Shown one piece after another: positions 1 through 64,000 of a stretch of 64,000 bases of DNA (the first letter of the stretch is position 1; every line of letters begins with the position of its first letter). The notes under the pieces are model-generated. The model had not been told where the DNA came from, ran no database searches, and saw nothing but the letters and a program-made list of their open reading frames with translations. A program made the translations under genes and the position numbers. The stretch is from Pseudanabaena sp. UWO311 (lineage in GTDB: Bacteria > Cyanobacteriota > Cyanobacteriia > Pseudanabaenales > Pseudanabaenaceae). The DNA lies in assembly GCF_006937785.1 (NCBI RefSeq), contig NZ_SJEE01000018.1, forward strand, positions 1 through 64,000, in the 5' to 3' direction.

Positions 1-130
1 ATTAGTTGTGTAGAAAAGAAAGTCCCCTTGAGTTCCTTCCTTACGGTAGTTTTTTTTTTTTAAAGAAGAAGACGGAATACGATTTTCGCTTTAGTCTGGT
101 GGGCTGGGAGATGTTAAAAAGAGACAGCAA

Positions 131-167
131 AAAGAGGGGGGGGGTGAAAAGCACCGCCACTCTCTTT
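131..167 (-). terminator. Hairpin behind uma2
   Basis: An imperfect stem with AAAGAG/CTCTTT ends and a GGTG/CACC inner part around an AAAA loop. On the minus strand it lies just past the Uma2-family stop codon and is followed by five T residues, so it can serve as an intrinsic terminator. It contains a run of nine G that may vary in length. I see no gene in bases 1-188. Confidence 0.5.
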
Positions 168-188
168 TGGTTTTAATCACTAAGCGGT

Positions 189-776
189 CTAAATTCCTGC
201 CTTCACAAAAAACTGCTCTGATGTCACTGCCAAATCAGGAAATATCTCATCTGTTAATATTCGATCTCGGCGATAAGTCTCAGGTGGGCGATCGACAAAA
301 AACACGGTCAGACTTCGCATCGGTGGATAAACTACCCACACTCGATCAACTCCAGCATTCAAATAGTCCATCGCTTTCTGGGCTAACTGATTAAAAGTCT
401 GTTCGGGCGATACAATCTCAATCACCAACTCAGGCAATACAGGACAAGGAGCATCCTCACGCCAATCTGCAGCAAGGCGATCATGAGAAACATATAGCAA
501 ATCAGGTACAGGAACCCAATCTTGTCCTCGTCGTTTGAGGACTACCGACCACTCGACCCTCACTCGCCCACGTCCATCACACCATGCCGAAAGCTCGACC
601 CAAAACACAGTTGTTAAAGAAGAATGAAAAAACTTTGGTGACATTTTTTTTATGCAATCTCCTTCAAATAGTTCATAACTCCCATCAAGGTCGGGTAAGT
701 CCAAAAACTGCTCTAAGGTGAGCTTTTGCTTTGCTTCTGATTCAGGCGTAGTTTTTTCAATAACAACAATGGTCAT
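189..776 (-). CDS. Uma2 family (DUF820) putative endonuclease
   Basis: 195 residues. The pattern is typical of the very abundant cyanobacterial Uma2/DUF820 family, a PD-(D/E)XK nuclease fold: an N-terminal LTLEQFLDLPDLDGSYELFEGD segment shortened here to its key LPD and YELFEG parts, then PDLLYVSHDR supplying the metal-binding Asp, PELVIEIVSPE supplying the acidic residue, and KAMDYLNAGVDRVWVVYP near the C-terminus. The cellular role and DNA target of the family are unknown. The gene lies 24 bases behind the DUF1818 gene on the same strand and is probably the last gene of the rpoZ transcript. A hairpin follows the stop codon. The family call is firm; any function beyond a nuclease fold is inference. 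Confidence 0.85.
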   Translation of the reverse strand: MTIVVIEKTTPESEAKQKLTLEQFLDLPDLDGSYELFEGDCIKKMSPKFFHSSLTTVFWVELSAWCDGRGRVRVEWSVVLKRRGQDWVPVPDLLYVSHDRLAADWREDAPCPVLPELVIEIVSPEQTFNQLAQKAMDYLNAGVDRVWVVYPPMRSLTVFFVDRPPETYRRDRILTDEIFPDLAVTSEQFFVKAGI

Positions 777-800
777 TTCTTCAACTCCTAGCTGTGATGA

Positions 801-1199
801 TTAGCCAACGAGATTTGCGATCGCCGTGATTAAAAGAGGTACAGCCGCTGCATCCCAAAAACCTTCAAAACTTCGCTCAGTCAATAATTGTAAATGTAAA
901 GTAAAAGCATGGGGAAACCCATTCACTTCAAGGCTTATATCTTCAGTTTCCAATGTACAACAAATTTTTTCGCAGTCCGATAGCTCGGCTGCCATAATCT
1001 GCATCGTCTCGGCAAGTTGTGATGCTAGCTTACAAAAATCTTTAAACTCACGTTCAGTTAGCTCGATCGCCCAACTGTCTGTCCCCACCAACCCCTTATA
1101 CAAATCTACATCCGATCGCAGACCAATCCGCCAACCTTCACCGCTTAACAACTGCTTAGATGTATCTTGAGATGCGAAATTTAGCATAGTACTTAGCAA
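801..1199 (-). CDS. DUF1818 family cyanobacterial protein
   Basis: 132 residues. The core matches the cyanobacteria-specific DUF1818 family: GEGWRIGL near residue 20, then YKGLVGTDSWAIELTEREFKD, QLAETMQ, and a C-terminal AAAVPLLITAI. The function is unknown and no catalytic motif is apparent. The first Met is at 1199; a second Met four codons in is an equally possible start, since the family usually begins shortly before the GWR motif. It lies directly downstream of rpoZ on the same strand, an association I recall from other cyanobacteria, and a small hairpin separates the two. Cotranscription with rpoZ is inference. Confidence 0.8.
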   Translation of the reverse strand: MLSTMLNFASQDTSKQLLSGEGWRIGLRSDVDLYKGLVGTDSWAIELTEREFKDFCKLASQLAETMQIMAAELSDCEKICCTLETEDISLEVNGFPHAFTLHLQLLTERSFEGFWDAAAVPLLITAIANLVG

Positions 1200-1200
1200 A

Positions 1201-1225
1201 GTTGACGGTGCTAAGCACCGCCAAC
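1201..1225. repeat. Short hairpin between rpoZ and DUF1818 gene
   Basis: GTTGACGGTGC pairs with GCACCGCCAAC around a TAA loop with one mismatch. It has no T-run, so attenuation or processing is as likely as termination. Confidence 0.5.
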
Positions 1226-1235
1226 TCTAGGGCTT

Positions 1236-1508
1236 TCAGTCGCTCAGAATTTCAGGCTGGGAAATTTCGTCAGACATTTCCAGAATGGCGCGTAAAATTG
1301 GCTTCATCATGCGATCGTCATAGTCATCATCTTCATAGCGTCTGAGTTTGGCTCGGTTCGCAACTTGCACAGTAATGCGATAACGATTGGAAGAAGCACT
1401 TATCAGTTCTTCGACACGACGAATAATTTGCGATGAGTCAATAGTGTATCGTTTTGCCATAAAACCGAAAGAAAATGGGTCTTTTAAGTTTAACGCGATC
1501 GCGCTCAT
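1236..1508 (-). CDS. rpoZ: RNA polymerase omega subunit
   Basis: The family's core is clear: [20 protein letters not shown], then the [10 protein letters not shown] linker, [15 protein letters not shown] and the ending QPEIL, as in cyanobacterial RpoZ (about 75-80 residues). Omega binds beta' and helps core polymerase assembly and sigma recruitment. Two starts are possible. The outer ATG (1506-1508) gives 90 residues and has GGAA nine bases upstream. The inner ATG (1458-1460, [11 protein letters not shown]) gives 74 residues, closer to the family's length. I favour the inner start for the native protein. The gene heads the rpoZ-DUF1818-uma2 unit. The large subunit genes are at the other end of the window. 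Confidence 0.88.
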
Positions 1509-1569
1509 CTTGTACTGTTCCAGAAACAGTAATTCTTAAATATAGCAATGTAAGGTTTGCTTAGGACAT

Positions 1570-1624
1570 AAAACCCAAATAAGTAAAGGCGGCACTTCGT
1601 GCCGCCTTTACTTATTTGGGTTTT
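1570..1624. repeat. Family C hairpin (AAAACCCAA ends)
   Basis: A perfect stem of about 26 bp centred at 1597 with a TTC loop. The ends are AAAACCCAA/TTGGGTTTT, with GGACAT just outside on the left, and the core is GGCGGCAC/GTGCCGCC. The same ends recur at 8503, 20446 and 48384 with different arms. Confidence 0.85.
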
Positions 1625-1682
1625 GATTTGTCTTAGCTATCTCTTACGTTGCTATAACAGCTCTTTGCGTCCAAATCCAAAC

Positions 1683-1733
1683 CAAAGAAATTTTTGAGAG
1701 TGTTGCTTTGCAACACTCTCAAAAATTTCTTTG
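1683..1733. repeat. 24-bp intergenic hairpin
   Basis: CAAAGAAATTTTTGAGAGTG and its complement flank a TGCTTTGCA core. With the preceding hairpin it fills most of the 386-base gap between rpoZ and the response regulator gene (1509-1894). I see no gene in that gap. Confidence 0.8.
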
Positions 1734-1894
1734 TGGTTCGTTTGACCTGTAATTACTTTATGAAAACAATTTTGGTGTTTTCAGCGACGCAGGCGATAAA
1801 ATTGCTGGATCAGAAAATATTTCAACCAACCAAGTTTTGTGATGTAATATGATGGTCTCGCATAATAGCTATTTGGGGCGGATTCTTCAAATCC

Positions 1895-2590
1895 ATGACT
1901 GCAAAGAAAGTACTGGTAATTGACGACAGCATCATGATCCGTAAAATGGTTAAAAGCATTTTAGCGGGCAAGTATGATGTCTTAGAAGCAAGTGATGGCA
2001 AATCAGGTTTAGATGCTGCTCGCCGAGCTTTTCCTGACCTAATTTTGCTTGATTTCGTGATGCCCAAATACAATGGCTATCAGACCTTACAAGCAATTCG
2101 CCGTGTTGAAGGATTACAAAAAGTTCCTGTGATCATGATTTCGGGACTCAAAGAGCAGGTCACCGAGCATGTTCCCGAGCCATTCACTGAATTTGACTTC
2201 CTCGAAAAGCCCTTTGAAGCCGATGTATTAGTTGCCCGCATTCAAAACTTTTTGCCCCCTGAGCCTGCTCAACAACCAGTTTCCGCAGCAACCGCCCGCA
2301 GTAGTGCTCCTGCGCCTGCAAGACAGATGCCGCGTACCGAAGAACCTAGCCTGCAAACAATCATAAATCGCCTCACCGCGACTGAGACTTTGCTAGTACA
2401 GGGGATCGAGAACTTGATTCAGCGCGAAGTTGTGGCACGATTTAATGATTTAAATACTCGGATTGATCATCAAGACAATGCGATCAATGCGTTGACTCAG
2501 CGCATGGAAAAAATCTCAGAACAAATCGATCATCAAAACAAAGGTTTGATGGTAATTTTGCGTGAGTTAAAATCTCTACAGGGCAAATAA
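1895..2590 (+). CDS. Response regulator, REC domain plus coiled-coil tail
   Basis: 231 residues. Residues 5-118 are a CheY-like receiver: acidic pair D10-D11, phosphoacceptor D53 in LLDFVMP, S83 at the Thr/Ser switch position, and K105 in EKPFEAD. A Pro/Ala-rich linker (about 120-150) follows, then a helical C-terminal part (about 155-231) with repeated IDHQDNAI and IDHQNKG segments, which looks like a coiled coil. There is no DNA-binding or enzymatic output domain, so it probably acts through protein contacts. No partner kinase is adjacent. It converges with cruF across a strong bidirectional terminator. The partner and role are unknown. Confidence 0.85.
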   Translation: MTAKKVLVIDDSIMIRKMVKSILAGKYDVLEASDGKSGLDAARRAFPDLILLDFVMPKYNGYQTLQAIRRVEGLQKVPVIMISGLKEQVTEHVPEPFTEFDFLEKPFEADVLVARIQNFLPPEPAQQPVSAATARSSAPAPARQMPRTEEPSLQTIINRLTATETLLVQGIENLIQREVVARFNDLNTRIDHQDNAINALTQRMEKISEQIDHQNKGLMVILRELKSLQGK

Positions 2591-2628
2591 AAAAGGGGAG
2601 GCGCTTCGCGCCTCCCCTTTTTTATTTG
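2584..2628. terminator. Bidirectional terminator
   Basis: A perfect stem with A-rich left and T-rich right arms and an AGGCGC/GCGCCT core around TTC. It overlaps the stop of the response regulator gene and ends three bases before the stop of the converging cruF gene, so it can terminate both. Confidence 0.85.
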
Positions 2629-2630
2629 CT

Positions 2631-3557
2631 TTAACGAGTCGCGATCGTTTCTACTTTAGAAGCATCTACGGCTACTACTGGCATATTTGCAGCAGAGTTA
2701 GTGATCGTATTGTCATCTTTACCATTAGGCGTAGTCAGATAAAGCACAACAAGTGGCAAAGCGCCAACAACAATACCTAGTAATGCTGGCACATAAAACC
2801 CTGCATTAAAACTTAGGATCAACGCAAACATAAAGTTGCCTGCATACATAATCGCTGGGAAAATGATTTGCTGGCGGTTGAGAATTGGTTGATTATCTTT
2901 GCCCCAAATTAGTGAGGCAACGGTCATAAATAATGAGCCAGTTCCAAACCAACCAAAAAAGTTTTGGTAAGGCATTCCATAAAATTCGCCTGCTTGATGC
3001 CATTCCCAAAAAGGATATGGGGTCTGGCTCATGGCAGGATCAAGTACAAAGTCCCATGATGTCAGCATCAAAGCTCCAAGTGCGATCGCGGCAATTCGAT
3101 AGCCCCAACCTGTACCGAAGCGCATCAAAGTTGCAGACACGAGAAAAGCGGAAAACCCCATGTAGAACCATGACAAGGGGATTGTAAATGGAACTAAGTC
3201 AGCGATTTTGTAACCTAACCCACTCAGATAGGCATAAGCACCAAAAGGAAACCCAGTACTAGTTCCTAATAACTCGCTACTTACCGACAATCCGATCGCA
3301 GGAATGCAAAATGCAAGAGTCCGCTTAAGCCCGATGGTTTGCTTACCGTAAAGAAATGCGGCGATCGCGCCAAAAATCATGTAGGATGCGCCGCCATTTT
3401 GCATTCCCCATGAAAAGACCTGCAAGCCAGCCTCGGATAAGCTTTCAATAAACTCGGTATTTGGCAGCACAAAAATTAAGCCAAATAGACCAAACACCAT
3501 TGAAACTAGGTGCATTCCTAAATTAATCCATTGTGCGGGGATCGCTCGCCTCATCAC
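2631..3557 (-). CDS. cruF: Carotenoid 1,2-hydratase-type membrane protein (CruF)
   Basis: 308 residues with about eight hydrophobic segments. SSELLGTSTGFPFGAYAY (about residues 92-109) and TSWDFVLDPAMSQ (about 168-180) are hallmarks of the CruF/DUF422 family. In cyanobacteria, CruF hydrates the psi-end of gamma-carotene-type intermediates at C-1',2', an early step to myxol and its glycosides (myxoxanthophyll); the enzyme is in the membrane. The glycosyltransferase partner CruG is not nearby. The start is the first Met of an MM pair. The C-terminal tail of about 35 residues is variable and hydrophilic. Confidence 0.86.
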   Translation of the reverse strand: MMRRAIPAQWINLGMHLVSMVFGLFGLIFVLPNTEFIESLSEAGLQVFSWGMQNGGASYMIFGAIAAFLYGKQTIGLKRTLAFCIPAIGLSVSSELLGTSTGFPFGAYAYLSGLGYKIADLVPFTIPLSWFYMGFSAFLVSATLMRFGTGWGYRIAAIALGALMLTSWDFVLDPAMSQTPYPFWEWHQAGEFYGMPYQNFFGWFGTGSLFMTVASLIWGKDNQPILNRQQIIFPAIMYAGNFMFALILSFNAGFYVPALLGIVVGALPLVVLYLTTPNGKDDNTITNSAANMPVVAVDASKVETIATR

Positions 3558-3621
3558 GCCATTTACTCCCAGAAATAGTTGAAATTTACTCGTTTACAAC
3601 ATCTTGCGCTGAAACTAGAAC

Positions 3622-3672
3622 CAAGATTTTTGTTGCAAGTGCTGCTATGCAGCACTTGCAACAAAAATCTTG
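3622..3672. repeat. 24-bp intergenic hairpin
   Basis: A perfect stem from CAAGATTTTTGTTGCAAGTG through GCTGC/GCAGC around a TAT loop. It sits upstream of cruF in a 308-base gap (3558-3865) that holds only this and the next hairpin. Confidence 0.8.
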
Positions 3673-3806
3673 TGGTTCTATTGCTCGCAAATCACTATAA
3701 GTTTGAACTTTGCTTTAAGTAACTTAACAAAAGTATAAGCTAGCATACCATTCATTTTTGAGTTTGATGTTTACAGCACTTAAACCTCTACAATTCTCAT
3801 TTTGAG

Positions 3807-3857
3807 CCCTATTTTTGTGTTTCCAGCACCTTTGGCGCTGGAAACACAAAAATAGGG
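3807..3857. repeat. Hairpin behind the TPR gene
   Basis: CCCTATTTTTGTGTTTCCAG pairs with its complement, with one A/C mismatch near the TTT loop. It begins nine bases past the minus-strand TPR stop. No T-run follows, so it may be a processing or stability element. Confidence 0.7.
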
Positions 3858-3865
3858 TTTTTTAG

Positions 3866-4372
3866 CTATTTTGCTGCCCAAATAGCTAAAAGTAAGAGGG
3901 AACTTGCGATCGCCACCCACAAAAAATTGTTAGAGCTATTGGTATTTGGTTTTTCAAGGGAAACCTCACGAAATGGCTTTTGCTCTTCTGAACTTTTACT
4001 TCTAGCGACAGGTTTAGATTGATAGGTGTCAGGTGACTGTAAAATCGGCACTTCAGAGACAACACCTTCGAGCTTACTCAATTGCGGTGCGGTCAAAATC
4101 CCCAACATATAACGCGCTGACTTTCGCACACTATTAACTGGGTGTTTTTTGAGACTGCGACATATAGCAACTGCTTCTTCTGTTTTACCAACTGCATCAT
4201 AGGCATTAGCTAGCCATACGAGAATTTCGCCGCCCAAAGTAGTTTCTAAAACAGCTAAAGCACGAGCGCGTTCAAGCAGTGCGATCGACTGCTGGTAGTT
4301 ACCATTCTCAAAGTTACTCACCCCTTCTTGATATAGCTGCGATGCTAGCTGTTCTGCACTGACTTCTTCCAT
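3866..4372 (-). CDS. TPR-like protein with C-terminal membrane anchor
   Basis: 168 residues. The N-terminal half (about 8-95) has two to three TPR-like helical pairs (LYQEGVSNFENGNYQQSIAL; LVWLANAYDAVGKTEEAVAI). A polar linker follows, and a single hydrophobic segment at about 150-166 (FLWVAIASSLLLLAIWAAK) ends the protein, typical of a tail anchor with the TPR part in the cytoplasm. The function is unknown; a scaffold or assembly role is a guess from TPR proteins in general. It is transcribed after the Nudix gene but separated from it by a hairpin and about 170 bases. Confidence 0.7.
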   Translation of the reverse strand: MEEVSAEQLASQLYQEGVSNFENGNYQQSIALLERARALAVLETTLGGEILVWLANAYDAVGKTEEAVAICRSLKKHPVNSVRKSARYMLGILTAPQLSKLEGVVSEVPILQSPDTYQSKPVARSKSSEEQKPFREVSLEKPNTNSSNNFLWVAIASSLLLLAIWAAK

Positions 4373-4450
4373 CAGTAAATATTTTCTCCATTAGTAAAAG
4401 ACAAATTTTTGCTGTTACTTGCAAGAAAATAAGATACCAATCCAGATTCC

Positions 4451-4491
4451 CCAGAATCAGTGGGGTGGCTCCGCCACCCCACTGGTTCTGG
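4451..4491. repeat. Hairpin behind the Nudix gene
   Basis: CCAGAATCAGTGGGGTGGC pairs with GCCACCCCACTGGTTCTGG around TCC, with one G/T wobble. TACCAA and TTGGTA sequences flank it outside the stem. Confidence 0.8.
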
Positions 4492-4543
4492 TTTTATATT
4501 TGGTATTTTATAAAGTCGCAAGTCCCTTAGTTACTTTGCGAAA

Positions 4544-4987
4544 CTAGCGACAAAAATTTGACGAGCTATTTTCCTTTAAAGCTTGGACAATTTGGTAATT
4601 GGCGGCTGGCAATTGATAGTGGTCTAATTCGTCAACTGTTACCCAGCAAATTTCTGAACAGGCGATCATCTGCGGTTCACCTGACAGGTGAGTACAGTGA
4701 TGCACAATCAGACTTACCCGCAGAGTTTCATATTCAAAATCGACTGTAATCAAATGATCGCCAACTTCAACATCGATCGCTAGTTCTTCTTGCAACTCAC
4801 GCTTGATGCATTCCGCCGCAGTTTCATGTCCATCAATCTTGCCACCAGGAAACTCCCAATATCCTGCCAGCTCACCCTCAGGTAAACGGCGATCGATTAA
4901 GATACGACGGCGATCGCGATCCCAGACCACACCAACACCAATACATCGATACTTTTTAGCAGTTAATTCAGTCATCAAATTAGTCAT
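4544..4987 (-). CDS. mutT: MutT-type Nudix hydrolase
   Basis: 147 residues. A complete Nudix box (Gx5Ex7REUxEExxU) runs from G49 through E55 to R63-E64, E67 and E68 in GKIDGHETAAECIKRELQEE. The preceding YWEFPGG and the overall length fit MutT, which removes 8-oxo-dGTP from the nucleotide pool, though substrates of single Nudix proteins cannot be fixed from sequence. The first Met (4985-4987) makes the gene overlap the end of the cysteine synthase gene by eight bases; the second Met (4973-4975) leaves four bases between them. Either way translational coupling with the upstream gene is likely. Confidence 0.85.
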   Translation of the reverse strand: MTNLMTELTAKKYRCIGVGVVWDRDRRRILIDRRLPEGELAGYWEFPGGKIDGHETAAECIKRELQEELAIDVEVGDHLITVDFEYETLRVSLIVHHCTHLSGEPQMIACSEICWVTVDELDHYQLPAANYQIVQALKENSSSNFCR

Positions 4988-5987
4988 CCATAAATTCCAA
5001 GCCTTTAGACATTGGAGTTAGACCTTTTTCTGCTAACCATTCTGGGTTATACATTCGGCTCTGATATCGACCGCCACCATCACAGAGAATTGTCGCGATC
5101 GTGTGACCTTTACCAAGTTTACGTGCTAGCTTTACAGCTCCAACTACGTTTAGTGCTGCCGAACTACCAACAAACAAGCCATCGTGCTTTAGCAAATATT
5201 GTGACATCTCAATTACTTGCTGGTCAGTTCCTTGAAAAGCTCCATCTAATCTAGCTCGATTAAAATTTGCTGTTGCTCTGTTAATGCCAATACCTTCTGT
5301 AATTGAATTACCCTCAGCCTTAAATTCACCCGTCGTCATATAGCTATACAGCCCTGAACCAGTCGGGTCAATTAAATAAGTTGCGATCGCAGAATTTTGT
5401 TCTTTAAGGTAAGCTGTCACACCACCGATCGTGCCACCTGTGCCAGAGGACATGACAATCCCGTCTAGATCGCCGTCAGTCTGACTCCAAATTTCAGGAG
5501 CAGTCGCATAGTAATGCGCGTCAGAATTAGACAAATTCTCAAACTGATTTGCCCAGAAAGCATTTTCAACTTCTTCTGCGCGTTTTCGGGCAACATGATA
5601 GTAATTATCAGGACTAGAGAAAGGAGCAGGATTAGTTAGCTCAACTTGAGCACCCAAAGTCTTGAGCAAATCAATTTTCTCTTGCGATTGATTGCTGGGC
5701 ATCACAATCACACTACGATAACCTCGCGCATTAGCAACAAGAGCTAGTCCAATGCCAGTATTACCTGCCGTCCCTTCCACAATTGTGCCGCCAGCTTTGA
5801 GTGTTCCCGCTTTTTCAGCCTCTAACACCATAAACAAAGCTGCCCGATCCTTAACGCTACCACCTGGATTCAGAAATTCAGCTTTTCCTAAAATAGTGCA
5901 GCCCGTTGCTTCTGAAAGAGACTCAATTTTAATCAGGGGCGTATTACCCACAGAGTTAGCAAAACCAATACGAATATCGCGTGTCAT
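4980..5987 (-). CDS. cysM: PLP-dependent cysteine synthase
   Basis: 335 residues, fold-type II PLP enzyme. The Schiff-base Lys is K46 in NPGGSVKDRAA, the substrate loop is EGTAGNTGIGLA, and a phosphate-binding SSGTGGTIGG follows at about 180-189. It makes cysteine from O-acetylserine and sulfide. The GTAGNT loop and the 335-residue length separate it from typical cyanobacterial CysK (about 320 residues, TSGNTG), so it is the second, CysM-like paralogue. The exact sulfur donor is not decidable here. The Nudix gene overlaps its end. The gene symbol is tentative. Confidence 0.82.
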   Translation of the reverse strand: MTRDIRIGFANSVGNTPLIKIESLSEATGCTILGKAEFLNPGGSVKDRAALFMVLEAEKAGTLKAGGTIVEGTAGNTGIGLALVANARGYRSVIVMPSNQSQEKIDLLKTLGAQVELTNPAPFSSPDNYYHVARKRAEEVENAFWANQFENLSNSDAHYYATAPEIWSQTDGDLDGIVMSSGTGGTIGGVTAYLKEQNSAIATYLIDPTGSGLYSYMTTGEFKAEGNSITEGIGINRATANFNRARLDGAFQGTDQQVIEMSQYLLKHDGLFVGSSAALNVVGAVKLARKLGKGHTIATILCDGGGRYQSRMYNPEWLAEKGLTPMSKGLEFMDD

Positions 5988-6196
5988 GGAATATTACAAG
6001 AAATGAACTACAGCAAAGATTTACAACTTGTTTATTAACTTCAGTATATTTGGGTCTGTAATTAGTTATATAGATATTTGCAAATTTGAGTTTTCTCGGT
6101 TTATTGCAGTTACACATATCATTTATTGCAAATAAACGCGCTAGGTTAACCAAATCTTGAAAATTAAAATTGGCGATCGCTATATATGCAAAGAAT

Positions 6197-6228
6197 GCAT
6201 TACTTACCAAGCATTACAGATGCATTAC
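6197..6228 (+). promoter_or_regulatory. Triple GCATTAC direct repeat upstream of usp
   Basis: GCATTAC occurs at 6197, 6211 and 6222, followed by a possible -10 (TATAAG, 6235-6240), just ahead of the stress-protein gene at 6261. It may be a regulator site. No known site was recognised. The rest of the 273-base divergent gap shows nothing. Confidence 0.3.
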
Positions 6229-6260
6229 AGACAATATAAGTTCTATATTACGGTAACCAT

Positions 6261-6713
6261 ATGAAATTCTTAGTTCCTATTGATGGCTCTCAAGCTAGCG
6301 AAAATGCGCTTGCGAAAGCCTTGACCTTTGCTAATCCTCTAAAAGCCGAAATTGTTTTGCTGACAGTTGTTGAACCACTTAGCAGCTATATCCCTGAAGT
6401 CATGCTGCCCACTGGTGATTGGGTTGGTTGGCGTGGACTTCCTGACATTGAGCTAGAGCGTAAAATTTTGAGCGCAGGTCAAGCCTTGCTCCAAAAAGCT
6501 CAAGACACTTGTCAAGCTGCCCAGGTGGATAGTCGTACTAGGTTAGAAACAGGTCAACCTCGTGATGTAATTTGCTACGTGGCAAAAGAGGAAAGCCCCG
6601 ATTTAGTAATAGTGGGATCGCGAGGATTGGGGTCAGTTGAGCGGCTGATGCTAGGTAGTGTCAGTGATTATGTTGTACACCATTGTGCTTCACCAGTTTT
6701 AGTCGTGCGCTAA
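6261..6713 (+). CDS. Universal stress protein, UspA family
   Basis: 150 residues, one Usp domain. It opens with the beta strand MKFLVPIDGS and carries the ATP-binding pattern G-x2-G-x9-G-S (G119, G122, G132, S133) in VGSRGLGSVERLMLGS. It should therefore be an ATP-binding Usp, generally a stress-survival or signalling factor in the cytoplasm. The length is standard. It diverges from the cysteine synthase gene. A small hairpin follows its stop and overlaps the proposed start of the next gene. Confidence 0.9.
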   Translation: MKFLVPIDGSQASENALAKALTFANPLKAEIVLLTVVEPLSSYIPEVMLPTGDWVGWRGLPDIELERKILSAGQALLQKAQDTCQAAQVDSRTRLETGQPRDVICYVAKEESPDLVIVGSRGLGSVERLMLGSVSDYVVHHCASPVLVVR

Positions 6714-6728
6714 AATTTAAGAAGACTA

Positions 6729-6752
6729 AGAGTATTGCTTGGCAATACTCTT
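6729..6752. repeat. Small hairpin overlapping a TTG start
   Basis: AAGAGTATTGC pairs with GCAATACTCTT around a TTG-containing loop. It lies 16 bases past the usp stop and covers the first possible start codon (TTG, 6735) of the downstream gene. Confidence 0.75.
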
Positions 6753-7070
6753 GACCTATACCAAAAAACTGCCGCTACCTTGGATAGTTTCCCCATCCGT
6801 CAAGTTCTTGTTTGTCAACATCGCACCTGTACAAAAGATGGTGCGGCTAAAGTTTTGACAACATTTCAACAGCTAAAAATTGCAAATGTAAGTGTAGAAG
6901 CTTGTGGATGTCTAGGACTATGTGGCTCTGGGCCAATAGTTGTCGTGTTACCAGATAATGTTTATTACTGGCGAGTTACCCAAAAAAAAGCTCAGGCAAT
7001 CATTGCAACACACTTACTTGGCAATTTAGAGATTCCATCAATGATGCATCCTCGACTACATCCAAACTAA
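6735..7070 (+). CDS. Thioredoxin-like [2Fe-2S] ferredoxin-domain protein
   Basis: Up to 111 residues. Two cysteine pairs, C27-x4-C32 (CQHRTC) and C59-x3-C63 (CLGLC), sit in a small alpha/beta domain as in thioredoxin-like [2Fe-2S] ferredoxins and NuoE-type domains. It should bind one [2Fe-2S] cluster; the electron partner is unknown. The start is unusual: no in-frame ATG precedes the conserved part. The only choices are TTG at 6735, inside a hairpin, or TTG at 6780 (MDSFPIRQVLVC), and neither has a clear ribosome site. Translational coupling to usp, 22 bases upstream, is possible. The family is firm; the start is uncertain. Confidence 0.78.
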   Translation: MLGNTLDLYQKTAATLDSFPIRQVLVCQHRTCTKDGAAKVLTTFQQLKIANVSVEACGCLGLCGSGPIVVVLPDNVYYWRVTQKKAQAIIATHLLGNLEIPSMMHPRLHPN

Positions 7071-7111
7071 ACAACAAGGGTGCGCCGATTTGCGGCGCAC
7101 CCTTGTTGTTT
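7069..7111. terminator. Hairpin behind the [2Fe-2S] gene
   Basis: AACAACAAGGGTGCGCC pairs with GGCGCACCCTTGTTGTT. It begins next to the stop codon. The T-rich right arm makes termination plausible, though no pure T-run follows. Confidence 0.6.
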
Positions 7112-7229
7112 GGGTTAGAAAAGCCCACATAAATATGGGCAAACTTGATAACAGAATTGACAGAAATCATATGTTTCGAAAATCTGTTGATATCTTTCAC
7201 TCAATTCATAATCTTAAAAAACAAAAACT

Positions 7230-8147
7230 TTAGTAAGCTCCAAATCCAGACAAAACCTTAGGAACGGTCATTAACAAAATTTTTAAATCTGACCACAAAG
7301 ACCAGTTACGAAGATAATTTAAGTCGCAATCAGTAACAGCATCTAAATCAAGCATTGTTGAACGAGCGCTAACTTGCCAAGCCCCTGTTACGCCTGGTAA
7401 TGAATTTAGTCTTCTTTTGCGATCGCCATTAATACGCAAAGCATCATACAAAGCCCAAGGACGTGGTCCTACGAGACTCATCTCTCCACGCAAAACATTG
7501 AATAGTTGAGGAAGTTCATCAAGACTATACTTACGCATCCAACGACCAACATTAGTAATCCTTGGATCATCTTCACACTTATGAAGTCCAGTTTGACCAC
7601 TCATCACCAGATGATGCAATTTATCAGCATCGGTAATCATGGTACGAAATTTAATGATTCTAAATAATTTGCCACTTTCTCCAATACGCCATTGATGAAA
7701 AAATATTGAACCACTTGAGCTACTTGCAATAATCGCAGCTAGTGAAATCATAACGGGACTAAGAATTAAGAGAATTGCAAAAGCCGCTAACCAATCCAAA
7801 GCTCGTTTTATATTCCAAGTAATTGGATTATTGCTTTGTGGTAGTTCATCTGCATGAGGCAAATTCAAAAATACAGCTTTCTCAGATCTAAAACAGACAT
7901 CAGCTAAATTCTTAAGTTCAGCTTCTCCAAAGTCAGGTTCAACCCTAATTAATTTAACTGTAGACTGGCTATTCTCAACAGATCTTTGATTAATCATAGT
8001 AGATTTATATATACTCAAAAGTGTATATAAATCTATAGAGATTTTGATTTGCTTAAATTTGAACGTTAAATCAGACATATAAGAAATTAATTTGGGGTGA
8101 TCAGCCAGTTCTTTTATTTGCACTTTACTTACAATAAAACTAGTCAT
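7230..8147 (-). CDS. Bacterial sugar transferase (polyprenyl-phosphate hexose-1-P transferase)
   Basis: 305 residues. The C-terminal 195 residues are a bacterial sugar transferase domain: a membrane anchor (ALDWLAAFAILLILSPVMI, about 117-135), FHQWRIGESGKLFRIIKFRTM, the catalytic DELPQLFNVLRGEMSLVGPRP, and LPGVTGAWQVSAR. It places the first sugar phosphate on undecaprenyl phosphate for exopolysaccharide. There is only one clear membrane segment, so it is the short WecP/HepC-like form. The N-terminal ~100 residues are not conserved, so a later Met (residue 24 or 51) could be the real start. It follows the Wzc-like gene but is separated from it by 560 bases of hairpin repeats. Confidence 0.88.
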   Translation of the reverse strand: MTSFIVSKVQIKELADHPKLISYMSDLTFKFKQIKISIDLYTLLSIYKSTMINQRSVENSQSTVKLIRVEPDFGEAELKNLADVCFRSEKAVFLNLPHADELPQSNNPITWNIKRALDWLAAFAILLILSPVMISLAAIIASSSSGSIFFHQWRIGESGKLFRIIKFRTMITDADKLHHLVMSGQTGLHKCEDDPRITNVGRWMRKYSLDELPQLFNVLRGEMSLVGPRPWALYDALRINGDRKRRLNSLPGVTGAWQVSARSTMLDLDAVTDCDLNYLRNWSLWSDLKILLMTVPKVLSGFGAY

Positions 8148-8456
8148 TTCTTCCCTCTCTATTACTTCTAGGTCTTTGCAATATCAACCTACTGAGCTTA
8201 GATCTCAAGAATTTGATTTTAACAACGAATAACCGAATTTTTCGTTGTTAACTTTTAAGGCATACACTGTTTTTTAATATACATACTTATCTGTCAATTC
8301 TATTTACATAGCAACTACTAGAAGTTAGCAAAAGGTCATACCAAAAGTTATATAAAAGTTATATTCGAGGGTTACATTTTCTAGAGTTCTCAAACAAACA
8401 GCTATCACTCAAAGCAAAGGCTAGCATTTTGAGAATTAGCAATAGCAATCCTAAAC

Positions 8457-8491
8457 GGAAAGAGACTGCCCCTGCGAAGCAGTCCCTTTCC
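8457..8491. repeat. Intergenic hairpin
   Basis: GGAAAGAGACTGC pairs with GCAGTCCCTTTCC with one A/C mismatch. Confidence 0.65.
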
Positions 8492-8502
8492 TTAGAAAAA
8501 TC

Positions 8503-8554
8503 AAAACCCAAAAATTGGTTGGCGGCTCTCCGCGCCAACTAATTCTTGGGTTTT
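8503..8554. repeat. Family C hairpin, copy with conserved right flank
   Basis: A 22-bp stem with two mismatches and AAAACCCAA/TTGGGTTTT ends. The right flank (ATGTCCTAGTACACTTGGCG and on to AGCTATA) is nearly identical to that of the copy at 20446, so the two derive from one longer element. Confidence 0.85.
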
Positions 8555-8620
8555 ATGTCCTAGTACACTTGGCGATAGCTATAGATGAAGATGAATATAG
8601 AAATAAAACTGCTTAATAAC

Positions 8621-8653
8621 AAAGCACAAAATGGCGTAGCCATTTTGTGCTTT
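8621..8653. repeat. Family B hairpin
   Basis: AAAGCACAAAATGG pairs with CCATTTTGTGCTTT around CGTAG. It is followed by TTAAAACCC, as in other family B copies. It lies past the Wzc-like gene on the minus strand. Confidence 0.85.
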
Positions 8654-8708
8654 TAAAACCCATGCAGGGAAATGATTCGAGCAGATTGTATCTTTTGGGA
8701 TTTAAGTC

Positions 8709-10913
8709 TTAAACTTTTAAGAGATCCTCATCACCAATACCAACTGGGTTGTAACTATGGGGTAAATCTTTAACTGCATTAGCAATCACCCCGATTAAAT
8801 TTAGCTTTTGGAGAATAGAGATAGATTGAGAAAATTCACCGCGAGTAATCCGATCAATACGAGCCACTGAAACCACACCACCACAGCAAGAGGCTATTTG
8901 AATTGTATCGACTGTGCCGAGAATTGGAGGCGAGTCAATAATTACAAGGTCATAATCCTGCTCAAAACTGGTGATCAACTTTTGCATCCATTCAGAACTA
9001 AGCAAAGTCACTGAATCACTAGGAATTGGACCAGCCGTAAGAATATCAATAGCTGAGTTGGATGATTGGATCACATCTTGGCTATCTACAGTACCTTTAC
9101 TAGAAAGTAATGTTGATAGACCTCGTTCATTAGGTAAATTAAGTTTCTTATGTAAAGAAGGCGATCGCATGTCTGCGTCAATTAGTAAGACACGTTTGTG
9201 CAAACGTGCAGCACTAGTGGCAAGCCCAAGAGCAATAGTGGATTTACCCTCACCAGGAAGAGCTGAGGTAATTACTAGCGATCGGACACTTATTTCTTTA
9301 GAAAAACTATTAAGCTGAATATTTTTATAAATTACATCTAGCCCCTCTCGAAAAGGTAACCACTGGACAATCTCCACAGTAAGCGGCGAAACAGATTGAC
9401 CTTTAAGAAACTGTGGCATGAAGCCAGAGCTAGATTCTTCAGCCTGCAAATATTCGGGAGTCATGCCCAGTAGGGATAAAGAAGCTATTTGCTGCTCCAA
9501 ATCATTATAAGTATGCATCGTATCGTCTTGCATATCCCTAAAAAAAGCAGCCATACCACCAATAAAGAGTCCTGCTACCACACCTAGCAATAGGTTGCGG
9601 CGGAGTGACTCAGCAGCATCAGTAGAACCCAGACTAGGTTCCTCAACAACTTGCCAATCAAAGCCACCACGAGAAATTTCAAGGCTTAGATCTTGACGAT
9701 TTTTGAGTAATGTTTGCAATGTGTCTTGCTGAACTTTCAATTTAGGTATTAAGGACTCATATTCACCAAGTAATTTAGGTAAACGCTTAATTTCAGCTTT
9801 TAAAACTTGTTCTTGAGATCCCAAAGAATCAAGTCGAGATTGCGATAAAGTAATCTGAGTTTGGGTTTCTGCAATCTGGTTTGCTAGAGTTATATCAATA
9901 CTACTGAGCTGATCAGTATTCCATTTAGGATAATTTGATAAATTAGTATCTCCTAAAATACTTCTTCTTTCCTCTTCAAGACTATTCTGCTGCTGACTAA
10001 AACGTAGCTCAAGGGCTTCAACAATAGGACTAGCAGATTGAAATCTAGCTTTTTCGCGATTTAATGCAACTTCTATACCTTGCATTTCTAGGACGAGTGC
10101 TTGATATCGTGGCGACTGATTCAAACGGGTAAGTAATATTGCATCCTGTGAAGACAAGTTAAGGTTTTGTTGCAGAGATTCTAGTCGAGTGACAGCTTGA
10201 TCAAGTTCTAATTTAGCAGTGCGTTTTTGTTGATCAATCCCATTCAGTGCTGCTGTAACTTCGGTTACTCGCTGTGTCACATCAAACAGATTGTTCTTGC
10301 TACGAAATGATTCGATTGATTCAGAAACTTCAGAGATGCTTTTACGTACATTATCTACTTGCTCATCTATACCTGCTAAGCCTTTCTGTAAACGCTTTTC
10401 TTGTTGTTCGCGGTTGTAGTCGGTGTACACTTTTTGAAAAGCTCTTAAAACCTCTCTAGTTTTTAGAGGATCTAAGTCAGTGTAAAGGATTTCAATAATT
10501 TTGGTTGGCTCTTGTTTTTCTCCCAGCATACCAATTTTTAAGGTTTGCAGATCCGTACCAGTAATACCTGGATATTTATCGTTTAGTAAAGTAGCAGCTT
10601 TTTGAAATAATGCAGAGCTTTTCAACAACTGTAGTTGAGTTGCATAGTCAATCTGGACATTTGAGTCAAGATTTAAGGATGAAGTTCCAGCTGCTTTGGT
10701 GTCAGTCTTATAAGTTGATTCAACCAATAGGCGCATGGAGCTGGTGTATTTGGGCTTAGAGATAATGTTTATAGAAACGGCAATTACTAGCCCCAAACTT
10801 ATGCCGCCCAAAAGCCAAAAACGTCTACGGGAGAGAACTGCAAAAATTTTCCCATAACCTGGATCTTGCTCAGCGAGAACTGGAGCTGTTTGATTAGCAG
10901 CATTGATATTCAT
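8709..10913 (-). CDS. Wzz-Wzc type polysaccharide tyrosine autokinase
   Basis: 734 residues. The order is an N-terminal Wzz chain-length domain with a membrane segment (about 33-51), a long periplasmic coiled-coil region (about 170-410), a second membrane segment (about 441-458), and a cytoplasmic BY-kinase domain. The kinase has Walker A SALPGEGKST (550-559), Walker A' LLIDADMR (about 576-583) and Walker B YDLVIIDSPP (about 650). It should control chain length and export of exopolysaccharide with the flanking GT genes. The C-terminal tail (HSYNPVGIGDEDLLKV) has a single Tyr instead of the Tyr cluster that E. coli Wzc autophosphorylates. It follows the GT4 gene by 54 bases, probably as an operon. 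Confidence 0.9.
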   Translation of the reverse strand: MNINAANQTAPVLAEQDPGYGKIFAVLSRRRFWLLGGISLGLVIAVSINIISKPKYTSSMRLLVESTYKTDTKAAGTSSLNLDSNVQIDYATQLQLLKSSALFQKAATLLNDKYPGITGTDLQTLKIGMLGEKQEPTKIIEILYTDLDPLKTREVLRAFQKVYTDYNREQQEKRLQKGLAGIDEQVDNVRKSISEVSESIESFRSKNNLFDVTQRVTEVTAALNGIDQQKRTAKLELDQAVTRLESLQQNLNLSSQDAILLTRLNQSPRYQALVLEMQGIEVALNREKARFQSASPIVEALELRFSQQQNSLEEERRSILGDTNLSNYPKWNTDQLSSIDITLANQIAETQTQITLSQSRLDSLGSQEQVLKAEIKRLPKLLGEYESLIPKLKVQQDTLQTLLKNRQDLSLEISRGGFDWQVVEEPSLGSTDAAESLRRNLLLGVVAGLFIGGMAAFFRDMQDDTMHTYNDLEQQIASLSLLGMTPEYLQAEESSSGFMPQFLKGQSVSPLTVEIVQWLPFREGLDVIYKNIQLNSFSKEISVRSLVITSALPGEGKSTIALGLATSAARLHKRVLLIDADMRSPSLHKKLNLPNERGLSTLLSSKGTVDSQDVIQSSNSAIDILTAGPIPSDSVTLLSSEWMQKLITSFEQDYDLVIIDSPPILGTVDTIQIASCCGGVVSVARIDRITRGEFSQSISILQKLNLIGVIANAVKDLPHSYNPVGIGDEDLLKV

Positions 10914-10967
10914 AGGGTTTCACTTCTTAATAGTTCCAGTAATAAAAACTCTTCTTTTTTAGTTAAG

Positions 10968-12068
10968 TTATTTCTTTATCCCTCTGCTGATACAGATTCC
11001 CTCTACGATCTGATCAACTTTTTTGAAGAATACCAACTCGGAAAAGTTAGAGATTGCATGTTCTCGGATTTTGGCGTAGTCCCAATCTACTTTTTGTGCT
11101 TTGATTATGGCATTTTTTAATGACTCCGCAGTTTGTTGTTCAAACAAAATACCTGTTAGCTCTGATATTTGCGTGTCCATGACACCACCAGCGCCATAAG
11201 CAATTACAGGTGTACCGCTGGCATTGGCTTCAATAGGCACAAGCCCATAATCTTCTAAAGCCGCAACAATTACAAATTTTGCCTTTGACATGAGATTGCA
11301 CCGATCGCGATCGCTAACATGACCAAGAAATTGAATATTGGGACGCGCTCTTGCCTGTAATTGTTTCGTTTCAGGGCCTACTCCTGTAATTAGGAGAGGT
11401 AGATCTAGGCTATTAAATGCTTCGACAATTATATCAAGACGTTTGTAACTAAGATGTCGCGAGGAGACAAGACAGTAATCATCTTTTTGATCTGAAAAGG
11501 TAAATCTACAGTCATCGATGGGATAGTTTACAACTACAGCATCTTTTTTGTAGGTTTCTCGAATTCGTTTGGCAACTGTGGTGGAATTAGCGATGTAATA
11601 ATCTGGTGATTGCGCATAAAAGATATCTTGTTTTCGCATTCTCTGAAAGACTGTCTCAATTAGAGGCTTTAAAAAGCTGTATGCACCATATTCTCTCAAG
11701 TAAGTATTAGTGTCCCAAAGGAACCGGGTAATGTTGTGGCAAAAGCAAATATGCACTGCATCAGAGCGCTTTTGTACTCCTTTAGCAAAGCTCGCACTAC
11801 TACTAAGAATCAAATCATATTTCTGAAGATCAAGTGCGTTAAATGCACTGTAATAAAATGGCGCAAACAGACGAAAGTATTTACGAGTTGCAGGAATATT
11901 TTGTAAAAATGTAGTGTGAACTAGGCGATCACCTAAATCAATGGTATTTTGGCGATCATGAACAGAAGTATACAGATCCGCATCTGGGAAATGTTTGCAC
12001 AAAAGTTCAAATACCCTTTCAGCACCACCACGTTGCGTAAGATAGTCATGGACTAAAGCAATTTTCAT
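10968..12068 (-). CDS. Glycosyltransferase family 4
   Basis: 366 residues, GT-B fold. The N-terminus has MKIALVHDYLTQRGGAERVF, typical of GT4 enzymes. The C-terminal nucleotide-sugar site shows the EDYGLVPIEANASGTPVIAYG region with the family's E-x7-E spacing. A retaining GT4 would add a sugar to the growing lipid-linked polysaccharide on the cytoplasmic face; donor and acceptor cannot be told. It is the first gene of a GT4-Wzc unit on the minus strand, divergent from the NB-ARC/WD40 gene across a 280-base gap with two overlapping hairpins. Confidence 0.88.
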   Translation of the reverse strand: MKIALVHDYLTQRGGAERVFELLCKHFPDADLYTSVHDRQNTIDLGDRLVHTTFLQNIPATRKYFRLFAPFYYSAFNALDLQKYDLILSSSASFAKGVQKRSDAVHICFCHNITRFLWDTNTYLREYGAYSFLKPLIETVFQRMRKQDIFYAQSPDYYIANSTTVAKRIRETYKKDAVVVNYPIDDCRFTFSDQKDDYCLVSSRHLSYKRLDIIVEAFNSLDLPLLITGVGPETKQLQARARPNIQFLGHVSDRDRCNLMSKAKFVIVAALEDYGLVPIEANASGTPVIAYGAGGVMDTQISELTGILFEQQTAESLKNAIIKAQKVDWDYAKIREHAISNFSELVFFKKVDQIVEGICISRGIKK

Positions 12069-12135
12069 TTAATTTTAATTGGACTGACTAGGGTTACGAA
12101 TTTCAAAAAGCAATATTCCCACAATTCTCATTATA

Positions 12136-12189
12136 AAAATTGGTTTTGATGAAAGTCTGCCCACGTAGACGTTCATCAAAACCAATTTT
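12136..12189. repeat. Left of two overlapping hairpins
   Basis: AAAATTGGTTTTGATGAA pairs perfectly with TTCATCAAAACCAATTTT, and a second short GTCT/AGAC pairing sits inside. Its right arm shares ACCAATTTT with the next hairpin. Confidence 0.85.
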
Positions 12190-12233
12190 GGTATGTTCAG
12201 CTCTTACAGAACAGAACATACCAAAATTGGTTT
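12179..12233. repeat. Right of two overlapping hairpins
   Basis: AACCAATTTTGGTATGTTC pairs with GAACATACCAAAATTGGTT. Because bases 12179-12189 belong to both stems, the two structures exclude each other in full. Confidence 0.85.
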
Positions 12234-12308
12234 CATAATTTAGAGTTGACAGCAATATTCTCAACAAAATACAACAAAGCATAAAACGTCTTAGAATGAC
12301 AAGAGTGA

Positions 12309-12328
12309 AGTTATATAAAAGTTATATT
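12309..12328 (+). promoter_or_regulatory. AT-rich direct-repeat element upstream of the NB-ARC/WD40 gene
   Basis: AGTTATATAAAAGTTATATT, two AGTTATAT units three bases apart, lies about 20 bases ahead of the ATG. The same 20 bases occur at 8346-8365. It could be a -10 region or an operator. Confidence 0.35.
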
Positions 12329-12348
12329 TATATCTTTAAGGCGCATCT

Positions 12349-15300
12349 ATGACGGCTGATGAGGCGGTAACATTTATAGAGTTGTCGTTAAAAGAGCGCA
12401 GTCTGTCTCGAGTTGAGCAGTCTGTCTTTCTTGGGGTATGGCAGGGTTTGTCTTATTCTGAGATTGCTAAGCAGACTGGTTATGATGCAGGCTACATCAA
12501 GCTAGTCAGCCATAAACTTTGGCATTTATTAACTGAGACTTTTGGCGAGAAGGTAAGCAAAAGTACGGTGCAAAATGTAATTCGCCGTCAAATACAAAAG
12601 AAGCAATTTGATTCTCCCACGACTGCCCCTAATTTACAGGGTTCGGCAAGCAGTCATCAAGACTGGGGCGAAGTAGTCGATGTTACTTTTTTTTATGGTC
12701 GTAAATCCGAGTTAGAAATCCTTGATAAATGGATTGATCATGATCGCTGTCGGTTGGTAGCACTTTTGGGCATGGGTGGATTAGGTAAAACGGCTCTGTC
12801 TGTTAAATTAGCTCAACAGTTGCAAGAGAAATTTGATTTTGTGGTGTGGCGATCGCTAAATAATGCCAAAACACCAAGCGAAATGTTGGCTGCTGTGATC
12901 CATTTCTTGTCTCAGCAGAGAGAAACTCCCGACACCACTGATACCAATGCCTTAATTTCACGATTAATGGAATACTTACAGCGATATCGTTGTTTGTTAG
13001 TGTTGGACAATTTTGAATCAGTCTTGAGAGATGAGGCACAAGCTGGAGCTTACCGCAAGGATTATGAAGGTTATGGCGCTCTGTTAAGAAGAATTGGGGA
13101 GGTCGCCCATAAGAGTTGCGTGGTGATTACTAGCCGAGAGATGCCTGAAGAAGTCGCAACTTTAGAGGGAGATATTTTACCAGTGAGAGCCATGCTGCTG
13201 AATGGATTAGATGAATCCGCAGCAGAACATGTCCTCGAAGCTAAGGGGATTAAAGCTATAGCGGGCGATTTGCATCGGTTAGTGGACTGGTATCGTGGTA
13301 ATCCCCTAGCGCTAAAGATCGCCGCAACTTCGATTAAGGATCTTTATTCGGGTAGTATTAATCGGTTTTTAGAGCAAAAGACGATTATTTTTAGTGGGAT
13401 TGGAAATCTGATTGAGCAGCAGTATCAAAGACTTACTGCCCATGAGAAACAAATTATGATCTGGTTAGCAATTAATCGTGAGCCAGTCCAGCCAAATGAA
13501 CTACGCTCAGATATTGTGCCAACGATTGAGCAAAATCATCTAATGATGTCTTTGCGATCGCTAAAGAGACGTTCGTTGGTAGAACATACAGCCGCAGGAT
13601 TTACACAGCAACCTGTAGTTATGGAGTTTGTCACCAACTTATTGATTGAACAAATTTATCAAGAAATCACTCAAGAGCATCCTCTCGGCATTTTACCAAG
13701 TATCCAATTAAAGCTAAATCGGCAACTTTTCTATTTGCGCCACTATGCGTTGATCAAAGCAACCACCAAGGACTATGTTCGCCAAAGTCAAATCCGTTTG
13801 ATTTTAGAACCTCTTGCTACCAAGCTTTTAGGACGTTTGGGCAGCAAGCAAATGGTGGCTAAAGAGCTATTACAGAGCCTTGAAGAGTTACGCAGACGCG
13901 AACTACGCCCTGAAGGTGAACTTAAATCAACTTTTGGCTATGGTGGCGGCAATATAATTAATTTGTTATGCAATCTTGGCATCGATTTAACAGGAATTGA
14001 CTTTTCTTATTTAGCCATTCGTCAGGCTTACTTGTCTGAGGTCAAATTACATCGGGTTAACTTTTCTCAAACTGCTGTCATTAAATCGGTATTTGCGGAG
14101 GTAATTGGTGGTGTGCTGTCAGTAGCTTTTAGTGCTAATGGCAAATTATTAGCGATCGGAGATACTAAAGGCGATATCCATCTTTGGCAAGTCAGTGATG
14201 GTAAGCCAATACTGACTTATCGAGGACATAAAGGATGGGTGGTTTCTGTAGCTTTCAATCCTGAAGGAACAGTTTTAGCAAGCAGTAGTGTTGATCAATC
14301 GATCAAATTATGGGATGTCTCAACAGGTGATTGCCTGAATACTCTGCAAGGATATATTGGTGCAGTTATGTCAGTCGCCTTCAGCCCCGATGGCATAACC
14401 TTGGCTAGCGGCCATGCCGATCGCACGGTAAGACTATGGAGATCGGGGCAAGCTATTAAAATTTTGCATGGTCACGAAGATATTGTCGAAGCTGTTGCTT
14501 TTAGCTCAAAAGGGAATCTACTAGCAAGTAGTAGTGATGATTGCACGGTAAGACTGTGGGACATTGATACTAGTGAATGTTTACAAATATTTGAAGGTCA
14601 TGAAGATATTGTCTGGTCGATCGCCTTTAGTCACAACGGCAATGTACTAGCTAGTGGTAGTGAAGACAAAACCATTCGCCTATGGAATGTGGAAACTAGT
14701 AATTGCATAAAAACCTTAACAGGGCACACCCATACTGTTTTTGCTGTGAGTTTTAGCCATGATGGTTCAACACTTGCCACGGGAAGTGGCGATCGCACAA
14801 TCCGTCTTTGGGATCTGAAGACGGCTCAATGCTTTAAAACCTTATCTGGACACAACCATTGGGTGCGTTCAGTTGCCTTTCATCCTGATCGCTTAGTCCT
14901 TGCAAGTAGTAGCGGCGATGAAATGGTAAAACTTTGGGAAATTGATAAAGGTTTATGTATGCGGACTTTTCAAGGTCATACAGGACGATCATGGACAGTC
15001 AAAGGTAGCAATCAGAGTGATACCGATATATCAGGCAATATCTCTAATGAGCATCTCCTGAATCTTTGGGAAGTCACATCAGGAAAGCAGTTTCGGATTT
15101 TGCAAGGTTATACCAATGCTGTGCGCTCCGTTGTCTTTAACTTAGAGCAAAGCCTGCTAGCTAGTGGTGGTGACGACTCGATTATTCGTCTTTGGGATAT
15201 CCAATCAGGTCAATGCATTCGAGCTTTGAATGGTCATGCAGGGCATGTTTGGCAAGTTGCCTTTAGTCCTATAGGTACATTACTTGCCAGTTGCGCGGAA

Positions 15301-16086
15301 GACTGCACGATCAAACTATGGGATGTTAGCAGCGGCAATTGCCTAACCACAATTACCGAACATCCTGATTTAGCCCGAACTTTAGTATTTAGCCATGATG
15401 GGAAATTGTTGGCGACTGGTGAAACCAGTCGAGTAATTAAACTTAGAGATATTATCACTGGTGAATGTTTACTTATTCTCCAAGGTCATACATCGGCAAT
15501 CTTGGCAATCGCCTTTAGCGCCGATGATCGTTATCTGATCAGCAGCAGTCGTGATAAAACAGTAAAAATTTGGGATACCCAAACAGGAGAATGCCTCCAA
15601 ACGCTGGATCAACTTACCTCATTTGCTTCAAATATCACATTTATGCCAATGCAACCCAATATGGTTTTTGGCTGTGGGGAAAGATTTATCTATCGTTGGA
15701 ATATCAAAAGTGGTGAATTTATCCCTGAATTTATAGGTCACGATGGCAATGTCTTGACAATTGCCGCCGATCCCAAAGGGATGTTGTTGGCAAGTGCTGG
15801 CGAAGATGCCCAAATCAATATTTGGAACTGGCAAACTGGCGAAGTGATGGGCACTTTAGTTGGACATGTTGGCACGATTTATGCAGTGTCATTTTCTCCT
15901 AATGGCGATCTGATTGCTAGCAGTAGTCGTGATGAAACAGTCAAACTCTGGGATGCTAAAACAGGTAAATGCATCAAAACCTATCGTGAACCACGTCCAT
16001 ATGAAGGTCTAAATATTACTGAAGCCACAGGTTTAACTTCTGCCCAAAAAGCTAAGCTACTTGCCCTCGGTGCGATCGAAGAATAA
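12349..16086 (+). CDS. NB-ARC/WD40 STAND protein (NLR-like)
   Basis: 1245 residues. Residues 1-80 form a helix-turn-helix like the N-terminal domain of vWA-MoxR-associated proteins. Residues 110-450 are an NB-ARC ATPase: P-loop GMGGLGKT (141-148), Walker B LLVLDN with D220, an ITSRE sensor, and the GNPLAL motif. A short pentapeptide-like stretch (about 540-575) follows. Then come 15 WD40 repeats, of which the eighth is degenerate, enough for two propellers. The ending YEGLNITEATGLTSAQKAKL is a tail seen in other cyanobacterial WD40 STAND proteins. Such proteins oligomerise on ligand binding. Some bacterial relatives act in phage defence and others in regulation. No effector enzyme domain is visible. 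It is surrounded by polysaccharide genes on the other strand. Confidence 0.9.
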   Translation: MTADEAVTFIELSLKERSLSRVEQSVFLGVWQGLSYSEIAKQTGYDAGYIKLVSHKLWHLLTETFGEKVSKSTVQNVIRRQIQKKQFDSPTTAPNLQGSASSHQDWGEVVDVTFFYGRKSELEILDKWIDHDRCRLVALLGMGGLGKTALSVKLAQQLQEKFDFVVWRSLNNAKTPSEMLAAVIHFLSQQRETPDTTDTNALISRLMEYLQRYRCLLVLDNFESVLRDEAQAGAYRKDYEGYGALLRRIGEVAHKSCVVITSREMPEEVATLEGDILPVRAMLLNGLDESAAEHVLEAKGIKAIAGDLHRLVDWYRGNPLALKIAATSIKDLYSGSINRFLEQKTIIFSGIGNLIEQQYQRLTAHEKQIMIWLAINREPVQPNELRSDIVPTIEQNHLMMSLRSLKRRSLVEHTAAGFTQQPVVMEFVTNLLIEQIYQEITQEHPLGILPSIQLKLNRQLFYLRHYALIKATTKDYVRQSQIRLILEPLATKLLGRLGSKQMVAKELLQSLEELRRRELRPEGELKSTFGYGGGNIINLLCNLGIDLTGIDFSYLAIRQAYLSEVKLHRVNFSQTAVIKSVFAEVIGGVLSVAFSANGKLLAIGDTKGDIHLWQVSDGKPILTYRGHKGWVVSVAFNPEGTVLASSSVDQSIKLWDVSTGDCLNTLQGYIGAVMSVAFSPDGITLASGHADRTVRLWRSGQAIKILHGHEDIVEAVAFSSKGNLLASSSDDCTVRLWDIDTSECLQIFEGHEDIVWSIAFSHNGNVLASGSEDKTIRLWNVETSNCIKTLTGHTHTVFAVSFSHDGSTLATGSGDRTIRLWDLKTAQCFKTLSGHNHWVRSVAFHPDRLVLASSSGDEMVKLWEIDKGLCMRTFQGHTGRSWTVKGSNQSDTDISGNISNEHLLNLWEVTSGKQFRILQGYTNAVRSVVFNLEQSLLASGGDDSIIRLWDIQSGQCIRALNGHAGHVWQVAFSPIGTLLASCAEDCTIKLWDVSSGNCLTTITEHPDLARTLVFSHDGKLLATGETSRVIKLRDIITGECLLILQGHTSAILAIAFSADDRYLISSSRDKTVKIWDTQTGECLQTLDQLTSFASNITFMPMQPNMVFGCGERFIYRWNIKSGEFIPEFIGHDGNVLTIAADPKGMLLASAGEDAQINIWNWQTGEVMGTLVGHVGTIYAVSFSPNGDLIASSSRDETVKLWDAKTGKCIKTYREPRPYEGLNITEATGLTSAQKAKLLALGAIEE

Positions 16087-16108
16087 TAGGTAGTTTCACG
16101 AATCGAGA

Positions 16109-17257
16109 CTATCTATTATTTGATTTGATAACTTGCTCATACACAGATCTCATTTGCGTCGCAATTACTTGCCAGTCATAATTTTGCTTAACATAGGTTT
16201 GGCATTCTTCCGCACTCGGAATTTTTCGCTGTCCAGACAAGGCTTCGCTAATCCCCTGAGCTAATTGATTGGTTGTGCTACCTTCCAAGACAAGATCGGG
16301 AGAAAATGGCAGCAAAATTTCAGGAATACCGCCAATCGGTGTCCCTAATACAGGCGTACCCGCTGCTAAAGATTCAATTACGATTAGTCCAAATCCTTCC
16401 AGTGATATTGTTGGCACAATTGATAGTTCTGAGGCACGATAAGCGATCGCAAGGTCTTGATCTGGCACAAATCCTAATAGCTGCACATGATCCTCCAATT
16501 GTAATTCTTGAATCTGCGATCGCAGATTCTCGGCGATCGCTCCTTTGCCAGCAATAAGTAGTAATACATCAGGATGTTGCTTACGCACCAAAGCGATCGC
16601 GGCAATCAAATTCTCCAAACCCATGCGCTGAACTAATCGCCGTACACAGAGGATAATCCTCCGATCCTTCTGCCAGCCTAGTTTTTCTCTGGCTTGAGCG
16701 ATCGTCAAATCTAGATTAAATTCTGCCGTATCAATTCCCCCACCAACGATAAAAATCTTTTCTAACGGCACATTATAGGTTTTATGTAAAACTTGCCGAA
16801 ATGATTCTGACAAAACAATAAATCCATTTACCCTTCGATAAACGAGCTTCTCGACTGCCCATTTACCCCAAGTCGATAATCGTCCTCCGCCTTCAGCTTG
16901 ACTCTCAAGTGCCCAAGGCCCGTGAAAATGCATCACTAAAGGCAATTTGCCTAAGCGATCTAGTAGAGGCAATGTATACAAAGCAAAGTGTGATGCTACC
17001 AAATCAAATTCAGAATTCGCTATGGCATGATTAAAGGCTTTTCTCACACCTAGCGATCGCTGCCATGTTGAGCTATTTGTCGATGCAAATGTCTGCACTT
17101 TCCCACCTGAACTTTGGAAAATGCGATCGGAGCCAGCCACCAGACCATTAACCTCAACGCCAACTCTGGGCAGATAGTTTACACAACCGTAATAAACACG
17201 AGCTAATCCTCCTGCTTCTTCTAAAAACCAGCTTGTACCTAGCTGTAATGTTTTCAT
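16109..17257 (-). CDS. Glycosyltransferase family 4
   Basis: 382 residues, GT-B fold. It begins MKTLQLGTSWFLEEAGGLAR, with the acceptor-side GGLAR loop. The mid-protein HFHGPWA and the donor site LEGFGLIVIESLAAGTPVLGTPIGG are GT4 features, with the E-x7-E pair in EGFGLIVIE. It probably adds a hexose during exopolysaccharide assembly. It converges with the NB-ARC/WD40 gene, with only 22 bases between the two stops and no terminator between them, so antisense overlap of the two transcripts is possible. Confidence 0.88.
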   Translation of the reverse strand: MKTLQLGTSWFLEEAGGLARVYYGCVNYLPRVGVEVNGLVAGSDRIFQSSGGKVQTFASTNSSTWQRSLGVRKAFNHAIANSEFDLVASHFALYTLPLLDRLGKLPLVMHFHGPWALESQAEGGGRLSTWGKWAVEKLVYRRVNGFIVLSESFRQVLHKTYNVPLEKIFIVGGGIDTAEFNLDLTIAQAREKLGWQKDRRIILCVRRLVQRMGLENLIAAIALVRKQHPDVLLLIAGKGAIAENLRSQIQELQLEDHVQLLGFVPDQDLAIAYRASELSIVPTISLEGFGLIVIESLAAGTPVLGTPIGGIPEILLPFSPDLVLEGSTTNQLAQGISEALSGQRKIPSAEECQTYVKQNYDWQVIATQMRSVYEQVIKSNNR

Positions 17258-17376
17258 AAAAATTTATTAACTATTGACATCTCTACATACAGCAATTCTA
17301 AATGGTTTCTAGAAGAGCATAACCTTCGGCAGTAATCTTCCACAAACTTATGGAAATTTGCGATAAAATCAAACCC

Positions 17377-17423
17377 ATATTTTTGATAAAAGCCACGCGA
17401 AGCGTGGCTTTTATCAAAAATAT
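17377..17423. repeat. Intergenic hairpin
   Basis: ATATTTTTGATAAAAGCCAC pairs perfectly with its complement, with an ACGC/GCGT core and GAA loop. It lies upstream of the GT4 gene. Confidence 0.8.
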
Positions 17424-17551
17424 TTGATCATAATTTGCTATAGAAGCCGACGATAGCATAACCCTAGCTTCGACTTTAACTAAATTTTCTAAATTGCTCT
17501 CATAATTTAAGAATAGCCGTAATCATTGCTCCAATTTGGATGTCACCGCAC

Positions 17552-17770
17552 ATGTCTTATACGATCGCCTCAAATATATGTGAAGGCATAGCCGAATGCG
17601 TACCTGCTTGTCCCGTTGCCTGTATCGAACAGGGTGAGGGCGCAAACATTAAGGGAACGATTTGGTTTAAGATTGATGCCTCAATTTGTATTGACTGTGG
17701 TGTTTGTTTACAGGTCTGTCCAGTTCAGGGGGCTATTTTGCCAGAAGAGCGCCCTGAGTTAGTAACCTAA
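17552..17770 (+). CDS. Small ferredoxin with two Fe-S motifs
   Basis: 72 residues from the ATG at 17552 (MSYTIASNIC). The ORF also has an ATG four codons earlier (17540), but that one has GG directly against it, while GGATG lies ten bases before the second. Counted from the earlier ATG, cysteines are C14-x5-C20-x3-C24-P-x2-C28 and C50-x2-C53-x2-C56-x3-C60-P. The second motif is a classic [4Fe-4S] site. The first lacks the usual CxxC spacing and resembles the 3Fe or irregular site of 7Fe/8Fe ferredoxins. The protein is a soluble electron carrier; its partner is unknown and no redox gene is adjacent. Confidence 0.82.
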   Translation: MSYTIASNICEGIAECVPACPVACIEQGEGANIKGTIWFKIDASICIDCGVCLQVCPVQGAILPEERPELVT

Positions 17771-17835
17771 GAGAAACGTGTGTTTTCACTATTTTTTCTC
17801 CTAGATCTGTAATCGGCGTGATAGTATAACTCCAG

Positions 17836-18058
17836 TACAAGCAGGTAAGTAATCAAGAGTAAACACGTTAAGATAACGATGTTTTTCCTGTAGTACACAA
17901 GCTCCGAAGAAATGTATCTGTATACTACTTGTTGCATATTTTGCAGGTAGCCATCAGATATATAGCAGCAAGAGGGTCGCAACTGTGATCCTTTTTGCTG
18001 CGATCGGTTTAAAGATAAAAGCACTCAAAGAGTGGGCGATCGTCCCACTTTTTTGTTT
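17836..18058 (+). ncRNA. Candidate small RNA ending at an intrinsic terminator
   Basis: The 376-base gap between ferredoxin and rimP has no gene. It contains a possible -10 (TATAAC, near 17824-17829), several weak stems (for example GTAGTA/TACTAC and GCAGCAA/TTGCTGC), and a clear terminator at 18027-18053 followed by T6-G-T5. The terminator is 89 bases ahead of rimP, so it ends an upstream transcript, either a long ferredoxin 3' UTR or a separate RNA. It matches no RNA family I recognise, and the 5' end is a guess. Confidence 0.35.
18027..18058 (+). terminator. Intrinsic terminator upstream of rimP
   Basis: AAAGAGTGGG pairs with CCCACTTTTT around a CGATCGT loop and is followed by a T-rich tract. 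Confidence 0.75.
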
Positions 18059-18146
18059 TTAAAATAGCTTTTTACAGCTTGGCGCTTAAACTCTTACGTC
18101 AATAGCAAAAGAAACGTTCACACTCTAAGCTCAAATCTTAAATTCT

Positions 18147-18608
18147 ATGAGTCATCCTCTAATTCCGCAAATTTTTCAAATTGCTGAAGAAGTTGCCTCG
18201 CCCCTTGGGTTGGAGGTTGTCGATGTTGTATTGCATACCAATAAAAATCCTGTGGTATTGCGGGTCGATATTCGCAATCCTGATCAAAATACGGGGTTAG
18301 ATGACTGTGAGCGGATGAGTCGATCGCTAGAGCCAACTCTTGATGCGGCCGATTTGATTCCCCATGCCTATGTGCTGGAAATTTCTAGCCCAGGAGCCGA
18401 ACGTCAATTACAGGGCGATCGCGAATTTGTGGCTTTTCGAGGTTTCATGGTCACCGTTGGTACAACAGTCCTCCATGAAGGTAAACAAAGTTGGAGTGGA
18501 CATCTCATGTCTCGAAACGAGACACATGTGACGATTAGTATCAAGGGGCGGATTGTCAATATTCCCCGTGAACTTGTTGAGCGTGTTGAATTAGCCAAAA
18601 TGGAATAA
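18147..18608 (+). CDS. rimP: Ribosome maturation factor RimP
   Basis: 153 residues. It carries the RimP signature: a GLEVVDVVLHTNKNPVVLRVDI strand region (key parts LEVVDV and VLRVDI), LDDCERMSRSLEPTLD, and YVLEISSPGAERQL, then an SH3-like C-terminal domain. RimP helps assemble the 30S subunit. It heads the rimP-nusA-ylxR group, 157 bases before nusA, with two hairpins in between. Confidence 0.95.
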   Translation: MSHPLIPQIFQIAEEVASPLGLEVVDVVLHTNKNPVVLRVDIRNPDQNTGLDDCERMSRSLEPTLDAADLIPHAYVLEISSPGAERQLQGDREFVAFRGFMVTVGTTVLHEGKQSWSGHLMSRNETHVTISIKGRIVNIPRELVERVELAKME

Positions 18609-18623
18609 ATAGAACCTATAGCG

Positions 18624-18655
18624 TTTAGCAAATGAGTGTGTACTCATTTGCTAAA
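18624..18655. repeat. Hairpin between rimP and nusA
   Basis: TTTAGCAAATGAGT pairs with ACTCATTTGCTAAA around GTGT. Confidence 0.75.
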
Positions 18656-18683
18656 TGAAAGCCAATCACAGAAAGGGTTTGGA

Positions 18684-18716
18684 GTTGTCATTTCTTGCCT
18701 ACGACAAAATGACAAC
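18684..18716. repeat. Second hairpin between rimP and nusA
   Basis: GTTGTCATTT pairs with AAATGACAAC across a 13-base loop. It lies in the nusA leader and could take part in its autoregulation; this is inference. Confidence 0.55.
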
Positions 18717-18765
18717 CGTTATTGAGAATTGCAATTATTGATTTTTATAGAAGCGAGAAATACTT

Positions 18766-20010
18766 ATGTCATTATTGAATTTACCTGGATTAGGACAAAT
18801 GGTGGAGGTGATTAGTAAAGAGCGTAATCTCCCCAAACATGCTGTCCAAAATGCCTTGCGTGAAGCTTTGCTCAAGGGATATGAGCGCTTCCGCAAAACC
18901 TATCGCTCCGATGGAATCAACTTTGAAGAAGAACATTTTAATAACTTTGATGTAGAACTAGATCTCGAAGGTGAAGGGTTTCGGGTTCTAGCGACGAAGA
19001 CTATTGTCGATGAGGTTGGTGATGCCGATCATGAGATTGGTTTGTTTGAAGTGCGTGAAGTCGCTCCTGAAGCCCAAGCTGGTGGAACTGTAGTTGTCGA
19101 TGTGACCCCAGAGCAGGGTGACTTTGGACGCATGGCAGCAATTCAGACTAAACAAGTATTAGCTCAAAAGCTGAGAGATCAACAACGCAAGATCATTCAA
19201 GAAGAGTTTCAAGACATTGAAGGAACGGTTTTACAAGGTCGAGTACTGCGTTTTGAAACTACTTCCGTAATTGTCTCGGTCAGTAGTGGATTTGGACAAC
19301 CTGAAGTCGAGGCAGAACTCCCAAAACGAGAACAACTTGCGGGCGAAAGACCTTATCGCCCCAATATGACCCTTAAGGTTTATCTTAAAAAGGTTTTTGA
19401 AGGTTCGCGGCGTGGTCCTCAGTTATTGGTCTCACGGGCTGATGCAGGATTGGTCGTGTATCTGTTTGCTAACGAAGTCCCCGAAATTGAAGAGGAAATC
19501 GTCCGTATAGTAGCAGTGGCGAGGGAAGCTAATCCTCCATCTTCAGCTGTTGGTCCCCGCACTAAAATTGCCGTAGATACGCTTGAGCGCGATGTTGATC
19601 CTGTGGGAGCTTGCATTGGAGCAAGGGGGGCAAGGATTCAAGCAGTAGTTGCTGAGCTACGCGGCGAAAAAATTGATGTGATCAGATGGTCGCCCGATCC
19701 TTCGACTTATATTGCCAACTCATTAAGCCCTGCGCGAATCCATGAAGTCCGCTTAATTAATGCCAATGAAAGGATTGCTCATGTGATTGTCCCAGAGGAT
19801 CAACTAAGTCTTGCGATCGGAAAGGAAGGACAAAATGTACGTTTGGCGGCACGTTTAACTGGCTGGAAAATTGACATTAAGAACTTATCAAAGTACGACT
19901 ATGAAGATGAAGATCGCAAAGCTCAAGAAAGTATTGCAAGGTCAGCGCCCATCCTTGAACAATCGAATCTAGATGATGAAGAAAATGATTATGACAACAA
20001 TGAAGATTAA
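18766..20010 (+). CDS. nusA: Transcription termination/antitermination factor NusA
   Basis: 414 residues, the usual cyanobacterial length. It has the N-terminal RNAP-binding domain (about 1-130), an S1 domain (about 150-225, EGTVLQGRVLRFE), and two KH domains. KH1 contains DPVGACIGARGARIQAVV and KH2 contains LAIGKEGQNVRLAARLTGW. There are no C-terminal acidic repeats of the E. coli type; a short acidic tail (LDDEENDYDNNED) ends the protein. It modulates pausing, intrinsic termination and antitermination. It is followed by ylxR, with a strong hairpin in the gap. Confidence 0.96.
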   Translation: MSLLNLPGLGQMVEVISKERNLPKHAVQNALREALLKGYERFRKTYRSDGINFEEEHFNNFDVELDLEGEGFRVLATKTIVDEVGDADHEIGLFEVREVAPEAQAGGTVVVDVTPEQGDFGRMAAIQTKQVLAQKLRDQQRKIIQEEFQDIEGTVLQGRVLRFETTSVIVSVSSGFGQPEVEAELPKREQLAGERPYRPNMTLKVYLKKVFEGSRRGPQLLVSRADAGLVVYLFANEVPEIEEEIVRIVAVAREANPPSSAVGPRTKIAVDTLERDVDPVGACIGARGARIQAVVAELRGEKIDVIRWSPDPSTYIANSLSPARIHEVRLINANERIAHVIVPEDQLSLAIGKEGQNVRLAARLTGWKIDIKNLSKYDYEDEDRKAQESIARSAPILEQSNLDDEENDYDNNED

Positions 20011-20024
20011 AAATTCACAGATTT

Positions 20025-20063
20025 GTTGTAAGGTTCCGCCCCTATGGGGCGAAACCTTACAAC
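20025..20063. repeat. Hairpin between nusA and ylxR
   Basis: GTTGTAAGGTTCCGCCCC pairs with GGGGCGAAACCTTACAAC around TAT, with one C/A mismatch. No T-run follows; partial attenuation within the operon is possible. Confidence 0.75.
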
Positions 20064-20089
20064 GTTGACTAGCTTAGGAGTGAATTAGC

Positions 20090-20380
20090 TTGGCTTTAAA
20101 GCTACTCCGTCGTTGTGTTAGTTGCCAATGTATCGCCAGCCGCGATACTTTTTGGAGGGTAGTGCGCGTGCCGATCGCTTCAACAGATGAGAATCTCATC
20201 GAGGCTAAATCCAAACATGATCAAAATCAAATTCAACTTGATCATGGTATGGGGAGATCAGCATATCTGTGTAAAAAGTTGGAATGTTTACAACTAGCCC
20301 AAAAGAAAAATCGCTTAGGGCGATCGCTCCGCACCCAAATTCCACCTGAAATTTTTGACATTCTCAAATCACGCCTTTAA
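20090..20380 (+). CDS. ylxR: YlxR family RNA-binding protein (DUF448)
   Basis: 96 residues. It carries the YlxR motifs RRCVSCQ, FWRVVRVP, GMGRSAYLC and CLQLAQKKNRLGRSL. The start is a TTG codon with AGGAG (20076-20080) nine bases upstream, a well-placed ribosome site that supports it. In most bacteria nusA-ylxR is followed by infB; here galE follows and infB is absent. YlxR proteins are nucleoid- or RNA-associated regulators, and the role in cyanobacteria is unclear. The region between the VRVP strand and GMGRS carries an insert of about 15 residues compared with the family as I recall it. Confidence 0.9.
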   Translation: MALKLLRRCVSCQCIASRDTFWRVVRVPIASTDENLIEAKSKHDQNQIQLDHGMGRSAYLCKKLECLQLAQKKNRLGRSLRTQIPPEIFDILKSRL

Positions 20381-20383
20381 TAC

Positions 20384-20418
20384 AAAAGCTCAAAATAGCG
20401 TAACCATTTTGAGCTTTT
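20384..20418. repeat. Family B hairpin behind ylxR
   Basis: AAAAGCTCAAAAT pairs with ATTTTGAGCTTTT. It begins four bases after the ylxR stop, and its T-rich right arm allows termination. Confidence 0.8.
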
Positions 20419-20445
20419 ATAGCTAATTTCACTTGTCTTAAGACA

Positions 20446-20508
20446 CATAAAACCCAAGAATTGGTTTGCGGCGCGGCGCGCCGTCAACCAATTCTTGGGT
20501 TTTATGTC
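20446..20508. repeat. Family C hairpin, second copy with conserved right flank
   Basis: CATAAAACCCAAGAATTGGT pairs with its complement, and the GC-rich core is imperfect. The right flank ATGTCCTAGTACACTTGGCG matches that of the copy at 8503. Confidence 0.85.
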
Positions 20509-20556
20509 CTAGTACACTTGGCGACAGCTATAAAACCCAGACTGGGTTTATTTTTT

Positions 20557-20590
20557 AATTTTCGAAAGTGTCGCTACACTTTCGGAAATT
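20557..20590. repeat. Family A hairpin upstream of galE
   Basis: AATTTTCGAAAGTGT pairs with ACACTTTCGGAAATT around CGCT. GGTATAAA follows directly, about 33 bases before the galE start, and could act as its -10 region. Confidence 0.8.
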
Positions 20591-20630
20591 GGTATAAACT
20601 CGCATTCAATTAGCAATAATCGGCAAAGTT

Positions 20631-21620
20631 ATGAGTAAACAAACAATTTTGGTTACGGGTGGTGCAGGCTATATCGGTTCTCATGCTGTCAAAGCGTTGC
20701 AGCAAGTTGGTTATAAGGTAGTAATTTTAGACAATCTCGTCTATGGTCACCAAGATATCGCCGAAACCCTAGATGCAGAATTGATTATTGGGGACACGAA
20801 TGATCGAGAATTGCTCGATCGCTTATTTAGCGATCGCCAAATTAGTGCAGTCATGCATTTTGCCGCCTATGCTTATGTGGGTGAGTCGGTGACACAGCCT
20901 GACAAATACTATCGAAACAATGTGGTTGGGACTTTAACATTGCTAGAGGCAATGGTCGCCGCCAACATTAAATCCTTTGTTTTTTCTTCAACCTGTGCCA
21001 GTTATGGCGTACCGCAGCAAATACCCATTACCGAAGAACATCCGCAAGCACCGATCAACCCTTATGGGGCTACTAAGCTAATGGTAGAGCGGATTTTACA
21101 AGATTTTGATATTGCTTATAGTCTGAAGTCAGTAATTTTTCGATACTTTAATGCCGCAGGAGCTGATCCTGCTGGGGCGATCGGTGAGGATCATAATCCT
21201 GAGACACATTTGATACCGTTAGTTTTGCAGACGGCTATGGGTATCCGCGAAGCAATTACAGTTTATGGGTCTGATTATCCAACCGCAGACGGAACTTGTA
21301 TCCGTGACTATATCCATGTAACCGATCTAGCTGAAGCGCATGTATTGGGCTTGGAATATTTACTCAAGGGTAACAAGAGTGAAATTTTTAATCTTGGTAA
21401 TGGTAACGGCTTTTCGGTCAAAGAGGTAATTGATGCTGCCAAGCAAATTACGGGTAAGCCGATTAATGTAGTGATGGGCGATCGCCGCGCAGGAGATCCA
21501 CCCGCTTTGGTCGGCAGCAGTGAGAAAGCAAGGTCAATATTGAATTGGCAGCCTAAATATGCTGATTTAAATTTAATTTTGCAACATGCATGGCAATGGC
21601 ATCAAAAACGCCATGCATAA
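20631..21620 (+). CDS. galE: UDP-glucose 4-epimerase
   Basis: 329 residues. The NAD-binding GGAGYIGSH (residues 10-18), a catalytic SSTCASYG Ser/Thr region, the YxxxK pair (YGATK), and RYFNAAGADP identify a short-chain epimerase of the GalE type. It interconverts UDP-glucose and UDP-galactose and so supplies polysaccharide and galactolipid synthesis. It is not in an operon: hairpins lie on both sides. It may serve the polysaccharide genes about 10 kb to the left. Confidence 0.94.
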   Translation: MSKQTILVTGGAGYIGSHAVKALQQVGYKVVILDNLVYGHQDIAETLDAELIIGDTNDRELLDRLFSDRQISAVMHFAAYAYVGESVTQPDKYYRNNVVGTLTLLEAMVAANIKSFVFSSTCASYGVPQQIPITEEHPQAPINPYGATKLMVERILQDFDIAYSLKSVIFRYFNAAGADPAGAIGEDHNPETHLIPLVLQTAMGIREAITVYGSDYPTADGTCIRDYIHVTDLAEAHVLGLEYLLKGNKSEIFNLGNGNGFSVKEVIDAAKQITGKPINVVMGDRRAGDPPALVGSSEKARSILNWQPKYADLNLILQHAWQWHQKRHA

Positions 21621-21622
21621 CA

Positions 21623-21663
21623 AAAAGATGAAATGCAGTTCTTTGCGCTGCATTTCATCTTTT
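21623..21663. terminator. Hairpin behind galE
   Basis: AAAAGATGAAATGCAG pairs perfectly with CTGCATTTCATCTTTT. It starts two bases after the stop and is followed by GGGTTTTATG as in family C. A probable terminator. Confidence 0.75.
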
Positions 21664-21696
21664 GGGTTTTATGCCTTTGGATTACATACCAAAGCA

Positions 21697-21981
21697 TTAC
21701 AGCAATTTGTCAATTTTTTGAGCTAGCTCAAAGTCGAGGGCACTGATGCCAGCAGCATCATGGGTGGTGAGATCGATCTTGACTTTGTTATAGACATTAA
21801 AAAGCTCTGGATGATGTCCCATCTTGTCAGCAACGATCGCTACTTTACTGATAAAGCCAAAGGCTTCGACAAAATCACGAAACTTGAAGTTTTTTTGCAA
21901 CTTATGATCAACAACCGCCCAACCAGCTAACTGTGCGATCGCTGATGAGATTTCGACTTCAGATAATTTTTGAATAGCCAT
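21697..21981 (-). CDS. 4a-hydroxytetrahydrobiopterin dehydratase (PCD/DCoH)
   Basis: 94 residues, full length for the family. The active-site signature is present: [20 protein letters not shown] followed by [10 protein letters not shown]. It dehydrates 4a-carbinolamine pterins to quinonoid dihydropterin; in cyanobacteria without phenylalanine hydroxylase its role is uncertain and may be linked to molybdopterin or other pterins. It is transcribed after the SpoIID-like gene but behind a strong terminator, so it is probably expressed alone. A promoter must lie within the ~40 bases before the hairpin or in the terminator read-through. Confidence 0.93.
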
Positions 21982-22020
21982 GGCTTTTGTGTGAATAGAG
22001 AGTTAAGCCTATATTCACAC

Positions 22021-22069
22021 AAAACCAAAAAAAGAGGCGACACAATGTGTCGCCTCTTTTTTTAGTTTT
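22021..22069 (-). terminator. Strong terminator of the SpoIID-like gene
   Basis: AAAAAAAGAGGCGACAC pairs with its complement around AAT and contains the gene's stop codon. On the minus strand it is followed by seven T residues. Confidence 0.88.
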
Positions 22070-22871
22070 TGATAGGTTGATCTCGATACCACCAAGATAA
22101 AATCTGAACCCAATTCCAGCCATTTTCAGCCATTTGTTGAGTCATTTCTTGATCGAGGTGTTGTCCGTCAGAGACTGGCATATATCCACCACCCCAGCTA
22201 ATCCAGTTGCGGGGTAAGCGAGCGCGATAATAGCCTTTAAAACCAGGTCTGAGCATATATCCTGCGGTTGAGGCTACAGCCTGATCGCTACGACTATGAA
22301 TTAGGGCGATCGCTTGACCTGTCTGTGGATCAAAGCGATAGAAGCCTTTGTATACTTGATCGCGAGTATCACTCACTAGATCATAGGGTGCTTCGCCCCA
22401 TTTTCGTTGACGCTGAGTATTGACAGCATAACTACGAGCCGCCACCGCTTGCGCCATTAATGCATCCATGTGCCAACTAGCAGGCATTTCGCTAGGTACA
22501 ACGCTACGAAGATATTCTTCAAGGGACAACACGTTAACCGCGATCGCCTTGTTATTCCAAGCACGCAATTCGATCTCGCCTGGATAAAGATTGCTACCGA
22601 CTTGCACCAATCCATTATTGCTAGGGGTAATCCGATATGCAGAAGTAAGAGGCAATGTATACCATTTACCGGGATCGAGACGGCGGCTTGACTGTCCTGA
22701 TGCTTGTAGGGTCGATGGTTGAGTTACAGCTACAGACATTTTGGAGCCATTTTCCTCTCTAACCAAAACCCTCAATAAATTGGCGGCAGCAGCCTGAGAG
22801 ACTCCTGCGACAATTACCAACATCAAGGACAAAATTAGCGTGTACATCCCTTTGGAGAAGTGTTTCATCAT
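22062..22871 (-). CDS. SpoIID/LytB domain secreted protein
   Basis: 269 residues with a signal peptide (about 1-29, MKHFSKGMYTLILSLMLVIV then VSQAAAA). The SpoIID core shows LSLEEYLRSVVPSEMPASW with the catalytic Glu of SEMP, then LMAQAVAARSYAV and VSDTRDQVYKG. In B. subtilis SpoIID is a lytic transglycosylase acting on denuded peptidoglycan; cyanobacterial relatives are thought to act in wall remodelling or septum processing. It would be periplasmic. The two Met codons at the start are both usable. Confidence 0.9.
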   Translation of the reverse strand: MMKHFSKGMYTLILSLMLVIVAGVSQAAAANLLRVLVREENGSKMSVAVTQPSTLQASGQSSRRLDPGKWYTLPLTSAYRITPSNNGLVQVGSNLYPGEIELRAWNNKAIAVNVLSLEEYLRSVVPSEMPASWHMDALMAQAVAARSYAVNTQRQRKWGEAPYDLVSDTRDQVYKGFYRFDPQTGQAIALIHSRSDQAVASTAGYMLRPGFKGYYRARLPRNWISWGGGYMPVSDGQHLDQEMTQQMAENGWNWVQILSWWYRDQPIKN

Positions 22872-23045
22872 TTAGTTAGTCACTCACACCTGTAAGCAGA
22901 GAATGTAATTAATTTTGAGTAAGACTTGAGGCATTTTAGTTTGACCTCGGATAACCAGATAGTTTAGCAAAACAATCCGATTTTGATAAACATTATTTCT
23001 GCATACTTATAGCAGCTTTTGCCTGAATTTTACCGAGGTAATTTA

Positions 23046-23102
23046 ATAAAACCAAAAAACGTTGCGGCGGGCAAAGCCTGCCGCAACGTTTTTTGGTTTT
23101 AT
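23046..23102. repeat. Hairpin upstream of rnpB
   Basis: ATAAAACCAAAAAACGTTGC and its complement form a stem of about 27 bp with AAA loop and one wobble. It ends seven bases before the rnpB -35 region. Confidence 0.85.
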
Positions 23103-23108
23103 ATTTAA

Positions 23109-23140
23109 TTGAGCCTGGCCACTTAGTACATAATGGTAAT
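23109..23140 (+). promoter_or_regulatory. Candidate rnpB promoter
   Basis: TTGAGC (23109-23114) and TAATGG or GGTAAT (23131-23140) lie 16-20 bases apart and just ahead of the predicted 5' end of RNase P RNA. Confidence 0.5.
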
Positions 23141-23142
23141 AA

Positions 23143-23613
23143 GGGAGAGTAAGCGTGTGGTTGCGAAATTTGTCTCAAAATAAACGAAAGGATATTTCGA
23201 GCACAAATTTTGAGGAAAGTCCGGGCTTCCACGAAGATCAGGCTGCTGGATAACGCCCAGTGCGAGCGATCGTGAGGATAGTGCCACAGAAAAATACCGC
23301 CCTTTGTAGACATGGCGCGAAGCGCTATGTCTACAAAGGGTAAGGGTGCAAAGGTGCGTTAAGAGCGCACCAGCAGAGTCGTGAGGCTCTGGCTCGGTAA
23401 ACCCCAGTTGGAAGCAAGGCGAGAGGATGCAAGTGTTGAGATCTTCAGTTGATCTTGTATCCGTTGCTTGATGTGGTGGTCTAGTGAAAACTAGGCGATC
23501 GCAATTAAGTGTGTGCCGCATGAGGTATTTGGTAACAAATATCCCAGATAGATAACCGCTAAGGCAGTTGATAAAACTCCTGAAACAGAACCCGGCTTAT
23601 GTCTTACTCTTTC
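23143..23613 (+). ncRNA. rnpB: RNase P RNA
   Basis: The catalytic core is unmistakable: GAGGAAAGTCCGGGC at 23212-23226, GATAACGCCCAGTGCG, then AGGATAGTGCCACAGAAA, GGTGCAAAGGTGCG, GCTCGGTAAACCCC, and the 3' AGAACCCGGCTTAT. The ends pair as helix P1 (GAGAGTAAG near 23145 with CTTACTCTTT near 23603). Helix P12 (23300-23340) is a 19-bp hairpin resembling the dispersed repeats of this genome. The RNA processes tRNA 5' ends with RnpA, whose gene is not here. An imperfect terminator-like hairpin follows at 23627. Confidence 0.97.
23300..23340. repeat. Hairpin forming helix P12 of RNase P RNA
   Basis: CCCTTTGTAGACATGGCGC pairs with GCGCTATGTCTACAAAGGG around GAA. The GGCGCGAAGCGC core is the same as in intergenic hairpins at 46549 and 47948. 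Confidence 0.85.
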
Positions 23614-23626
23614 TATTAAAATTCTC

Positions 23627-23673
23627 TAAAGACCAGAAATTACGCCACTTCACGCTGTAATTCCCGATCTTTT
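23627..23673 (+). terminator. Probable rnpB terminator
   Basis: TAAAGACCAGAAATTAC pairs imperfectly with GTAATTCCCGATCTTTA. It lies 14 bases after the P1 helix. Confidence 0.5.
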
Positions 23674-23962
23674 AACAACAAATTTTATTGTGCTTAAAGC
23701 AAAAATAAAAACTCAAAAACTTACTAGGTTTAATTTTGTTTTTTTCAAATGTGCACAACCTCGTTTGAAAAAAGTTGGTGATTTATATTATTTTTTTAGT
23801 TTTGTGCCATAGGTGGTCAAAAAACAAAAGGCAGATTTTAAGTTTTTTGATTGATATTAACCTTGAAGATCTGGTACATCTAGAATCTATATGAGCTCGC
23901 TTGAATCGCAACCTTAAACTGCATTTGTTCTTACGCAACATTTTAACTAGAGTAATTAAACT
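23674..23962. other. AT-rich stretch before the 7TM-HD gene
   Basis: No gene or hairpin is seen. It should hold the promoter of the next gene. Confidence 0.5.
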
Positions 23963-26389
23963 ATGGGAATTGCTCCCAACCATTCATCATTGCTCCCTGA
24001 GACGACCAATCGCATATCTCGCAAGTGGTCTGGTAGAGCAGTTGTAGGAATTACATTTATCTGCTTAATTTCAACCCTCAGCGTTCGTTTTTACTCTGAG
24101 CCACGCTTAGGAATCGGTACTTTTGTCGATCAAGATTTACGATCGCCAAGAACGATAACTGCGACTGATATTGAGGCAACTAAACAGGCAAAAGAACTAG
24201 CTAAACAACAAGTAACCCCGATCTATCGTAGCAATCCTGAGATGGATACTAATGCCATAAAGCACCTAGACGAACTCCTGCAAGTGGGCGATAACCTACG
24301 CATATCATCTGGTAACTTACCTTACGTCGATCGCAAAATCCTCAGTGATGACGTGCAACGCTATCTTAGACGGATCTCTAATTTGGATTGGTCACAGTTA
24401 CAAGACAGGGCTAATAAACTTGCTGCTAATGTCAATAATCAGGCTGCTATAGCTAGTTTTATCAATAGAGATAAAGAAGCTCCATCCATAGCACTGGCTG
24501 AGCTAACTCTATACAAAATAAATGCTCTTCCCCAAGACTATCAAAAGCTCATCAATACAGTGACTGATATTCGCAAAGCCTATGCAATAACTCAGCAGAA
24601 AGCCGCAAAAGGACCAGAGATGTTTCGAGATCGTCTCTTGGAGATGACCAATGAAGAATGGGAAATTTGTAAAAAACTGACAAGGCAAGCATTAATCGAT
24701 GTCCAGTCCACAGGAATTGTGGCTGGATTACCAGATGATATGTTGCAAAAACGGCTAACAAACCTGAGCAACTTACCGACAAATGAAGAGCATCGAGCTA
24801 TGTCGATTTCTTTGCTCAGTGCTACAGTCAAGCCCAATATGACGCTGGACTATGTGGGTACAACCGAAAGAGTGCTCAAAGCATCTGAATCAGTTCAGGC
24901 TCAGAGAATTTCACTTAAGGCTGGTGATTTAATTGTTAAGGGTGGGGAAAAAATTACTGAGCGACAATTCGTTATTTTGGACGAGCTAAAAATGACGCAA
25001 AGACAAGTCAATCTCAATGGATTGATCTTGATGGTCGCAACTACAGCAATCTGCTTTGGCATATTTGGCTATGCCAATCAGCGATGGCAATATTTACTCA
25101 AAGTAAAATTACATATTAAAGATCTATTAGCGCTTGGAATTATCTGCACTGGCAGTGCCTTAGCAACTGTGCTCATGGCTCCTAATATGCTTGTATTTCT
25201 CCCACTAGCAAGTGTCAGCCTAATCATCGGCAGCTTTTACAGCTCTCGACTTGCTCTCTTAATTACCTTCCTCACCTCAAGCTTACTAGCGCTTGCAATT
25301 AGTAGTGATTTGCTATTACTCACGCCTATAGTAATTGGGGCAATTGTTGCTGCGGCAATTACTAACCGCCCTCTTACGCGATCGCATTTAGCTGCAACAG
25401 GTTTACTAGTCGGCTTTTTACAAGCGGCTGTATATATTGCGATCGCACTTATTGCAGGTGCGACTCCACCAGTCTTGATCGCGATTACTGCGCTTCAGTA
25501 TGCATCAGGAGGACTGATTTCCGCGATCGTTGCTCTTGGAGCAATTCCTTATTTAGAGCATATTTCTTATGCATTAACCCCATTTCGTCTAGCAGAGCTT
25601 GCTAACCTTGATCGCCCTTTACTGCGCCGTTTAGTCACAGAAACCCCTGGGACATTTCAGCATACTTTATTTGTGGCAAACCTCGCCGAAGCTGCCGCCC
25701 GCGAGCTGGGAGCAGATACAGCCTTAGTAAGAACAGGTACGCTCTATCACGATATTGGCAAAACTCTCAGGCCTGAATATTTTATCGAAAATCAAATGGG
25801 GCAGCCTAACCCCCATGATCTACTTAACGATCCTTGGGAAAGTGCCCGAATTGTTAAAGAGCATGTTTCAGGGGGCATCAAATTAGCGCAAAAATACCAT
25901 CTTCCTGAAATGTTACAAGCATTTATTCCAGAGCATCAAGGCACAATCACGATTAGCTATTTTTATTGCCAAGCTCAAAAGCGCTCAAATCATCTAGTTG
26001 AAGCTGATTTTCAATATGCTGGGCCAATCCCTCAATCTCGTGAGACAGGAATTGTCATGTTGGCTGATGCCTGTGAAGCCGCTTTGCGATCGCTTGGCAC
26101 AGAAACAACTCTCGAAGCTGCCAAAAATCTGCTTATGAGAATTTTTCAAGCTCGATGGGATGACGGTCAACTCAAAGATTGCTCTTTGTCTTGGGAAGAC
26201 TTAGATCGGATTGCACCTGTATTTATCAAGGTCTGGCAAGAGCGCAATCATGGCAGAATTAAATATCCACACCTAGCAGACAAACTTGACCCTTCAGGCT
26301 CTGCTTTACCCGATCATCTTTGCAAACCAAAAGATTCAGTAACAGCTCAAATTCAGAAAGCAATATCAAAAAAAATTGCTTTGAAGTAA
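23963..26389 (+). CDS. 7TM-HD family phosphohydrolase, PgpH-type c-di-AMP phosphodiesterase
   Basis: 808 residues. Order: N-terminal membrane segment (about 28-46), a large extracytoplasmic 7TMR-HDED domain (about 50-345), seven membrane segments (about 355-545), and a cytoplasmic HD domain. The HD motif is LYHDIGK with H596-D597, after HTLFVANLAEAA and before EHVSGGIKLA and EHQGT, whose His residues complete the metal site. In Listeria the homologous PgpH hydrolyses c-di-AMP. By family, this is the probable c-di-AMP phosphodiesterase of the cell. It is notable that a c-di-AMP riboswitch is in the same window. A strong terminator follows. Confidence 0.9.
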   Translation: MGIAPNHSSLLPETTNRISRKWSGRAVVGITFICLISTLSVRFYSEPRLGIGTFVDQDLRSPRTITATDIEATKQAKELAKQQVTPIYRSNPEMDTNAIKHLDELLQVGDNLRISSGNLPYVDRKILSDDVQRYLRRISNLDWSQLQDRANKLAANVNNQAAIASFINRDKEAPSIALAELTLYKINALPQDYQKLINTVTDIRKAYAITQQKAAKGPEMFRDRLLEMTNEEWEICKKLTRQALIDVQSTGIVAGLPDDMLQKRLTNLSNLPTNEEHRAMSISLLSATVKPNMTLDYVGTTERVLKASESVQAQRISLKAGDLIVKGGEKITERQFVILDELKMTQRQVNLNGLILMVATTAICFGIFGYANQRWQYLLKVKLHIKDLLALGIICTGSALATVLMAPNMLVFLPLASVSLIIGSFYSSRLALLITFLTSSLLALAISSDLLLLTPIVIGAIVAAAITNRPLTRSHLAATGLLVGFLQAAVYIAIALIAGATPPVLIAITALQYASGGLISAIVALGAIPYLEHISYALTPFRLAELANLDRPLLRRLVTETPGTFQHTLFVANLAEAAARELGADTALVRTGTLYHDIGKTLRPEYFIENQMGQPNPHDLLNDPWESARIVKEHVSGGIKLAQKYHLPEMLQAFIPEHQGTITISYFYCQAQKRSNHLVEADFQYAGPIPQSRETGIVMLADACEAALRSLGTETTLEAAKNLLMRIFQARWDDGQLKDCSLSWEDLDRIAPVFIKVWQERNHGRIKYPHLADKLDPSGSALPDHLCKPKDSVTAQIQKAISKKIALK

Positions 26390-26404
26390 GTATTTTTATA
26401 GTAC

Positions 26405-26459
26405 TAAGATTCAAAAACAAAAAAAGGTGCAACACACCTTTTTTTGTTTTTGAATCTTA
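26405..26459 (+). terminator. Terminator of the 7TM-HD gene
   Basis: TAAGATTCAAAAACAAAAAA with its complement and an AGGTG/CACCT core. The T-rich right arm and the position 15 bases after the stop fit an intrinsic terminator. Confidence 0.8.
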
Positions 26460-26473
26460 AATTTTTTTACTAT

Positions 26474-26529
26474 CTATCTATAGCAATTTCCAAAAGTATG
26501 AATATACTTTTGGAAATTGCTATAGATAG
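26474..26529. repeat. 26-bp hairpin
   Basis: CTATCTATAGCAATTTCCAA and its perfect complement flank AAGTAT-GAAT-ATACTT. Confidence 0.85.
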
Positions 26530-26552
26530 GAAATTTTGAAAATCAAGAAACA

Positions 26553-26594
26553 TCAAAAGTAAAAAAGCAGGACAAAGCACCGTTTTACTTTTGA
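26553..26594. repeat. 12-bp hairpin
   Basis: TCAAAAGTAAAA pairs with TTTTACTTTTGA across an 18-base loop. Confidence 0.6.
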
Positions 26595-26646
26595 GAAGCT
26601 ATCAAACTAAACACAGATAGGATTTTATAGTGCTTTCTGGTTAAGT

Positions 26647-26705
26647 AACCCAATAAATTTTTTGAAAGTATTACTTTTCAGTACTTTCAAAAAATTTATT
26701 GGGTT
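26647..26705. repeat. 24-bp hairpin
   Basis: AACCCAATAAATTTTTTGAA and its complement, perfect over 24 bp, with CCCAA ends as in family C. Confidence 0.85.
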
Positions 26706-27008
26706 GGTTTATCAAAGCCTAAACTTTTAAGTAGAAACACTTAGTAGAGACACAAATAGAAGCCATCTTAATGTTTTCTTAATTATTAAAACCTTTACCT
26801 TAAATCTAGAAATCCCTCAAGAAGATTGTTATGAAAGCATTACAGGAATCAGTTAAGACATTATTAAGTTTATATTTTATTCGGGATCGCTGAAAAGCAT
26901 CCTAAGACAGGATTTGGACTTACTTGAGCCTCTATTACTACCCTGCATAATTAAATCAATTAATAAATTGCATTTAATAAATTTTTGGCAAAGCCAAATT
27001 TAAGATAT

Positions 27009-27290
27009 ATGAACACTTCAGGCAACTCAGTTCCAGCTTGTCGATTGTGTCAGCACTATAATCCTGAAGGAAGAAGGGGCGGCTTTTGTGGAAAATTAGA
27101 CGTTCCAGTCAGTCCTGCATGGGAAGCGTGTAGCCTAGCAGTACATCCTTTTGAATCATCTTGGCAGTCTAACAATGATTTCAACTCCCTATTAAATGAA
27201 TCCTTTCATAAACCACTTCCCATAACTAATGAAGAAAGCCTAGAACTACAAGAAATTGATATGCGATCGCTCAGTTTCTCAGAATATTAA
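27009..27290 (+). CDS. Small cysteine-containing cyanobacterial protein
   Basis: 93 residues from the ATG at 27009 (MNTSGNSVPACRLC). An upstream in-frame TTG at 26985 would add eight residues but is less likely. The first half carries CRLCQHYNPEGRRGGFCGKL, then VPVSPAWEACSLAVHPFESSW: four cysteines spaced C-x2-C-x12-C-x14-C, plus the conserved PEGRRGG turn. I recall similar short proteins in many cyanobacteria; none has a known function. The Cys pattern could bind a metal. It stands alone between hairpin-rich gaps. Confidence 0.75.
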   Translation: MNTSGNSVPACRLCQHYNPEGRRGGFCGKLDVPVSPAWEACSLAVHPFESSWQSNNDFNSLLNESFHKPLPITNEESLELQEIDMRSLSFSEY

Positions 27291-27520
27291 AATATTAAAC
27301 TGATTCTTGAAGATAACAAGTAGTCTGTGTTTTAAACTAGTAAATAATGTTAGAAATTCAACTCTCAGTAATAAGTAATTCAAGTCTACGAGAATCTTTA
27401 AAAGAAGTATTGAATATTCTTATTAAACATTCTAGATTCTGATGGCTAATTAGACTCTTTAGTTGCGGTCACCCATGATTTTTTGAGATTGTGATATGTC
27501 TACAACCAAACAATTCAGAA

Positions 27521-27577
27521 CATAAAAACCAAAGAGCCTTACGACGCTAAGCATCGCAAGGCTCTTTGGTTTTTATG
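27521..27577. repeat. 20-bp hairpin with CATAAAAACC ends
   Basis: CATAAAAACCAAAGAGCCTT pairs perfectly with its complement. The inner CGACGC/GCATCG pairing has mismatches. Confidence 0.85.
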
Positions 27578-27593
27578 AGAAACTCCCATTATT

Positions 27594-27648
27594 AAACAAA
27601 CTTGGTAATTCGTAGCGCCGCTGGCGAAGAGAATTATCAAGTTTGTTT
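27594..27648. repeat. 18-bp hairpin
   Basis: AAACAAACTTGGTAATTC pairs with GAATTATCAAGTTTGTTT, with one G/T wobble and a GCGCC/GGCG core. Confidence 0.8.
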
Positions 27649-27872
27649 TGATTAAATTCTGATAACAGTGAACTTTAATTAAAATAAATTTTGAAAATGA
27701 GAATTGCTGGATTTTTTATACCCTACTTAATATCTCTAATCAGGAAACTAATCTTTGAATAGTGAGAACTGTTAGATGCTAAGCCAAGCTCCAAATAATA
27801 TGTAATCTGTAGTAAATTTACATGTGATAATCTTAATTAATTGAGAATTAGCAAGTCTGTAATAGGTAAAAA

Positions 27873-29396
27873 GTGCTAGCAAGGGTCTGGAGCGCAGCAA
27901 TCTTAGGTATCGATGCCATCCAAGTGGGTGTAGAAGTAGATGTATCAGGAGGATTGCCTGGAATTACCTTGGTGGGATTACCAGATACCGCAGTTCAAGA
28001 AAGTCGAGAGCGGGTTAAGGCAGCAATCAAAAATGCGGGTTTTGCTTTTCCCATGCGCAAGATTGTGATTAACCTTACACCAGCCGATCTACGTAAAGAG
28101 GGTCCCATTTTTGATCTACCAATTAGCATTGGCATTTTAGCTGCTTCCGAACAGGTCGATCCACAATTATTAGGAGATCACTTGTTCTTAGGTGAAGTTT
28201 CTCTTGACGGCTCACTTCGCCCCGTTTCTGGCGTATTACCGATCGCTGCCGCCGCTCAACGCTTAGGAATGATTGGGATTATTGTGCCGAAGGAGAATGC
28301 GCAAGAAGCCGCTTTAGTTAAAGGGCTTGCTGTATACGGATTGCAAAGTATTGCCGAGGTTGGAGATTTCTTAGCAAATCCAGACAAATATCCGCCAGTA
28401 ATTGCCAATCCTGACCTGAAATGGCATGAAAGTGAATTTAAATTAGATCTTAAGGATGTTAAAGGTCAACAACATGCTCGTCGTGCTCTAGAAATTGCAG
28501 CAGCAGGTGGACATAATTTGATTTTTGTAGGTCCCCCAGGCTCTGGAAAAACTCTACTGGCAAGGCGCTTACCCAGCATTTTGCCGAATATGAATTTTGA
28601 TGAAGCTCTAGAAGTAACCAGAATCCACTCCGTAGCTGGTTTATTAAAAGGTAAGGGACTCGTAAGCGATCGCCCATTTCGTAGTCCACATCATTCTGCT
28701 TCTGGCCCCTCATTAGTTGGTGGTGGCAGTTTTCCTCGCCCTGGGGAGATAACGCTAGCCACAAACGGCATCCTTTTTCTGGACGAGCTGACTGAGTTTA
28801 AGCGGGACGTACTAGAATTTTTACGGCAACCTTTAGAAGATGGATTTGTAAGTATTTCCCGTACTCGACAATCCGTAACTTTTCCAGCCCAATTTACACT
28901 TGTCGCAAGTACAAACCCTTGTCAATGTGGCTACTATGGCGATTCTGTTCAGCCTTGTACCTGTACACCTCGTCAGCGTGAACAATATTGGGCAAAATTA
29001 TCAGGACCATTAATGGATCGGATCGACTTACAGGTAACTGTTGCAAGATTGAAGCCAGAAGAGATGACGCGATCGCCTGAGGGAGAAAACTCTAGTGCTG
29101 TTAAAGAAAGAGTACAAGCATCGCGCAAAATTCAACAAAATCGATTTCAACAGGAAACAAGAGTAAATTGCAATGCTCAGATGCAATCCAGACATTTACG
29201 CCAATGGTGTGAGCTAGATAACCCTTCCCGTGACCTATTAGAATCTGCTATTAAACGTTTAGGTTTATCGGCTCGTGCCACCGATCGCATTCTCAAGGTA
29301 TCCCGTACAATCGCCGATCTAGCCAATGTCGAAAATATTCAAGTAGTTCATGTTGCAGAAGCAGTCCAATACCGCACTCTTGATCGAGTTACTTAG
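27873..29396 (+). CDS. YifB/ComM family Mg-chelatase-like AAA ATPase
   Basis: 507 residues. It starts with GTG, preceded by AGGT nine bases upstream (MLARVWSAAILGIDA). An N-terminal ChlI-like domain (about 1-170, SGGLPGITLVGLPDTAVQES) is followed by the AAA core with Walker A GPPGSGKT (220-227), a Walker B GILFLDE, and STNPCQCGYYGD, whose cysteines are characteristic of the family. The C-terminal domain ends the protein. ComM, the studied member, is a hexameric branch-migration helicase aiding integration of transforming DNA. That role here is inferred from the family. The gene stands alone. Confidence 0.93.
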   Translation: MLARVWSAAILGIDAIQVGVEVDVSGGLPGITLVGLPDTAVQESRERVKAAIKNAGFAFPMRKIVINLTPADLRKEGPIFDLPISIGILAASEQVDPQLLGDHLFLGEVSLDGSLRPVSGVLPIAAAAQRLGMIGIIVPKENAQEAALVKGLAVYGLQSIAEVGDFLANPDKYPPVIANPDLKWHESEFKLDLKDVKGQQHARRALEIAAAGGHNLIFVGPPGSGKTLLARRLPSILPNMNFDEALEVTRIHSVAGLLKGKGLVSDRPFRSPHHSASGPSLVGGGSFPRPGEITLATNGILFLDELTEFKRDVLEFLRQPLEDGFVSISRTRQSVTFPAQFTLVASTNPCQCGYYGDSVQPCTCTPRQREQYWAKLSGPLMDRIDLQVTVARLKPEEMTRSPEGENSSAVKERVQASRKIQQNRFQQETRVNCNAQMQSRHLRQWCELDNPSRDLLESAIKRLGLSARATDRILKVSRTIADLANVENIQVVHVAEAVQYRTLDRVT

Positions 29397-29833
29397 ATAA
29401 TGCGCAGCATTTAGAGACAGCTTGGCTTTTGCTTTATGGCTCATAGAGAGAGCATTAAATTATGTGGAGCTCACGTTACAACTAACATACTCAAAATTAA
29501 GTTGCCATTTTGGGAATCCAAAAACCTTGCTGAGTTTAATTTTTAATTCTCAAAATTGTCATCACATTTTCTAGAATTGGTATTATTTAGGTGATTTAAA
29601 AAATATTTTGGTTTTAATGCTAGAGCAAAGCCCTATACATGCTATTTTGTGTCTTGACTTTCAGCTCTACAATTAATCTCTTTATCGGAGAAGACTAAAA
29701 TATGAACAGTTTAATAAATAATTAGGCGCTAACTTAAAATTTAAGATGGGCAAAGCAGAATGCCAACCATATTAACCTTAATATATTTGTCTGGTGATTT
29801 GCTAGTGGAAGAATCCTATCGGGGCATTCATGT
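29397..29833. other. 437-base leader region of the taxis cluster
   Basis: No gene is visible. Positions 29503-29583 hold a decayed copy of the composite A-B repeat; the rest probably contains the promoter of the taxis cluster. Confidence 0.5.
29503..29583. repeat. Decayed composite A-B repeat
   Basis: CCATTTTGGGAATCC (family B remains), AAAAACCTTGCTGAGTTTAA (spacer), TTTTTAATTCTCAAAA and TTTTCTAGAATTGGTATTAT (family A remains) line up in the same order as at 52084-52176, but the stems no longer pair well. Confidence 0.55.
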
Positions 29834-30202
29834 ATGAGTACAGTTCTGGTGGTTGAAGACAGCGTGACACAAAGAGAAATGATTGAGGACTTACTCAAGG
29901 GTAGTGGCTTAACCGTTAAGACAGCAGGTGACGGTGTGGAAGCACTAGAGCAGATGCAAGGCAATTGCCCAGACATTGTAGTTATGGACATTGTCATGCC
30001 CCGCATGAATGGCTATGAGTTATGTCGTCGCATTAAAACCGATCCCAAAACTGAGCGCGTTCCTGTCGTAATGTGTTCATCCAAGGGTGAAGAATTTGAT
30101 CGCTATTGGGGAATGAAGCAAGGTGCTGATGCCTATATCGCTAAGCCATTTCAGCCTCAAGAACTAGTAGGTACAGTTAAGCAGTTACTGAGAAAAGCTT
30201 AA
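29834..30202 (+). CDS. pilH: CheY-like response regulator, PilH type
   Basis: 122 residues, a lone receiver domain. It begins MSTVLVVEDSVTQREMI; the phosphoacceptor is the Asp in VVMDIVMP (about residue 52), followed by CSSKGEEFDRYWGMKQGADA and KPFQP with the conserved Lys. It matches the PilH-like regulators of cyanobacterial taxis clusters (Synechocystis pil/tax loci, Nostoc hmp locus). It is the first of four collinear genes. A PatA-type PilG regulator, usual in front of PilH, is missing here. It should be phosphorylated by the CheA-like kinase at 33356 and act on type IV pilus motility. Confidence 0.85.
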   Translation: MSTVLVVEDSVTQREMIEDLLKGSGLTVKTAGDGVEALEQMQGNCPDIVVMDIVMPRMNGYELCRRIKTDPKTERVPVVMCSSKGEEFDRYWGMKQGADAYIAKPFQPQELVGTVKQLLRKA

Positions 30203-30364
30203 GAATTTCACGAAGAATGCTAAAAGTGTAGACAATTCTTGATTATTTAATGGCAGTTGGTTAACATCAGTACTTTAATACTTTCTCAATATTCTCGATG
30301 TTTGCTTTTGAAGACTTGAAGACATTAAAAATTTGCTATTTTGCAAGGTAGAGATCCTCAAATT

Positions 30365-30892
30365 ATGGTAGGAAACCAAGAATTCTTCCCTGGCATCGGA
30401 CAAGATCAGGCAACGGACTTTGATCAAGGGATCGAAGCTCCAGAAGGTGAGCTGCACTTAAGATTTTTTGTGGCTTCTGGGATTGAGTTTGCTTTACCAG
30501 CAATTGGAGTCAGTCAAGTTTTGGAATTCGCTCCAGATCGGATCAATCCAATGCCCAATGTCTCCCCCCTACTGCTTGGTACAGTGAATATTCGGGGTAG
30601 AGTAGTTTGGGTAGGCGATCTCGGTCAGTTTTTGGGAGAGACTCCTCCTGTCAATACAGATCGCGCAGAAATTTCGATCATTGCGATCGAGGATCAGGGC
30701 ATGATGTTAGGTTTAGCGGTAGAACAAATTGGCGTAATGGCTTGGCTTGATTCTTCACAACTAAACGTCTCAAGAAACAGCTCTGACAGTATGGCTCCAT
30801 TTATTAAAGGTGAGTGGATAATGGAAGATAGCGATCCCCTAAAGCTGCTAGATCAAGTCAATATTTTACGATCAGCAAGGTGGGCATCCTAG
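30365..30892 (+). CDS. pilI: CheW-like adaptor, PilI type
   Basis: 175 residues from the ATG at 30365, which has GGTAGAG about ten bases upstream. An in-frame TTG at 30341 is less likely. The CheW domain spans about 30-165 (LRFFVASGIEFALPAIGVSQ, then LLLGTVNIRGRVVWVGDLGQ). It should couple the receptor at 30958 to the CheA-like kinase. It follows pilH by 162 bases and precedes the receptor gene by 65 bases. The gene symbol is assigned by position and type. Confidence 0.85.
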   Translation: MVGNQEFFPGIGQDQATDFDQGIEAPEGELHLRFFVASGIEFALPAIGVSQVLEFAPDRINPMPNVSPLLLGTVNIRGRVVWVGDLGQFLGETPPVNTDRAEISIIAIEDQGMMLGLAVEQIGVMAWLDSSQLNVSRNSSDSMAPFIKGEWIMEDSDPLKLLDQVNILRSARWAS

Positions 30893-30957
30893 ACATAGTA
30901 ATTTCAATATGAATTCGCGCAAATGGCAGAGATTTTAGGGATTTTAGGAGAAAGCAC

Positions 30958-33300
30958 ATGGCATCAAGTACACAATACCAAAAAGAATACGAAAAGGCTT
31001 CCTTAGCCTATATGCAAGGAGACTACAGTCAAGCTGGCAAATTGACTCAAGAGTTGGTTAAAGCCTGTCCTAGCGATCCTATGTATCGTCTTCTTCATGC
31101 CCATATAAATCTCGCCCTAGAGCGCTATCAAGATTCAATTGGTGAATATGAAACTGTTTTACATTTGACGGACGACAACTCTATTTTAGAATATGCCCAT
31201 AGTGGTATTGCGGCAGCTAAAGAAAGACTAGATATCAATGATGATAGCTACAGCATGGGCAGCGCAGTAGATGAGTTTAGTAATAAGCAATACGCCTACG
31301 AAGATAATAGTTATAATCAATCGAATTTTAATACGCAGGGATCTTGGTCTACTGATGATAGTGGTGGTCAAAGTACTGGCTCAAGTCGTATTGACGATTT
31401 TGATTTTGAAGATTTTAGTTCTGATACTTCGATGAATGGCTCTAATCAATACAGCTATGGGGCAGAGACTCAACTAGCAGGAGATTCAAGTTTTAACTCT
31501 GGTTACAAACCTAGCAGTGCTTCAGGCAACATGAATTCAGATACTGATGTTGTCTTTATGGATGAGTTTGATGATTTTGATGACATTAGTGAATCATCTT
31601 TTTCTAATTCATTTGGAGATTCAGAAGCAACACAGATGGTCTCAGACCGCTCTATGTCAGATTTTGGCAGTCAAGACTTTACAACTTCGGGACGCTCAAA
31701 CACTACATCATTAGCCAATCAAGACATGCCCACGGCACGATTTAAGCAATCGGAAAATGAGGCAGAGTTATTTGGATTAGGATCAATTAATACACCAGTC
31801 GGCACAAAGAGAGCAGGTGCGGATGTTGTCGCTGAAGCCTCTGAGCAGGGCGGCTTATTTTCTCCTTTTGATAATATGCCGCTCAAGACCAAAAATGTGA
31901 TCACCGCGATCGCGGCAGGGGTTGTCGCCATGGTTGCCGCAGGTGTGGTTACTAACTTTGCCACTGGCTCAATCTCAGATAAGACAACAAGGGAACAAGT
32001 CCGAAATACTGGCTGGATGATGGGGGGAGCCGCAGCTTTAGCAAGTGGCGCGATCGCTTGGGGATTGGGCAAACGCTCATCTCGGCTGATCGATCAATCG
32101 ACTGCAAATTTACAATCGCAGTTTGAGGCAGTAATTCGTGGCGATATGAGTCCTCGTGCAACCGTTTATAGTGAAGATGAGTTTGGTAGACTCGCGGCAA
32201 GCTTTAACCAAATGATTCAGTCGATTGTGTCTAATACTACCGAAGCCCAACGCAAAGCCGCCGAGCAAGAACAAGCTAAAGAGGATTTACAACGTCAGGT
32301 AATCAGACTACTTGATGACGTAGAAGGCGCGGCACGAGGCGACTTGACTGTACAAGCAGAGGTGACTGCCGACGTACTAGGTGCGGTGGCTGACTCATTT
32401 AACCTCACGATTCAAAACCTGCGCGAAATTGTTAACCAAGTAAAAATAGCAGCGCGTCAGGTAAACGAAAGCTCTCGTGAGAATGAAGCATTTGCTCGTA
32501 GTTTGTCATCAGATGCGTTACGTCAAGCCGAAGAGTTAAGCGTTACCTTAAATTCAGTGCAAATGATGACTGAATCGATTCAACGGGTAGCTGAAAGTGC
32601 GCGTGAAGCTGATCAGGTTGCTAAACTCGCATCCGAAACCGCGATCAAGGGCGGCGATGCTGTAGAACGTACCGTGGCAGGTATTCTGGACATTCGCGAA
32701 ACGGTTGCCGAAACTACGCGCAAGGTTAAACGCCTTGGAGAGTCTTCACAAGAAATTTCTAAGATTGTTGGTTTGATTTCAGCGATCGCTTCACGTACTA
32801 ACTTACTTGCTTTAAACGCTAGTATCGAAGCGGCGAGAGCGGGCGATGCGGGAAGAGGTTTTGCGATCGTTGCCGATGAGGTTCGCCAGTTGGCAGATCG
32901 CGCCGCCAAGTCATCTAAGGAAATTGAGCAAATCGTATTACAGATTCAGAGTGAAACTAGTGGTGTACAACAAGCGATGGAAATCGGTACACAACAGGTT
33001 ATTGATGGTACAAGACGCGCTGAACAGGCTCGTCAATCGCTCACAGACATTATCCAAGTTTCCCATCGCATTGAAACTTTGGTACTATCGATTACAGAAG
33101 ATACAGTCAAGCAAACCGAGACCTCAAGGACGGTATCACAGGTTATGCAGTCAGTTGAATTGTCAGCCCAAGAAACTTCGCAAGAGTCTCAAAGGGTGTC
33201 AGCATCACTCCAAAATCTGGTGGGTGTGGCTCGCAGCCTCCAAGATTCTGTGGAACGATTCCGTGTTGACGCGGGTGATAAAACAACGGGAGTTCGTTAG
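30958..33300 (+). CDS. pilJ: Methyl-accepting chemotaxis protein, PilJ type, with N-terminal TPR
   Basis: 780 residues, with AGGAGA seven bases before the ATG. The order is a TPR-like start (about 5-95), an acidic Asp/Ser-rich stretch (about 100-260), membrane segments at about 312-334 and 352-370, HAMP-like modules (about 375-500), and the MCP signalling domain with hairpin tip [20 protein letters not shown] (about 610-629). Only about 18 residues separate the two membrane segments, so there is no periplasmic sensor domain. Input probably comes from the cytoplasmic N-terminal part or from partners. In the cluster it would feed the CheA-like kinase through PilI and control pilus-based phototaxis or hormogonium-like motility. 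Confidence 0.88.
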
Positions 33301-33355
33301 GATTATTACCTCTAGCTATACTACTCACACCCTAAATCTTTGAGAGGATTCTGTC

Positions 33356-36300
33356 ATGAACTCGGAACAACAACAGCAGCGAATCATGGGTTACTTCATT
33401 GAAGAAGCCCGCGAACATCTTCAGACGATTGAGCAAGGCGTATTAAACTTGGAAGATGTACTCAATGATTCCGAATCAGTTAATGAGCTTTTTCGAGCAG
33501 CTCATTCAATTAAAGGTGGCGCTGCGATGTTAGGAGTAGGCAGCATTCAGCATGTTGCCCATAGATTAGAAGATTTTTTTAAAATCCTCAAAGAAAATTC
33601 ACAAATAACAGTCGATGAGCGATTAAAAAGCTTGTTGTTAGCAGGATTCGACCCACTGTCAGAACTTTTGGATGAGTTACAAGGTGGTTATAAAATATCT
33701 GATGAGTTAACACTTGAAACTAATAACCGAGTCAAGCCTGTTTTTGCTGAGCTAGAGTCCTACCTAAATCAGCTAGTCTCAGATACTGATGGGGAAATAT
33801 CTACTGATACATTTAGACAACAAGAAGAAAGCATTCCTCAGCCACAAGAGTTAGCACTTTCTCAACAGTCAATATTTCAGCAAGAAATTACGACCAAAAT
33901 GCGAGATATGCTGCAATTATTTCGGGCAGAAGATAATGCAGAGAGCCGATCGCAGTTACAAGCAGTTTGTAATTACTTCCAAGAAGTCGGTAATAACTTT
34001 GATTTACGGAATTGGACTAATTTAGTCATTCAAATTAAAAATGCGATCGCCCAGCCTAGCAATTCATACCGTACCCTCGCTCCTATTTTGATTCGAGAGC
34101 TAAAAGAAGCTCAAGATCTAGTACTTGCTAATCGGGAACTAGAAATCGCTGTGTCTTTACAACTCCAAAATCTCTTGCCATATCGATTTTCGGAACCAGA
34201 GGATGATGAAGTTAGTACAATTTTTACCACTGCGTCTGGAAATATCGGCGAAGATTTAAATATCGATGATTTTGATGTTTCTGATACATCCGACATATCC
34301 ACCGATAGAGATTTAGATTTAAATCCAGATGTAGATAACGATCTATTTGCTGATCAGGTCAATGAAGAAGTATTTGATTTGCCAGATACTCGTAACAATC
34401 AAGGCGATCAAATGGATTGGATGGATAGCGAATATGAAATCACTGAAAATCAGCATATTGATGGGCCAAAGGTCGGTGCTTCAGAATTGAAGTCTCTGGC
34501 TATTCTATTTGAAAATGACGACATTGATTTTGATGCTGCATGGGAGGATATCGAATCTAATGAAACGAATATCGCAAACCATGGTGCTACTGAGACTTCT
34601 GATAGTCATGATGAATTTGCCGATCTCCTTGACAATAATTCTGACAACAATGATGTAACTGCTCCAAACTTAAGCAGTGGCGAATCTAGCATTGAACAAC
34701 TATTTGGTGAGGTCTCTGGTCAAGACTTAACGACGGAAGCAAATAGTAGTTCTCTATTCCCAGATGATCTTGAAGATGCATGGGGAGAAGCTGCTGATGT
34801 TATTTCGGAAATCGATTCGGAAATTATTCCCGAAAGAGAACAATCAAGTCTAGATAGTCTATTTGCAGAAGATTTTGCAGATGACGATTCTCTAGACAAT
34901 CAATTTGATCTTGATTTAGGGATGGATATTGTTGATGAGATTAGTGTTGAGCAAATCAGCAATTCTCAAGTAGATGATGCGCTTTCAATTGACAATCAGT
35001 TTAACGATATTGATGAGAACAACTTTTCTGAATTACCCTCTCAAGCAGAAAGCGAAGAACAGTTTATAGACAATATAGAGGCTGACACAGACGAGTCTCA
35101 GCTTCTCTCTAGTGAAGAATATTTTGCCGCGATCGCAAGGGCAGAGAGTGAGAATGCTGGTGGTGATGACAATATTCCTAGCGAGCCATTTGCCTTAACT
35201 TTTTCGGAAGAGGGAATGAATTTACTTGACGATCCTTTTGCGATCGATGGAAGTCTTGACGAGGTCTTGATGGAATCATCTCCTAGCCTTATCAATAACG
35301 AAGTCATCAATACGGATGTTGATAATTTCTTTGAAGCTTCCGAGGAAATTGAATCTAGCGGTCATGCAGAGATGATTTCTAGGAATAATGACTCTGATGG
35401 CATCGATACGACTGGATTGAATATATTTGATGAGCTAGGATTTGACAACGATGAATTTGATGAAGTAGGAATGTCGCAGGGATCTGTAGGATCAACAAAT
35501 GCAGCTATTTCTGACACGATTGCTAAAGACTTCGATGATGAATTTGCTAGCGCTGACGATTTAGGTGATTTCTTCTCAGGATCTGAAGAACCTGCAATTG
35601 CTAGTGATATTTCTGATACTGACAATGCGATCGGTGAATTTGCTAGCGCTGACGATTTAGGTGATTTCTTCTCAGGATCTGAAGAATCTGCAATTGCTAG
35701 TGATATTTCTGATACTGACAATGCGATCGGTGAATTTGTTAACGCTGACGATTTAGGTGATTTCTTCTCAGGATCTGAAGAACCTGCAATTGCTAGTGAT
35801 ATTTCTGATACTGACAATGCGATCGGTGAATTTGATAGCGCTGACGATTTAGGTGATTTCTTCTCAGGATCTGAAAATCTTGATATTGCTGGTGATGTAA
35901 ACAATAATCGTATTGATAGTTTTGATCAGAAATTTAGTAATACTGATGATTTAGGCGATTTCTTTTCCACATCTGACGAGCCTGAAGCTTCTATTGAAGT
36001 AAATGATGAATTAGATACTTTCACTGGTCGTACAGATATTACTGAGAAATCGGATGGTTTCTTTAGTGATTCAGAAGAGCCTGAAATTATTTCTAATAGT
36101 ATCAGCGATAGTAATATTGATGGTTTTGAACAAGAATTATCTAATACTCAAGATCTAGGAGATTTCTTCGGTGATTCAGAAGAGCCTAAAGACTCTATTG
36201 ATATCCTTAATACTAGTGAACCTACTTATGAATTCAACAACACTGAAGCTTTAGGCGGTTTCTTTGATGAATTAGAAGAGTCCCAAAGTTTAACAGAAAA

Positions 36301-39280
36301 TACTACAAATAATGATTTTGATGAATTTAGTGCTAATTTAACCACTATTGATGAACTCGAGAATGTAGTTGATATTTCTGAAGAAGAGCAAGAATCATTT
36401 ATTGATTTTGATTCTCCTCAAGACATTAATTCCGATTCCTTGTCAATATTAAATGAAGATACTTCTGAAGCAAGTCCTACAAATTTAGCAGGAGAATTTT
36501 TTGAGCAAATCATCTCTTCGGATGAATCAAATCTGGCTGACTTATTTACCGATGCTGAAGAAAATTTAACCGTAGTGGAAAAAGAAATCAACTTTATCCA
36601 AGCAAATTCTTTAACTCAAACCGAGGATATTGATGATTTGACAAGTATGTTCGATGACAATCTACAAGATGAAAGTTTGAAAACGATAGAATCGACTCTT
36701 CCAAATTTTCAAGAGGATCTAAATTTTAAAGATAATGAAGCGTCGGCAAAGACCACTATTGATAATTTGGCGGATTTCTTCCAAGGTGATGATGATTCGG
36801 AAGCAAATAATTTGTTGCAAAATTCTGAAGAAGAATTGGTAATATCCAATCTAACTGACGATACCCCTCTTAGTTTTGGTGAATTCAATGAATTTGCTGG
36901 CATAGATGAAGACATCTCCGAAACGGACTATTCTCTCACGCAAGACCCAGAAACAAAAAACCTAGAACCTGAGCAGCAATTGCAAACTGAAGAACTAAAT
37001 GGGATTGACGATAACTTCGACTTCGATGATTTAGAAGCTATGATTGGCAGTTCTAGTAATATGCCAAATGATGTTAATAGTGTGAATAATAGAACCTTTG
37101 ATGATCAGATTACAGCTACAGTTATCAATGATCAGGGCTCATCAGATTCCAATGACATGAATTTTGATGAATTAGAAGCTCTTCTAGGTGAGAGTAACAG
37201 CTTTGACGAGACTGAAAAAACTAAGAAGGCAACTGATGGGTTTGATGAGTTAGAATTGCTGATTCAAAATACATTTGCTCCAGAGGTCGGGCTGGTGAAC
37301 ACTAAAACTCCTAAACGTCAACCCGCCGCAACTCGCAAGCCAAGGCTTACAGATTCAACCATGCGTGTTGATGTAAAGTACCTTGACAGTCTTAATAACC
37401 TTGTTGGGGAACTGGTTGTAAACCGTAATCTTTTGGAACAGGATCAGGAAAGACTTCAACAGTTTATTACTAACCTATTGCATCAAGTGCAGTTATTAAG
37501 TGATGTATCGCAGAGAATGCGTGATCAATATGATCGTTCTTTGCTCGAAGCTTCGCTAACCGCAGGGCGTGGTGGACGCTCCTCCTATAGTTTTGACACG
37601 CCATCACAATTAAGTGATAGTTCAAATTCAAATACTTCGGTGACCAACGACTTTGAAGGAATTGAGTTCGATCGCTACAATACTTTCCACGTTCTATCGC
37701 AAGAGATCATTGAGTTGATTGTTCGAGTTCGTGAGTCGGCTTCGGACATTGAGTTCGTGGTTGGTGAGACAGATCAAGTAACTCGTCAGTTAGGCACGAT
37801 TACCACCCAAGTTCAAGACGATTTAAAACAATCGCGCATGGTTCCCTTTGCGCAGATTGCCGATCGCTTACCTAGAGGTATTCGCGATCGCGCCCTCAAA
37901 ACAGGCAAACAGGCGGAGCTAGAAATATTTGGACGAGAGACGCTGATCGATAAGGCAATTTTGGAGCAGCTAACCGATCCACTTACGCACCTTGTAAATA
38001 ATGCGATCGATCACGGTTTGGAAGATCCTTCCACTCGCCAAGCGGCTGGGAAATCAGCAACTGGAAGATTGACTGTAAGAGCCTATCACCAAGGTAACCA
38101 GACCGTAATCTCAATTAGCGATGATGGTGCTGGTATCAGTACAGACAGAGTTAAGAAAAGTGCTGTTTCTAAGGGAGTGCGATCGCAATCTGAGGTTGAT
38201 CGTCTCAATGAGACAGAAGTGTATTCTTTGCTTTTTGAGGCTGGATTTAGTACTGCGGCTCAAGCCGATGAATTTAAAGGTCGCGGAGTTGGTCTAGATG
38301 TGGTTAAAACCTGCCTTGATGATATTCGCGGCGTAATTATTGTGGAATCGGTAGTTGGTAAGGGTACAACCTTTACAATTCGCTTACCGTTGACTCTGAG
38401 TATTTCTAAGGCAATGTTTTGCATTAGCGATCGCGCTCGCATTGCATTCCCTGTTGATGGTTTCGAGGACATGGTAGAAGTTCCACAAAGCCAGATCATT
38501 CTTAACGAGAAGGGACAGCCCTGTTTGCCTTGGCGCGATACAATTTTGCCGTTTCAGCATTTATCCAACTTGTTGTCCTACAGTCGCCACCTCAGCCGTA
38601 GTAGCATCTATGGGAAGCAAGAAAACGATGAACTTTGCATCATTATTCTCCGCAATGACACTAGTTATCTCGCCCTACAGGTCGATCAATTCCTTGGTGA
38701 ATATGAAATCGTAATTAAACAACTAGAGGGTCCAATTCCTCAGCCTTCAGGAATTGCAGGAGCTACAGTACTAGGAGATGGTCGTGTTATGGCGATCGCC
38801 AACGTGCTAGAGCTATTTGACATCGCTAGCGGCAGATTGCGTCCTTCGACTTCAGGAATGACTATTCAGCCAACCGTCGAAGAGGATGTTGCTGTCGATC
38901 CAACGGTACTAATTGTCGATGACTCGATTACGGTACGTGAGTTGCTATCACTGACCTTTGCGAAAGTAGGCTATCGCGTTGAGCAGGCAAAGGATGGTCA
39001 AGATGCATGGGAAAAACTTCGTGCTGGTCTGCCCTGTGACATGATCTTCTGCGATATTGAAATGCCACGGATGGATGGATTAGATCTACTATCGAGATTG
39101 CAAAAGGATTCTCGACTGAAAGAGATTCCTGTGGCGATGTTAACTTCACGAGGAGCGGATCGCCACCGTCAGTCAGCTATTCAGCTTGGCGCAAAGGGCT
39201 ACTTCACTAAGCCTTATCTCGAAGAAGAATTACTGAGTGCCTCGAAGCGCCTCTTAGCTGGAGAAACTCTGCCTATCTAA
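33356..39280 (+). CDS. pilL: CheA-like hybrid histidine kinase, PilL type, with giant acidic linker
   Basis: 1974 residues. Residues 10-110 are an Hpt domain with H50 in FRAAHSIKGGAAMLG. Residues ~165-280 are a helical PilL-type region. Residues ~285-1300 are an Asp/Glu/Ser/Asn-rich linker with repeated DLGDFFSGSEE-like units and no predicted fold. After TMRVDVKYLDSLNNLVGELV (from about 1335) come the dimer helices, the ATPase (N box NNAIDHG near 1548, GRGVGLDVVK near 1642), a CheW-like domain (about 1690-1830) and a receiver with D1900. It should phosphorylate PilH. Cyanobacterial PilL/HmpE proteins are usually much shorter, so the linker is exceptional. It contains a 96-base tandem repeat. 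Confidence 0.9.
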   Translation: MNSEQQQQRIMGYFIEEAREHLQTIEQGVLNLEDVLNDSESVNELFRAAHSIKGGAAMLGVGSIQHVAHRLEDFFKILKENSQITVDERLKSLLLAGFDPLSELLDELQGGYKISDELTLETNNRVKPVFAELESYLNQLVSDTDGEISTDTFRQQEESIPQPQELALSQQSIFQQEITTKMRDMLQLFRAEDNAESRSQLQAVCNYFQEVGNNFDLRNWTNLVIQIKNAIAQPSNSYRTLAPILIRELKEAQDLVLANRELEIAVSLQLQNLLPYRFSEPEDDEVSTIFTTASGNIGEDLNIDDFDVSDTSDISTDRDLDLNPDVDNDLFADQVNEEVFDLPDTRNNQGDQMDWMDSEYEITENQHIDGPKVGASELKSLAILFENDDIDFDAAWEDIESNETNIANHGATETSDSHDEFADLLDNNSDNNDVTAPNLSSGESSIEQLFGEVSGQDLTTEANSSSLFPDDLEDAWGEAADVISEIDSEIIPEREQSSLDSLFAEDFADDDSLDNQFDLDLGMDIVDEISVEQISNSQVDDALSIDNQFNDIDENNFSELPSQAESEEQFIDNIEADTDESQLLSSEEYFAAIARAESENAGGDDNIPSEPFALTFSEEGMNLLDDPFAIDGSLDEVLMESSPSLINNEVINTDVDNFFEASEEIESSGHAEMISRNNDSDGIDTTGLNIFDELGFDNDEFDEVGMSQGSVGSTNAAISDTIAKDFDDEFASADDLGDFFSGSEEPAIASDISDTDNAIGEFASADDLGDFFSGSEESAIASDISDTDNAIGEFVNADDLGDFFSGSEEPAIASDISDTDNAIGEFDSADDLGDFFSGSENLDIAGDVNNNRIDSFDQKFSNTDDLGDFFSTSDEPEASIEVNDELDTFTGRTDITEKSDGFFSDSEEPEIISNSISDSNIDGFEQELSNTQDLGDFFGDSEEPKDSIDILNTSEPTYEFNNTEALGGFFDELEESQSLTENTTNNDFDEFSANLTTIDELENVVDISEEEQESFIDFDSPQDINSDSLSILNEDTSEASPTNLAGEFFEQIISSDESNLADLFTDAEENLTVVEKEINFIQANSLTQTEDIDDLTSMFDDNLQDESLKTIESTLPNFQEDLNFKDNEASAKTTIDNLADFFQGDDDSEANNLLQNSEEELVISNLTDDTPLSFGEFNEFAGIDEDISETDYSLTQDPETKNLEPEQQLQTEELNGIDDNFDFDDLEAMIGSSSNMPNDVNSVNNRTFDDQITATVINDQGSSDSNDMNFDELEALLGESNSFDETEKTKKATDGFDELELLIQNTFAPEVGLVNTKTPKRQPAATRKPRLTDSTMRVDVKYLDSLNNLVGELVVNRNLLEQDQERLQQFITNLLHQVQLLSDVSQRMRDQYDRSLLEASLTAGRGGRSSYSFDTPSQLSDSSNSNTSVTNDFEGIEFDRYNTFHVLSQEIIELIVRVRESASDIEFVVGETDQVTRQLGTITTQVQDDLKQSRMVPFAQIADRLPRGIRDRALKTGKQAELEIFGRETLIDKAILEQLTDPLTHLVNNAIDHGLEDPSTRQAAGKSATGRLTVRAYHQGNQTVISISDDGAGISTDRVKKSAVSKGVRSQSEVDRLNETEVYSLLFEAGFSTAAQADEFKGRGVGLDVVKTCLDDIRGVIIVESVVGKGTTFTIRLPLTLSISKAMFCISDRARIAFPVDGFEDMVEVPQSQIILNEKGQPCLPWRDTILPFQHLSNLLSYSRHLSRSSIYGKQENDELCIIILRNDTSYLALQVDQFLGEYEIVIKQLEGPIPQPSGIAGATVLGDGRVMAIANVLELFDIASGRLRPSTSGMTIQPTVEEDVAVDPTVLIVDDSITVRELLSLTFAKVGYRVEQAKDGQDAWEKLRAGLPCDMIFCDIEMPRMDGLDLLSRLQKDSRLKEIPVAMLTSRGADRHRQSAIQLGAKGYFTKPYLEEELLSASKRLLAGETLPI
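35540..35890 (+). repeat. 96-base in-frame tandem repeat inside pilL
   Basis: Three nearly identical 96-base copies start at 35540, 35636 and 35732, with a partial fourth at 35828. Each encodes 32 residues around DDLGDFFSGSEEPAIASDIS. The high identity shows recent duplication. Diverged copies of the DLGDFF unit continue to about 36280. Confidence 0.95.
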
Positions 39281-39325
39281 ATAGTTAGGAATGTGTAAAG
39301 CTCATTCCTAACTTAATAAAAAACT

Positions 39326-41134
39326 ATGCTGCTGAGTCTCAAAATTGAAAATTTTGCCCTGATTGATCGCTTAGAGCTTGAGCTATATGCGGGTCTAAAT
39401 ATTCTCACAGGCGAAACAGGAGCAGGCAAATCAATTGTCCTCGATGCTCTAGATGCTGCACTTGGAGGCAAGGTGTCAGCGCGAATGTTAAGAACTGGAG
39501 CAAATCGCGCCAATATCGAAGCTACTTTTTCGACTAATCACGCGATCGCCCAGTGGCTAGAGATTCAAGAAATTGATGCTCTCGATGCTGAGACGCTGAT
39601 TTGTAGCCGCGAAATTACGGCGCGGAGCAATCGTACCCGCATTAATGGCGTGGTTGTAAATAAGCAACAGATTCAAGAATTGCGCGATCGCCTTGTTGAG
39701 ATTACGGCGCAAGGTCAGACGATCTTGCTCAGCCAAGCTGCTCAACAGAGGGAATGGCTAGATAGTTTTGGAGATCAAGTTTTTAATCAGGCTTTGTCAT
39801 TGCAAAGGCAAAAAGTCGCAAAGCTATTTGAAGCAAAGGAGCGATCGCGCAAAGCTTTATTTGATCGTCAGCAGAATGAACGCAATCGGCTACAGCATTT
39901 GGACATGTTGCGCTATCAACTCAAGGAATTAGAGGCAGCAAAATTAGATGATCCCGATGAATTAGATAATCTCGAAAGCGATCGCAATCGGTTAGCCCAT
40001 AGTGTGGAATTGCAAAAGCAAGGCTATGCCGTGTATGAAGCGCTTTATCAGAATGATGGTGGTAATGCTTGTGCGGATTTGTTAGGGCAAGCAGAGTCTA
40101 TTCTCACAGAAATGACAACACTTGATCGTGAAGTTGAGGGCATTCTCGAACTAGTTTCTAGCGCCCTTGCTCAGGTCGAAGAAGCGGGGCGACAGATCAA
40201 CAATTATGCCAATCGACTGGAATCTGACCCTGAACAATTGGAAGCGATCGAACAACGAATTAATCAAATCAAGCAAATCTGTCGCAAATATGGCACGCTT
40301 CCCGAAGCGATCGCCTATACCGAAAAGTTGCAACTTGAACTTGCTGAACTTACCGATCAAAGTATTTCTATTGAAGATTTAGAACGTAAAGCTGCGGCTG
40401 ATTTACAGGCTTTGCTGAAGGCTTGTAAGAAATTTACGGAATTACGTCGGCAAACGGCGATCGCTCTCGAACAAGTGCAAATCGATGCTTTGAAAATGCT
40501 GGCGATGGAAAAAGTTCGTTTTCAGGTCGGAATTTATCCGAGTGAACCCAACGCATTAGGCGGTGATCGTATAGTCTTTGAGTTCAGCCCTAATCTTGGC
40601 GAGCCTTTACAACCTCTTGCTGAAACTGCTTCAGGAGGAGAAATGAGCCGATTTTTATTAGCGCTGAAAACTTGTTTTGTGAAGCAGAAAACCCAAGATT
40701 CTCAACCAGCATCTACAGAATTTAATCATGCGAATGTCGGCACAATGGTATTTGATGAAATTGATGCTGGCGTATCAGGTCGTGTTGCGCAAGCGATCGC
40801 AACGCAACTCTGGCAACTGAGCCGTAGTTCTCAAGTCCTTTGCGTGACTCACCAGCCATTAATTGCCGCGATCGCTGATCGTCACTTCCGTGTCAGTAAG
40901 CAGGTAATCGGCGATCGGACTCAAGTGCAAATCTGTCTCTTAGAATTAGAAGAGCGGAAACAGGAGCTGGCTCAGATAGCTTCAGGGATGACGGTTGATG
41001 AAGGGAAAGAAGGAAAAAGGAAAAAGGAAAAAGGAAAAAGTTTGGATAAGGAGATTAGTAGTACGGTATCTCAGGCGATCGCGTTTGCTGAGTCTCTGCT
41101 AGAACAATCTGCTGCTATCAAAGCTAGTATTTAG
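39326..41134 (+). CDS. recN: DNA repair protein RecN
   Basis: 602 residues, an SMC-like ATPase. Walker A is GETGAGKS (29-36). Long coiled-coil arms follow (about 170-370). The C-terminal half has ASGGEMSRFLLALK (ABC signature) and MVFDEIDAGVSG (Walker B), then VLCVTHQPLIAA. RecN acts early in double-strand break repair. Near the C-terminus a Lys/Glu-rich insert (EGKEGKRKKEKGKSLDKE) is encoded by four copies of a heptamer and is not expected in the family. It lies 45 bases after pilL on the same strand. Confidence 0.94.
   Translation: MLLSLKIENFALIDRLELELYAGLNILTGETGAGKSIVLDALDAALGGKVSARMLRTGANRANIEATFSTNHAIAQWLEIQEIDALDAETLICSREITARSNRTRINGVVVNKQQIQELRDRLVEITAQGQTILLSQAAQQREWLDSFGDQVFNQALSLQRQKVAKLFEAKERSRKALFDRQQNERNRLQHLDMLRYQLKELEAAKLDDPDELDNLESDRNRLAHSVELQKQGYAVYEALYQNDGGNACADLLGQAESILTEMTTLDREVEGILELVSSALAQVEEAGRQINNYANRLESDPEQLEAIEQRINQIKQICRKYGTLPEAIAYTEKLQLELAELTDQSISIEDLERKAAADLQALLKACKKFTELRRQTAIALEQVQIDALKMLAMEKVRFQVGIYPSEPNALGGDRIVFEFSPNLGEPLQPLAETASGGEMSRFLLALKTCFVKQKTQDSQPASTEFNHANVGTMVFDEIDAGVSGRVAQAIATQLWQLSRSSQVLCVTHQPLIAAIADRHFRVSKQVIGDRTQVQICLLELEERKQELAQIASGMTVDEGKEGKRKKEKGKSLDKEISSTVSQAIAFAESLLEQSAAIKASI
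41012..41039 (+). repeat. Heptamer tandem repeat within recN
   Basis: GGAAAAA occurs four times head to tail, in coding sequence. The unit length is not a multiple of three, so gain or loss of a copy would shift the frame. Confidence 0.95.
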
Positions 41135-41170
41135 TAAGGATAGGCGGCGCTTCGCGCCGCCTATCCTTAC
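41134..41170 (+). terminator. Terminator-like hairpin behind recN
   Basis: GTAAGGATAGGCGGCGC pairs perfectly with its complement around TTC. It begins at the last base of the recN stop and has the GGCGGCGC core of the dispersed hairpins. Confidence 0.75.
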
Positions 41171-41191
41171 ACCTTTAGTATTTTTAAAGAT

Positions 41192-41329
41192 ATGACTACT
41201 CAACCTCAACCTGATAAGCAACCTATCTCTGAGACTAAGCCAGAACCTATTCTTTGTAATCACTGCCTGCGTACAGCAACTAACGGCATTAAGTGCCAAG
41301 GTATTTGTGTTGCTGATAGTAATTATTGA
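41192..41329 (+). CDS. Conserved 45-residue cyanobacterial cysteine protein
   Basis: A 46-codon frame from the ATG at 41192 to TGA. The N-terminal 18 residues are polar and proline-rich. The C-terminal part, ILCNHCLRTATNGIKCQGIC, has four cysteines as C-x2-C-x9-C-x3-C and ends VADSNY. I recall this CLRTATNGIKC..GICVAD pattern as a small protein conserved in cyanobacteria, which supports it as a real gene despite its size. The Cys layout suggests a zinc ribbon or other metal site. The function is unknown. It lies between recN and acs on the same strand. Confidence 0.7.
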   Translation: MTTQPQPDKQPISETKPEPILCNHCLRTATNGIKCQGICVADSNY

Positions 41330-41475
41330 TTGCTATGTTGCTAATCGTTGCGGAACTTTACCGTTTCTCAATTAAGTATTCTTAGTAATTTACACTAGGG
41401 GCATAGCTATCAACTTATTACATGAATTATTAGTCTTTCTAAACTCAATTTGTTGTAATTACTAACCTTATACCT

Positions 41476-43446
41476 ATGTCACAACCCACGATTGAATCTG
41501 TTTTACAAGAAAAGCGATTGTTTGAGCCTTCTGCGGAGTTTTCGCAAGCTGCTCATATTAAAAGTCTTGCTGAATATCAACAAATTTACGATCGCGCTAA
41601 AGCCGATCCTGCTGCCTTCTGGGCTGAGCTAGCCGATCAAGAACTACATTGGTTTGAGAAATGGCACACCGTTCTCGATTGGCAACCGCCTTCGGTGAAA
41701 TGGTTTGATGGTGGCAAAATTAATATTTCCTATAACTGCCTCGATCGCCACTTGACAACATGGCGCAAAAACAAAGCGGCTCTAATTTGGGAAGGTGAAA
41801 ATGGCGACTCTCGTACGCTGACCTATAGCCAATTGCATCGCGAAGTTTGTCAGTTTGCCAATGCCCTCAAACAATTAGGAGTTACAAAAGGAGATCGCGT
41901 TGGTATTTATATGCCGATGATTCCTGAAGCTGCGATCGCTATGCTTGCCTGTGCCAGAATCGGTGCGGTACATGGGGTCGTATTTGGGGGATTTAGTGCC
42001 GAAGCTTTACGCGATCGCCTTGTCGATGCTGAGGCGAAACTCGTCATTACCGCTGATGGTGGTTGGCGCAAAGATGCGATCGTGCCTTTAAAAGAACAAG
42101 TAGATAAGGCGATCGCTAATGGAGCCGCGCCTTCTGTTACCGATGTCTTAGTGGTAAAACGGACTGGTCAAAATACGCACATGACTGCAGGTCGCGATCA
42201 CTGGTGGCATGACTTACAGCAAGGTGTTTCTGCTAAGTGTGCAGCCGAACCAATGGATAGCGAAGATATGTTATTCGTTCTCTATACTTCTGGCAGTACT
42301 GGTAAACCGAAGGGAGTCGTCCATACCACGGCTGGCTATAACCTCTATAGCCACATGACCACCAAATGGATTTTCGATCTCAAGGATACCGATGTGTATT
42401 GGTGTACGGCAGATGTAGGCTGGATTACTGGACATAGTTATATTGTGTATGGGCCATTATCTAATGGCGCAACGACATTGATGTACGAAGGAGCGCCACG
42501 TCCTTCTAATCTGGGGTGTTTTTGGGATGTAATTGAGAAGTATCAAGTCAGTGTTTTCTATACTGCACCCACGGCAATTCGCGCTTTTATCAAAATGGGC
42601 GAACATCATCCTAATACCCGCGATTTAACTTCGCTGCGCTTATTGGGAACTGTGGGCGAGCCGATTAATCCTGAAGCTTGGATGTGGTATCACCGCGTGA
42701 TTGGCGGTAGTCGCTGTCCGATTGTGGATACATGGTGGCAAACAGAAACAGGCGGAATTATGATTACGGCTCTCCCTGGAGCTGTACCGACCAAACCAGG
42801 TTCGGCAACACTTCCCTTCCCAGGGATTATTCCTGATATTGTCGATCTTGAGGGCAATCCAGCCCATGACAATGAAGGTGGCTATCTAATCGTGCGTCAT
42901 CCTTGGCCAGGGATGATGCGTACTGTCTATGGCGATCCTGATCGCTTCCGTAAAAGCTATTGGGAACATATTCCACCTAAGGATGGTAAATATGTCTACT
43001 TTGCGGGTGATGGCGCTCGTAAGGATGAGGATGGATATTATTGGGTGATGGGTCGTGTCGATGATGTAATTAACGTCGCTGGTCACCGTTTGGGCACGAT
43101 GGAAATCGAATCAGCGCTAGTTTCGCATCCTGCGGTTGCCGAAGCAGCCGTGGTTGGTAAGCCTGACGAATTAAAGGGTGAAGATATCTTTGCCTTTGTA
43201 ATTCTTGAAGGTGATCATAAGCCTAGTGATGACCTCGCAAAGGAATTGAAGAAACATGTTGTCGCGGAGATTGGCGCGATCGCACGTCCGAGTGAGATTC
43301 GCTTTGCCGAAGCTTTACCAAAAACGAGATCGGGTAAGATTATGCGAAGATTATTGCGATCGCTTGCTTCTGGTCAAGAGATCACCAGCGATACTTCGAC
43401 CTTAGAGGATCGTTCAGTTCTAGATAAACTACGTGAGGGAGTATAA
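41476..43446 (+). CDS. acs: Acetyl-coenzyme A synthetase
   Basis: 656 residues, full length. ANL-superfamily motifs: [15 protein letters not shown] (A3, about 273-287), WWQTETGG (A5), [20 protein letters not shown] (A7/A8) and the C-terminal [14 protein letters not shown], whose Lys is the catalytic residue controlled by acetylation in other bacteria. It activates acetate with ATP and CoA. The N-terminal extension ([15 protein letters not shown]) is usual for Acs. It converges with the TPR gene across a bidirectional terminator. Confidence 0.97.
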
Positions 43447-43482
43447 ATAAAGAGAGGTGGCTTACGCCACCTCTCTTTATTT
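43445..43482. terminator. Bidirectional terminator between acs and the TPR gene
   Basis: AAATAAAGAGAGGTGGC pairs with GCCACCTCTCTTTATTT. Both genes' stop codons lie within the stem. Confidence 0.88.
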
Positions 43483-44574
43483 GAGTTCAGATAGAGCTTT
43501 ACGAGCTTGAGCTAAACCATCAATATTGCCTTGTCGATTAAAGAAACGTTCAGCATTTTCTAACATCTTGCGAGCTTCGATCACACGTTGCTGGGTTGCT
43601 AGAAGCTTCCCTAAAGCTAGATAAGTCGGGGCATCCTCTGGCTCAGCCTCAAGAATTTGGCGATAGGCAACGATTGCACCTGATAGAGAACCTTGCTGAA
43701 TGTAAATGTCAGCGATCTCCCGTTGCAACTCGATCAAATTATTAACAGGGATATTTCGTGCTCCTGCGGCTCGGCGCAAATAGGCGATCGCTTCAGCATA
43801 ATTACCTTCACTTTGGAAGACTTTAGAAATTGCTAGATTGGCTTGAGGATGTCGAGGATTTACCTCTAAGGCTCGTTTGTACTTAGCGATCGCTTCCTCA
43901 TATTGATTTTGCTCAGCAAACACCCCCCCGATCGCAACCAGTACATCAGCATCAAACGGTGCAATCTTATCAGCTTGGTTATAGGCGGCAAAAGCACCTT
44001 TGCGATCGCCCGATAGCTTCAAGACATAGCCCAAATTAAGGTAGCTCTTAGGTTCTCTTGGAGCGGCTGAGATCGCTTGACGATAAATCTTGGCGGCTTC
44101 GGCATATTGTTTTTGTTCAGTTAACAAAAAGCCGACACTGTTATAAGCATCAATATTTTGGCGATCCAAGGCGATTACGCGGCGATAGGCAGTTAAAGCA
44201 TTGGGATAGTCTTTAATGCGAACATAAACAAAACCTAAGGCATTAAAGGCTTTGGTGTTTTGGGCATCAAGTTTAGTCGCTTTCTCTAGAGCCGCGATTG
44301 CCCCAGAATAATTATTCTGTTGAGTTAATAAAAAACCCAGACTAGTTAAAATGAGTGAATTTTTTGGCTCAAGATTTGCAGCCTGTTGATAAGCTGCGAT
44401 CGCGCCTGAAATGTTATTGTTTTGCCAAAGTTGCCGCCCCTGCCTGATCCATTCCGTAGCATCCTTTTGGGCTTGAGCATAGGCATTTTCGCTAATCGGC
44501 ATGGCGATCGCTGTAGCGATTGTCATGACTAGAGCAAGATTCGTGAGTTTGGTGAGTGAACGAAACAAGGGCAT
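43477..44574 (-). CDS. Secreted or membrane-anchored TPR repeat protein
   Basis: 365 residues. An N-terminal signal-like segment (about 8-33, LTNLALVMTIATAIAMPISE) is followed by about nine TPR units in regular 34-residue steps, for example NTKAFNALGFVYVRIKDYPN and PKSYLNLGYVLKLSGDRKGA. The protein is probably periplasmic or thylakoid-lumenal and acts as a scaffold. No specific function can be given. It is transcribed after the pentapeptide gene (34 bases away). Confidence 0.82.
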   Translation of the reverse strand: MPLFRSLTKLTNLALVMTIATAIAMPISENAYAQAQKDATEWIRQGRQLWQNNNISGAIAAYQQAANLEPKNSLILTSLGFLLTQQNNYSGAIAALEKATKLDAQNTKAFNALGFVYVRIKDYPNALTAYRRVIALDRQNIDAYNSVGFLLTEQKQYAEAAKIYRQAISAAPREPKSYLNLGYVLKLSGDRKGAFAAYNQADKIAPFDADVLVAIGGVFAEQNQYEEAIAKYKRALEVNPRHPQANLAISKVFQSEGNYAEAIAYLRRAAGARNIPVNNLIELQREIADIYIQQGSLSGAIVAYRQILEAEPEDAPTYLALGKLLATQQRVIEARKMLENAERFFNRQGNIDGLAQARKALSELK

Positions 44575-44608
44575 AAACTTTTTGATTTACGTTATTAACC
44601 GTAAAATT

Positions 44609-45316
44609 CTATTCTTCTGGAGTTGACTCTTCCATATTAACAAGCTCGACAGAGTTCGGAGCATTACGCGCATCGGTAAAATCTGTACCTTCAATACTTT
44701 TAATCGTTGATAGATAAGTTCCCGTCAAATCAGCCCCAATTAACTTGGCATTAGCCAGATTTGCCCAATTTAGCTTGGCATTAGTCAAATTTGCGCGGCT
44801 AAGATCAGCCCCAGCCAGATTTGCACCAGTCAAATTTGCTCTTGTTAAATCTGCTTCCGTGAGGTTTGCCCCACGCAGATCTGCGCCGTTCAAACATGCG
44901 CCTGTCAAAAAAGCATTCGATAGATTAGCTCGACATAGACGCGATCGCGTCAGGTTAGCGCTAGTCAAAAATGCATGACTAAAATTTGTTTCCACTAACA
45001 CCGCATCGCTGAGATCGGCTTCAATCAAAAAAGCTTCAGAGAGATTTGCGCCTATCAGTGAAGCCTGTTCAAGAATTGTGCCATTGAGATTTGCTTGAAT
45101 CAAAATTGAACCACTCAAGTTCGCTCTGATTAAATTTGACAGATTTAGTTCTACATCTTCTAAATTAGCAATATCCAGCGTAATCTCTTCTAGATTTGAT
45201 TCAATAAAATTTGCTCCAGACAAATTCGCCCCAGTCAAAATCAATCCAGTGAGCGATCGCTTACTAAAGTCGCGATCGCCCAAAGCGTAACTTTCAAGAA
45301 GTTCTTTTGCGTTCAT
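44609..45316 (-). CDS. Pentapeptide repeat protein
   Basis: 235 residues. From about residue 25 to 210 nearly every fifth residue follows the A(D/N)LxX pattern (for example LTEADLTRANLTGANLAGAD), about 35 units, giving a right-handed beta helix of about nine coils. The N-terminal start MNAKELLESYALGDRDF is typical of cyanobacterial members. Functions are mostly unknown. It follows hemB by 17 bases on the same strand and may be cotranscribed with it. Confidence 0.88.
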   Translation of the reverse strand: MNAKELLESYALGDRDFSKRSLTGLILTGANLSGANFIESNLEEITLDIANLEDVELNLSNLIRANLSGSILIQANLNGTILEQASLIGANLSEAFLIEADLSDAVLVETNFSHAFLTSANLTRSRLCRANLSNAFLTGACLNGADLRGANLTEADLTRANLTGANLAGADLSRANLTNAKLNWANLANAKLIGADLTGTYLSTIKSIEGTDFTDARNAPNSVELVNMEESTPEE

Positions 45317-45333
45317 GGTTGATGGGAAGACAA

Positions 45334-46359
<1,026 letters not shown>

Positions 46360-46417
46360 TTAAAAGCATTCAGCAAAACATTTATTTTTCAGATATGTAT
46401 TATATCAGAATCGCTAG

Positions 46418-46584
46418 CACTATCCAAAAAGAAAAGCGCCGCTCCGTGCCGCTTTTCTTTTAAATCCCTAAACACTATCCCAAAAAGAGAGGCAGTGCTT
46501 CGCGCCGCTTTTCTTTTAAATCCCTAAACACTATCCCAAAAAGAGAGGCGGCGCGAAGCGCCGCCTCTCTTTAAATCCCCAAAC
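46418..46584. repeat. Threefold tandem hairpin array at the purB 3' end
   Basis: Three units of 55-56 bases start with CACTATCC at 46418, 46473 and 46529. Each has a GC-rich hairpin and ends with AAATCCCTAAA or, in the last, AAATCCCCAAA, which is the final codons of purB. The third hairpin pairs perfectly. The first is GAAAAGCG...CGCTTTTC-like. The second has the left arm of the third type and the right arm of the first. Confidence 0.9.
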
Positions 46585-47866
46585 GTTGATAGATTTGGTC
46601 AAGATTTTTGAGATGCTTATTCGGATCAAAACAAGCTGCTAGTTCTTCATCGGATAAATTCGATCGCACAGTTTCATCTTCGCTAATCAGCTTACGGAAA
46701 TCTCCTTCAGGTTTATTCCATGCTAAGTGCGCGGCTTTCTGGACGATCGCATAGCTATCTTCACGGCTCAGCCCCTTATTTACCAAGGTCAGCAACACTT
46801 GCTGACTAAAGACCACACCACCATAACAATAGAGATTGCGCTCCATGTTGTGAGTATGCACCAACAGATTTTTGACCAGATCGGTGATTTCTCTCAGCAT
46901 GAAATGAGTGAGGATGCAGCTATCAGGTAACAAAACCCGTTCCGCCGCGCTGTGGGAAATATCGCGTTCATGCCATAGGGCAACATTTTCGAGAGCCGTC
47001 GTCGCATAGCCGCGCAACAACCGCGCCATACCTGTTAGGCGTTCCGAGCGGATCGGATTGCGCTTGTGAGGCATTGCTGAGGAGCCTTTTTGTCCTTTGG
47101 TGAAATGCTCTTCCACTTCGAGGACATCGGTACGCTGCAAGTTGCGAATTTCCACCGCAAAGCGCTCGATTGATGCACCGATCAGCGCTAATACTTGCGA
47201 ATATTCAGCATGGCGATCGCGGGAAATTACCTGTGTCGAGGCGCAGTCGGGCTGGAGTCCTAACTTTTGGCAAGCGATCGCTTCGATACGCGGATCGACA
47301 TTGGCATAGGTTCCGACTGCACCTGAAATTTTGCCGACAGCGATAGTTTTGCTTAAGTTCAATAGGCGATCGCGATGGCGTAACATTTCTGCTAACCAGC
47401 CAGCCAGCTTGAACCCAAACGTGATTGGCTCCGCATGGATACCATGGGTGCGGCCAGACATAATCGTGTAGCGATGTTGCTGGGCTTGGTAGCGGATGGC
47501 TTGGATTGCTTCTTCTAACTGGGCTTGGATGATTTCTAAGCTATCAACTAATTGCACTGCTAGAGCTGTATCCAGCACGTCAGAACTAGTCAAACCGAGG
47601 TGGATGTAGCGCCCTGCATCACCTACATATTCATTTACGTTGGTCAAAAACGCGATCATGTCGTGTTTGACCGTTAATTCAATTTCATTGACGCGATCGG
47701 CATCAAAGTTTGCTTTCGCCTTAATTTCTTCGACAGCATCGGCAGGTATATAGCCTAATTCAGCCTGTGCTTCGCAAACGGCGATTTCAACTTGCAACCA
47801 AGTTTGGTACTTATGGCGATCCGTCCATAACCGACCCATTTCGGGCAATGTATAGCGTTCTATCAA
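46571..47866 (-). CDS. purB: Adenylosuccinate lyase
   Basis: 431 residues, fumarase/aspartase superfamily. The signature GSSAMPHKRNPIRSE is at about 257-271; the catalytic His region TSSDVLDTALAVQL and SGRTHGIHAEPITFG are also present. It catalyses two fumarate-releasing steps of purine synthesis. The first codons (MIERYTLPEMGRLW) are typical of the B. subtilis-type enzyme. It stands alone on the minus strand. Its terminator hairpin is the last unit of the tandem array. Confidence 0.97.
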   Translation of the reverse strand: MIERYTLPEMGRLWTDRHKYQTWLQVEIAVCEAQAELGYIPADAVEEIKAKANFDADRVNEIELTVKHDMIAFLTNVNEYVGDAGRYIHLGLTSSDVLDTALAVQLVDSLEIIQAQLEEAIQAIRYQAQQHRYTIMSGRTHGIHAEPITFGFKLAGWLAEMLRHRDRLLNLSKTIAVGKISGAVGTYANVDPRIEAIACQKLGLQPDCASTQVISRDRHAEYSQVLALIGASIERFAVEIRNLQRTDVLEVEEHFTKGQKGSSAMPHKRNPIRSERLTGMARLLRGYATTALENVALWHERDISHSAAERVLLPDSCILTHFMLREITDLVKNLLVHTHNMERNLYCYGGVVFSQQVLLTLVNKGLSREDSYAIVQKAAHLAWNKPEGDFRKLISEDETVRSNLSDEELAACFDPNKHLKNLDQIYQRLGI

Positions 47867-47937
47867 AACTTACGCTCTTGAAATAATCACAATTTTTAAT
47901 TATAGCAAGTTTTTTTAGCTATAGCTAAAACCCAAAA

Positions 47938-47972
47938 AATAGAAAGGCGGCGCGAAGCGCCGCCTTTCTATT
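47938..47972 (-). terminator. Hairpin at the yggT 3' end
   Basis: AATAGAAAGGCGGCGC pairs perfectly with its complement around GAA. Its right arm contains the yggT stop and last codons, and AAAACCC lies outside on the left. Confidence 0.8.
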
Positions 47973-48270
47973 GCATCATCGTCAAAACACCTTGCTGACC
48001 TAGCAACATTTCGCGCAAAAGACTAAAAATCCCCACTCCAATCACTGGTGATATATCAATACCGCCGATGGGTGGGATTAACTTTCTTAGTAAAAACAGT
48101 AAAGGCTCAGTTGGAAAAGTAATTAGGCTATAGGGAAATTGCTTGAGGGGAATCTGGGGATACCATGTCATGATGATCCGAAATATATACATCAGGATAA
48201 ATAATCCCAACACAATATTGAGAGTAAGAGAGCTAATGGCGATCGCGTCCACAACAGTAACCAGTTTCAA
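47968..48270 (-). CDS. YggT family membrane protein
   Basis: 100 residues with two hydrophobic segments (about 12-33 and 60-90). The family's conserved part is present: IFRIIMTWYPQIPLKQFPYS, then FPTEPLLFLLRKLIPPIGGIDISP. In plants and cyanobacteria such Ycf19/CCB3-like proteins are linked to thylakoid or nucleoid organisation; the exact role is unsettled. The terminal QQGVLTMMQ is partly encoded in a hairpin arm. Confidence 0.88.
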   Translation of the reverse strand: MKLVTVVDAIAISSLTLNIVLGLFILMYIFRIIMTWYPQIPLKQFPYSLITFPTEPLLFLLRKLIPPIGGIDISPVIGVGIFSLLREMLLGQQGVLTMMQ

Positions 48271-48383
48271 ATTTCAAAGTACTTATGCGAACGATCCTAA
48301 CAGTTTTACTTGACATTTTTACTCGCGTTTGAACTAGATCATGCCTCCATATAGAGCTATAGACACCTGTATCAGGACAAATC

Positions 48384-48438
48384 AAAACCCAAATAGTGAG
48401 AGGCGGCGTTTCGCGCCGCCTCTCACTATTTGGGTTTT
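48384..48438. repeat. Family C hairpin
   Basis: AAAACCCAAATAGTGAGAGG with GGCGG core and perfect complement around TTT. GGACAAATC lies outside on the left, like GGACAT at 1564. Confidence 0.88.
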
Positions 48439-48447
48439 AAGAATGAT

Positions 48448-49273
48448 CTACTGATATCGTTCTAGAAAATCTAACGCTTGATTGCGTAATTCATAATATT
48501 CCGCTACCACGTCCTCGCAATTCGTGACGATCGCGAGGACGTGGTAGCGGAATATCTAGCACCTGACCAATCGTTGCTTTTGGTCCATTGGTCATCATCA
48601 CCACGCGATCGGACATAAAAATGGCTTCATCAACATCATGGGTAATCATCATCACTGCTTGGCGATGGTTTTCCCAAATATCTAAAACTTGCTGTTGTAA
48701 CTTTGGTCTAGTTAGAGCATCGAGCGCTCCAAATGGTTCATCTAGCAATAGCATTTTCGGACGAGTTGCTAAAGCGCGAGCAACCCCAACTCTTTGCTTC
48801 ATACCCCCCGAAAGTTCTTGGGGATATTTATCGGCGGCAGCAGTGAGATTGACCATTTCAATATGTTCGTTAACTATAGATATTTTTTCATCACGACTTG
48901 CGGTTTTAAATACTTCATCTACCGCCATGCGAATGTTTTCTCTGACTGTCAACCAAGGAAGCAACGAATAGCCTTGAAATACCATCATCCTCTCTGCCCC
49001 TGGTTTGCGAATGACTTTACCTTCTAGGGTGACTAAGCCTGATGTCGGTTTCTCTAAACCTGCCACAATTCTGACTAAAGTAGATTTTCCACAGCCAGAG
49101 TGACCAATTACAGAGACATATTCCTGCTCAGCGATCGCAAGGTTAATGCCATCTAGTACCACAAATTGACTGCCATCGGGTTTGCGAAATGACTTGACAA
49201 TATTTTCGACCACTAAAAAGGTTTTGTCAGGGGGATGGTTGTTAGATGTGGTGCTGCTTGGGGAAGTAGTCAT
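48448..49273 (-). CDS. ABC transporter ATP-binding protein, NrtD/CmpD type, with broken 3' end
   Basis: The open frame is 260 residues (stop at 48491-48493). It has Walker A GHSGCGKST, a Q-loop MVFQGYSLLPWLTV, signature LSGGMKQRVGVARA and Walker B MLLLDEPFGALD. The final conserved IPLPRPRDRHEL is followed by RGRGSGIL and a stop. In the +1 frame directly behind lies YYELRNQALDFLERYQ and a TAG at 48448-48450, the ending expected of this family. A 23-bp inverted duplication (48496-48555) sits at the break, so the last ~20 residues are lost or need a frameshift. The core ATPase is intact and may still work. It is the third gene of the riboswitch-led operon. Confidence 0.85.
48496..48555. repeat. 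Perfect 23-bp palindrome at the ATPase gene frame break
   Basis: Arms 48496-48518 and 48533-48555 flank a 14-base loop. On the minus strand the first arm encodes the conserved IPLPRPR segment; the second is its inverted copy, after which the ancestral reading frame is off by one. Confidence 0.95.
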
Positions 49274-49300
49274 ACAGTTTTTTTGTTTCTAGGATAATTT

Positions 49301-50695
49301 TTAGGCAAAGAAAAAAGACTGGGGAGCATTTGCCCGAATTGCAAAGTTGCTGAGATAGCCGATGGGATTACTAGGATCAAAGGATTGGCGATCAGCAAAG
49401 GCTGAGGCAGGTTCTACTTTATAGTCATCAGCAGGACTAACAATGCCCATTTCGGCAGCAATTTCTCGATATAAATCGGTGCGCCATCCTTGACGTGCGA
49501 TCGCTTCGGCATTCTTGGGAAACTCAGGGATTTGTCCCCAACGGGCGGCTTGGGTCATTAGCCAGAGGCTCTGTGATTGCCAGAGGAACGTAGAATGATC
49601 GTTGGCAATTTCAGAAACAGCAGTAGGCATTTCAAAGAAAATGGTTGTTTCTAGGCTGTTAGTGATGCGTTGTTGATTATCAAATCCTCCGTAGTTGTAG
49701 TTCCCTACAATTGCGGGTCGCGTATATTTAACATTTGCTCCTGTAAAGGAACGTTGGGAGATGATTTTAGCAACTTCTTCACGATTCGCAGGTTCACTAC
49801 AATATCGACAGGCTTCGATCATCGCTTTTACTAGCGATCGGTAGGTTTTGGGATAGTCTTGAATGAAGGATTCGCGCACAGCTAACAGGCGATCGGGATG
49901 TCCATTCCAAATTTCTCGCCCTTGAGCAAAGGTAAATCCAACTCCCTCGTTACCTGCGATCGCTCGCGTATTCCAAGGTTCAGCAACCATGTAGGCTTGA
50001 ATTGCATCCATTCGCATATTGCTCACCATCTGAGGTGGTGGTGTAATAATAGAACGCAATTCAGTAACTGGATTAATACCAGCCGCTGAAAGCAGATAGC
50101 GAATGAAATATTCATAAATGGAAGAACTCAGAACCGTTGCCCATACGCGATCATCTATGGATGCTGTTTGCCAATATTGTCGCATAGCTCTTCCAAAGGC
50201 ATCTAAATCGCCTCTATATATAGATAGGGGACTGATACCCGCTTCCCATAATTTACGATTGAAGGTAATGGCATTACCATGACGGTGAATCGTCATGGCA
50301 GCACAAAGGGGAAATTGACGTGCGCCTTCTGCGCCAATACGGGCATTGGTGACAGCACCAGATACAACGGGAGAAGCATCTAAGCGTCCAAAAATGATCC
50401 CGTCACGGGAATTAGCCCAACTCGCTTCTCGACTGAGCGTAACGTTTAATCCATACTTGCGAAAAAAACCTTTTTCCCAAGCGATCGCAAAGGGAGCGCA
50501 ATCGTTAACAGGTACAAAGCCAACCGTTAAATTTGGCTTTTCCAAACTGGCAGGATTAATTACAGGCTCCACAGCCAAAGCTGTCTCCGATAGTCCAGTG
50601 GGATTTCGTCCTTGTTCTTGGGAACATGCAGAAAAGGCGATCGTTGAGGCAGTAGCGGTCATTCCCTGAAGGAATGCTCTCCTTGTGGTAGACAT
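49301..50695 (-). CDS. ABC transporter substrate-binding protein, NrtA/CmpA/CynA-like
   Basis: 464 residues. A twin-arginine signal (TTRRAFLQG, R5-R6) is followed by a lipobox-like AFSAC with C24, suggesting Tat export and a lipid anchor. The body has the NMT1/NrtA-type fold: LTVGFVPVNDCAPFAIAWEKGFFRKYGL, key parts LTVGFVPVNDCAPFA and KGFF, then GRLDASPVVSGAV and a CAAM-IHRHG loop. The usual nitrate-site sequence WQMPMPHL of NrtA is absent, so nitrate cannot be assumed; bicarbonate, cyanate or another small anion or organic ligand is possible. It lies between the permease (15 bases) and ATPase (27 bases) genes. Confidence 0.85.
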   Translation of the reverse strand: MSTTRRAFLQGMTATASTIAFSACSQEQGRNPTGLSETALAVEPVINPASLEKPNLTVGFVPVNDCAPFAIAWEKGFFRKYGLNVTLSREASWANSRDGIIFGRLDASPVVSGAVTNARIGAEGARQFPLCAAMTIHRHGNAITFNRKLWEAGISPLSIYRGDLDAFGRAMRQYWQTASIDDRVWATVLSSSIYEYFIRYLLSAAGINPVTELRSIITPPPQMVSNMRMDAIQAYMVAEPWNTRAIAGNEGVGFTFAQGREIWNGHPDRLLAVRESFIQDYPKTYRSLVKAMIEACRYCSEPANREEVAKIISQRSFTGANVKYTRPAIVGNYNYGGFDNQQRITNSLETTIFFEMPTAVSEIANDHSTFLWQSQSLWLMTQAARWGQIPEFPKNAEAIARQGWRTDLYREIAAEMGIVSPADDYKVEPASAFADRQSFDPSNPIGYLSNFAIRANAPQSFFFA

Positions 50696-50710
50696 GGGAA
50701 TCTCCGAAAC

Positions 50711-51544
50711 TTAAGATTGTGCAGGGCGACGAGTCATGATTGCTTGTAATTTAGCAAGGGCATAGTCCAAAATCAGTCCTGTCACACCAATCACAAAGAC
50801 CGCCAAAAATACAGAACTTACATTTAAACGATTCCATTCATCCCAAACAAAAAAGCCAATACCAAAGCCACCCGTGAGCATTTCCACCGCCACAATTACT
50901 AACCATGCAATCCCTAAACTAATCCTTAAACCTGTAAAAATATAGGGCAAACTCGCTGGCAAAACTACTTTTATTAACTGCTTCCAACGAGGCATTTCTA
51001 AAACTTGGGCAACTTCCAAATAGTCTTTGGGAACGTTACTTACTCCTTCAGCAGTGTTAATAATCGTAGACCAGAGGGAAGTAATGAAAATCACGAAAAT
51101 TGCTGAAGGTTCGGCAGCATTAAAAATAGCAAGGGCGATCGGCAACCAAACGAGTGGCGAAACTGGCTTAAAAACCTGAATAATCGGGTTAATTGCTAAC
51201 CAAGCATTTCGTGATAACCCAATCCAAACCCCGACGGGAATGGCAACTATAGCTCCTAAGAGAAAGCCAATACAGACTCGACGTAAACTTGCTAAAAGTA
51301 GCCATCCAATCCCAATATCACCAAGTCCACGACGATAAAACGGATTTAAAATAAAATCTAAATTCTTGACAAATGCTTCTGGCGGTGTGGGCATCATTTC
51401 ATTGCGAAATAAAGCGATTGCCCACCATAGGGCGATGACTCCTGCAAATCCTGCGATCGGCAGCAATACATTAGGTCGAAACAAACTGCGAAAACACCCA
51501 ATCATAAAAGTGCGGGTATTAGTCGCCAAACTCATCAAAACCAT
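50711..51544 (-). CDS. ABC transporter permease, NrtB/SsuC type
   Basis: 277 residues with about six membrane segments. The EAA loop reads EVAQVLEMPRWKQLIKVVLP followed by ASLPYIFTGLRISLG, as in the nitrate/sulfonate/taurine permease class. First gene of the operon permease, binding protein, ATPase. Its ribosome site (AAGG, about 12 bases before ATG) lies in the 3' arm of a leader hairpin (51558-51600). The leader contains the c-di-AMP riboswitch. Confidence 0.9.
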   Translation of the reverse strand: MVLMSLATNTRTFMIGCFRSLFRPNVLLPIAGFAGVIALWWAIALFRNEMMPTPPEAFVKNLDFILNPFYRRGLGDIGIGWLLLASLRRVCIGFLLGAIVAIPVGVWIGLSRNAWLAINPIIQVFKPVSPLVWLPIALAIFNAAEPSAIFVIFITSLWSTIINTAEGVSNVPKDYLEVAQVLEMPRWKQLIKVVLPASLPYIFTGLRISLGIAWLVIVAVEMLTGGFGIGFFVWDEWNRLNVSSVFLAVFVIGVTGLILDYALAKLQAIMTRRPAQS

Positions 51545-51557
51545 GATTTGTAGTACC

Positions 51558-51600
51558 TTGTTTCAGAATGGACTGATGTGATCTGAAAGTCCAAACAAGA
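51558..51600 (-). promoter_or_regulatory. Possible expression platform hairpin
   Basis: On the minus strand CTTGTTTGGACT pairs with AGTCC and AAACAAG, with an ATTCTG bulge, just ahead of the permease ATG. It could cover the ribosome site and form the output of the riboswitch; no terminator is evident in this leader. Confidence 0.4.
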
Positions 51601-51663
51601 ATCCTGTTGAAACTGATACTAATCGTCAAAAAATTTTAACTTGCAGCGATCGCCATTTCCCAC

Positions 51664-51812
51664 AGTCTTCTCTCAATGCCTACGAGGTTAGCTGACGGGC
51701 TAGGACTGAGAGATGTCCTTTTTCAGATTCATTCTGAAAATACGCCCCTATGCTCTTAGAGAACTTGGTTCCCCCGTTTTTTGTTTTACTTTAGGTAATA
51801 ACTTAGAGATAA
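51664..51812 (-). ncRNA. Cyclic di-AMP riboswitch (ydaO/yuaA type)
   Basis: On the minus strand the leader carries the class hallmarks in order: CGGGGGAACC (near 51777-51768), GGGGCGTATTTT (where the class has GGGTGAATC), a stem, AAGGAC...GTCC, and the near-invariant CCCGTCAGCTAACCTCGTAGGC block, of which the key parts are CAGCTAACCTCG and TAGGC (51680-51700). Closing stem P1 could be TCTCT/AGAGA. The aptamer binds c-di-AMP and usually turns expression off. It lies 120 bases ahead of the permease gene, so the ABC operon should be under c-di-AMP control. The exact ends are approximate. Confidence 0.9.
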
Positions 51813-51816
51813 TACC

Positions 51817-51850
51817 AATTCACGAAAGTGTGGCTACACTTTCGTGAATT
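51817..51850. repeat. Family A hairpin, composite copy 1
   Basis: AATTCACGAAAGTGT pairs perfectly with ACACTTTCGTGAATT around GGCT. Directly upstream of the riboswitch on its strand; followed there by GGTATTAT. Confidence 0.9.
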
Positions 51851-51876
51851 AAAAATCAAACCCTGTAAGGGTTTTA

Positions 51877-51909
51877 AAAACACAAAATGGCTACGCCATT
51901 TTGTGTTTT
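51877..51909. repeat. Family B hairpin, composite copy 1
   Basis: AAAACACAAAATGGC pairs perfectly with GCCATTTTGTGTTTT around TAC, 26 bases from the family A hairpin. Confidence 0.9.
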
Positions 51910-51951
51910 GGGATAAAACAAAAATTAGGCTGACTTACTCAGTTGCACAAA

Positions 51952-51981
51952 GATATATCACCATTTTTTTTAACATGTCAA
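51952..51981 (-). promoter_or_regulatory. Candidate promoter of the riboswitch-ABC operon
   Basis: On the minus strand TTGACA (51981-51976) is followed after 16-18 bases by GATATA/TATATC (51959-51952). Transcripts would start near 51945, so the leader would include hairpins B and A and then the riboswitch. Confidence 0.45.
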
Positions 51982-52083
51982 CACCTAAAATCTAGATATA
52001 ATCTAACTTGCCATTAAACGGAAAGTTTCTTTCTGATAGGGTATTTAGGCTTAGCAATAACTATCTAACTCCTCAATAATACC

Positions 52084-52116
52084 AAGACACAAAATGGCTA
52101 CGCCATTTTGTGTCTT
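52084..52116. repeat. Family B hairpin, composite copy 2 (inverted)
   Basis: AAGACACAAAATGGC pairs perfectly with GCCATTTTGTGTCTT around TAC. Confidence 0.9.
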
Positions 52117-52142
52117 TAAAACCTTTACGGAATTTGGTTTTT

Positions 52143-52176
52143 AATTCACAGAAGTGTTGCCACACTTTTGTGAATT
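52143..52176. repeat. Family A hairpin, composite copy 2 (inverted)
   Basis: AATTCACAGAAGTGT pairs with ACACTTTTGTGAATT around TGCC, again 26 bases from hairpin B but in reverse order. It abuts the VanX remnant. Confidence 0.9.
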
Positions 52177-52334
52177 AGTATAAATCACTGTTTCCTCATT
52201 ACTAATCCATGCCCAAAGATGATCTCCATAGATGAAATGCCACCATTTATATAGGATGCCTCACCAATCCGCTATGGTTCATCACTTCATTTAATAATTG
52301 GCGATCGCGATGCAATTCCATTTCTAAACTATCA
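52177..52334 (-). pseudogene. C-terminal remnant of a VanX-type D-Ala-D-Ala dipeptidase
   Basis: On the minus strand one frame reads LEMELHRDRQLLNEVMNHSG then LVRHPI and a stop (TAA). Shifted by one base it continues WWHFIYGDHLWAWISNEE. Together these resemble the ending of M15D dipeptidases, where a Glu and the metal-binding His lie in EWWHF.YGD and an NRxLL...M helix comes before. About 50 residues remain. A one-base insertion breaks the frame, a small hairpin lies at the N-terminal edge, and the family A hairpin cuts in at the C-terminal edge. The intact gene is gone from this locus. Confidence 0.75.
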
Positions 52335-52335
52335 A

Positions 52336-52364
52336 AAGTAAGGTGGGCAAAGCCCACCCTACTT
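52336..52364 (-). terminator. Hairpin behind the M16 gene
   Basis: AAGTAAGGTGGGC pairs with GCCCACCCTACTT around AAA with one mismatch. Three bases past the M16 stop and followed by TTTTGAT on the minus strand. Confidence 0.65.
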
Positions 52365-52367
52365 CTA

Positions 52368-55226
52368 CTATTTCTCAGTTTTAGGAACTACCGACACAAT
52401 CAAAAGATTATCGGGTTGTAATAATTCCTTAGCAGCGCGATTGACCTGCTCAAAAGTCACGGATTGAATGCGCTGAGGAAACTTGTAAAAATCGCCAACT
52501 GGTAAGCCGTAGATCTCATCGCTAAGTAAAGAACTAGCAATGTTATCAGGATTGGCAAACTCAGTAGAGAAATTGTTGATCAAGCTCTTCTTTGCCACAT
52601 CAAATTCAGCTTGAGTTATGCCCTTATCGCGGACAGATCTAAGCAAAGCCACCGTTGCGGCGATCGCCTTTGCCGTATCCTTACCACTGGTTTGCATCTG
52701 CACGATAAATGCGCCCTGTGGTGGTCTGCCTGCTTGGAAATAGCTGTAAATGCCATAGGTTAAGCCAAGGCGATCGCGTATTTCCGTACCAAGGCGGCTG
52801 GATAAGGTATCACCGCCTAAAACTTGGTTTAGCAATAGAGCTGGATAGTACTGCGGATCAGAGCGAGAAATACTTGGATGTCCAATGATCGTGACCGCTT
52901 GAGTTTTACCAGCTAGAGATATTTGCTTCTCATTGGTTGCAGCTAGGTTAGAAACTTTAGGAAATTGGAACTTTGGTACTTTGCCAGTAGCTTGCCATTT
53001 ACCCAATTTTTCTTCGAGTAAAGTTCTCACCGTCGCAGGGTCAAAATCTCCCATGAGTGTGAGAATCGTACTGTCAGGACGATAATAGGTTTTATAAAAC
53101 TTTGCCAAATCTTCTCGTTTTAAAGATTTGAGAGTTGCTTCAGTTCGCATTGCATAAAAAGGATGCCCTTTAGGATAGAGCGTTGACTGGAAGATCCGCC
53201 GCACTAAGGTATTAGGATTATCCAGCTCTGACTTAAAGGCTAGGAGATTGCGTTGAAGATTGAGGTCAAATTCCTTCGCTGGAAAAGTTGCATTTTGCAA
53301 CAAGTCGGCTAATTGATCGAGCACAATTGGCAGATCTTTAGCTAAGCCGATGCCAGAAATACCGACATTTTCCCGACCTGCCGAAAATCCTAAACTAGCA
53401 CCACGATTTTCTAAACGTGATGCAAGGGTTAACGCATCTTTGGTGGTCGTGCCATTGGTAAGATTTTGCGCCGTGATTCCTGCCAAGCCAGCTTTGTCAA
53501 TTGAGTCAAAGCCCGCACCTGCATTAACTTCACCCACGAGAGTTACTGTAGGCGTACTGCTATCTGGCAATAACAATACTTTCAAGCCATTGGCTAACGT
53601 GAACTTGTCGGGCTGCACCGCCGTGGGAATATCGACTTTGTTATTTAAAGCGCTTTCTGGCAAATACTTCGCTACTTCCGATGGATCTACAGGAGAGCCA
53701 GGCTTAAAAGCTTCTAAAGAATGTGCATTACTGGGAGTTGTCCCAGCACCAGCCGTAATTACTGATGGCTCGAAATATCCGACCACTCGGCGATCACGTT
53801 GTAAATATTGCTTAGCGACGCGCTTGATATCAGCGCTCGTGACTTTGTTAACAGCACTTAAGTAGCGATCGCTATAGCGATAATCTTTAGCAACAGTTTG
53901 GTTATAACCAATTTGACTAGCTTGAGAATTAACATCGCGATTGCCTAAAATGTAGCTAGCTCGCATACTAGTTTTAGCGCGTTCTAGCTCTTCTGTGGTT
54001 ATTGGCTGCGTTTGCAGCTTGTCAATTTCAGCCAACAACAAGCGATCTAGTTCTTCGAGCGATTTACCCTCTGTCGGTGTCGCGCTCATAAAGTACCAGC
54101 CCGTGCCAATCATTGATGAGGCACTACCACTAGCACTACTCGCTAAGCCTGTCTCCACTAGCGCTTGATAGAGTCGTGAACTTCTACCTGATGTCAGAAT
54201 GCTATCCATCACATCGATCGCGGCAACATCTTCACCATTAACATTAGGCAAATCTGGATAAACTGCTTGCAAAAATGGCACACTACCAGGCTCTTTGAGT
54301 CGAATCGGCTCACGCGCCGATTTAGGCTCTAGCGGTTTGGGTTTACTTTGCTGTGTTTCAGGTGTGATTAAAACTTTGGGCTTTGGTGGAGCGGCGATCG
54401 CGCCATAGATTTCGCGCACTTTTTTGAGCGTGGCTTCTGTCTCGAAATTACCAACAATTACCAAAGTCGCATTATCGGGGCGATAGAAAGTACGGTAATA
54501 ATTTTGAATATCCTCAACTGTATAGTTCTCAACATCGGGACGATAGCCAATCACTGGCCAACCATAAGAACTATCAGGATAAGCCGCTAGCATCACTTGT
54601 CGATAAAGTCTTGTGCCTGGGCTATTGTTCCCGCCGTCTAGCTCTGATAAAACAACAGTACGCTCACTTTTGAGTTCATTTTCACCCGCGACTGTATTGA
54701 CCATGCGATCGGCTTCCAATCTAAGCATCGCATCCAGTTTGTCGCTTCCTGCTGTCCCCACATAGGCGGTCATGTCATAGCTAGTAAAAGCATTAGAGTC
54801 ACTACCTAAGGCACTAAACAAGCGTCCAAACTGGATTGGACGATCTTTTGTCCCTTTAAACATCAAATGCTCGAGCTGGTGAGAAATGCCTGTTATTCCT
54901 GCTTTCTCATTTTGGGAACCGACGCGATACCAGACCTGCACACTGACTACAGGAGCTGTGTTTACTTGCTTAGTTAATACCGTCAAACCGTTATCTAAGA
55001 CAGTTTTAATCACATTTCCTGTCAACGAGTCGGGCGATTGGTTAGTAATTGTCGTAGTTTTGGCAACTAGATCAGGTTGAGCAGCATAGGCTTGACTACC
55101 TGACAATTGCCCCAAAGTTGATTGCCAAGATAGGGGCAAGTTACTGAACATCACCACTGCGATCGCAGTAGCTAAACCGCGACTCAAAAAAGAGAGCATA
55201 AAGTTACGCTTCACCGAAATCTCCAC
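52368..55226 (-). CDS. M16 family zinc metallopeptidase, two-domain
   Basis: 952 residues. A signal segment (about 10-50, ending SQAYAA) precedes the first M16 domain (about 75-500) with the inverted zinc motif H116-Q-L-E119-H120 in GISHQLEHLMFKG and the downstream Glu in the ELDGG region. The second M16 domain (about 545-945) lacks the HxxEH motif and should be the non-catalytic half of the clamp. A Pro/Lys-rich stretch lies at about 280-305. Such proteins are periplasmic processing or peptide-degrading proteases. The gene stands alone, with a divergent hypothetical gene upstream. Confidence 0.93.
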   Translation of the reverse strand: MEISVKRNFMLSFLSRGLATAIAVVMFSNLPLSWQSTLGQLSGSQAYAAQPDLVAKTTTITNQSPDSLTGNVIKTVLDNGLTVLTKQVNTAPVVSVQVWYRVGSQNEKAGITGISHQLEHLMFKGTKDRPIQFGRLFSALGSDSNAFTSYDMTAYVGTAGSDKLDAMLRLEADRMVNTVAGENELKSERTVVLSELDGGNNSPGTRLYRQVMLAAYPDSSYGWPVIGYRPDVENYTVEDIQNYYRTFYRPDNATLVIVGNFETEATLKKVREIYGAIAAPPKPKVLITPETQQSKPKPLEPKSAREPIRLKEPGSVPFLQAVYPDLPNVNGEDVAAIDVMDSILTSGRSSRLYQALVETGLASSASGSASSMIGTGWYFMSATPTEGKSLEELDRLLLAEIDKLQTQPITTEELERAKTSMRASYILGNRDVNSQASQIGYNQTVAKDYRYSDRYLSAVNKVTSADIKRVAKQYLQRDRRVVGYFEPSVITAGAGTTPSNAHSLEAFKPGSPVDPSEVAKYLPESALNNKVDIPTAVQPDKFTLANGLKVLLLPDSSTPTVTLVGEVNAGAGFDSIDKAGLAGITAQNLTNGTTTKDALTLASRLENRGASLGFSAGRENVGISGIGLAKDLPIVLDQLADLLQNATFPAKEFDLNLQRNLLAFKSELDNPNTLVRRIFQSTLYPKGHPFYAMRTEATLKSLKREDLAKFYKTYYRPDSTILTLMGDFDPATVRTLLEEKLGKWQATGKVPKFQFPKVSNLAATNEKQISLAGKTQAVTIIGHPSISRSDPQYYPALLLNQVLGGDTLSSRLGTEIRDRLGLTYGIYSYFQAGRPPQGAFIVQMQTSGKDTAKAIAATVALLRSVRDKGITQAEFDVAKKSLINNFSTEFANPDNIASSLLSDEIYGLPVGDFYKFPQRIQSVTFEQVNRAAKELLQPDNLLIVSVVPKTEK

Positions 55227-55421
55227 GAAATACAGTTTTTATTATAGATGGGCAAATCAAGACAAGTTAATTTGAGGAAAATTTCCCACGCGATAGTCTA
55301 ATCATTGTTTTGGGCATTGCATAATATTTAAAGCTATAGGTCTTTCCTGCTCTAGCCCCAAAAGCATAGTTTTTCTGTTTCTTTGATTATTCTGAATATT
55401 CCTATGAATCCATGTGATGAC

Positions 55422-55799
55422 ATGAGTCTGCCATTCTCTCTCACCGAACTAAAATCCGATCTTACTTACGAATTAATGGATGTAGAGGCAATCCAAAAAG
55501 CTTTAGGGCGATCGCGTGCTTCGGTATATCGCTATGCCAATACCGATCCGTTGCAAGGTTTACTAAACTTACCTTACGATCCAACGCGGTTAAATCCTGA
55601 GCTGCGCCAAAGCGATCGCGAACCTTTATTATTTCATCCCACTGAGGTGTCAAGATTTGCAAGGGATGTTTTAAAAATGAAACAGGTGACCATTCAGGTG
55701 CAGGAGCCAGCCCAAAACGAGACTAATCGACTATTACGAGAAATTTTGCAAGAGATGCGATCGCTCAATCAAGCGATCGCATCTCTTCGTAATCTCTAG
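55422..55799 (+). CDS. Conserved cyanobacterial protein with HTH-like N-terminus
   Basis: 125 residues from the ATG at 55422 (MSLPFSLTELKSDLTYELMD). Earlier in-frame starts exist at 55404 (ATG) and 55383 (TTG), but conservation, as I recall it, begins at MSLPFSL. DVEAIQKALGRSRASVYRYA looks like a helix-turn-helix; DPTRLNPELRQ and LLFHPTEVSRFARDVL are further conserved blocks; the C-terminal 40 residues are helical and may form a coiled coil. It may bind DNA. The function is unknown. It converges with rpoC2. Confidence 0.75.
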   Translation: MSLPFSLTELKSDLTYELMDVEAIQKALGRSRASVYRYANTDPLQGLLNLPYDPTRLNPELRQSDREPLLFHPTEVSRFARDVLKMKQVTIQVQEPAQNETNRLLREILQEMRSLNQAIASLRNL

Positions 55800-55839
55800 T
55801 ACCCGTTTGGATTCAGCGTGCAAACTATCTCCCAAAATA

Positions 55840-55880
55840 AAATAAAAAAAGGCGGTGCTTAGCACCGCCTTTTTTTATTT
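55840..55880. terminator. Bidirectional terminator behind rpoC2
   Basis: AAATAAAAAAAGGCGGTGC pairs perfectly with its complement around TTA, with long A and T runs. It ends the rpoBC1C2 operon and the converging hypothetical gene. Confidence 0.92.
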
Positions 55881-58800
55881 AGTCTTCATCATCAAAATCA
55901 TCATCATCTTCCTCATCATCATCTTCAAATTCAACGTCATCATCCACCAGCTCATCGTCAAAGCTACGACGACTACGTGGTTTATCAACGACGCGAATTG
56001 GCTCAATTCGAGGCTCAATGATTTGATAATTACGTGCAGTATTGTCATCAATAATCACGTCATCCGCTTCTTCGTCATAGCCGAGTTCTGGCTCATAGCC
56101 ATTATCAACATCTACGATTGGCGTATCGTAAGCATTAAAGCCCGTACCCGCAGGAATCAAACGACCGATAATCACGTTCTCCTTCAAGCCGCGCAGCCAG
56201 TCAGACTTACCTTCAATCGCAGCTTCGGTGAGAACACGAGTGGTCTCTTGGAAACTCGCCGCCGAGATAAAGCTGTCGGTATTTAAACTTGCCTTCGTAA
56301 TACCCATCAATACTGGCGTGTAATCAGCAGGTGCGCCACCCGTAATTTCCATCGCTTCATTGATTTGTTCAACTTGGTGAAGTTCTACCAACTCTCCAGG
56401 AAGACGAGTAGTATCACCACCATCCTCGATCCGTACCTTAGAGGTCATCTGCTTCACGATTACCTCAATGTGTTTATCGGAAATATCTACACCTTGAGAT
56501 TGGTATACCGACTGGACTTCGTTCATTAAGAACTCTTGTACCTTTTGCAAACCAATTAGAGCAGCTTTTCTGACTCCAAGGGATTCCTTGTAAGCATGGA
56601 AATAGATCTCGAGAATATCGTGGGGATTGGCAGGTCCATCAGTAAGTGCTTCACCAGCCAAAAGCTTCTGACCATCAGAAATAATTACACTCTGACCCGC
56701 ATTGAATGAATAGTCATCATCCAGAACGCCATCATCCCCAAGAATCTTTACTTCAGGATTGTCGTCAGAGTCGTAGGTAACTTGAGCAGTTCCTGTTGTC
56801 CGCGCAAGTACACACATTTCCTTAGGTTTACGTGCTTCGAGCAGTTCTTCAATCCGAGGTAACCCTTGGATGATGTCTCCAGTTTTAGCACGTTCAAATA
56901 CCAGCAGTGCAATGTTGTCACCACGCTGAACAAGGTCAGCGTCATGGATTTGCAACAAAGCTCCAGGGGAGACGAGGTAGGGGCGACCGATCCGAAATAC
57001 GACTGAGTCATTCTCAATCCTGAGGACTTGTCCAGACTCTTCAGTAATCACGCCCGCACCAATTTCATCACCCGAGCGCAAGAGATCGCCAACTTGAACT
57101 ATGGGATTAGGACAATGAGTAGTAATACAATCGGCTTCAGTGACTACCAGCAAACGACGAACTACTTCCGAGCCTTGACGAATACCACGGATCTGGCCTG
57201 GTTTCTTACAAAGAATTTCGGTACGCGCAACAACTGCACCTGGTTCAATGCGATCGCCGTCATTTACCAATAGTCTTGTGCGTGAGTTGCTATGGGCAGG
57301 ATCGCCAGAGTTGTCTTGACGAATCACTAAAGATTCGAGAATTACCAATTGCAAGCGCAGACTACCTGGATCAGCGTCGTTAGGAATAAACTCAATGTCG
57401 GCAGCTAATTGAGGGGCATCAGTATCAACCTCTAGCAATAGCTGGGTCTTGAGTAGCTCCACGCTATCGATCGCCTTTACGCGATCGCCATCCTTATAAG
57501 GAATGCGTTGAACCGCACGCAGACCAATCGAACGACCTTCTTGGTTAACTGATTCTTGACTAGGTACTGTTGGTACATCAGGAACTTGGTATTCTTCGAC
57601 AGGGCGCAATAGCAATGCTGGTCCCTCGGTTGAGTCCAGATATTCCACATAGCGGAGTTCGGGCGAAGTCAATCCTGGCATAATTTCCGTTCCAGGATAA
57701 GCCAAAGACCCATTCTTTTGCATTGCCGTTTGCGGATCATCGACCAAGTGCAAGTCACCTGGCTTGATCACGATTTCGCGCAAAATATCGTTCTTTTGGA
57801 ATACTTCGACCACACCAGCAGTTTGACTGAAGATATCCTTCACGACTTCAGTACCAGCTTCGATAAACTGATTTTCTTCGACCATCAACAGGGAAGCATC
57901 TTTATTAACCTCATGGGTTTCTTCAGGAACCCAAAGCAGCGTACCGCCTTTAACGACTTCATAACCCTGCTTGCCCTTACTGCGTTTAGCGACTTCTACA
58001 CCAGCAAACTTGATAATACCGCCACTCTTAGTTTGGTAAGTATCATCAATCAGTTCAGCAACGACTTGATTATTAATCAGTTTTGAGCCTGGCGAAGCTT
58101 TCAGGGAGAAGCTTTGACCACCTTGAGTCTCAAGCACATAATGCTCACGACCTTGATAGCTTTCTTCTTTGACGATCGCCTGATCCAAGATTACCGAAGC
58201 TGTAATGATTTCCACTTCACGGTTATGGCGACTATCTTCTTCACTAAGACGCACAACGCCACCATGCTCTGTGATCAAGCGGGTCTCCGCAAGCACGTCA
58301 CCCTCTTGGACTTGAGCTTCATTTTTGACAGTTGGTTCCGCAGTTGGCGGTAAATCATAAACTTCACCAGCCAATACCCAGACACGACCTTTTTCACCAC
58401 GAGCGACGTAGCTAGTATTACCTTGACGATCTTTCTTCTCTTCGATCGCTAGATCTGAGAATAATACTTCGCCAGCTAAACCAGTATTGAGTGCTTTAGT
58501 CGCTTTTTCGGTGGTCTTACGTGAGGTTTTACCAGTTATTGACACCTCAGCCATCAACTGGTTTTGAGTTACCTTTTGCCCATCACGCACCAACAATGTT
58601 GAACCTTGGGTGATCGCATAGACTTTTTTGCCTTCAGCACTCTCCAAGGAGAAGTCACCATTTGATTCAACAATAAAAGCATCTTCACCATGACGAGTAC
58701 GCATGGGGCGAACTTTCAGCTTTTTGTTGTATTTGATCGTGCCATCATGGGGAGCGCGTTGCTGATCCGCAACTTCCCCAGTAAACACACCACCCGTGTG

Positions 58801-59856
58801 GAATGTCCGCATGGTCAGCTGTGTACCAGGTTCACCAATGGACTGTGCCGCGATAATTCCCACGGCTTCGCCGATGTTTACTAGCTCTAAATGAGCTAGA
58901 CTCCAGCCATAGCACATCTGACAAACTGCGCGAGTAGATTCGCAGGTAAATGCCGAACGTACACAAACTTCTTCGACACCAGCTTTGGCTACGGCTAAAG
59001 ACAAGTCTTCAGAAATTTCTTGGTTGTGGAAAACAATCACTTCGCCTGTTTTCGGATCGACAATATCCTCGGCAGCGACTCGACCAAATAGGCGATCGGA
59101 AAGTTTGATCAGGGTCTTTTCCCCATCTTTCATTGCTTTCAGGCGAATGCCGCGAGTTGTGCCACAATCATTTTCACGCACGATGACATCTTGAGATACA
59201 TCGACCAGACGGCGAGTAAGATATCCAGAGTCGGCAGTCCGTAACGCTGTATCTACTAGTCCTTTACGTGCACCGTACGACGAAATAATGTATTCAGTAA
59301 CTGTGAGCCCTTCGCGGAAGTTCGTTTTAATCGGTAAATCGATGATTTCCCCTTGAGGATCAGCCATCAAACCGCGCATACCTACTAGCTGCCGCACCTG
59401 CGAAATGTTGCCCCGAGCACCAGAGAACGCCATCATATAGACAGAGTTAAGCGGATTATTGCTCTTGAAGTTTTTCACCACCTCATCTTTGAGGTTCTCG
59501 TTAGCCACGTTCCATGTATCAATTACTTTTTGGAAACGTTCTACCTCAGTGATTTCGCCCCTTGTATAACGGCTTTCTGTTTCTTCAATCTCCAGTTCGG
59601 CTGCCGCTAGCAAAGCTTTCTTACTAGCAGGAACCTGCAAATCCTCAATACTAATTGAGACACCAGCCTGAGTCGCATAGCGAAAGCCTAACGCTTTAAG
59701 TTGATCAGCAACGTTAGCAGCGCTAGTAGTCCCATAATTAGTAAAAGCCCAAGCAATTAACTTTTTCAGTTGTCCTTTGTCAATAGTGCGATTGATAAAG
59801 CGCTGAGGCTTCTTTTCTTCAGGCGAGTCCGTGTTGCTAGTCGTGAAATCTGCCAT
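55879..59856 (-). CDS. rpoC2: RNA polymerase beta' subunit, C-terminal part (RpoC2)
   Basis: 1325 residues, typical for cyanobacteria. It starts in the beta' region [19 protein letters not shown], contains the trigger-loop region ([20 protein letters not shown], about 341-360) and zinc-site cysteines [20 protein letters not shown] (about 297-316), then the large cyanobacterial insertion (SI3, about 375-1000) and the conserved end with [18 protein letters not shown]. The last 22 residues are almost only Asp and Glu, an acidic tail I do not expect in the family. It is the last gene of rpoB-rpoC1-rpoC2. Confidence 0.97.
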
Positions 59857-59905
59857 GGTATTAAGCTATTAAATAATCTTTAGAGTAATTAATCGAAATT
59901 CTATG

Positions 59906-59942
59906 GTTTATAGTCACGTCGCCAAGCGATGTGACTATAAAC
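59906..59942. repeat. Hairpin between rpoC1 and rpoC2
   Basis: GTTTATAGTCACGTCGC pairs with GCGATGTGACTATAAAC around CAA. Located in the operon with no T-run, so probably a processing or stability element. Confidence 0.75.
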
Positions 59943-59944
59943 AG

Positions 59945-61981
59945 TTAGCTCGCTAGGGATGCATAGATTGCTTGATTGAAAATCACACGCCCAGGAGTGG
60001 TTTTAATGTATTGAGAAATCAAACCGCCTTCAGCATCTTCACGAATACGACGGAACTCAAATTCCTTTACTTTCGTACCATCTTCTAGAACTGTGACCTT
60101 GGGTTCTTCATCGTCTTTTTCTTCACCTTGTCCTTCAAGAATTCCTTCAAAACGCACCCAAACATTGGCGTGAATATCGATTTCGCCCTGTTCGTACGCC
60201 ATCACAACATCATTGAAGTTGGAGAAGTAACGTCCTACACCCTTCTGTTTGTAAGGATTATCCGTTGTGAGATAGTAACAACCCAAAACCATATCTTGGC
60301 TAGGTGTAACGATCGGACGACCAGTTGCAGGTGAGAGAATGTTATTAGATGCAAGCATCAATAGACGTGCTTCCGCCTGTGCCTCAATCGACAAAGGAAC
60401 GTGAACTGCCATTTGGTCACCATCGAAGTCAGCGTTAAAGGCTGGACATACAAGCGGATGCAATTGAATTGCTCGACCACTTACCAGCAAAGGTTCAAAA
60501 GCTTGAATACCTAATCTGTGCAGCGTCGGTGCGCGGTTCAACATGACTGGGTGTTCACGGATCACATCTTCAAGGACATCCCAAACGGCTGGATCATTGC
60601 GTTGAATCAATTTCTTCGCCGCTTTAATGTTGTTGACCAGTCCTGTTTTAATCAGGCGATGAATCACGAAGGGCTGGAATAGCTCGATCGCCATTTCCTT
60701 GGGCAGACCGCATTGATGAATCTTGAGGTTAGGACCTACCACAATAACGGAACGACCTGAATAGTCAACCCGTTTGCCGAGCAAGTTTTGACGGAAACGA
60801 CCCTGCTTACCTTCGATGATGTCCGAGAGAGACTTGAGTGGGCGATTATTTGCACCAACCACCGTGCGTCCACGACGACCGTTATCGATCAACGCATCAA
60901 CAGCCTCCTGCAACATCCGCTTTTCGTTACGGACGATAATTTCAGGCGCAAGAATTTCCTGTAATCTCGCTAGGCGATTATTACGGTTAATTACTCGACG
61001 ATAGAGATCATTTAAGTCGCTTGTAGCAAAGCGTCCACCATCAAGTTGTACCATCGGACGCAAGTCTGGAGGAATGACTGGAATGACATCCAATACCATC
61101 CAGTCTGGTCTAGAACCAGTTGCCACAAAGTTATCAACCACGCGCAGACGCTTAATTAATTTGGCGCGTTTTTGACCTTTAGAGTTTTCGATGTCGGTGC
61201 GGAGCCGCTCTGCTTCTTTCTCAAGATTGATATTTTGTAATAACTGCTTAATTGCTTCAGCACCAATACCTACTTCAATTCCGTCTAGTACAGGATCTTC
61301 GGCATAAATCTGATCTTCAAGATCAATCCATTGATCCTCTGACAGTAACTGCTTATAAGAGAGATTGTAGGCAGTAGCAATCACTTCTCCCACCTCAACA
61401 ATTTTTCCTTCTGTCGTAGTTGGAGTGTGCTTGGGGTGTAGTGGATAAGCCACCTCAACACCGTCTACTCCTCGCACCCGAATTTCGCGGCTATTAACGA
61501 CAGTAACTTCGCCATCAACCTCGGACTGAATTCCAGGATTAAGGACAACGTAGGCATTGAAGTAAACAATTTGCTCAACATCACGTAGAGGGATATCCAG
61601 CAAAGTAGCCATATAACTAGGGATACCCTTGAGATACCACACATGGGTAACTGAGGCAGCTAGCTTAATAAAGCCCATGCGATGACGACGTACCCGTGAT
61701 TCTGTCACTTCTACACCGCAGCGTTCGCAGACAATACCGCGATGGCGCACGCGTTTATACTTACCGCAATGACATTCCCAATCCTTTGCAGGACCAAAAA
61801 TCCGTTCACAGAATAAGCCATCCATTTCTGGCTTTAATGTGCGGTAGTTAATAGTTTCAGGTTTTGTGACTTCGCCAACCAAACTGCCATTTGGTAGAAC
61901 TCGTTCGCCCCATTTACGAATGCGATCAGGTGATGCCAAGCCAATCTTGACATAGTCAAATCGCTGTTCCACTTTCGCCAT
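59945..61981 (-). CDS. rpoC1: RNA polymerase gamma subunit (RpoC1, N-terminal part of beta')
   Basis: 678 residues. It begins [20 protein letters not shown]. The zinc site [20 protein letters not shown] (about 70-89), the clamp and the catalytic [16 protein letters not shown] with its three Asp are present. The C-terminal 60 residues, after [14 protein letters not shown], include an acidic stretch that makes it longer than the usual ~625 residues. It is separated from rpoB by a heptamer palindrome and from rpoC2 by a hairpin. Confidence 0.97.
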
Positions 61982-62040
61982 ACGTTACAACGTCCTTAGT
62001 AAATTGACTATTTATAAATTCTTCAACTGATTATCAATAA

Positions 62041-62090
62041 ATTCGTAATTCGTAATTCGTAATTATCAATTACGAATTACGAATTACGAG
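62041..62090. repeat. Heptamer palindrome between rpoB and rpoC1
   Basis: ATTCGTA three times, then ATT, a three-base loop, and the inverted heptamer TACGAAT series. Arms of 24 bases pair except at the last position. It is an STRR-like repeat as known from other cyanobacteria. Confidence 0.95.
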
Positions 62091-62103
62091 TTATCTGATT
62101 TAG

Positions 62104-64000
62104 CTAGTCATCATCTTCATCAAAGTTGATATCGCCTCGATAGACTGACTCATAAGTAGGACGATTTGGTGTACGGCGTGAGCCAGTGTCTACCATCAAA
62201 TCCACTTCAGTATCTTGGTTACTGCCGTCCTCGGACAGCTTGTGGACTGAGACATCCAAACATAGAGACTGAAGCTCTCGCACTAATACCTTGAATGATT
62301 CTGGCGTACCAGGTCGAGGAATTGCGTGACCTTTAACGATCGCATTGAGTGCTTCGTTACGTCCCGTCATATCGTCAGACTTGACCGTGAGCAGTTCTTG
62401 GAGAATATAGGCTGCACCAAAGGCTTCCAACGCCCATACTTCCATTTCTCCAAAACGCTGACCACCCTGTTGAGCTTTACCGCCGAGGGGCTGCTGTGTA
62501 ACCAGAGAGTAAGGACCAGTCGAACGTGCGTGAATCTTGTCATCAACAAGGTGAACTAGTTTCAGCATGTAAGCCTTACCAACAGTCACAGGCTGATCAA
62601 ATGGCTCACCAGTACGTCCGTCATAAACGACCAATTTCCCTGGAAATTCATCATTAAAGATCCAGTCTTTGCCAGTGTGCTTGCGGGCATGTTCTAGCTG
62701 ACCATTCACCAGCTCTCTTGAAGCTTCTTCGCCGTACATTTCATCAAATGGCACGATTTTGAAACGGGCATTCAAGTTTTCCGCAGCCCAACCGAGCAAG
62801 CATTCAAACACCTGTCCGACGTTCATACGTGAAGGTACGCCCAGAGGGTTCAACACGATGTCGAGGGGAGTGCCATCGGGCAAGAAAGGCATATCTTCCT
62901 TCGGCAAAATGCGCGAAATAATGCCCTTGTTACCGTGACGACCTGCCATCTTGTCACCAACTTGAATCTTGCGTTTTTGAGCGACATAGACGCGGACGAC
63001 CATGTTTGCCCCTGGGGGTAACTCATCGCCTTGTTCGCGAGTAAATACGCGCACATCTACAACACGACCCTTCTCACCGTTAGGTACGCGCAAAGAGTTA
63101 TCTCTAACATCACGAGCTTTTTCGCCAAAGATCGCTCTGAGAAGTTTTTCTTCAGGTGGCTGATCGGATTCACCCTTAGGTGTGACCTTACCGACAAGGA
63201 TTTCTCCAGAACTTACCCAAGCACCGATGCGGATAATGCCCTGCTCATCAAGGTTGCGAAGCGAATCTTCACCGACGTTAGGAATTTCGCGAGTAATTTC
63301 TTCGGGGCCAAGCTTGGTTTGTCTTGCTTCAATTTCATATTTTTCAACGTGAATCGAAGTGTAAACGTCATCAATTACCAAACGCTCATTGATTAGAATT
63401 GCGTCTTCGTAGTTGTAGCCTTCCCAAGGCATATAAGCAACGAGAATGTTCTGTCCAAGAGCGATTTCGCCGCCTTCGGTTGCTGAACCATCGGCAAGAA
63501 CTTGTCCTGAAACCACAGTATCGCCAACCCAGACCAGAGGACGCTGATTTAAGCAGGTGTCTTGGTTCGATCGCTGATACTTTTGCAGACGGTAGCTGCT
63601 TTCTAGTCCAGTATCATCAGCCTTGACGCGAATCTCATCGGCAGATACATAGGAGACTTCACCTGTGACTCGCGAGACAATCACCATCCCTGAGTCACGA
63701 GCGGCTTGAGCTTCTAGCCCAGTACCAACAAGAGGACGCTCAGGACGCAATAGTGGGACGGCTTGACGCTGCATGTTCGAGCCCATCAGGGCTCGGTTAG
63801 CGTCATCATGCTCAAGGAATGGAATCAGCGATGTTGCCACCGAGATAATCTGTACGGGCGAGACCGCGACATAATCGATTTCTTCGGGACTTGCCGTACC
63901 CCATTCTTGGCGATAGCGAATTGGCACGATTTCAAGGAAGATATAGCCTTCGTCGTTGGTAGCTACGTCACCAGGGGCGACACGGAATTCATCTTCTTCA
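62104..64000 (-). CDS. rpoB: RNA polymerase beta subunit, 3' part (cut by window edge)
   Basis: 631 residues visible; the frame stays open to base 64000, with [20 protein letters not shown] at the edge, so the true start lies outside. Conserved beta regions: [20 protein letters not shown] (rifampicin-side fork), [29 protein letters not shown]-like stretch and [20 protein letters not shown] near the end. It ends INFDEDDD. First gene in order of rpoB-rpoC1-rpoC2. Confidence 0.97.

What the first reader, a model, noticed from the sequence alone, without database searches (positions are those of the whole stretch)
12136..12233. Two overlapping, mutually exclusive hairpins between gt4 and the NB-ARC/WD40 gene
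The segment 12179-12189 pairs fully with either the left partner (12136-12146) or the right partner (12223-12233). Such a three-way arrangement resembles an attenuator switch or an element inserted into another. It lies in the divergent region of a polysaccharide gene and an NLR-like gene.
Basis: seen in the sequence. Interest (0 to 1): 0.5.

Follow-up and report, generated by a model that had tools for sequence, protein, structure and literature searches.

The report
Hairpin-rich mobile element in Pseudanabaena
The two overlapping hairpins are one copy of a small, gene-less jumping DNA element scattered through the genomes of a cyanobacterium and its relatives, most likely not an RNA switch, and its hairpin arms change together over evolution, which makes it useful for asking how palindromic DNA stays palindromic.

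Summary
It does not look like a switch: both hairpins form together, the shared segment fits either side at equal energy (-40.4 vs -40.2 kcal/mol), and no terminator-like site was found. The object is a 133-bp MITE-like element, window 12119-12251, with terminal inverted repeats and a perfect 9-bp target duplication. At least 80 places in this genome match, as do 22 of 23 genomes of the genus examined and 1 of 15 outside it. In a pooled set, 51 of 77 elements with these ends have 9-bp duplications (control 0.7). A 1.4-kb IS in related genomes has the same ends and duplication length and a transposase, so it is the likely mobiliser; no match was found in this genome. The insertion is shared by six genomes; two aligned ones lack it, a third may hold a remnant. 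At this site hairpin 2 changed on both arms in 12 of 26 pairs while hairpin 1 decays. Replication template switching is my favoured but unproven explanation.

The parts
12110..12118 (+). left 9-bp target-site duplication GCAATATTC
   Evidence: perfect repeat of 12252-12260 (wider direct repeat D1); 9 bp is the duplication length of the family
12119..12251 (+). whole MITE-like element, 133 bp
   Evidence: model R1 match 97.3 bits, 1-131/131 (the window copy was one of the 55 training sequences); TIR + TSD boundaries
12119..12134 (+). left terminal inverted repeat (consensus CAGCAATTCTCATTAT; positions 2-3 differ here)
   Evidence: alignment A1
12136..12189 (+). hairpin 1, arms 12136-12158 / 12167-12189
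   Evidence: family covariation; no covariation at this locus in 5 species
12179..12189 (+). shared core segment, pairs with 12136-12146 or 12223-12233
   Evidence: four core columns three-way concordant in 33 of 55 copies
12179..12233 (+). hairpin 2, arms 12179-12204 / 12208-12233
   Evidence: covariation at this locus in 5 species, 12 of 26 pairs
12236..12251 (+). right terminal inverted repeat (degraded variant)
   Evidence: alignment A1
12252..12260 (+). right 9-bp target-site duplication GCAATATTC
27577..27709 (-). second, decayed copy in the window
   Evidence: R1 52.4 bits, E 2.2e-9
3788..3909 (-). third, decayed copy in the window
   Evidence: R1 43.9 bits, E 1.9e-7

Best explanation
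It is a non-autonomous transposable element (MITE) with 16-18-nt terminal inverted repeats CAGCAATTCTCATTAT(G)A. Its probable mobiliser is a 1.4-kb IS whose transposase is about half identical to a plasmid-borne DDE transposase (PF01609-like, IS4-like) and which has the same ends and makes 9-bp target duplications. Shown here: repeat family, ends, duplication length, IS with the same ends in the genus, shared insertion, sites without it. Inferred: mobilisation in trans, and loss of the IS from this genome. Inside the ends lie two hairpins built on three copies of one core (a, a', a), so the middle copy can pair left or right. In this genome the copy probably sits passively between two divergent genes. 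Its hairpin 2 has been rewritten in both arms in situ. I attribute this mainly to replication template switching between the arms of a DNA palindrome, with selection on structure as the main alternative.
For: Perfect 9-bp duplication at this copy. 51 of 77 pooled TIR-TIR elements have a 9-bp duplication with at most 1 mismatch (0.7 expected, max 3 in 200 shuffles); lengths 4-8 and 10-13 at the same offset give at most 4 of 77 (the pool also holds sister elements with the same ends and some non-Pseudanabaena records). 154 TIR sites in this genome vs 15 for the reversed pattern. 22 of 23 genus genomes (own included) vs 1 of 15 others at E <= 1e-4. IS with the same ends: of 9 loci examined, 6 have both ends 1417-1428 bp apart, and 4 of those 6 have perfect 9-bp duplications; 5 of 26 genus genomes carry the transposase. 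Of 6 plasmid stretches fetched, 3 hold a related 1.87-1.89-kb IS with a 444-aa transposase, each with a perfect 9-bp duplication. Orthologous sites with and without it. Covariation in 55 copies: 216 cells changed on both sides vs 58 shuffled, at most 38 in slid controls. Seven strict orthologous loci against G019: 27 Watson-Crick double changes, 0-3 in slid controls; 35 doubles vs 10.6 if independent (33 vs 11.0 with pairs taken from the other partner's fold); stem change 0.198 per site vs 0.122 in flanks. In the 55-copy set G-T and A-C mismatches show no consistent G-T excess (hp1 inner 19/21, hp2 inner 20/19, hp1 core 4/17, hp2 core 8/5, TIR 18/27). No near-identical donor copy: best other match 79% over the element in this genome and 71% for the G022 copy in G022.
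Against: No transposase match in this genome, so present mobility is unproven. The Pfam and NCBIfam searches were made on the plasmid relatives, not on the 1.4-kb IS itself; one of the two scores below and one just above the PF01609 cut-off, both far below the NCBIfam cut-off. The MITE interior does not resemble the IS beyond the first about 18 nt. Template switching is not shown directly. In the seven orthologous loci single changes do favour G-T over A-C (16 vs 8; 23 vs 15 with the other fold); taking pairs from an RNA fold that admits G-T pairs biases that way, but RNA-level selection is not excluded. One locus (L198/L346) gives 10 of the 27 double changes; 17 remain without it. Flanks may include coding DNA, so the rate comparison is soft. 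At this locus hairpin 1 decays while hairpin 2 does not, which selection on hairpin 2 could also explain. Only 7 of the 15 candidate orthologous loci passed the strict rule.
Confidence: 0.93

Rival explanations
1. A cis-acting RNA attenuator or switch for the GT4 or the NB-ARC/WD40 gene, in which the middle arm chooses between hairpins.
For: Strong fold (z -9.6); the middle arm can pair either way at near-equal energy; position in a divergent intergenic region.
Against: No terminator-like site. Both hairpins coexist. The same unit recurs at 80 or more places. G014 and G004 have the same flanks without the element. Hairpin 1 is not conserved at this locus and is deleted in G016. No Rfam family at the gathering threshold.
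Confidence: 0.03
2. The insertion was later put to use: hairpin 2 is kept by selection at this locus, for example as a processing or stability hairpin in the GT4 leader or as a protein-binding cruciform.
For: Hairpin 2 keeps 91.5% paired cells over 5 species with 12 of 26 pairs changed on both sides while hairpin 1 decays; G016 lost hairpin 1 but kept hairpin 2; G-T exceeds A-C among single changes at the seven shared loci.
Against: Hairpin 2 has Watson-Crick double changes at 4 of the other 6 shared loci too (L198, L215, L386, L387), which would need selection at several unrelated sites. The 55-copy set shows no consistent G-T preference.
Confidence: 0.2
3. The arms change together because copies elsewhere in the genome overwrite this one by gene conversion.
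For: Many similar copies per genome.
Against: No near-identical donor: the best other match to the window copy in its genome is 79% over 118 nt, to the G022 copy in G022 71% over the whole length. The other species were not searched for donors; a donor may have been lost.
Confidence: 0.08

Closest known systems
Prokaryotic MITEs mobilised by IS (review PMC10969869, passages seen)
   Same: Short, AT-rich, TIRs, target duplications, intergenic, structured interior
   Different: Here two internal hairpins share one arm, and arm changes are seen in situ at orthologous sites
Type II MITEs of Anabaena sp. 90 with three inverted-repeat sets A, B, C (PMC3542288, passages seen)
   Same: Cyanobacterial MITEs, multiple inverted repeats, mostly intergenic
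   Different: That paper found no evident similarity to IS ends in that genome; here an IS with the same ends is found in related genomes. Sequences not compared
IS with a PF01609-like DDE transposase, IS4-like (NCBIfam NF033591 far below its cut-off)
   Same: Same about 18-nt ends and 9-bp duplication as the MITE
   Different: 1.4-1.9 kb, coding; interior unrelated to the MITE
Template-switch maintenance of hairpins (PMC8794818; outline with abstract and start of the introduction seen)
   Same: Predicts multi-base compensatory changes in stems
   Different: There inferred from reconstructed histories of RNA genes; here a mobile DNA palindrome

Membership tests
MITE | terminal inverted repeats | tested here: met
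   family TIR CAGCAATTCTCATTAT, alignment A1; 154 sites vs 15 control
MITE | fixed-length target-site duplication | tested here: met
   9 bp, 51 of 77 in a pooled set; perfect at this copy
MITE | repeated, dispersed, intergenic | tested here: met
   80 non-overlapping places (rows merged; one search scored 150 of 3879 candidates, so a lower bound); 1 of 49 copies overlaps an ORF of 120 aa or more
MITE | same ends as an autonomous IS | tested here: met
   IS of 1417-1428 bp in genus relatives
MITE | mobilising transposase present in the same genome | tested here: not met
   0 matches at E <= 1e-10 in G000; 5 of 26 genus genomes positive; a MITE may outlive its IS
MITE | mobilised in trans | not testable with these tools
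   needs a transposition assay
transcription attenuator | mutually exclusive hairpins, one a terminator | tested here: not met
   coexisting folds; no terminator-like site
transcription attenuator | conserved alternative pairing at orthologous sites | tested here: not met
   hairpin 1 no covariation in 5 species; deleted in G016
transcription attenuator | a transcript that crosses the element | not testable with these tools
   no RNA data
IS200/IS605-type hairpin-ended elements | no target duplication, no TIR (recalled) | tested here: not met
   TIR and 9-bp duplication present

The most novel reading that the evidence does not exclude
A mobile DNA palindrome whose arms are rewritten in situ by replication template switching: three copies of one core evolve in concert, and dozens of dispersed insertions in one genus, some shared between species, form a natural experiment that separates template switching from selection on RNA structure.
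Probability: 0.4. Interest if true: 0.6.

Novelty: new member of a known kind. Interest (0 to 1): 0.4.

Why it matters
Covariation is usually read as proof of a selected RNA structure. This family shows strong covariation in what is clearly a transposable element, also at single orthologous sites and, in the 55-copy set, without a consistent G-U bias. It is a warning for RNA-finding pipelines and a test bed for how palindromes are maintained. It also names a probable mobiliser for a Pseudanabaena repeat family.

Tried and rejected
Rfam at the gathering threshold gave only RNase P and a c-di-AMP riboswitch in the window. The two TIRs 1.4 kb apart on contig C58 belong to two MITE copies on either side of an ordinary ORF, not to an IS. 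No IS with both TIRs and a duplication was found among the loci then held. An IS1-type transposase next to one TIR in L087 was followed and dropped: none of 30 loci with IS1 relatives in the genus (some of them from the same IS) has these TIRs at both ends. A viral-contig scan for the TIR gave 0. A literature search for four TIR strings gave 0 papers; 'Pseudanabaena' with 'miniature inverted-repeat transposable' gave 0. Terminator role rejected: none found, and 2 promoter-like sites where 1.8 are expected; 49 copies are not concentrated between convergent genes (16 tandem, 5 convergent, 15 divergent, 13 unassigned, by a rough ORF rule). In the ortholog test 8 of 15 candidate loci were dropped by the boundary and flank rule. 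The per-hairpin tally labels the single hairpin of L191/L359 as hp1 although by sequence it is hairpin 2. Gene conversion was tested only for the own and the G022 copy and is now rated lower for that.

For alignment A1 I chose 55 copies by a filter on length and hairpin motifs plus 5 variants added by hand, so it favours well-preserved copies; fragments were left out. R1 was built from A1, so copies in A1 match it by construction.

On re-reading it has about 50 nt there that resemble the right end of the element, so it is now given as a possible remnant.

Full report
What is there. The two hairpins have 23- and 26-nt arms and share 11 nt. They are not exclusive: two folds of nearly equal energy each keep both hairpins, and the minimum-energy folds of both strands contain both.

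What it is. A search of the window's own genome with 12120-12250 found 73 matching pieces, some of them the element against its own other arm. Printing the copies showed a common unit with terminal inverted repeats. The TIR core AGCAATTCTCATTAT occurs 154 times at up to 2 mismatches, against 15 for the reversed pattern. Of 77 distinct TIR-TIR elements of 38-150 bp in the loci then held, from this and other genomes and including sister elements with the same ends, 51 carry a 9-bp duplication with at most one mismatch just outside CAGC...GCTG (shuffled mean 0.7, max 3 of 77); other lengths at that offset give at most 4. The window copy is 12119-12251 with a perfect GCAATATTC duplication. A covariance model from 55 copies finds 128 matches on both strands at E up to 0.01 in this genome, which merge into 80 places, a lower bound because 150 of 3879 candidates were scored. 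At E up to 1e-4 it matches 22 of 23 genus genomes, own included, and 1 of 15 outside. The window holds further, more decayed copies.

The likely mobiliser. A search of plasmids with the TIR and six fetched stretches led to IS elements of 1.87-1.89 kb on Calothrix, Nostoc and Anabaena plasmids (3 of 6 stretches) with perfect 9-bp duplications and a 444-aa transposase. Two of these transposases match Pfam DDE_Tnp_1 weakly (E 4.6e-4, below the curated cut-off, and 3e-5, just above it) and an IS4 model far below its cut-off. In the genus, 5 of 26 genomes carry a relative (49-54% identical in the longest matches), this genome none at E up to 1e-10. Of nine such loci, six have both ends 1417-1428 bp apart with the MITE's ends, four of the six with perfect 9-bp duplications, a fifth with a 10-nt repeat. 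The interior of the MITE does not resemble the IS beyond about 18 nt. That the IS moves the MITE is inference from shared ends and duplication length.

The locus. The same insertion is present in the own genome, G019, G005, G016, G022 and G011, with the two copies of the duplication still recognisable. G014 and G004 have the flanks without it. G015 has about 50 nt there that resemble the element's right end and may be a remnant. Other genus genomes match the flanks only, but their sites were not aligned. In G016 hairpin 1 is gone. The stretch between the element and the + strand gene is nearly unchanged in the nine aligned genomes, with or without the element.

How the hairpins evolve. Across 55 copies 216 cells are changed on both sides, against 58 in shuffles and at most 38 in slid controls. 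Four variable core columns agree in all three segments in 33 of 55 copies, in seven different sequences. At the window locus over five species, hairpin 2 has 12 of 26 pairs changed on both sides (slid 2-4), hairpin 1 has 2 of 23, as in shuffles: the shared middle arm stays with the right partner and the left one drifts. Over seven strictly orthologous loci between this genome and G019 there are 27 Watson-Crick double changes (slid 0-3) and 35 doubles in all where 10.6 are expected; stems change at 0.198 per site, flanks at 0.122. One locus, L198/L346, gives 10 of the 27. In the 55-copy set G-T and A-C mismatches show no consistent difference (19/21 and 20/19 in the inner stems, 4/17 and 8/5 in the cores, 18/27 in the TIRs); in the seven loci G-T exceeds A-C (16 vs 8, or 23 vs 15 with the other fold), which the way pairs were chosen favours but which I cannot dismiss. 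No near-identical donor copy was found for the window copy in its genome (best other 79%) or for the G022 copy in G022 (71%), which speaks against gene conversion. I read this as a DNA-level process, most likely template switching between palindrome arms (PMC8794818; outline, abstract and start of the introduction seen), but selection on hairpin 2 is not excluded.

Function. No terminator-like site, no Rfam family, mostly intergenic copies without preference for convergent gene pairs. I conclude that the element is probably a passive insertion between two divergent genes. Any effect on them is untested.

Novelty. MITEs are known in cyanobacteria, including ones with several inverted-repeat sets (PMC3542288, passages; review PMC10969869, passages). 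I found no paper with this TIR or naming MITEs together with Pseudanabaena (open-licence library only; further searches).

Noticed in passing
window 51663-51807 (-): c-di-AMP riboswitch (RF00379), 74.5 bits.
   Followed up: no
window 23145-23615 (+): RNase P RNA class A, 244.3 bits.
   Followed up: no
L052 1473-1515, L057 1501-1543, L107 430-472: 43-nt solo elements: TIR - one core - TIR, with 9-bp duplications at 0-1 mismatch. Either deletions between the direct core repeats or very short mobile units.
   Followed up: partly
L090, L091, L136, L150 (139 bp): Sister elements with the same TIR and 9-bp duplication but a different interior, so one transposase may move several families.
   Followed up: partly
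L278 2501-2631 (Anabaena cylindrica PCC 7122 plasmid pANACY.02): A 131-bp element with the related TIR CAGCAATTCTCATTTTG and a perfect 9-bp duplication; interior not compared.
   Followed up: no
L145 5-244, L137, L103, L151: Elements with the same TIR in assemblies labelled proteobacteria and other cyanobacteria: a broad IS/MITE group, or contamination of the assemblies.
   Followed up: no
window 3570-3909: Two decayed copies about 100 nt apart; also weaker matches at 17377-17423, 20417-20557 and 26628-26742.
   Followed up: no
L149 4708-5566: A copy with the hairpins in swapped order and a second end 859 bp on, bracketing a guanylate-kinase-like ORF (identity recalled, not searched).
   Followed up: no

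Follow-up and report, generated by a model that had tools for sequence, protein, structure and literature searches.

A c-di-AMP riboswitch carrying an inserted repeat in front of a nitrate-transporter-like ABC operon of Pseudanabaena

Among the described systems closest to the one discussed here, the c-di-AMP riboswitch of the Bacillus thuringiensis kdp genes is an OFF switch that works by transcription termination (PMC6488665). For cyanobacteria, a passage of PMC5986932 cites Nelson 2013 as tying such riboswitches to osmoprotectant synthesis and transport, and a passage of PMC10117731 cites as verified the c-di-AMP riboswitch of Synechocystis slr0753, a putative chloride efflux transporter; in the literature that we examined, no cyanobacterial target of the riboswitch other than slr0753 is named individually. 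On the transporter side, the comparison is with the bicarbonate importer CmpABCD (BCT1) and with the nitrate importer NrtABCD, whose NrtA protein has the pocket residues H196 and K269 (PMC8786288).

Here, we consider one leader in a 64,000-nucleotide stretch of Pseudanabaena sp. UWO311 (contig NZ_SJEE01000018.1, positions 1 to 64,000; “the window”), where the initial annotation had placed a c-di-AMP riboswitch before an ABC transporter operon of the nitrate/bicarbonate type. Is it a riboswitch, in which direction would it act, and what might the importer carry? We hold, with somewhat better than even confidence, that the leader is a c-di-AMP riboswitch acting on translation as an OFF switch, that the importer belongs to an ion/osmotic regulon and not to nitrate or bicarbonate supply, and that the switch may work with a repeat inserted in it. 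No mention of the operon was found in the literature searched; the Nelson 2013 catalogue, which may already include the association, lay outside that search.

The aptamer and the repeat in its P2 loop

Homology and conserved linkage identify the leader (51940-51545, minus strand) as a c-di-AMP riboswitch of the ydaO/yuaA class (RF00379), belonging to the permease-SBP-ATPase operon that follows it (Table 1; SBP, the binding protein). A covariance search of the window matched RF00379 at 51807-51663 (minus strand) with 74.5 bits, over the gathering score of 38 (E-value 1.9e-15 over the window), and the same kind of search over the whole 5.2-Mb genome gave this single copy. Both of the class hallmarks that had been claimed from the sequence are in place, CGGGGGAACC at 51776-51767 and CCCGTCAGCTAACCTCGTAGGC at 51699-51678. 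The leader exceeds the curated threshold of the class and has the core letters that are invariant in cyanobacteria and the P1 and P2 architecture. A CUCUCA loop and a UGAGAG tail, both conserved in the cyanobacterial leader alignment, are complementary in sequence and may form the long-range loop-tail pairing of the class. It departs from the class in its P2 loop, which holds an inserted 99-bp repeat, and in its target, an Nrt-like ABC importer. In single-sequence folding, the minimum-energy fold of the whole window leader is no better than that of shuffles (z -1.1).

Table 1. Features of the locus (positions in the window; all on the minus strand)
Feature	Positions	Strand	Basis or detail
Promoter-like TTGACA ... 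TATATC, just upstream of aptamer	51952..51981	-	conservation in relatives
Complete c-di-AMP aptamer, including inserted repeat	51663..51940	-	RF00379, relatives compared, folding
True 5' strand: GAGTAAGTCAGCC 51940-51928, with P1 GCC 51930-51928; P2 5' arm UUUUUGUUUUA 51924-51914	51914..51940	-	TGAGTAAGTCAGCCTAAT match
99-bp palindromic MITE-like repeat in P2 loop; TTATC flanks 51916-51912 and 51812-51808	51813..51911	-	relatives, copies
P2 3' arm UAAAACAAAAA	51778..51788	-	folding
Conserved core CGGGGGAACC	51767..51776	-	RF00379, cyanobacterial alignment
Conserved core CCCGUCAGCUAACCUCGUAGGC; P1 3' strand GGC 51680-51678	51678..51699	-	RF00379, cyanobacterial alignment
Hairpin H-A 5' arm GAAGACUGU, putative anti-sequestor	51662..51670	-	covaries with 3' arm over ABC leaders
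H-A 3' arm ACAGGAUUC 51607-51599 and adjoining putative anti-Shine-Dalgarno GUUUCA 51613-51608	51599..51613	-	
Shine-Dalgarno region CUGAAACAAGG	51556..51566	-	complementary to anti-Shine-Dalgarno
ABC permease, NrtB-like, 277 aa	50711..51544	-	PF00528 (BPD_transp_1); TIGR01183 239 bits, cut-off 209
Tat-type lipoprotein SBP, cluster F-I fold, 464 aa	49301..50695	-	PF13379 (NMT1_2)
ABC ATPase, NrtD-like, 260 aa	48491..49273	-	TIGR01184 345 bits

The extent of the aptamer needs some care. The interval first proposed for it, 51545-51812, does hold the Rfam match, and it leaves outside the true 5' strand of P1 and P2 (51940-51914), which the Rfam match also misses. Most cyanobacterial leaders in our alignment start with TGAGTAAGTCAGCCTAAT; in three close relatives, a string of this type precedes the Rfam match by about 35 nt, and its counterpart in the window is at 51940-51928, with an extra 104 bp before the match. 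Because this 104-bp insertion separates the true 5' strand from the rest, the Rfam match assigns bases of the P2 loop to P1; when the insert is taken into account, the 5' strands of P1 and P2 are located at 51930-51914. The promoter-like TTGACA/TATATC pair is identical in close relatives, one of which differs by a single spacer base, and TTGACA-N17-TA---T stands at the equivalent place in several other cyanobacteria. At another locus (L202, 1222-1366, minus strand), the leader of the same operon has an aptamer with a near perfect 3' half and a divergent 5' half (29.5 bits), and it is a degenerate or variant c-di-AMP riboswitch.

The insertion is made up of the 99-bp repeat (51911-51813) and a duplicated TTATC, and the orthologous site is empty in three relatives (G018, G010, and G020). 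The genome contains some 40 copies that are complete or almost so, most of them 89-98% identical, and in it the palindromes of the repeat were counted and found to be widespread; short, multi-copy, flanked by a target-site duplication, and facing an empty site in relatives, the repeat is MITE-like. A second, related palindromic copy lies upstream of the riboswitch (52176-52084, minus strand) and is present in G020 and absent in G018 and G010.

Can an aptamer absorb such a guest? By prediction, the repeat folds into a structure of its own and leaves P2 intact, so that the switch may still work; in folding, the P2 pair probability is 0.79-0.99 with the insert, against 0.76-1.0 in an insert-free relative. 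The repeat also contains terminator-like hairpins, which may block transcription. One could thus suppose that repeat and hairpins silence the operon or uncouple it from its aptamer, as part of a loss that runs through the genus, and we regard this as a real possibility, although one that falls short of probable. The system is decaying in the genus: the operon is kept in 8 of 26 genomes and the riboswitch in only 4 of those 8, the leader of G004 has decayed, and the permease and SBP reading frames of G025 are broken. The insertion, moreover, is found only in this strain among four riboswitch-bearing relatives, and the C-terminal tail of the ATPase is altered here (260 aa vs. 273 aa in relatives). 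Because of the genus-wide loss and the altered tail, the copy in the window may itself be decaying. Against a dead switch stand the predicted pairing of P2, the wide variation of P2 loops in other leaders, and the state of the permease and the SBP, which are intact and 97-99% and 94-99% identical to their relatives, respectively. In the region of the ATPase tail (48500-48570, minus strand), a 23-nt tract and the sequence immediately upstream of it form a perfect inverted repeat, each the exact reverse complement of the other, as might be left by a template switch or by an assembly artefact.

A predicted translational platform and its direction

Downstream of the aptamer, in the leaders of the ABC operon, the tail GGAGACUGA pairs with UCAGUGUCC (in the window, GAAGACUGU with ACAGGAUUC) in a conserved hairpin that we call H-A. 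Over 16 distinct arm pairs, 102 of 112 cells are paired, vs. 96.5 after column shuffling, and none of 2000 column shuffles reached that pairing, a kind of test that the kinship of the sequences inflates. Taken leader by leader against shuffled downstream sequence, H-A is not significant; it is significant only across leaders. The duplex between the anti-Shine-Dalgarno strand and the Shine-Dalgarno region averages -10.5 kcal/mol over 40 leaders, compared with -5.7 for shuffled sequence (kinship inflates this difference as well), and the window's own duplex is weak (-6.4, p 0.07). The 3' region of H-A overlaps or adjoins the anti-Shine-Dalgarno strand, and its 5' strand borders on the tail of the aptamer and shares part of it. 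H-A and sequestration of the Shine-Dalgarno region would thus compete, which suggests translational control, and by covariation and duplex energies, the control of the operon is probably translational. In this, the predicted platform would differ from the terminator of the Bacillus kdp case.

The scheme that we propose has two states. When c-di-AMP is low, the tail after P1 would form H-A (51670-51662 with 51607-51599), and the Shine-Dalgarno region would stay accessible. At high c-di-AMP, the aptamer would fold and, through P1 and the loop-tail contact CUCUCA/UGAGAG, would hold the tail, the 3' region of H-A would sequester the Shine-Dalgarno region, and the importer would be shut off. By analogy with the tested Firmicute cases, we infer that c-di-AMP represses the importer operon.

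Might the sign be reversed? Under an ON switch, c-di-AMP would increase expression, as might serve osmolyte uptake during salt stress; osmotic and salt stress do alter c-di-AMP levels in cyanobacteria (PMC5986932), and a two-state leader does not by itself fix the direction of the response. We nevertheless judge this quite unlikely: the kdp riboswitch that has been tested is OFF (PMC6488665), and an H-A 5' strand that adjoins and in part overlaps the aptamer tail fits repression better.

Spread and partners of the riboswitch

How far does the pairing of riboswitch and importer extend? We sampled 386 cyanobacterial genomes and called orthologs at a cut-off of at least 65% identity to the SBP, the next relatives standing at 44%. 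RF00379 occurs in 93 of the 386 genomes (141 sites over cut-off), an SBP ortholog occurs in 54, and in 48 of these 54, RF00379 lies directly upstream of the operon. The 48 paired operons fall under 14 family codes, and the riboswitch lies 946-1268 nt before the SBP gene; of the six others, two lack the riboswitch, two are split by contig ends, one is truncated at a contig end, and one scores under the threshold. Counted by named loci, the covariance model finds it in 74 of 80. The proposal of a c-di-AMP riboswitch before an Nrt/Cmp-like operon is upheld, and the two go together across the phylum.

Such control had also been called unusual, which it is relative to Firmicutes but not among the sampled cyanobacteria, where the operon is the commonest first target. 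At the 120 sites whose downstream sequence was read, the first recognised gene after the riboswitch belongs to the ABC operon in 47 cases, to an SLC13/CitMHS-type permease in 28, and to Usp in another 28, with GT4 glycosyltransferase (4), CPA2 antiporter (3), ExoD (2), and P-type ATPase (1) more rarely. The slr0753 system shares with ours a cyanobacterial c-di-AMP riboswitch regulon in which, here, SLC13/CitMHS-type permeases form a second target class (slr0753 is presumably homologous to that class); its own target is a secondary permease, whereas ours is an ABC operon.

Around the operon cluster other targets of the riboswitch. In neighbourhoods of up to 5 kb on each side at the 80 named loci and 4 others, Usp is present in 25, an SLC13-type permease in 23, and ExoD in 9. 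Two loci carry tandem riboswitch triplets, GT4-ABC-Usp in L229 and SLC13-ABC-Usp in L268; in G039 the next gene after the operon encodes KdpA, and in G170 a KdpD-type protein is encoded two genes downstream. Because the partners of the operon are other genes with c-di-AMP riboswitches (SLC13-type, Usp, and ExoD), with kdp in two genomes, a classical ion/osmotic role is suggested, and because the pairing with the riboswitch recurs across cyanobacteria, the importer is probably part of a salt/ion-balance programme and not of the supply of nitrate or bicarbonate. At two further loci, in two genomes (L090 and L091), riboswitch-controlled Usp genes are followed by an acetate-kinase-like gene.

As for the messenger itself, the genome encodes a protein with a diadenylate cyclase domain. 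The gene at 23963-26389 (plus strand), which had been put forward as a c-di-AMP phosphodiesterase, does encode a 7TMR-HD protein of the phosphodiesterase type; it is 25 kb distant and shares no operon with the importer genes. Directly upstream of it is an RNase P RNA (23145-23615, plus strand; 244 bits).

The importer and what it may carry

The operon itself was correctly read as permease, Tat-lipoprotein SBP of the NrtA/CmpA class, and ATPase, as PF00528, PF13379, TIGR01183, and TIGR01184 confirm. The RR motif of the SBP is nearly invariant among orthologs. In its AlphaFold model (pLDDT 84), the nearest solved structures (9uai, 2g29, and 2i4b) are those of the CmpC/NrtC regulatory domain, NrtA, and CmpA, and both fold and sequence family place the protein in cluster F-I.

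Why not, then, accept a nitrate or bicarbonate importer under c-di-AMP, with the messenger tied to nitrogen or carbon supply, as first proposed? The fold of the SBP is indeed nearest to NrtA, CmpA, and the CmpC regulatory domain, the permease and the ATPase pass NCBIfam “nitrate” models, and c-di-AMP binds SbtB while dacA mutants change the expression of carbon-concentrating genes (PMC10117731). The same genome, however, separately encodes nirA-nrtABCD-narB-like, cmpABCD-like, and cynABD-cynS-like clusters (genes were named from recognisable sequence and, for the NrtA and CmpA proteins, from alignments with 2g29 and 2i48). At the positions of NrtA H196 and K269, Tyr and Arg stand in all 30 full-length SBP orthologs, Gln and Glu in CmpA, and His and Cys in the CynA-like protein of the same genome, so that neither the NrtA pocket (His196 and Lys269) nor the CmpA-type pocket (Gln and Glu) is kept in any of the 30. 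Trp and a positive charge, the Arg, are retained.

With NrtABCD, the operon shares the SBP fold (model vs. 2g29, TM 0.91 by target length), an NrtB-like permease, and an NrtD-like ATPase; it differs in having three genes, Tyr and Arg for His196 and Lys269, and neither narB nor nirA. No NrtC with a C-terminal regulatory domain and no nearby nitrate-assimilation genes were found at the three-gene operon, the nrt operon being elsewhere. With CmpABCD (BCT1), it shares the cluster F-I fold, and by sequence the nearest relative of the SBP is the CmpC regulatory domain (38-39% identity to the genome's own NrtC/CmpC-type proteins); it differs in lacking CmpC, in having Arg for the Glu of CmpA, and in that a cmp operon is present separately. 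Nor was cynS found adjacent to the operon; on contig C19, a cynS-like gene accompanies a different SBP/permease/ATPase set. A Synechocystis-type guanidine importer was tried and set aside: no guanidine-hydrolase-like neighbour was noticed, and the gene order of that operon presumably differs from the order here.

Within the Nrt/Cmp-type family, the SBP falls into a clade apart, with an invariant pocket of its own. Given the separate nitrate, bicarbonate, and cyanate systems, that clade and pocket, and neighbours that are ion and stress genes and include no narB, nirA, cynS, or carbon genes, the link to carbon or nitrogen supply is not supported; nitrate or bicarbonate supply is an unlikely role, and the reading first proposed as a whole is quite improbable. 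Most likely, we would suggest, the importer takes up a small anion or an osmolyte within the cyanobacterial ion/osmotic c-di-AMP regulon.

A larger claim can be built on this, which we offer as rather unlikely: that an unrecognised, phylum-wide c-di-AMP module exists in which the Nrt-like small-anion importer, the SLC13-type permease, and Usp each have a riboswitch of their own on a shared translational platform, with the riboswitch here tolerating a mobile palindromic repeat. If this were true, the small anion might be a counter-ion of K+, such as chloride.

Databases would label this operon a nitrate transporter. Its near-constant pairing with the riboswitch, together with the distinct pocket and the genes around it, would instead place it in a c-di-AMP ion/osmotic regulon, and the repeat lodged in its aptamer is a natural experiment in the size of insert that the loop of a riboswitch can take up.
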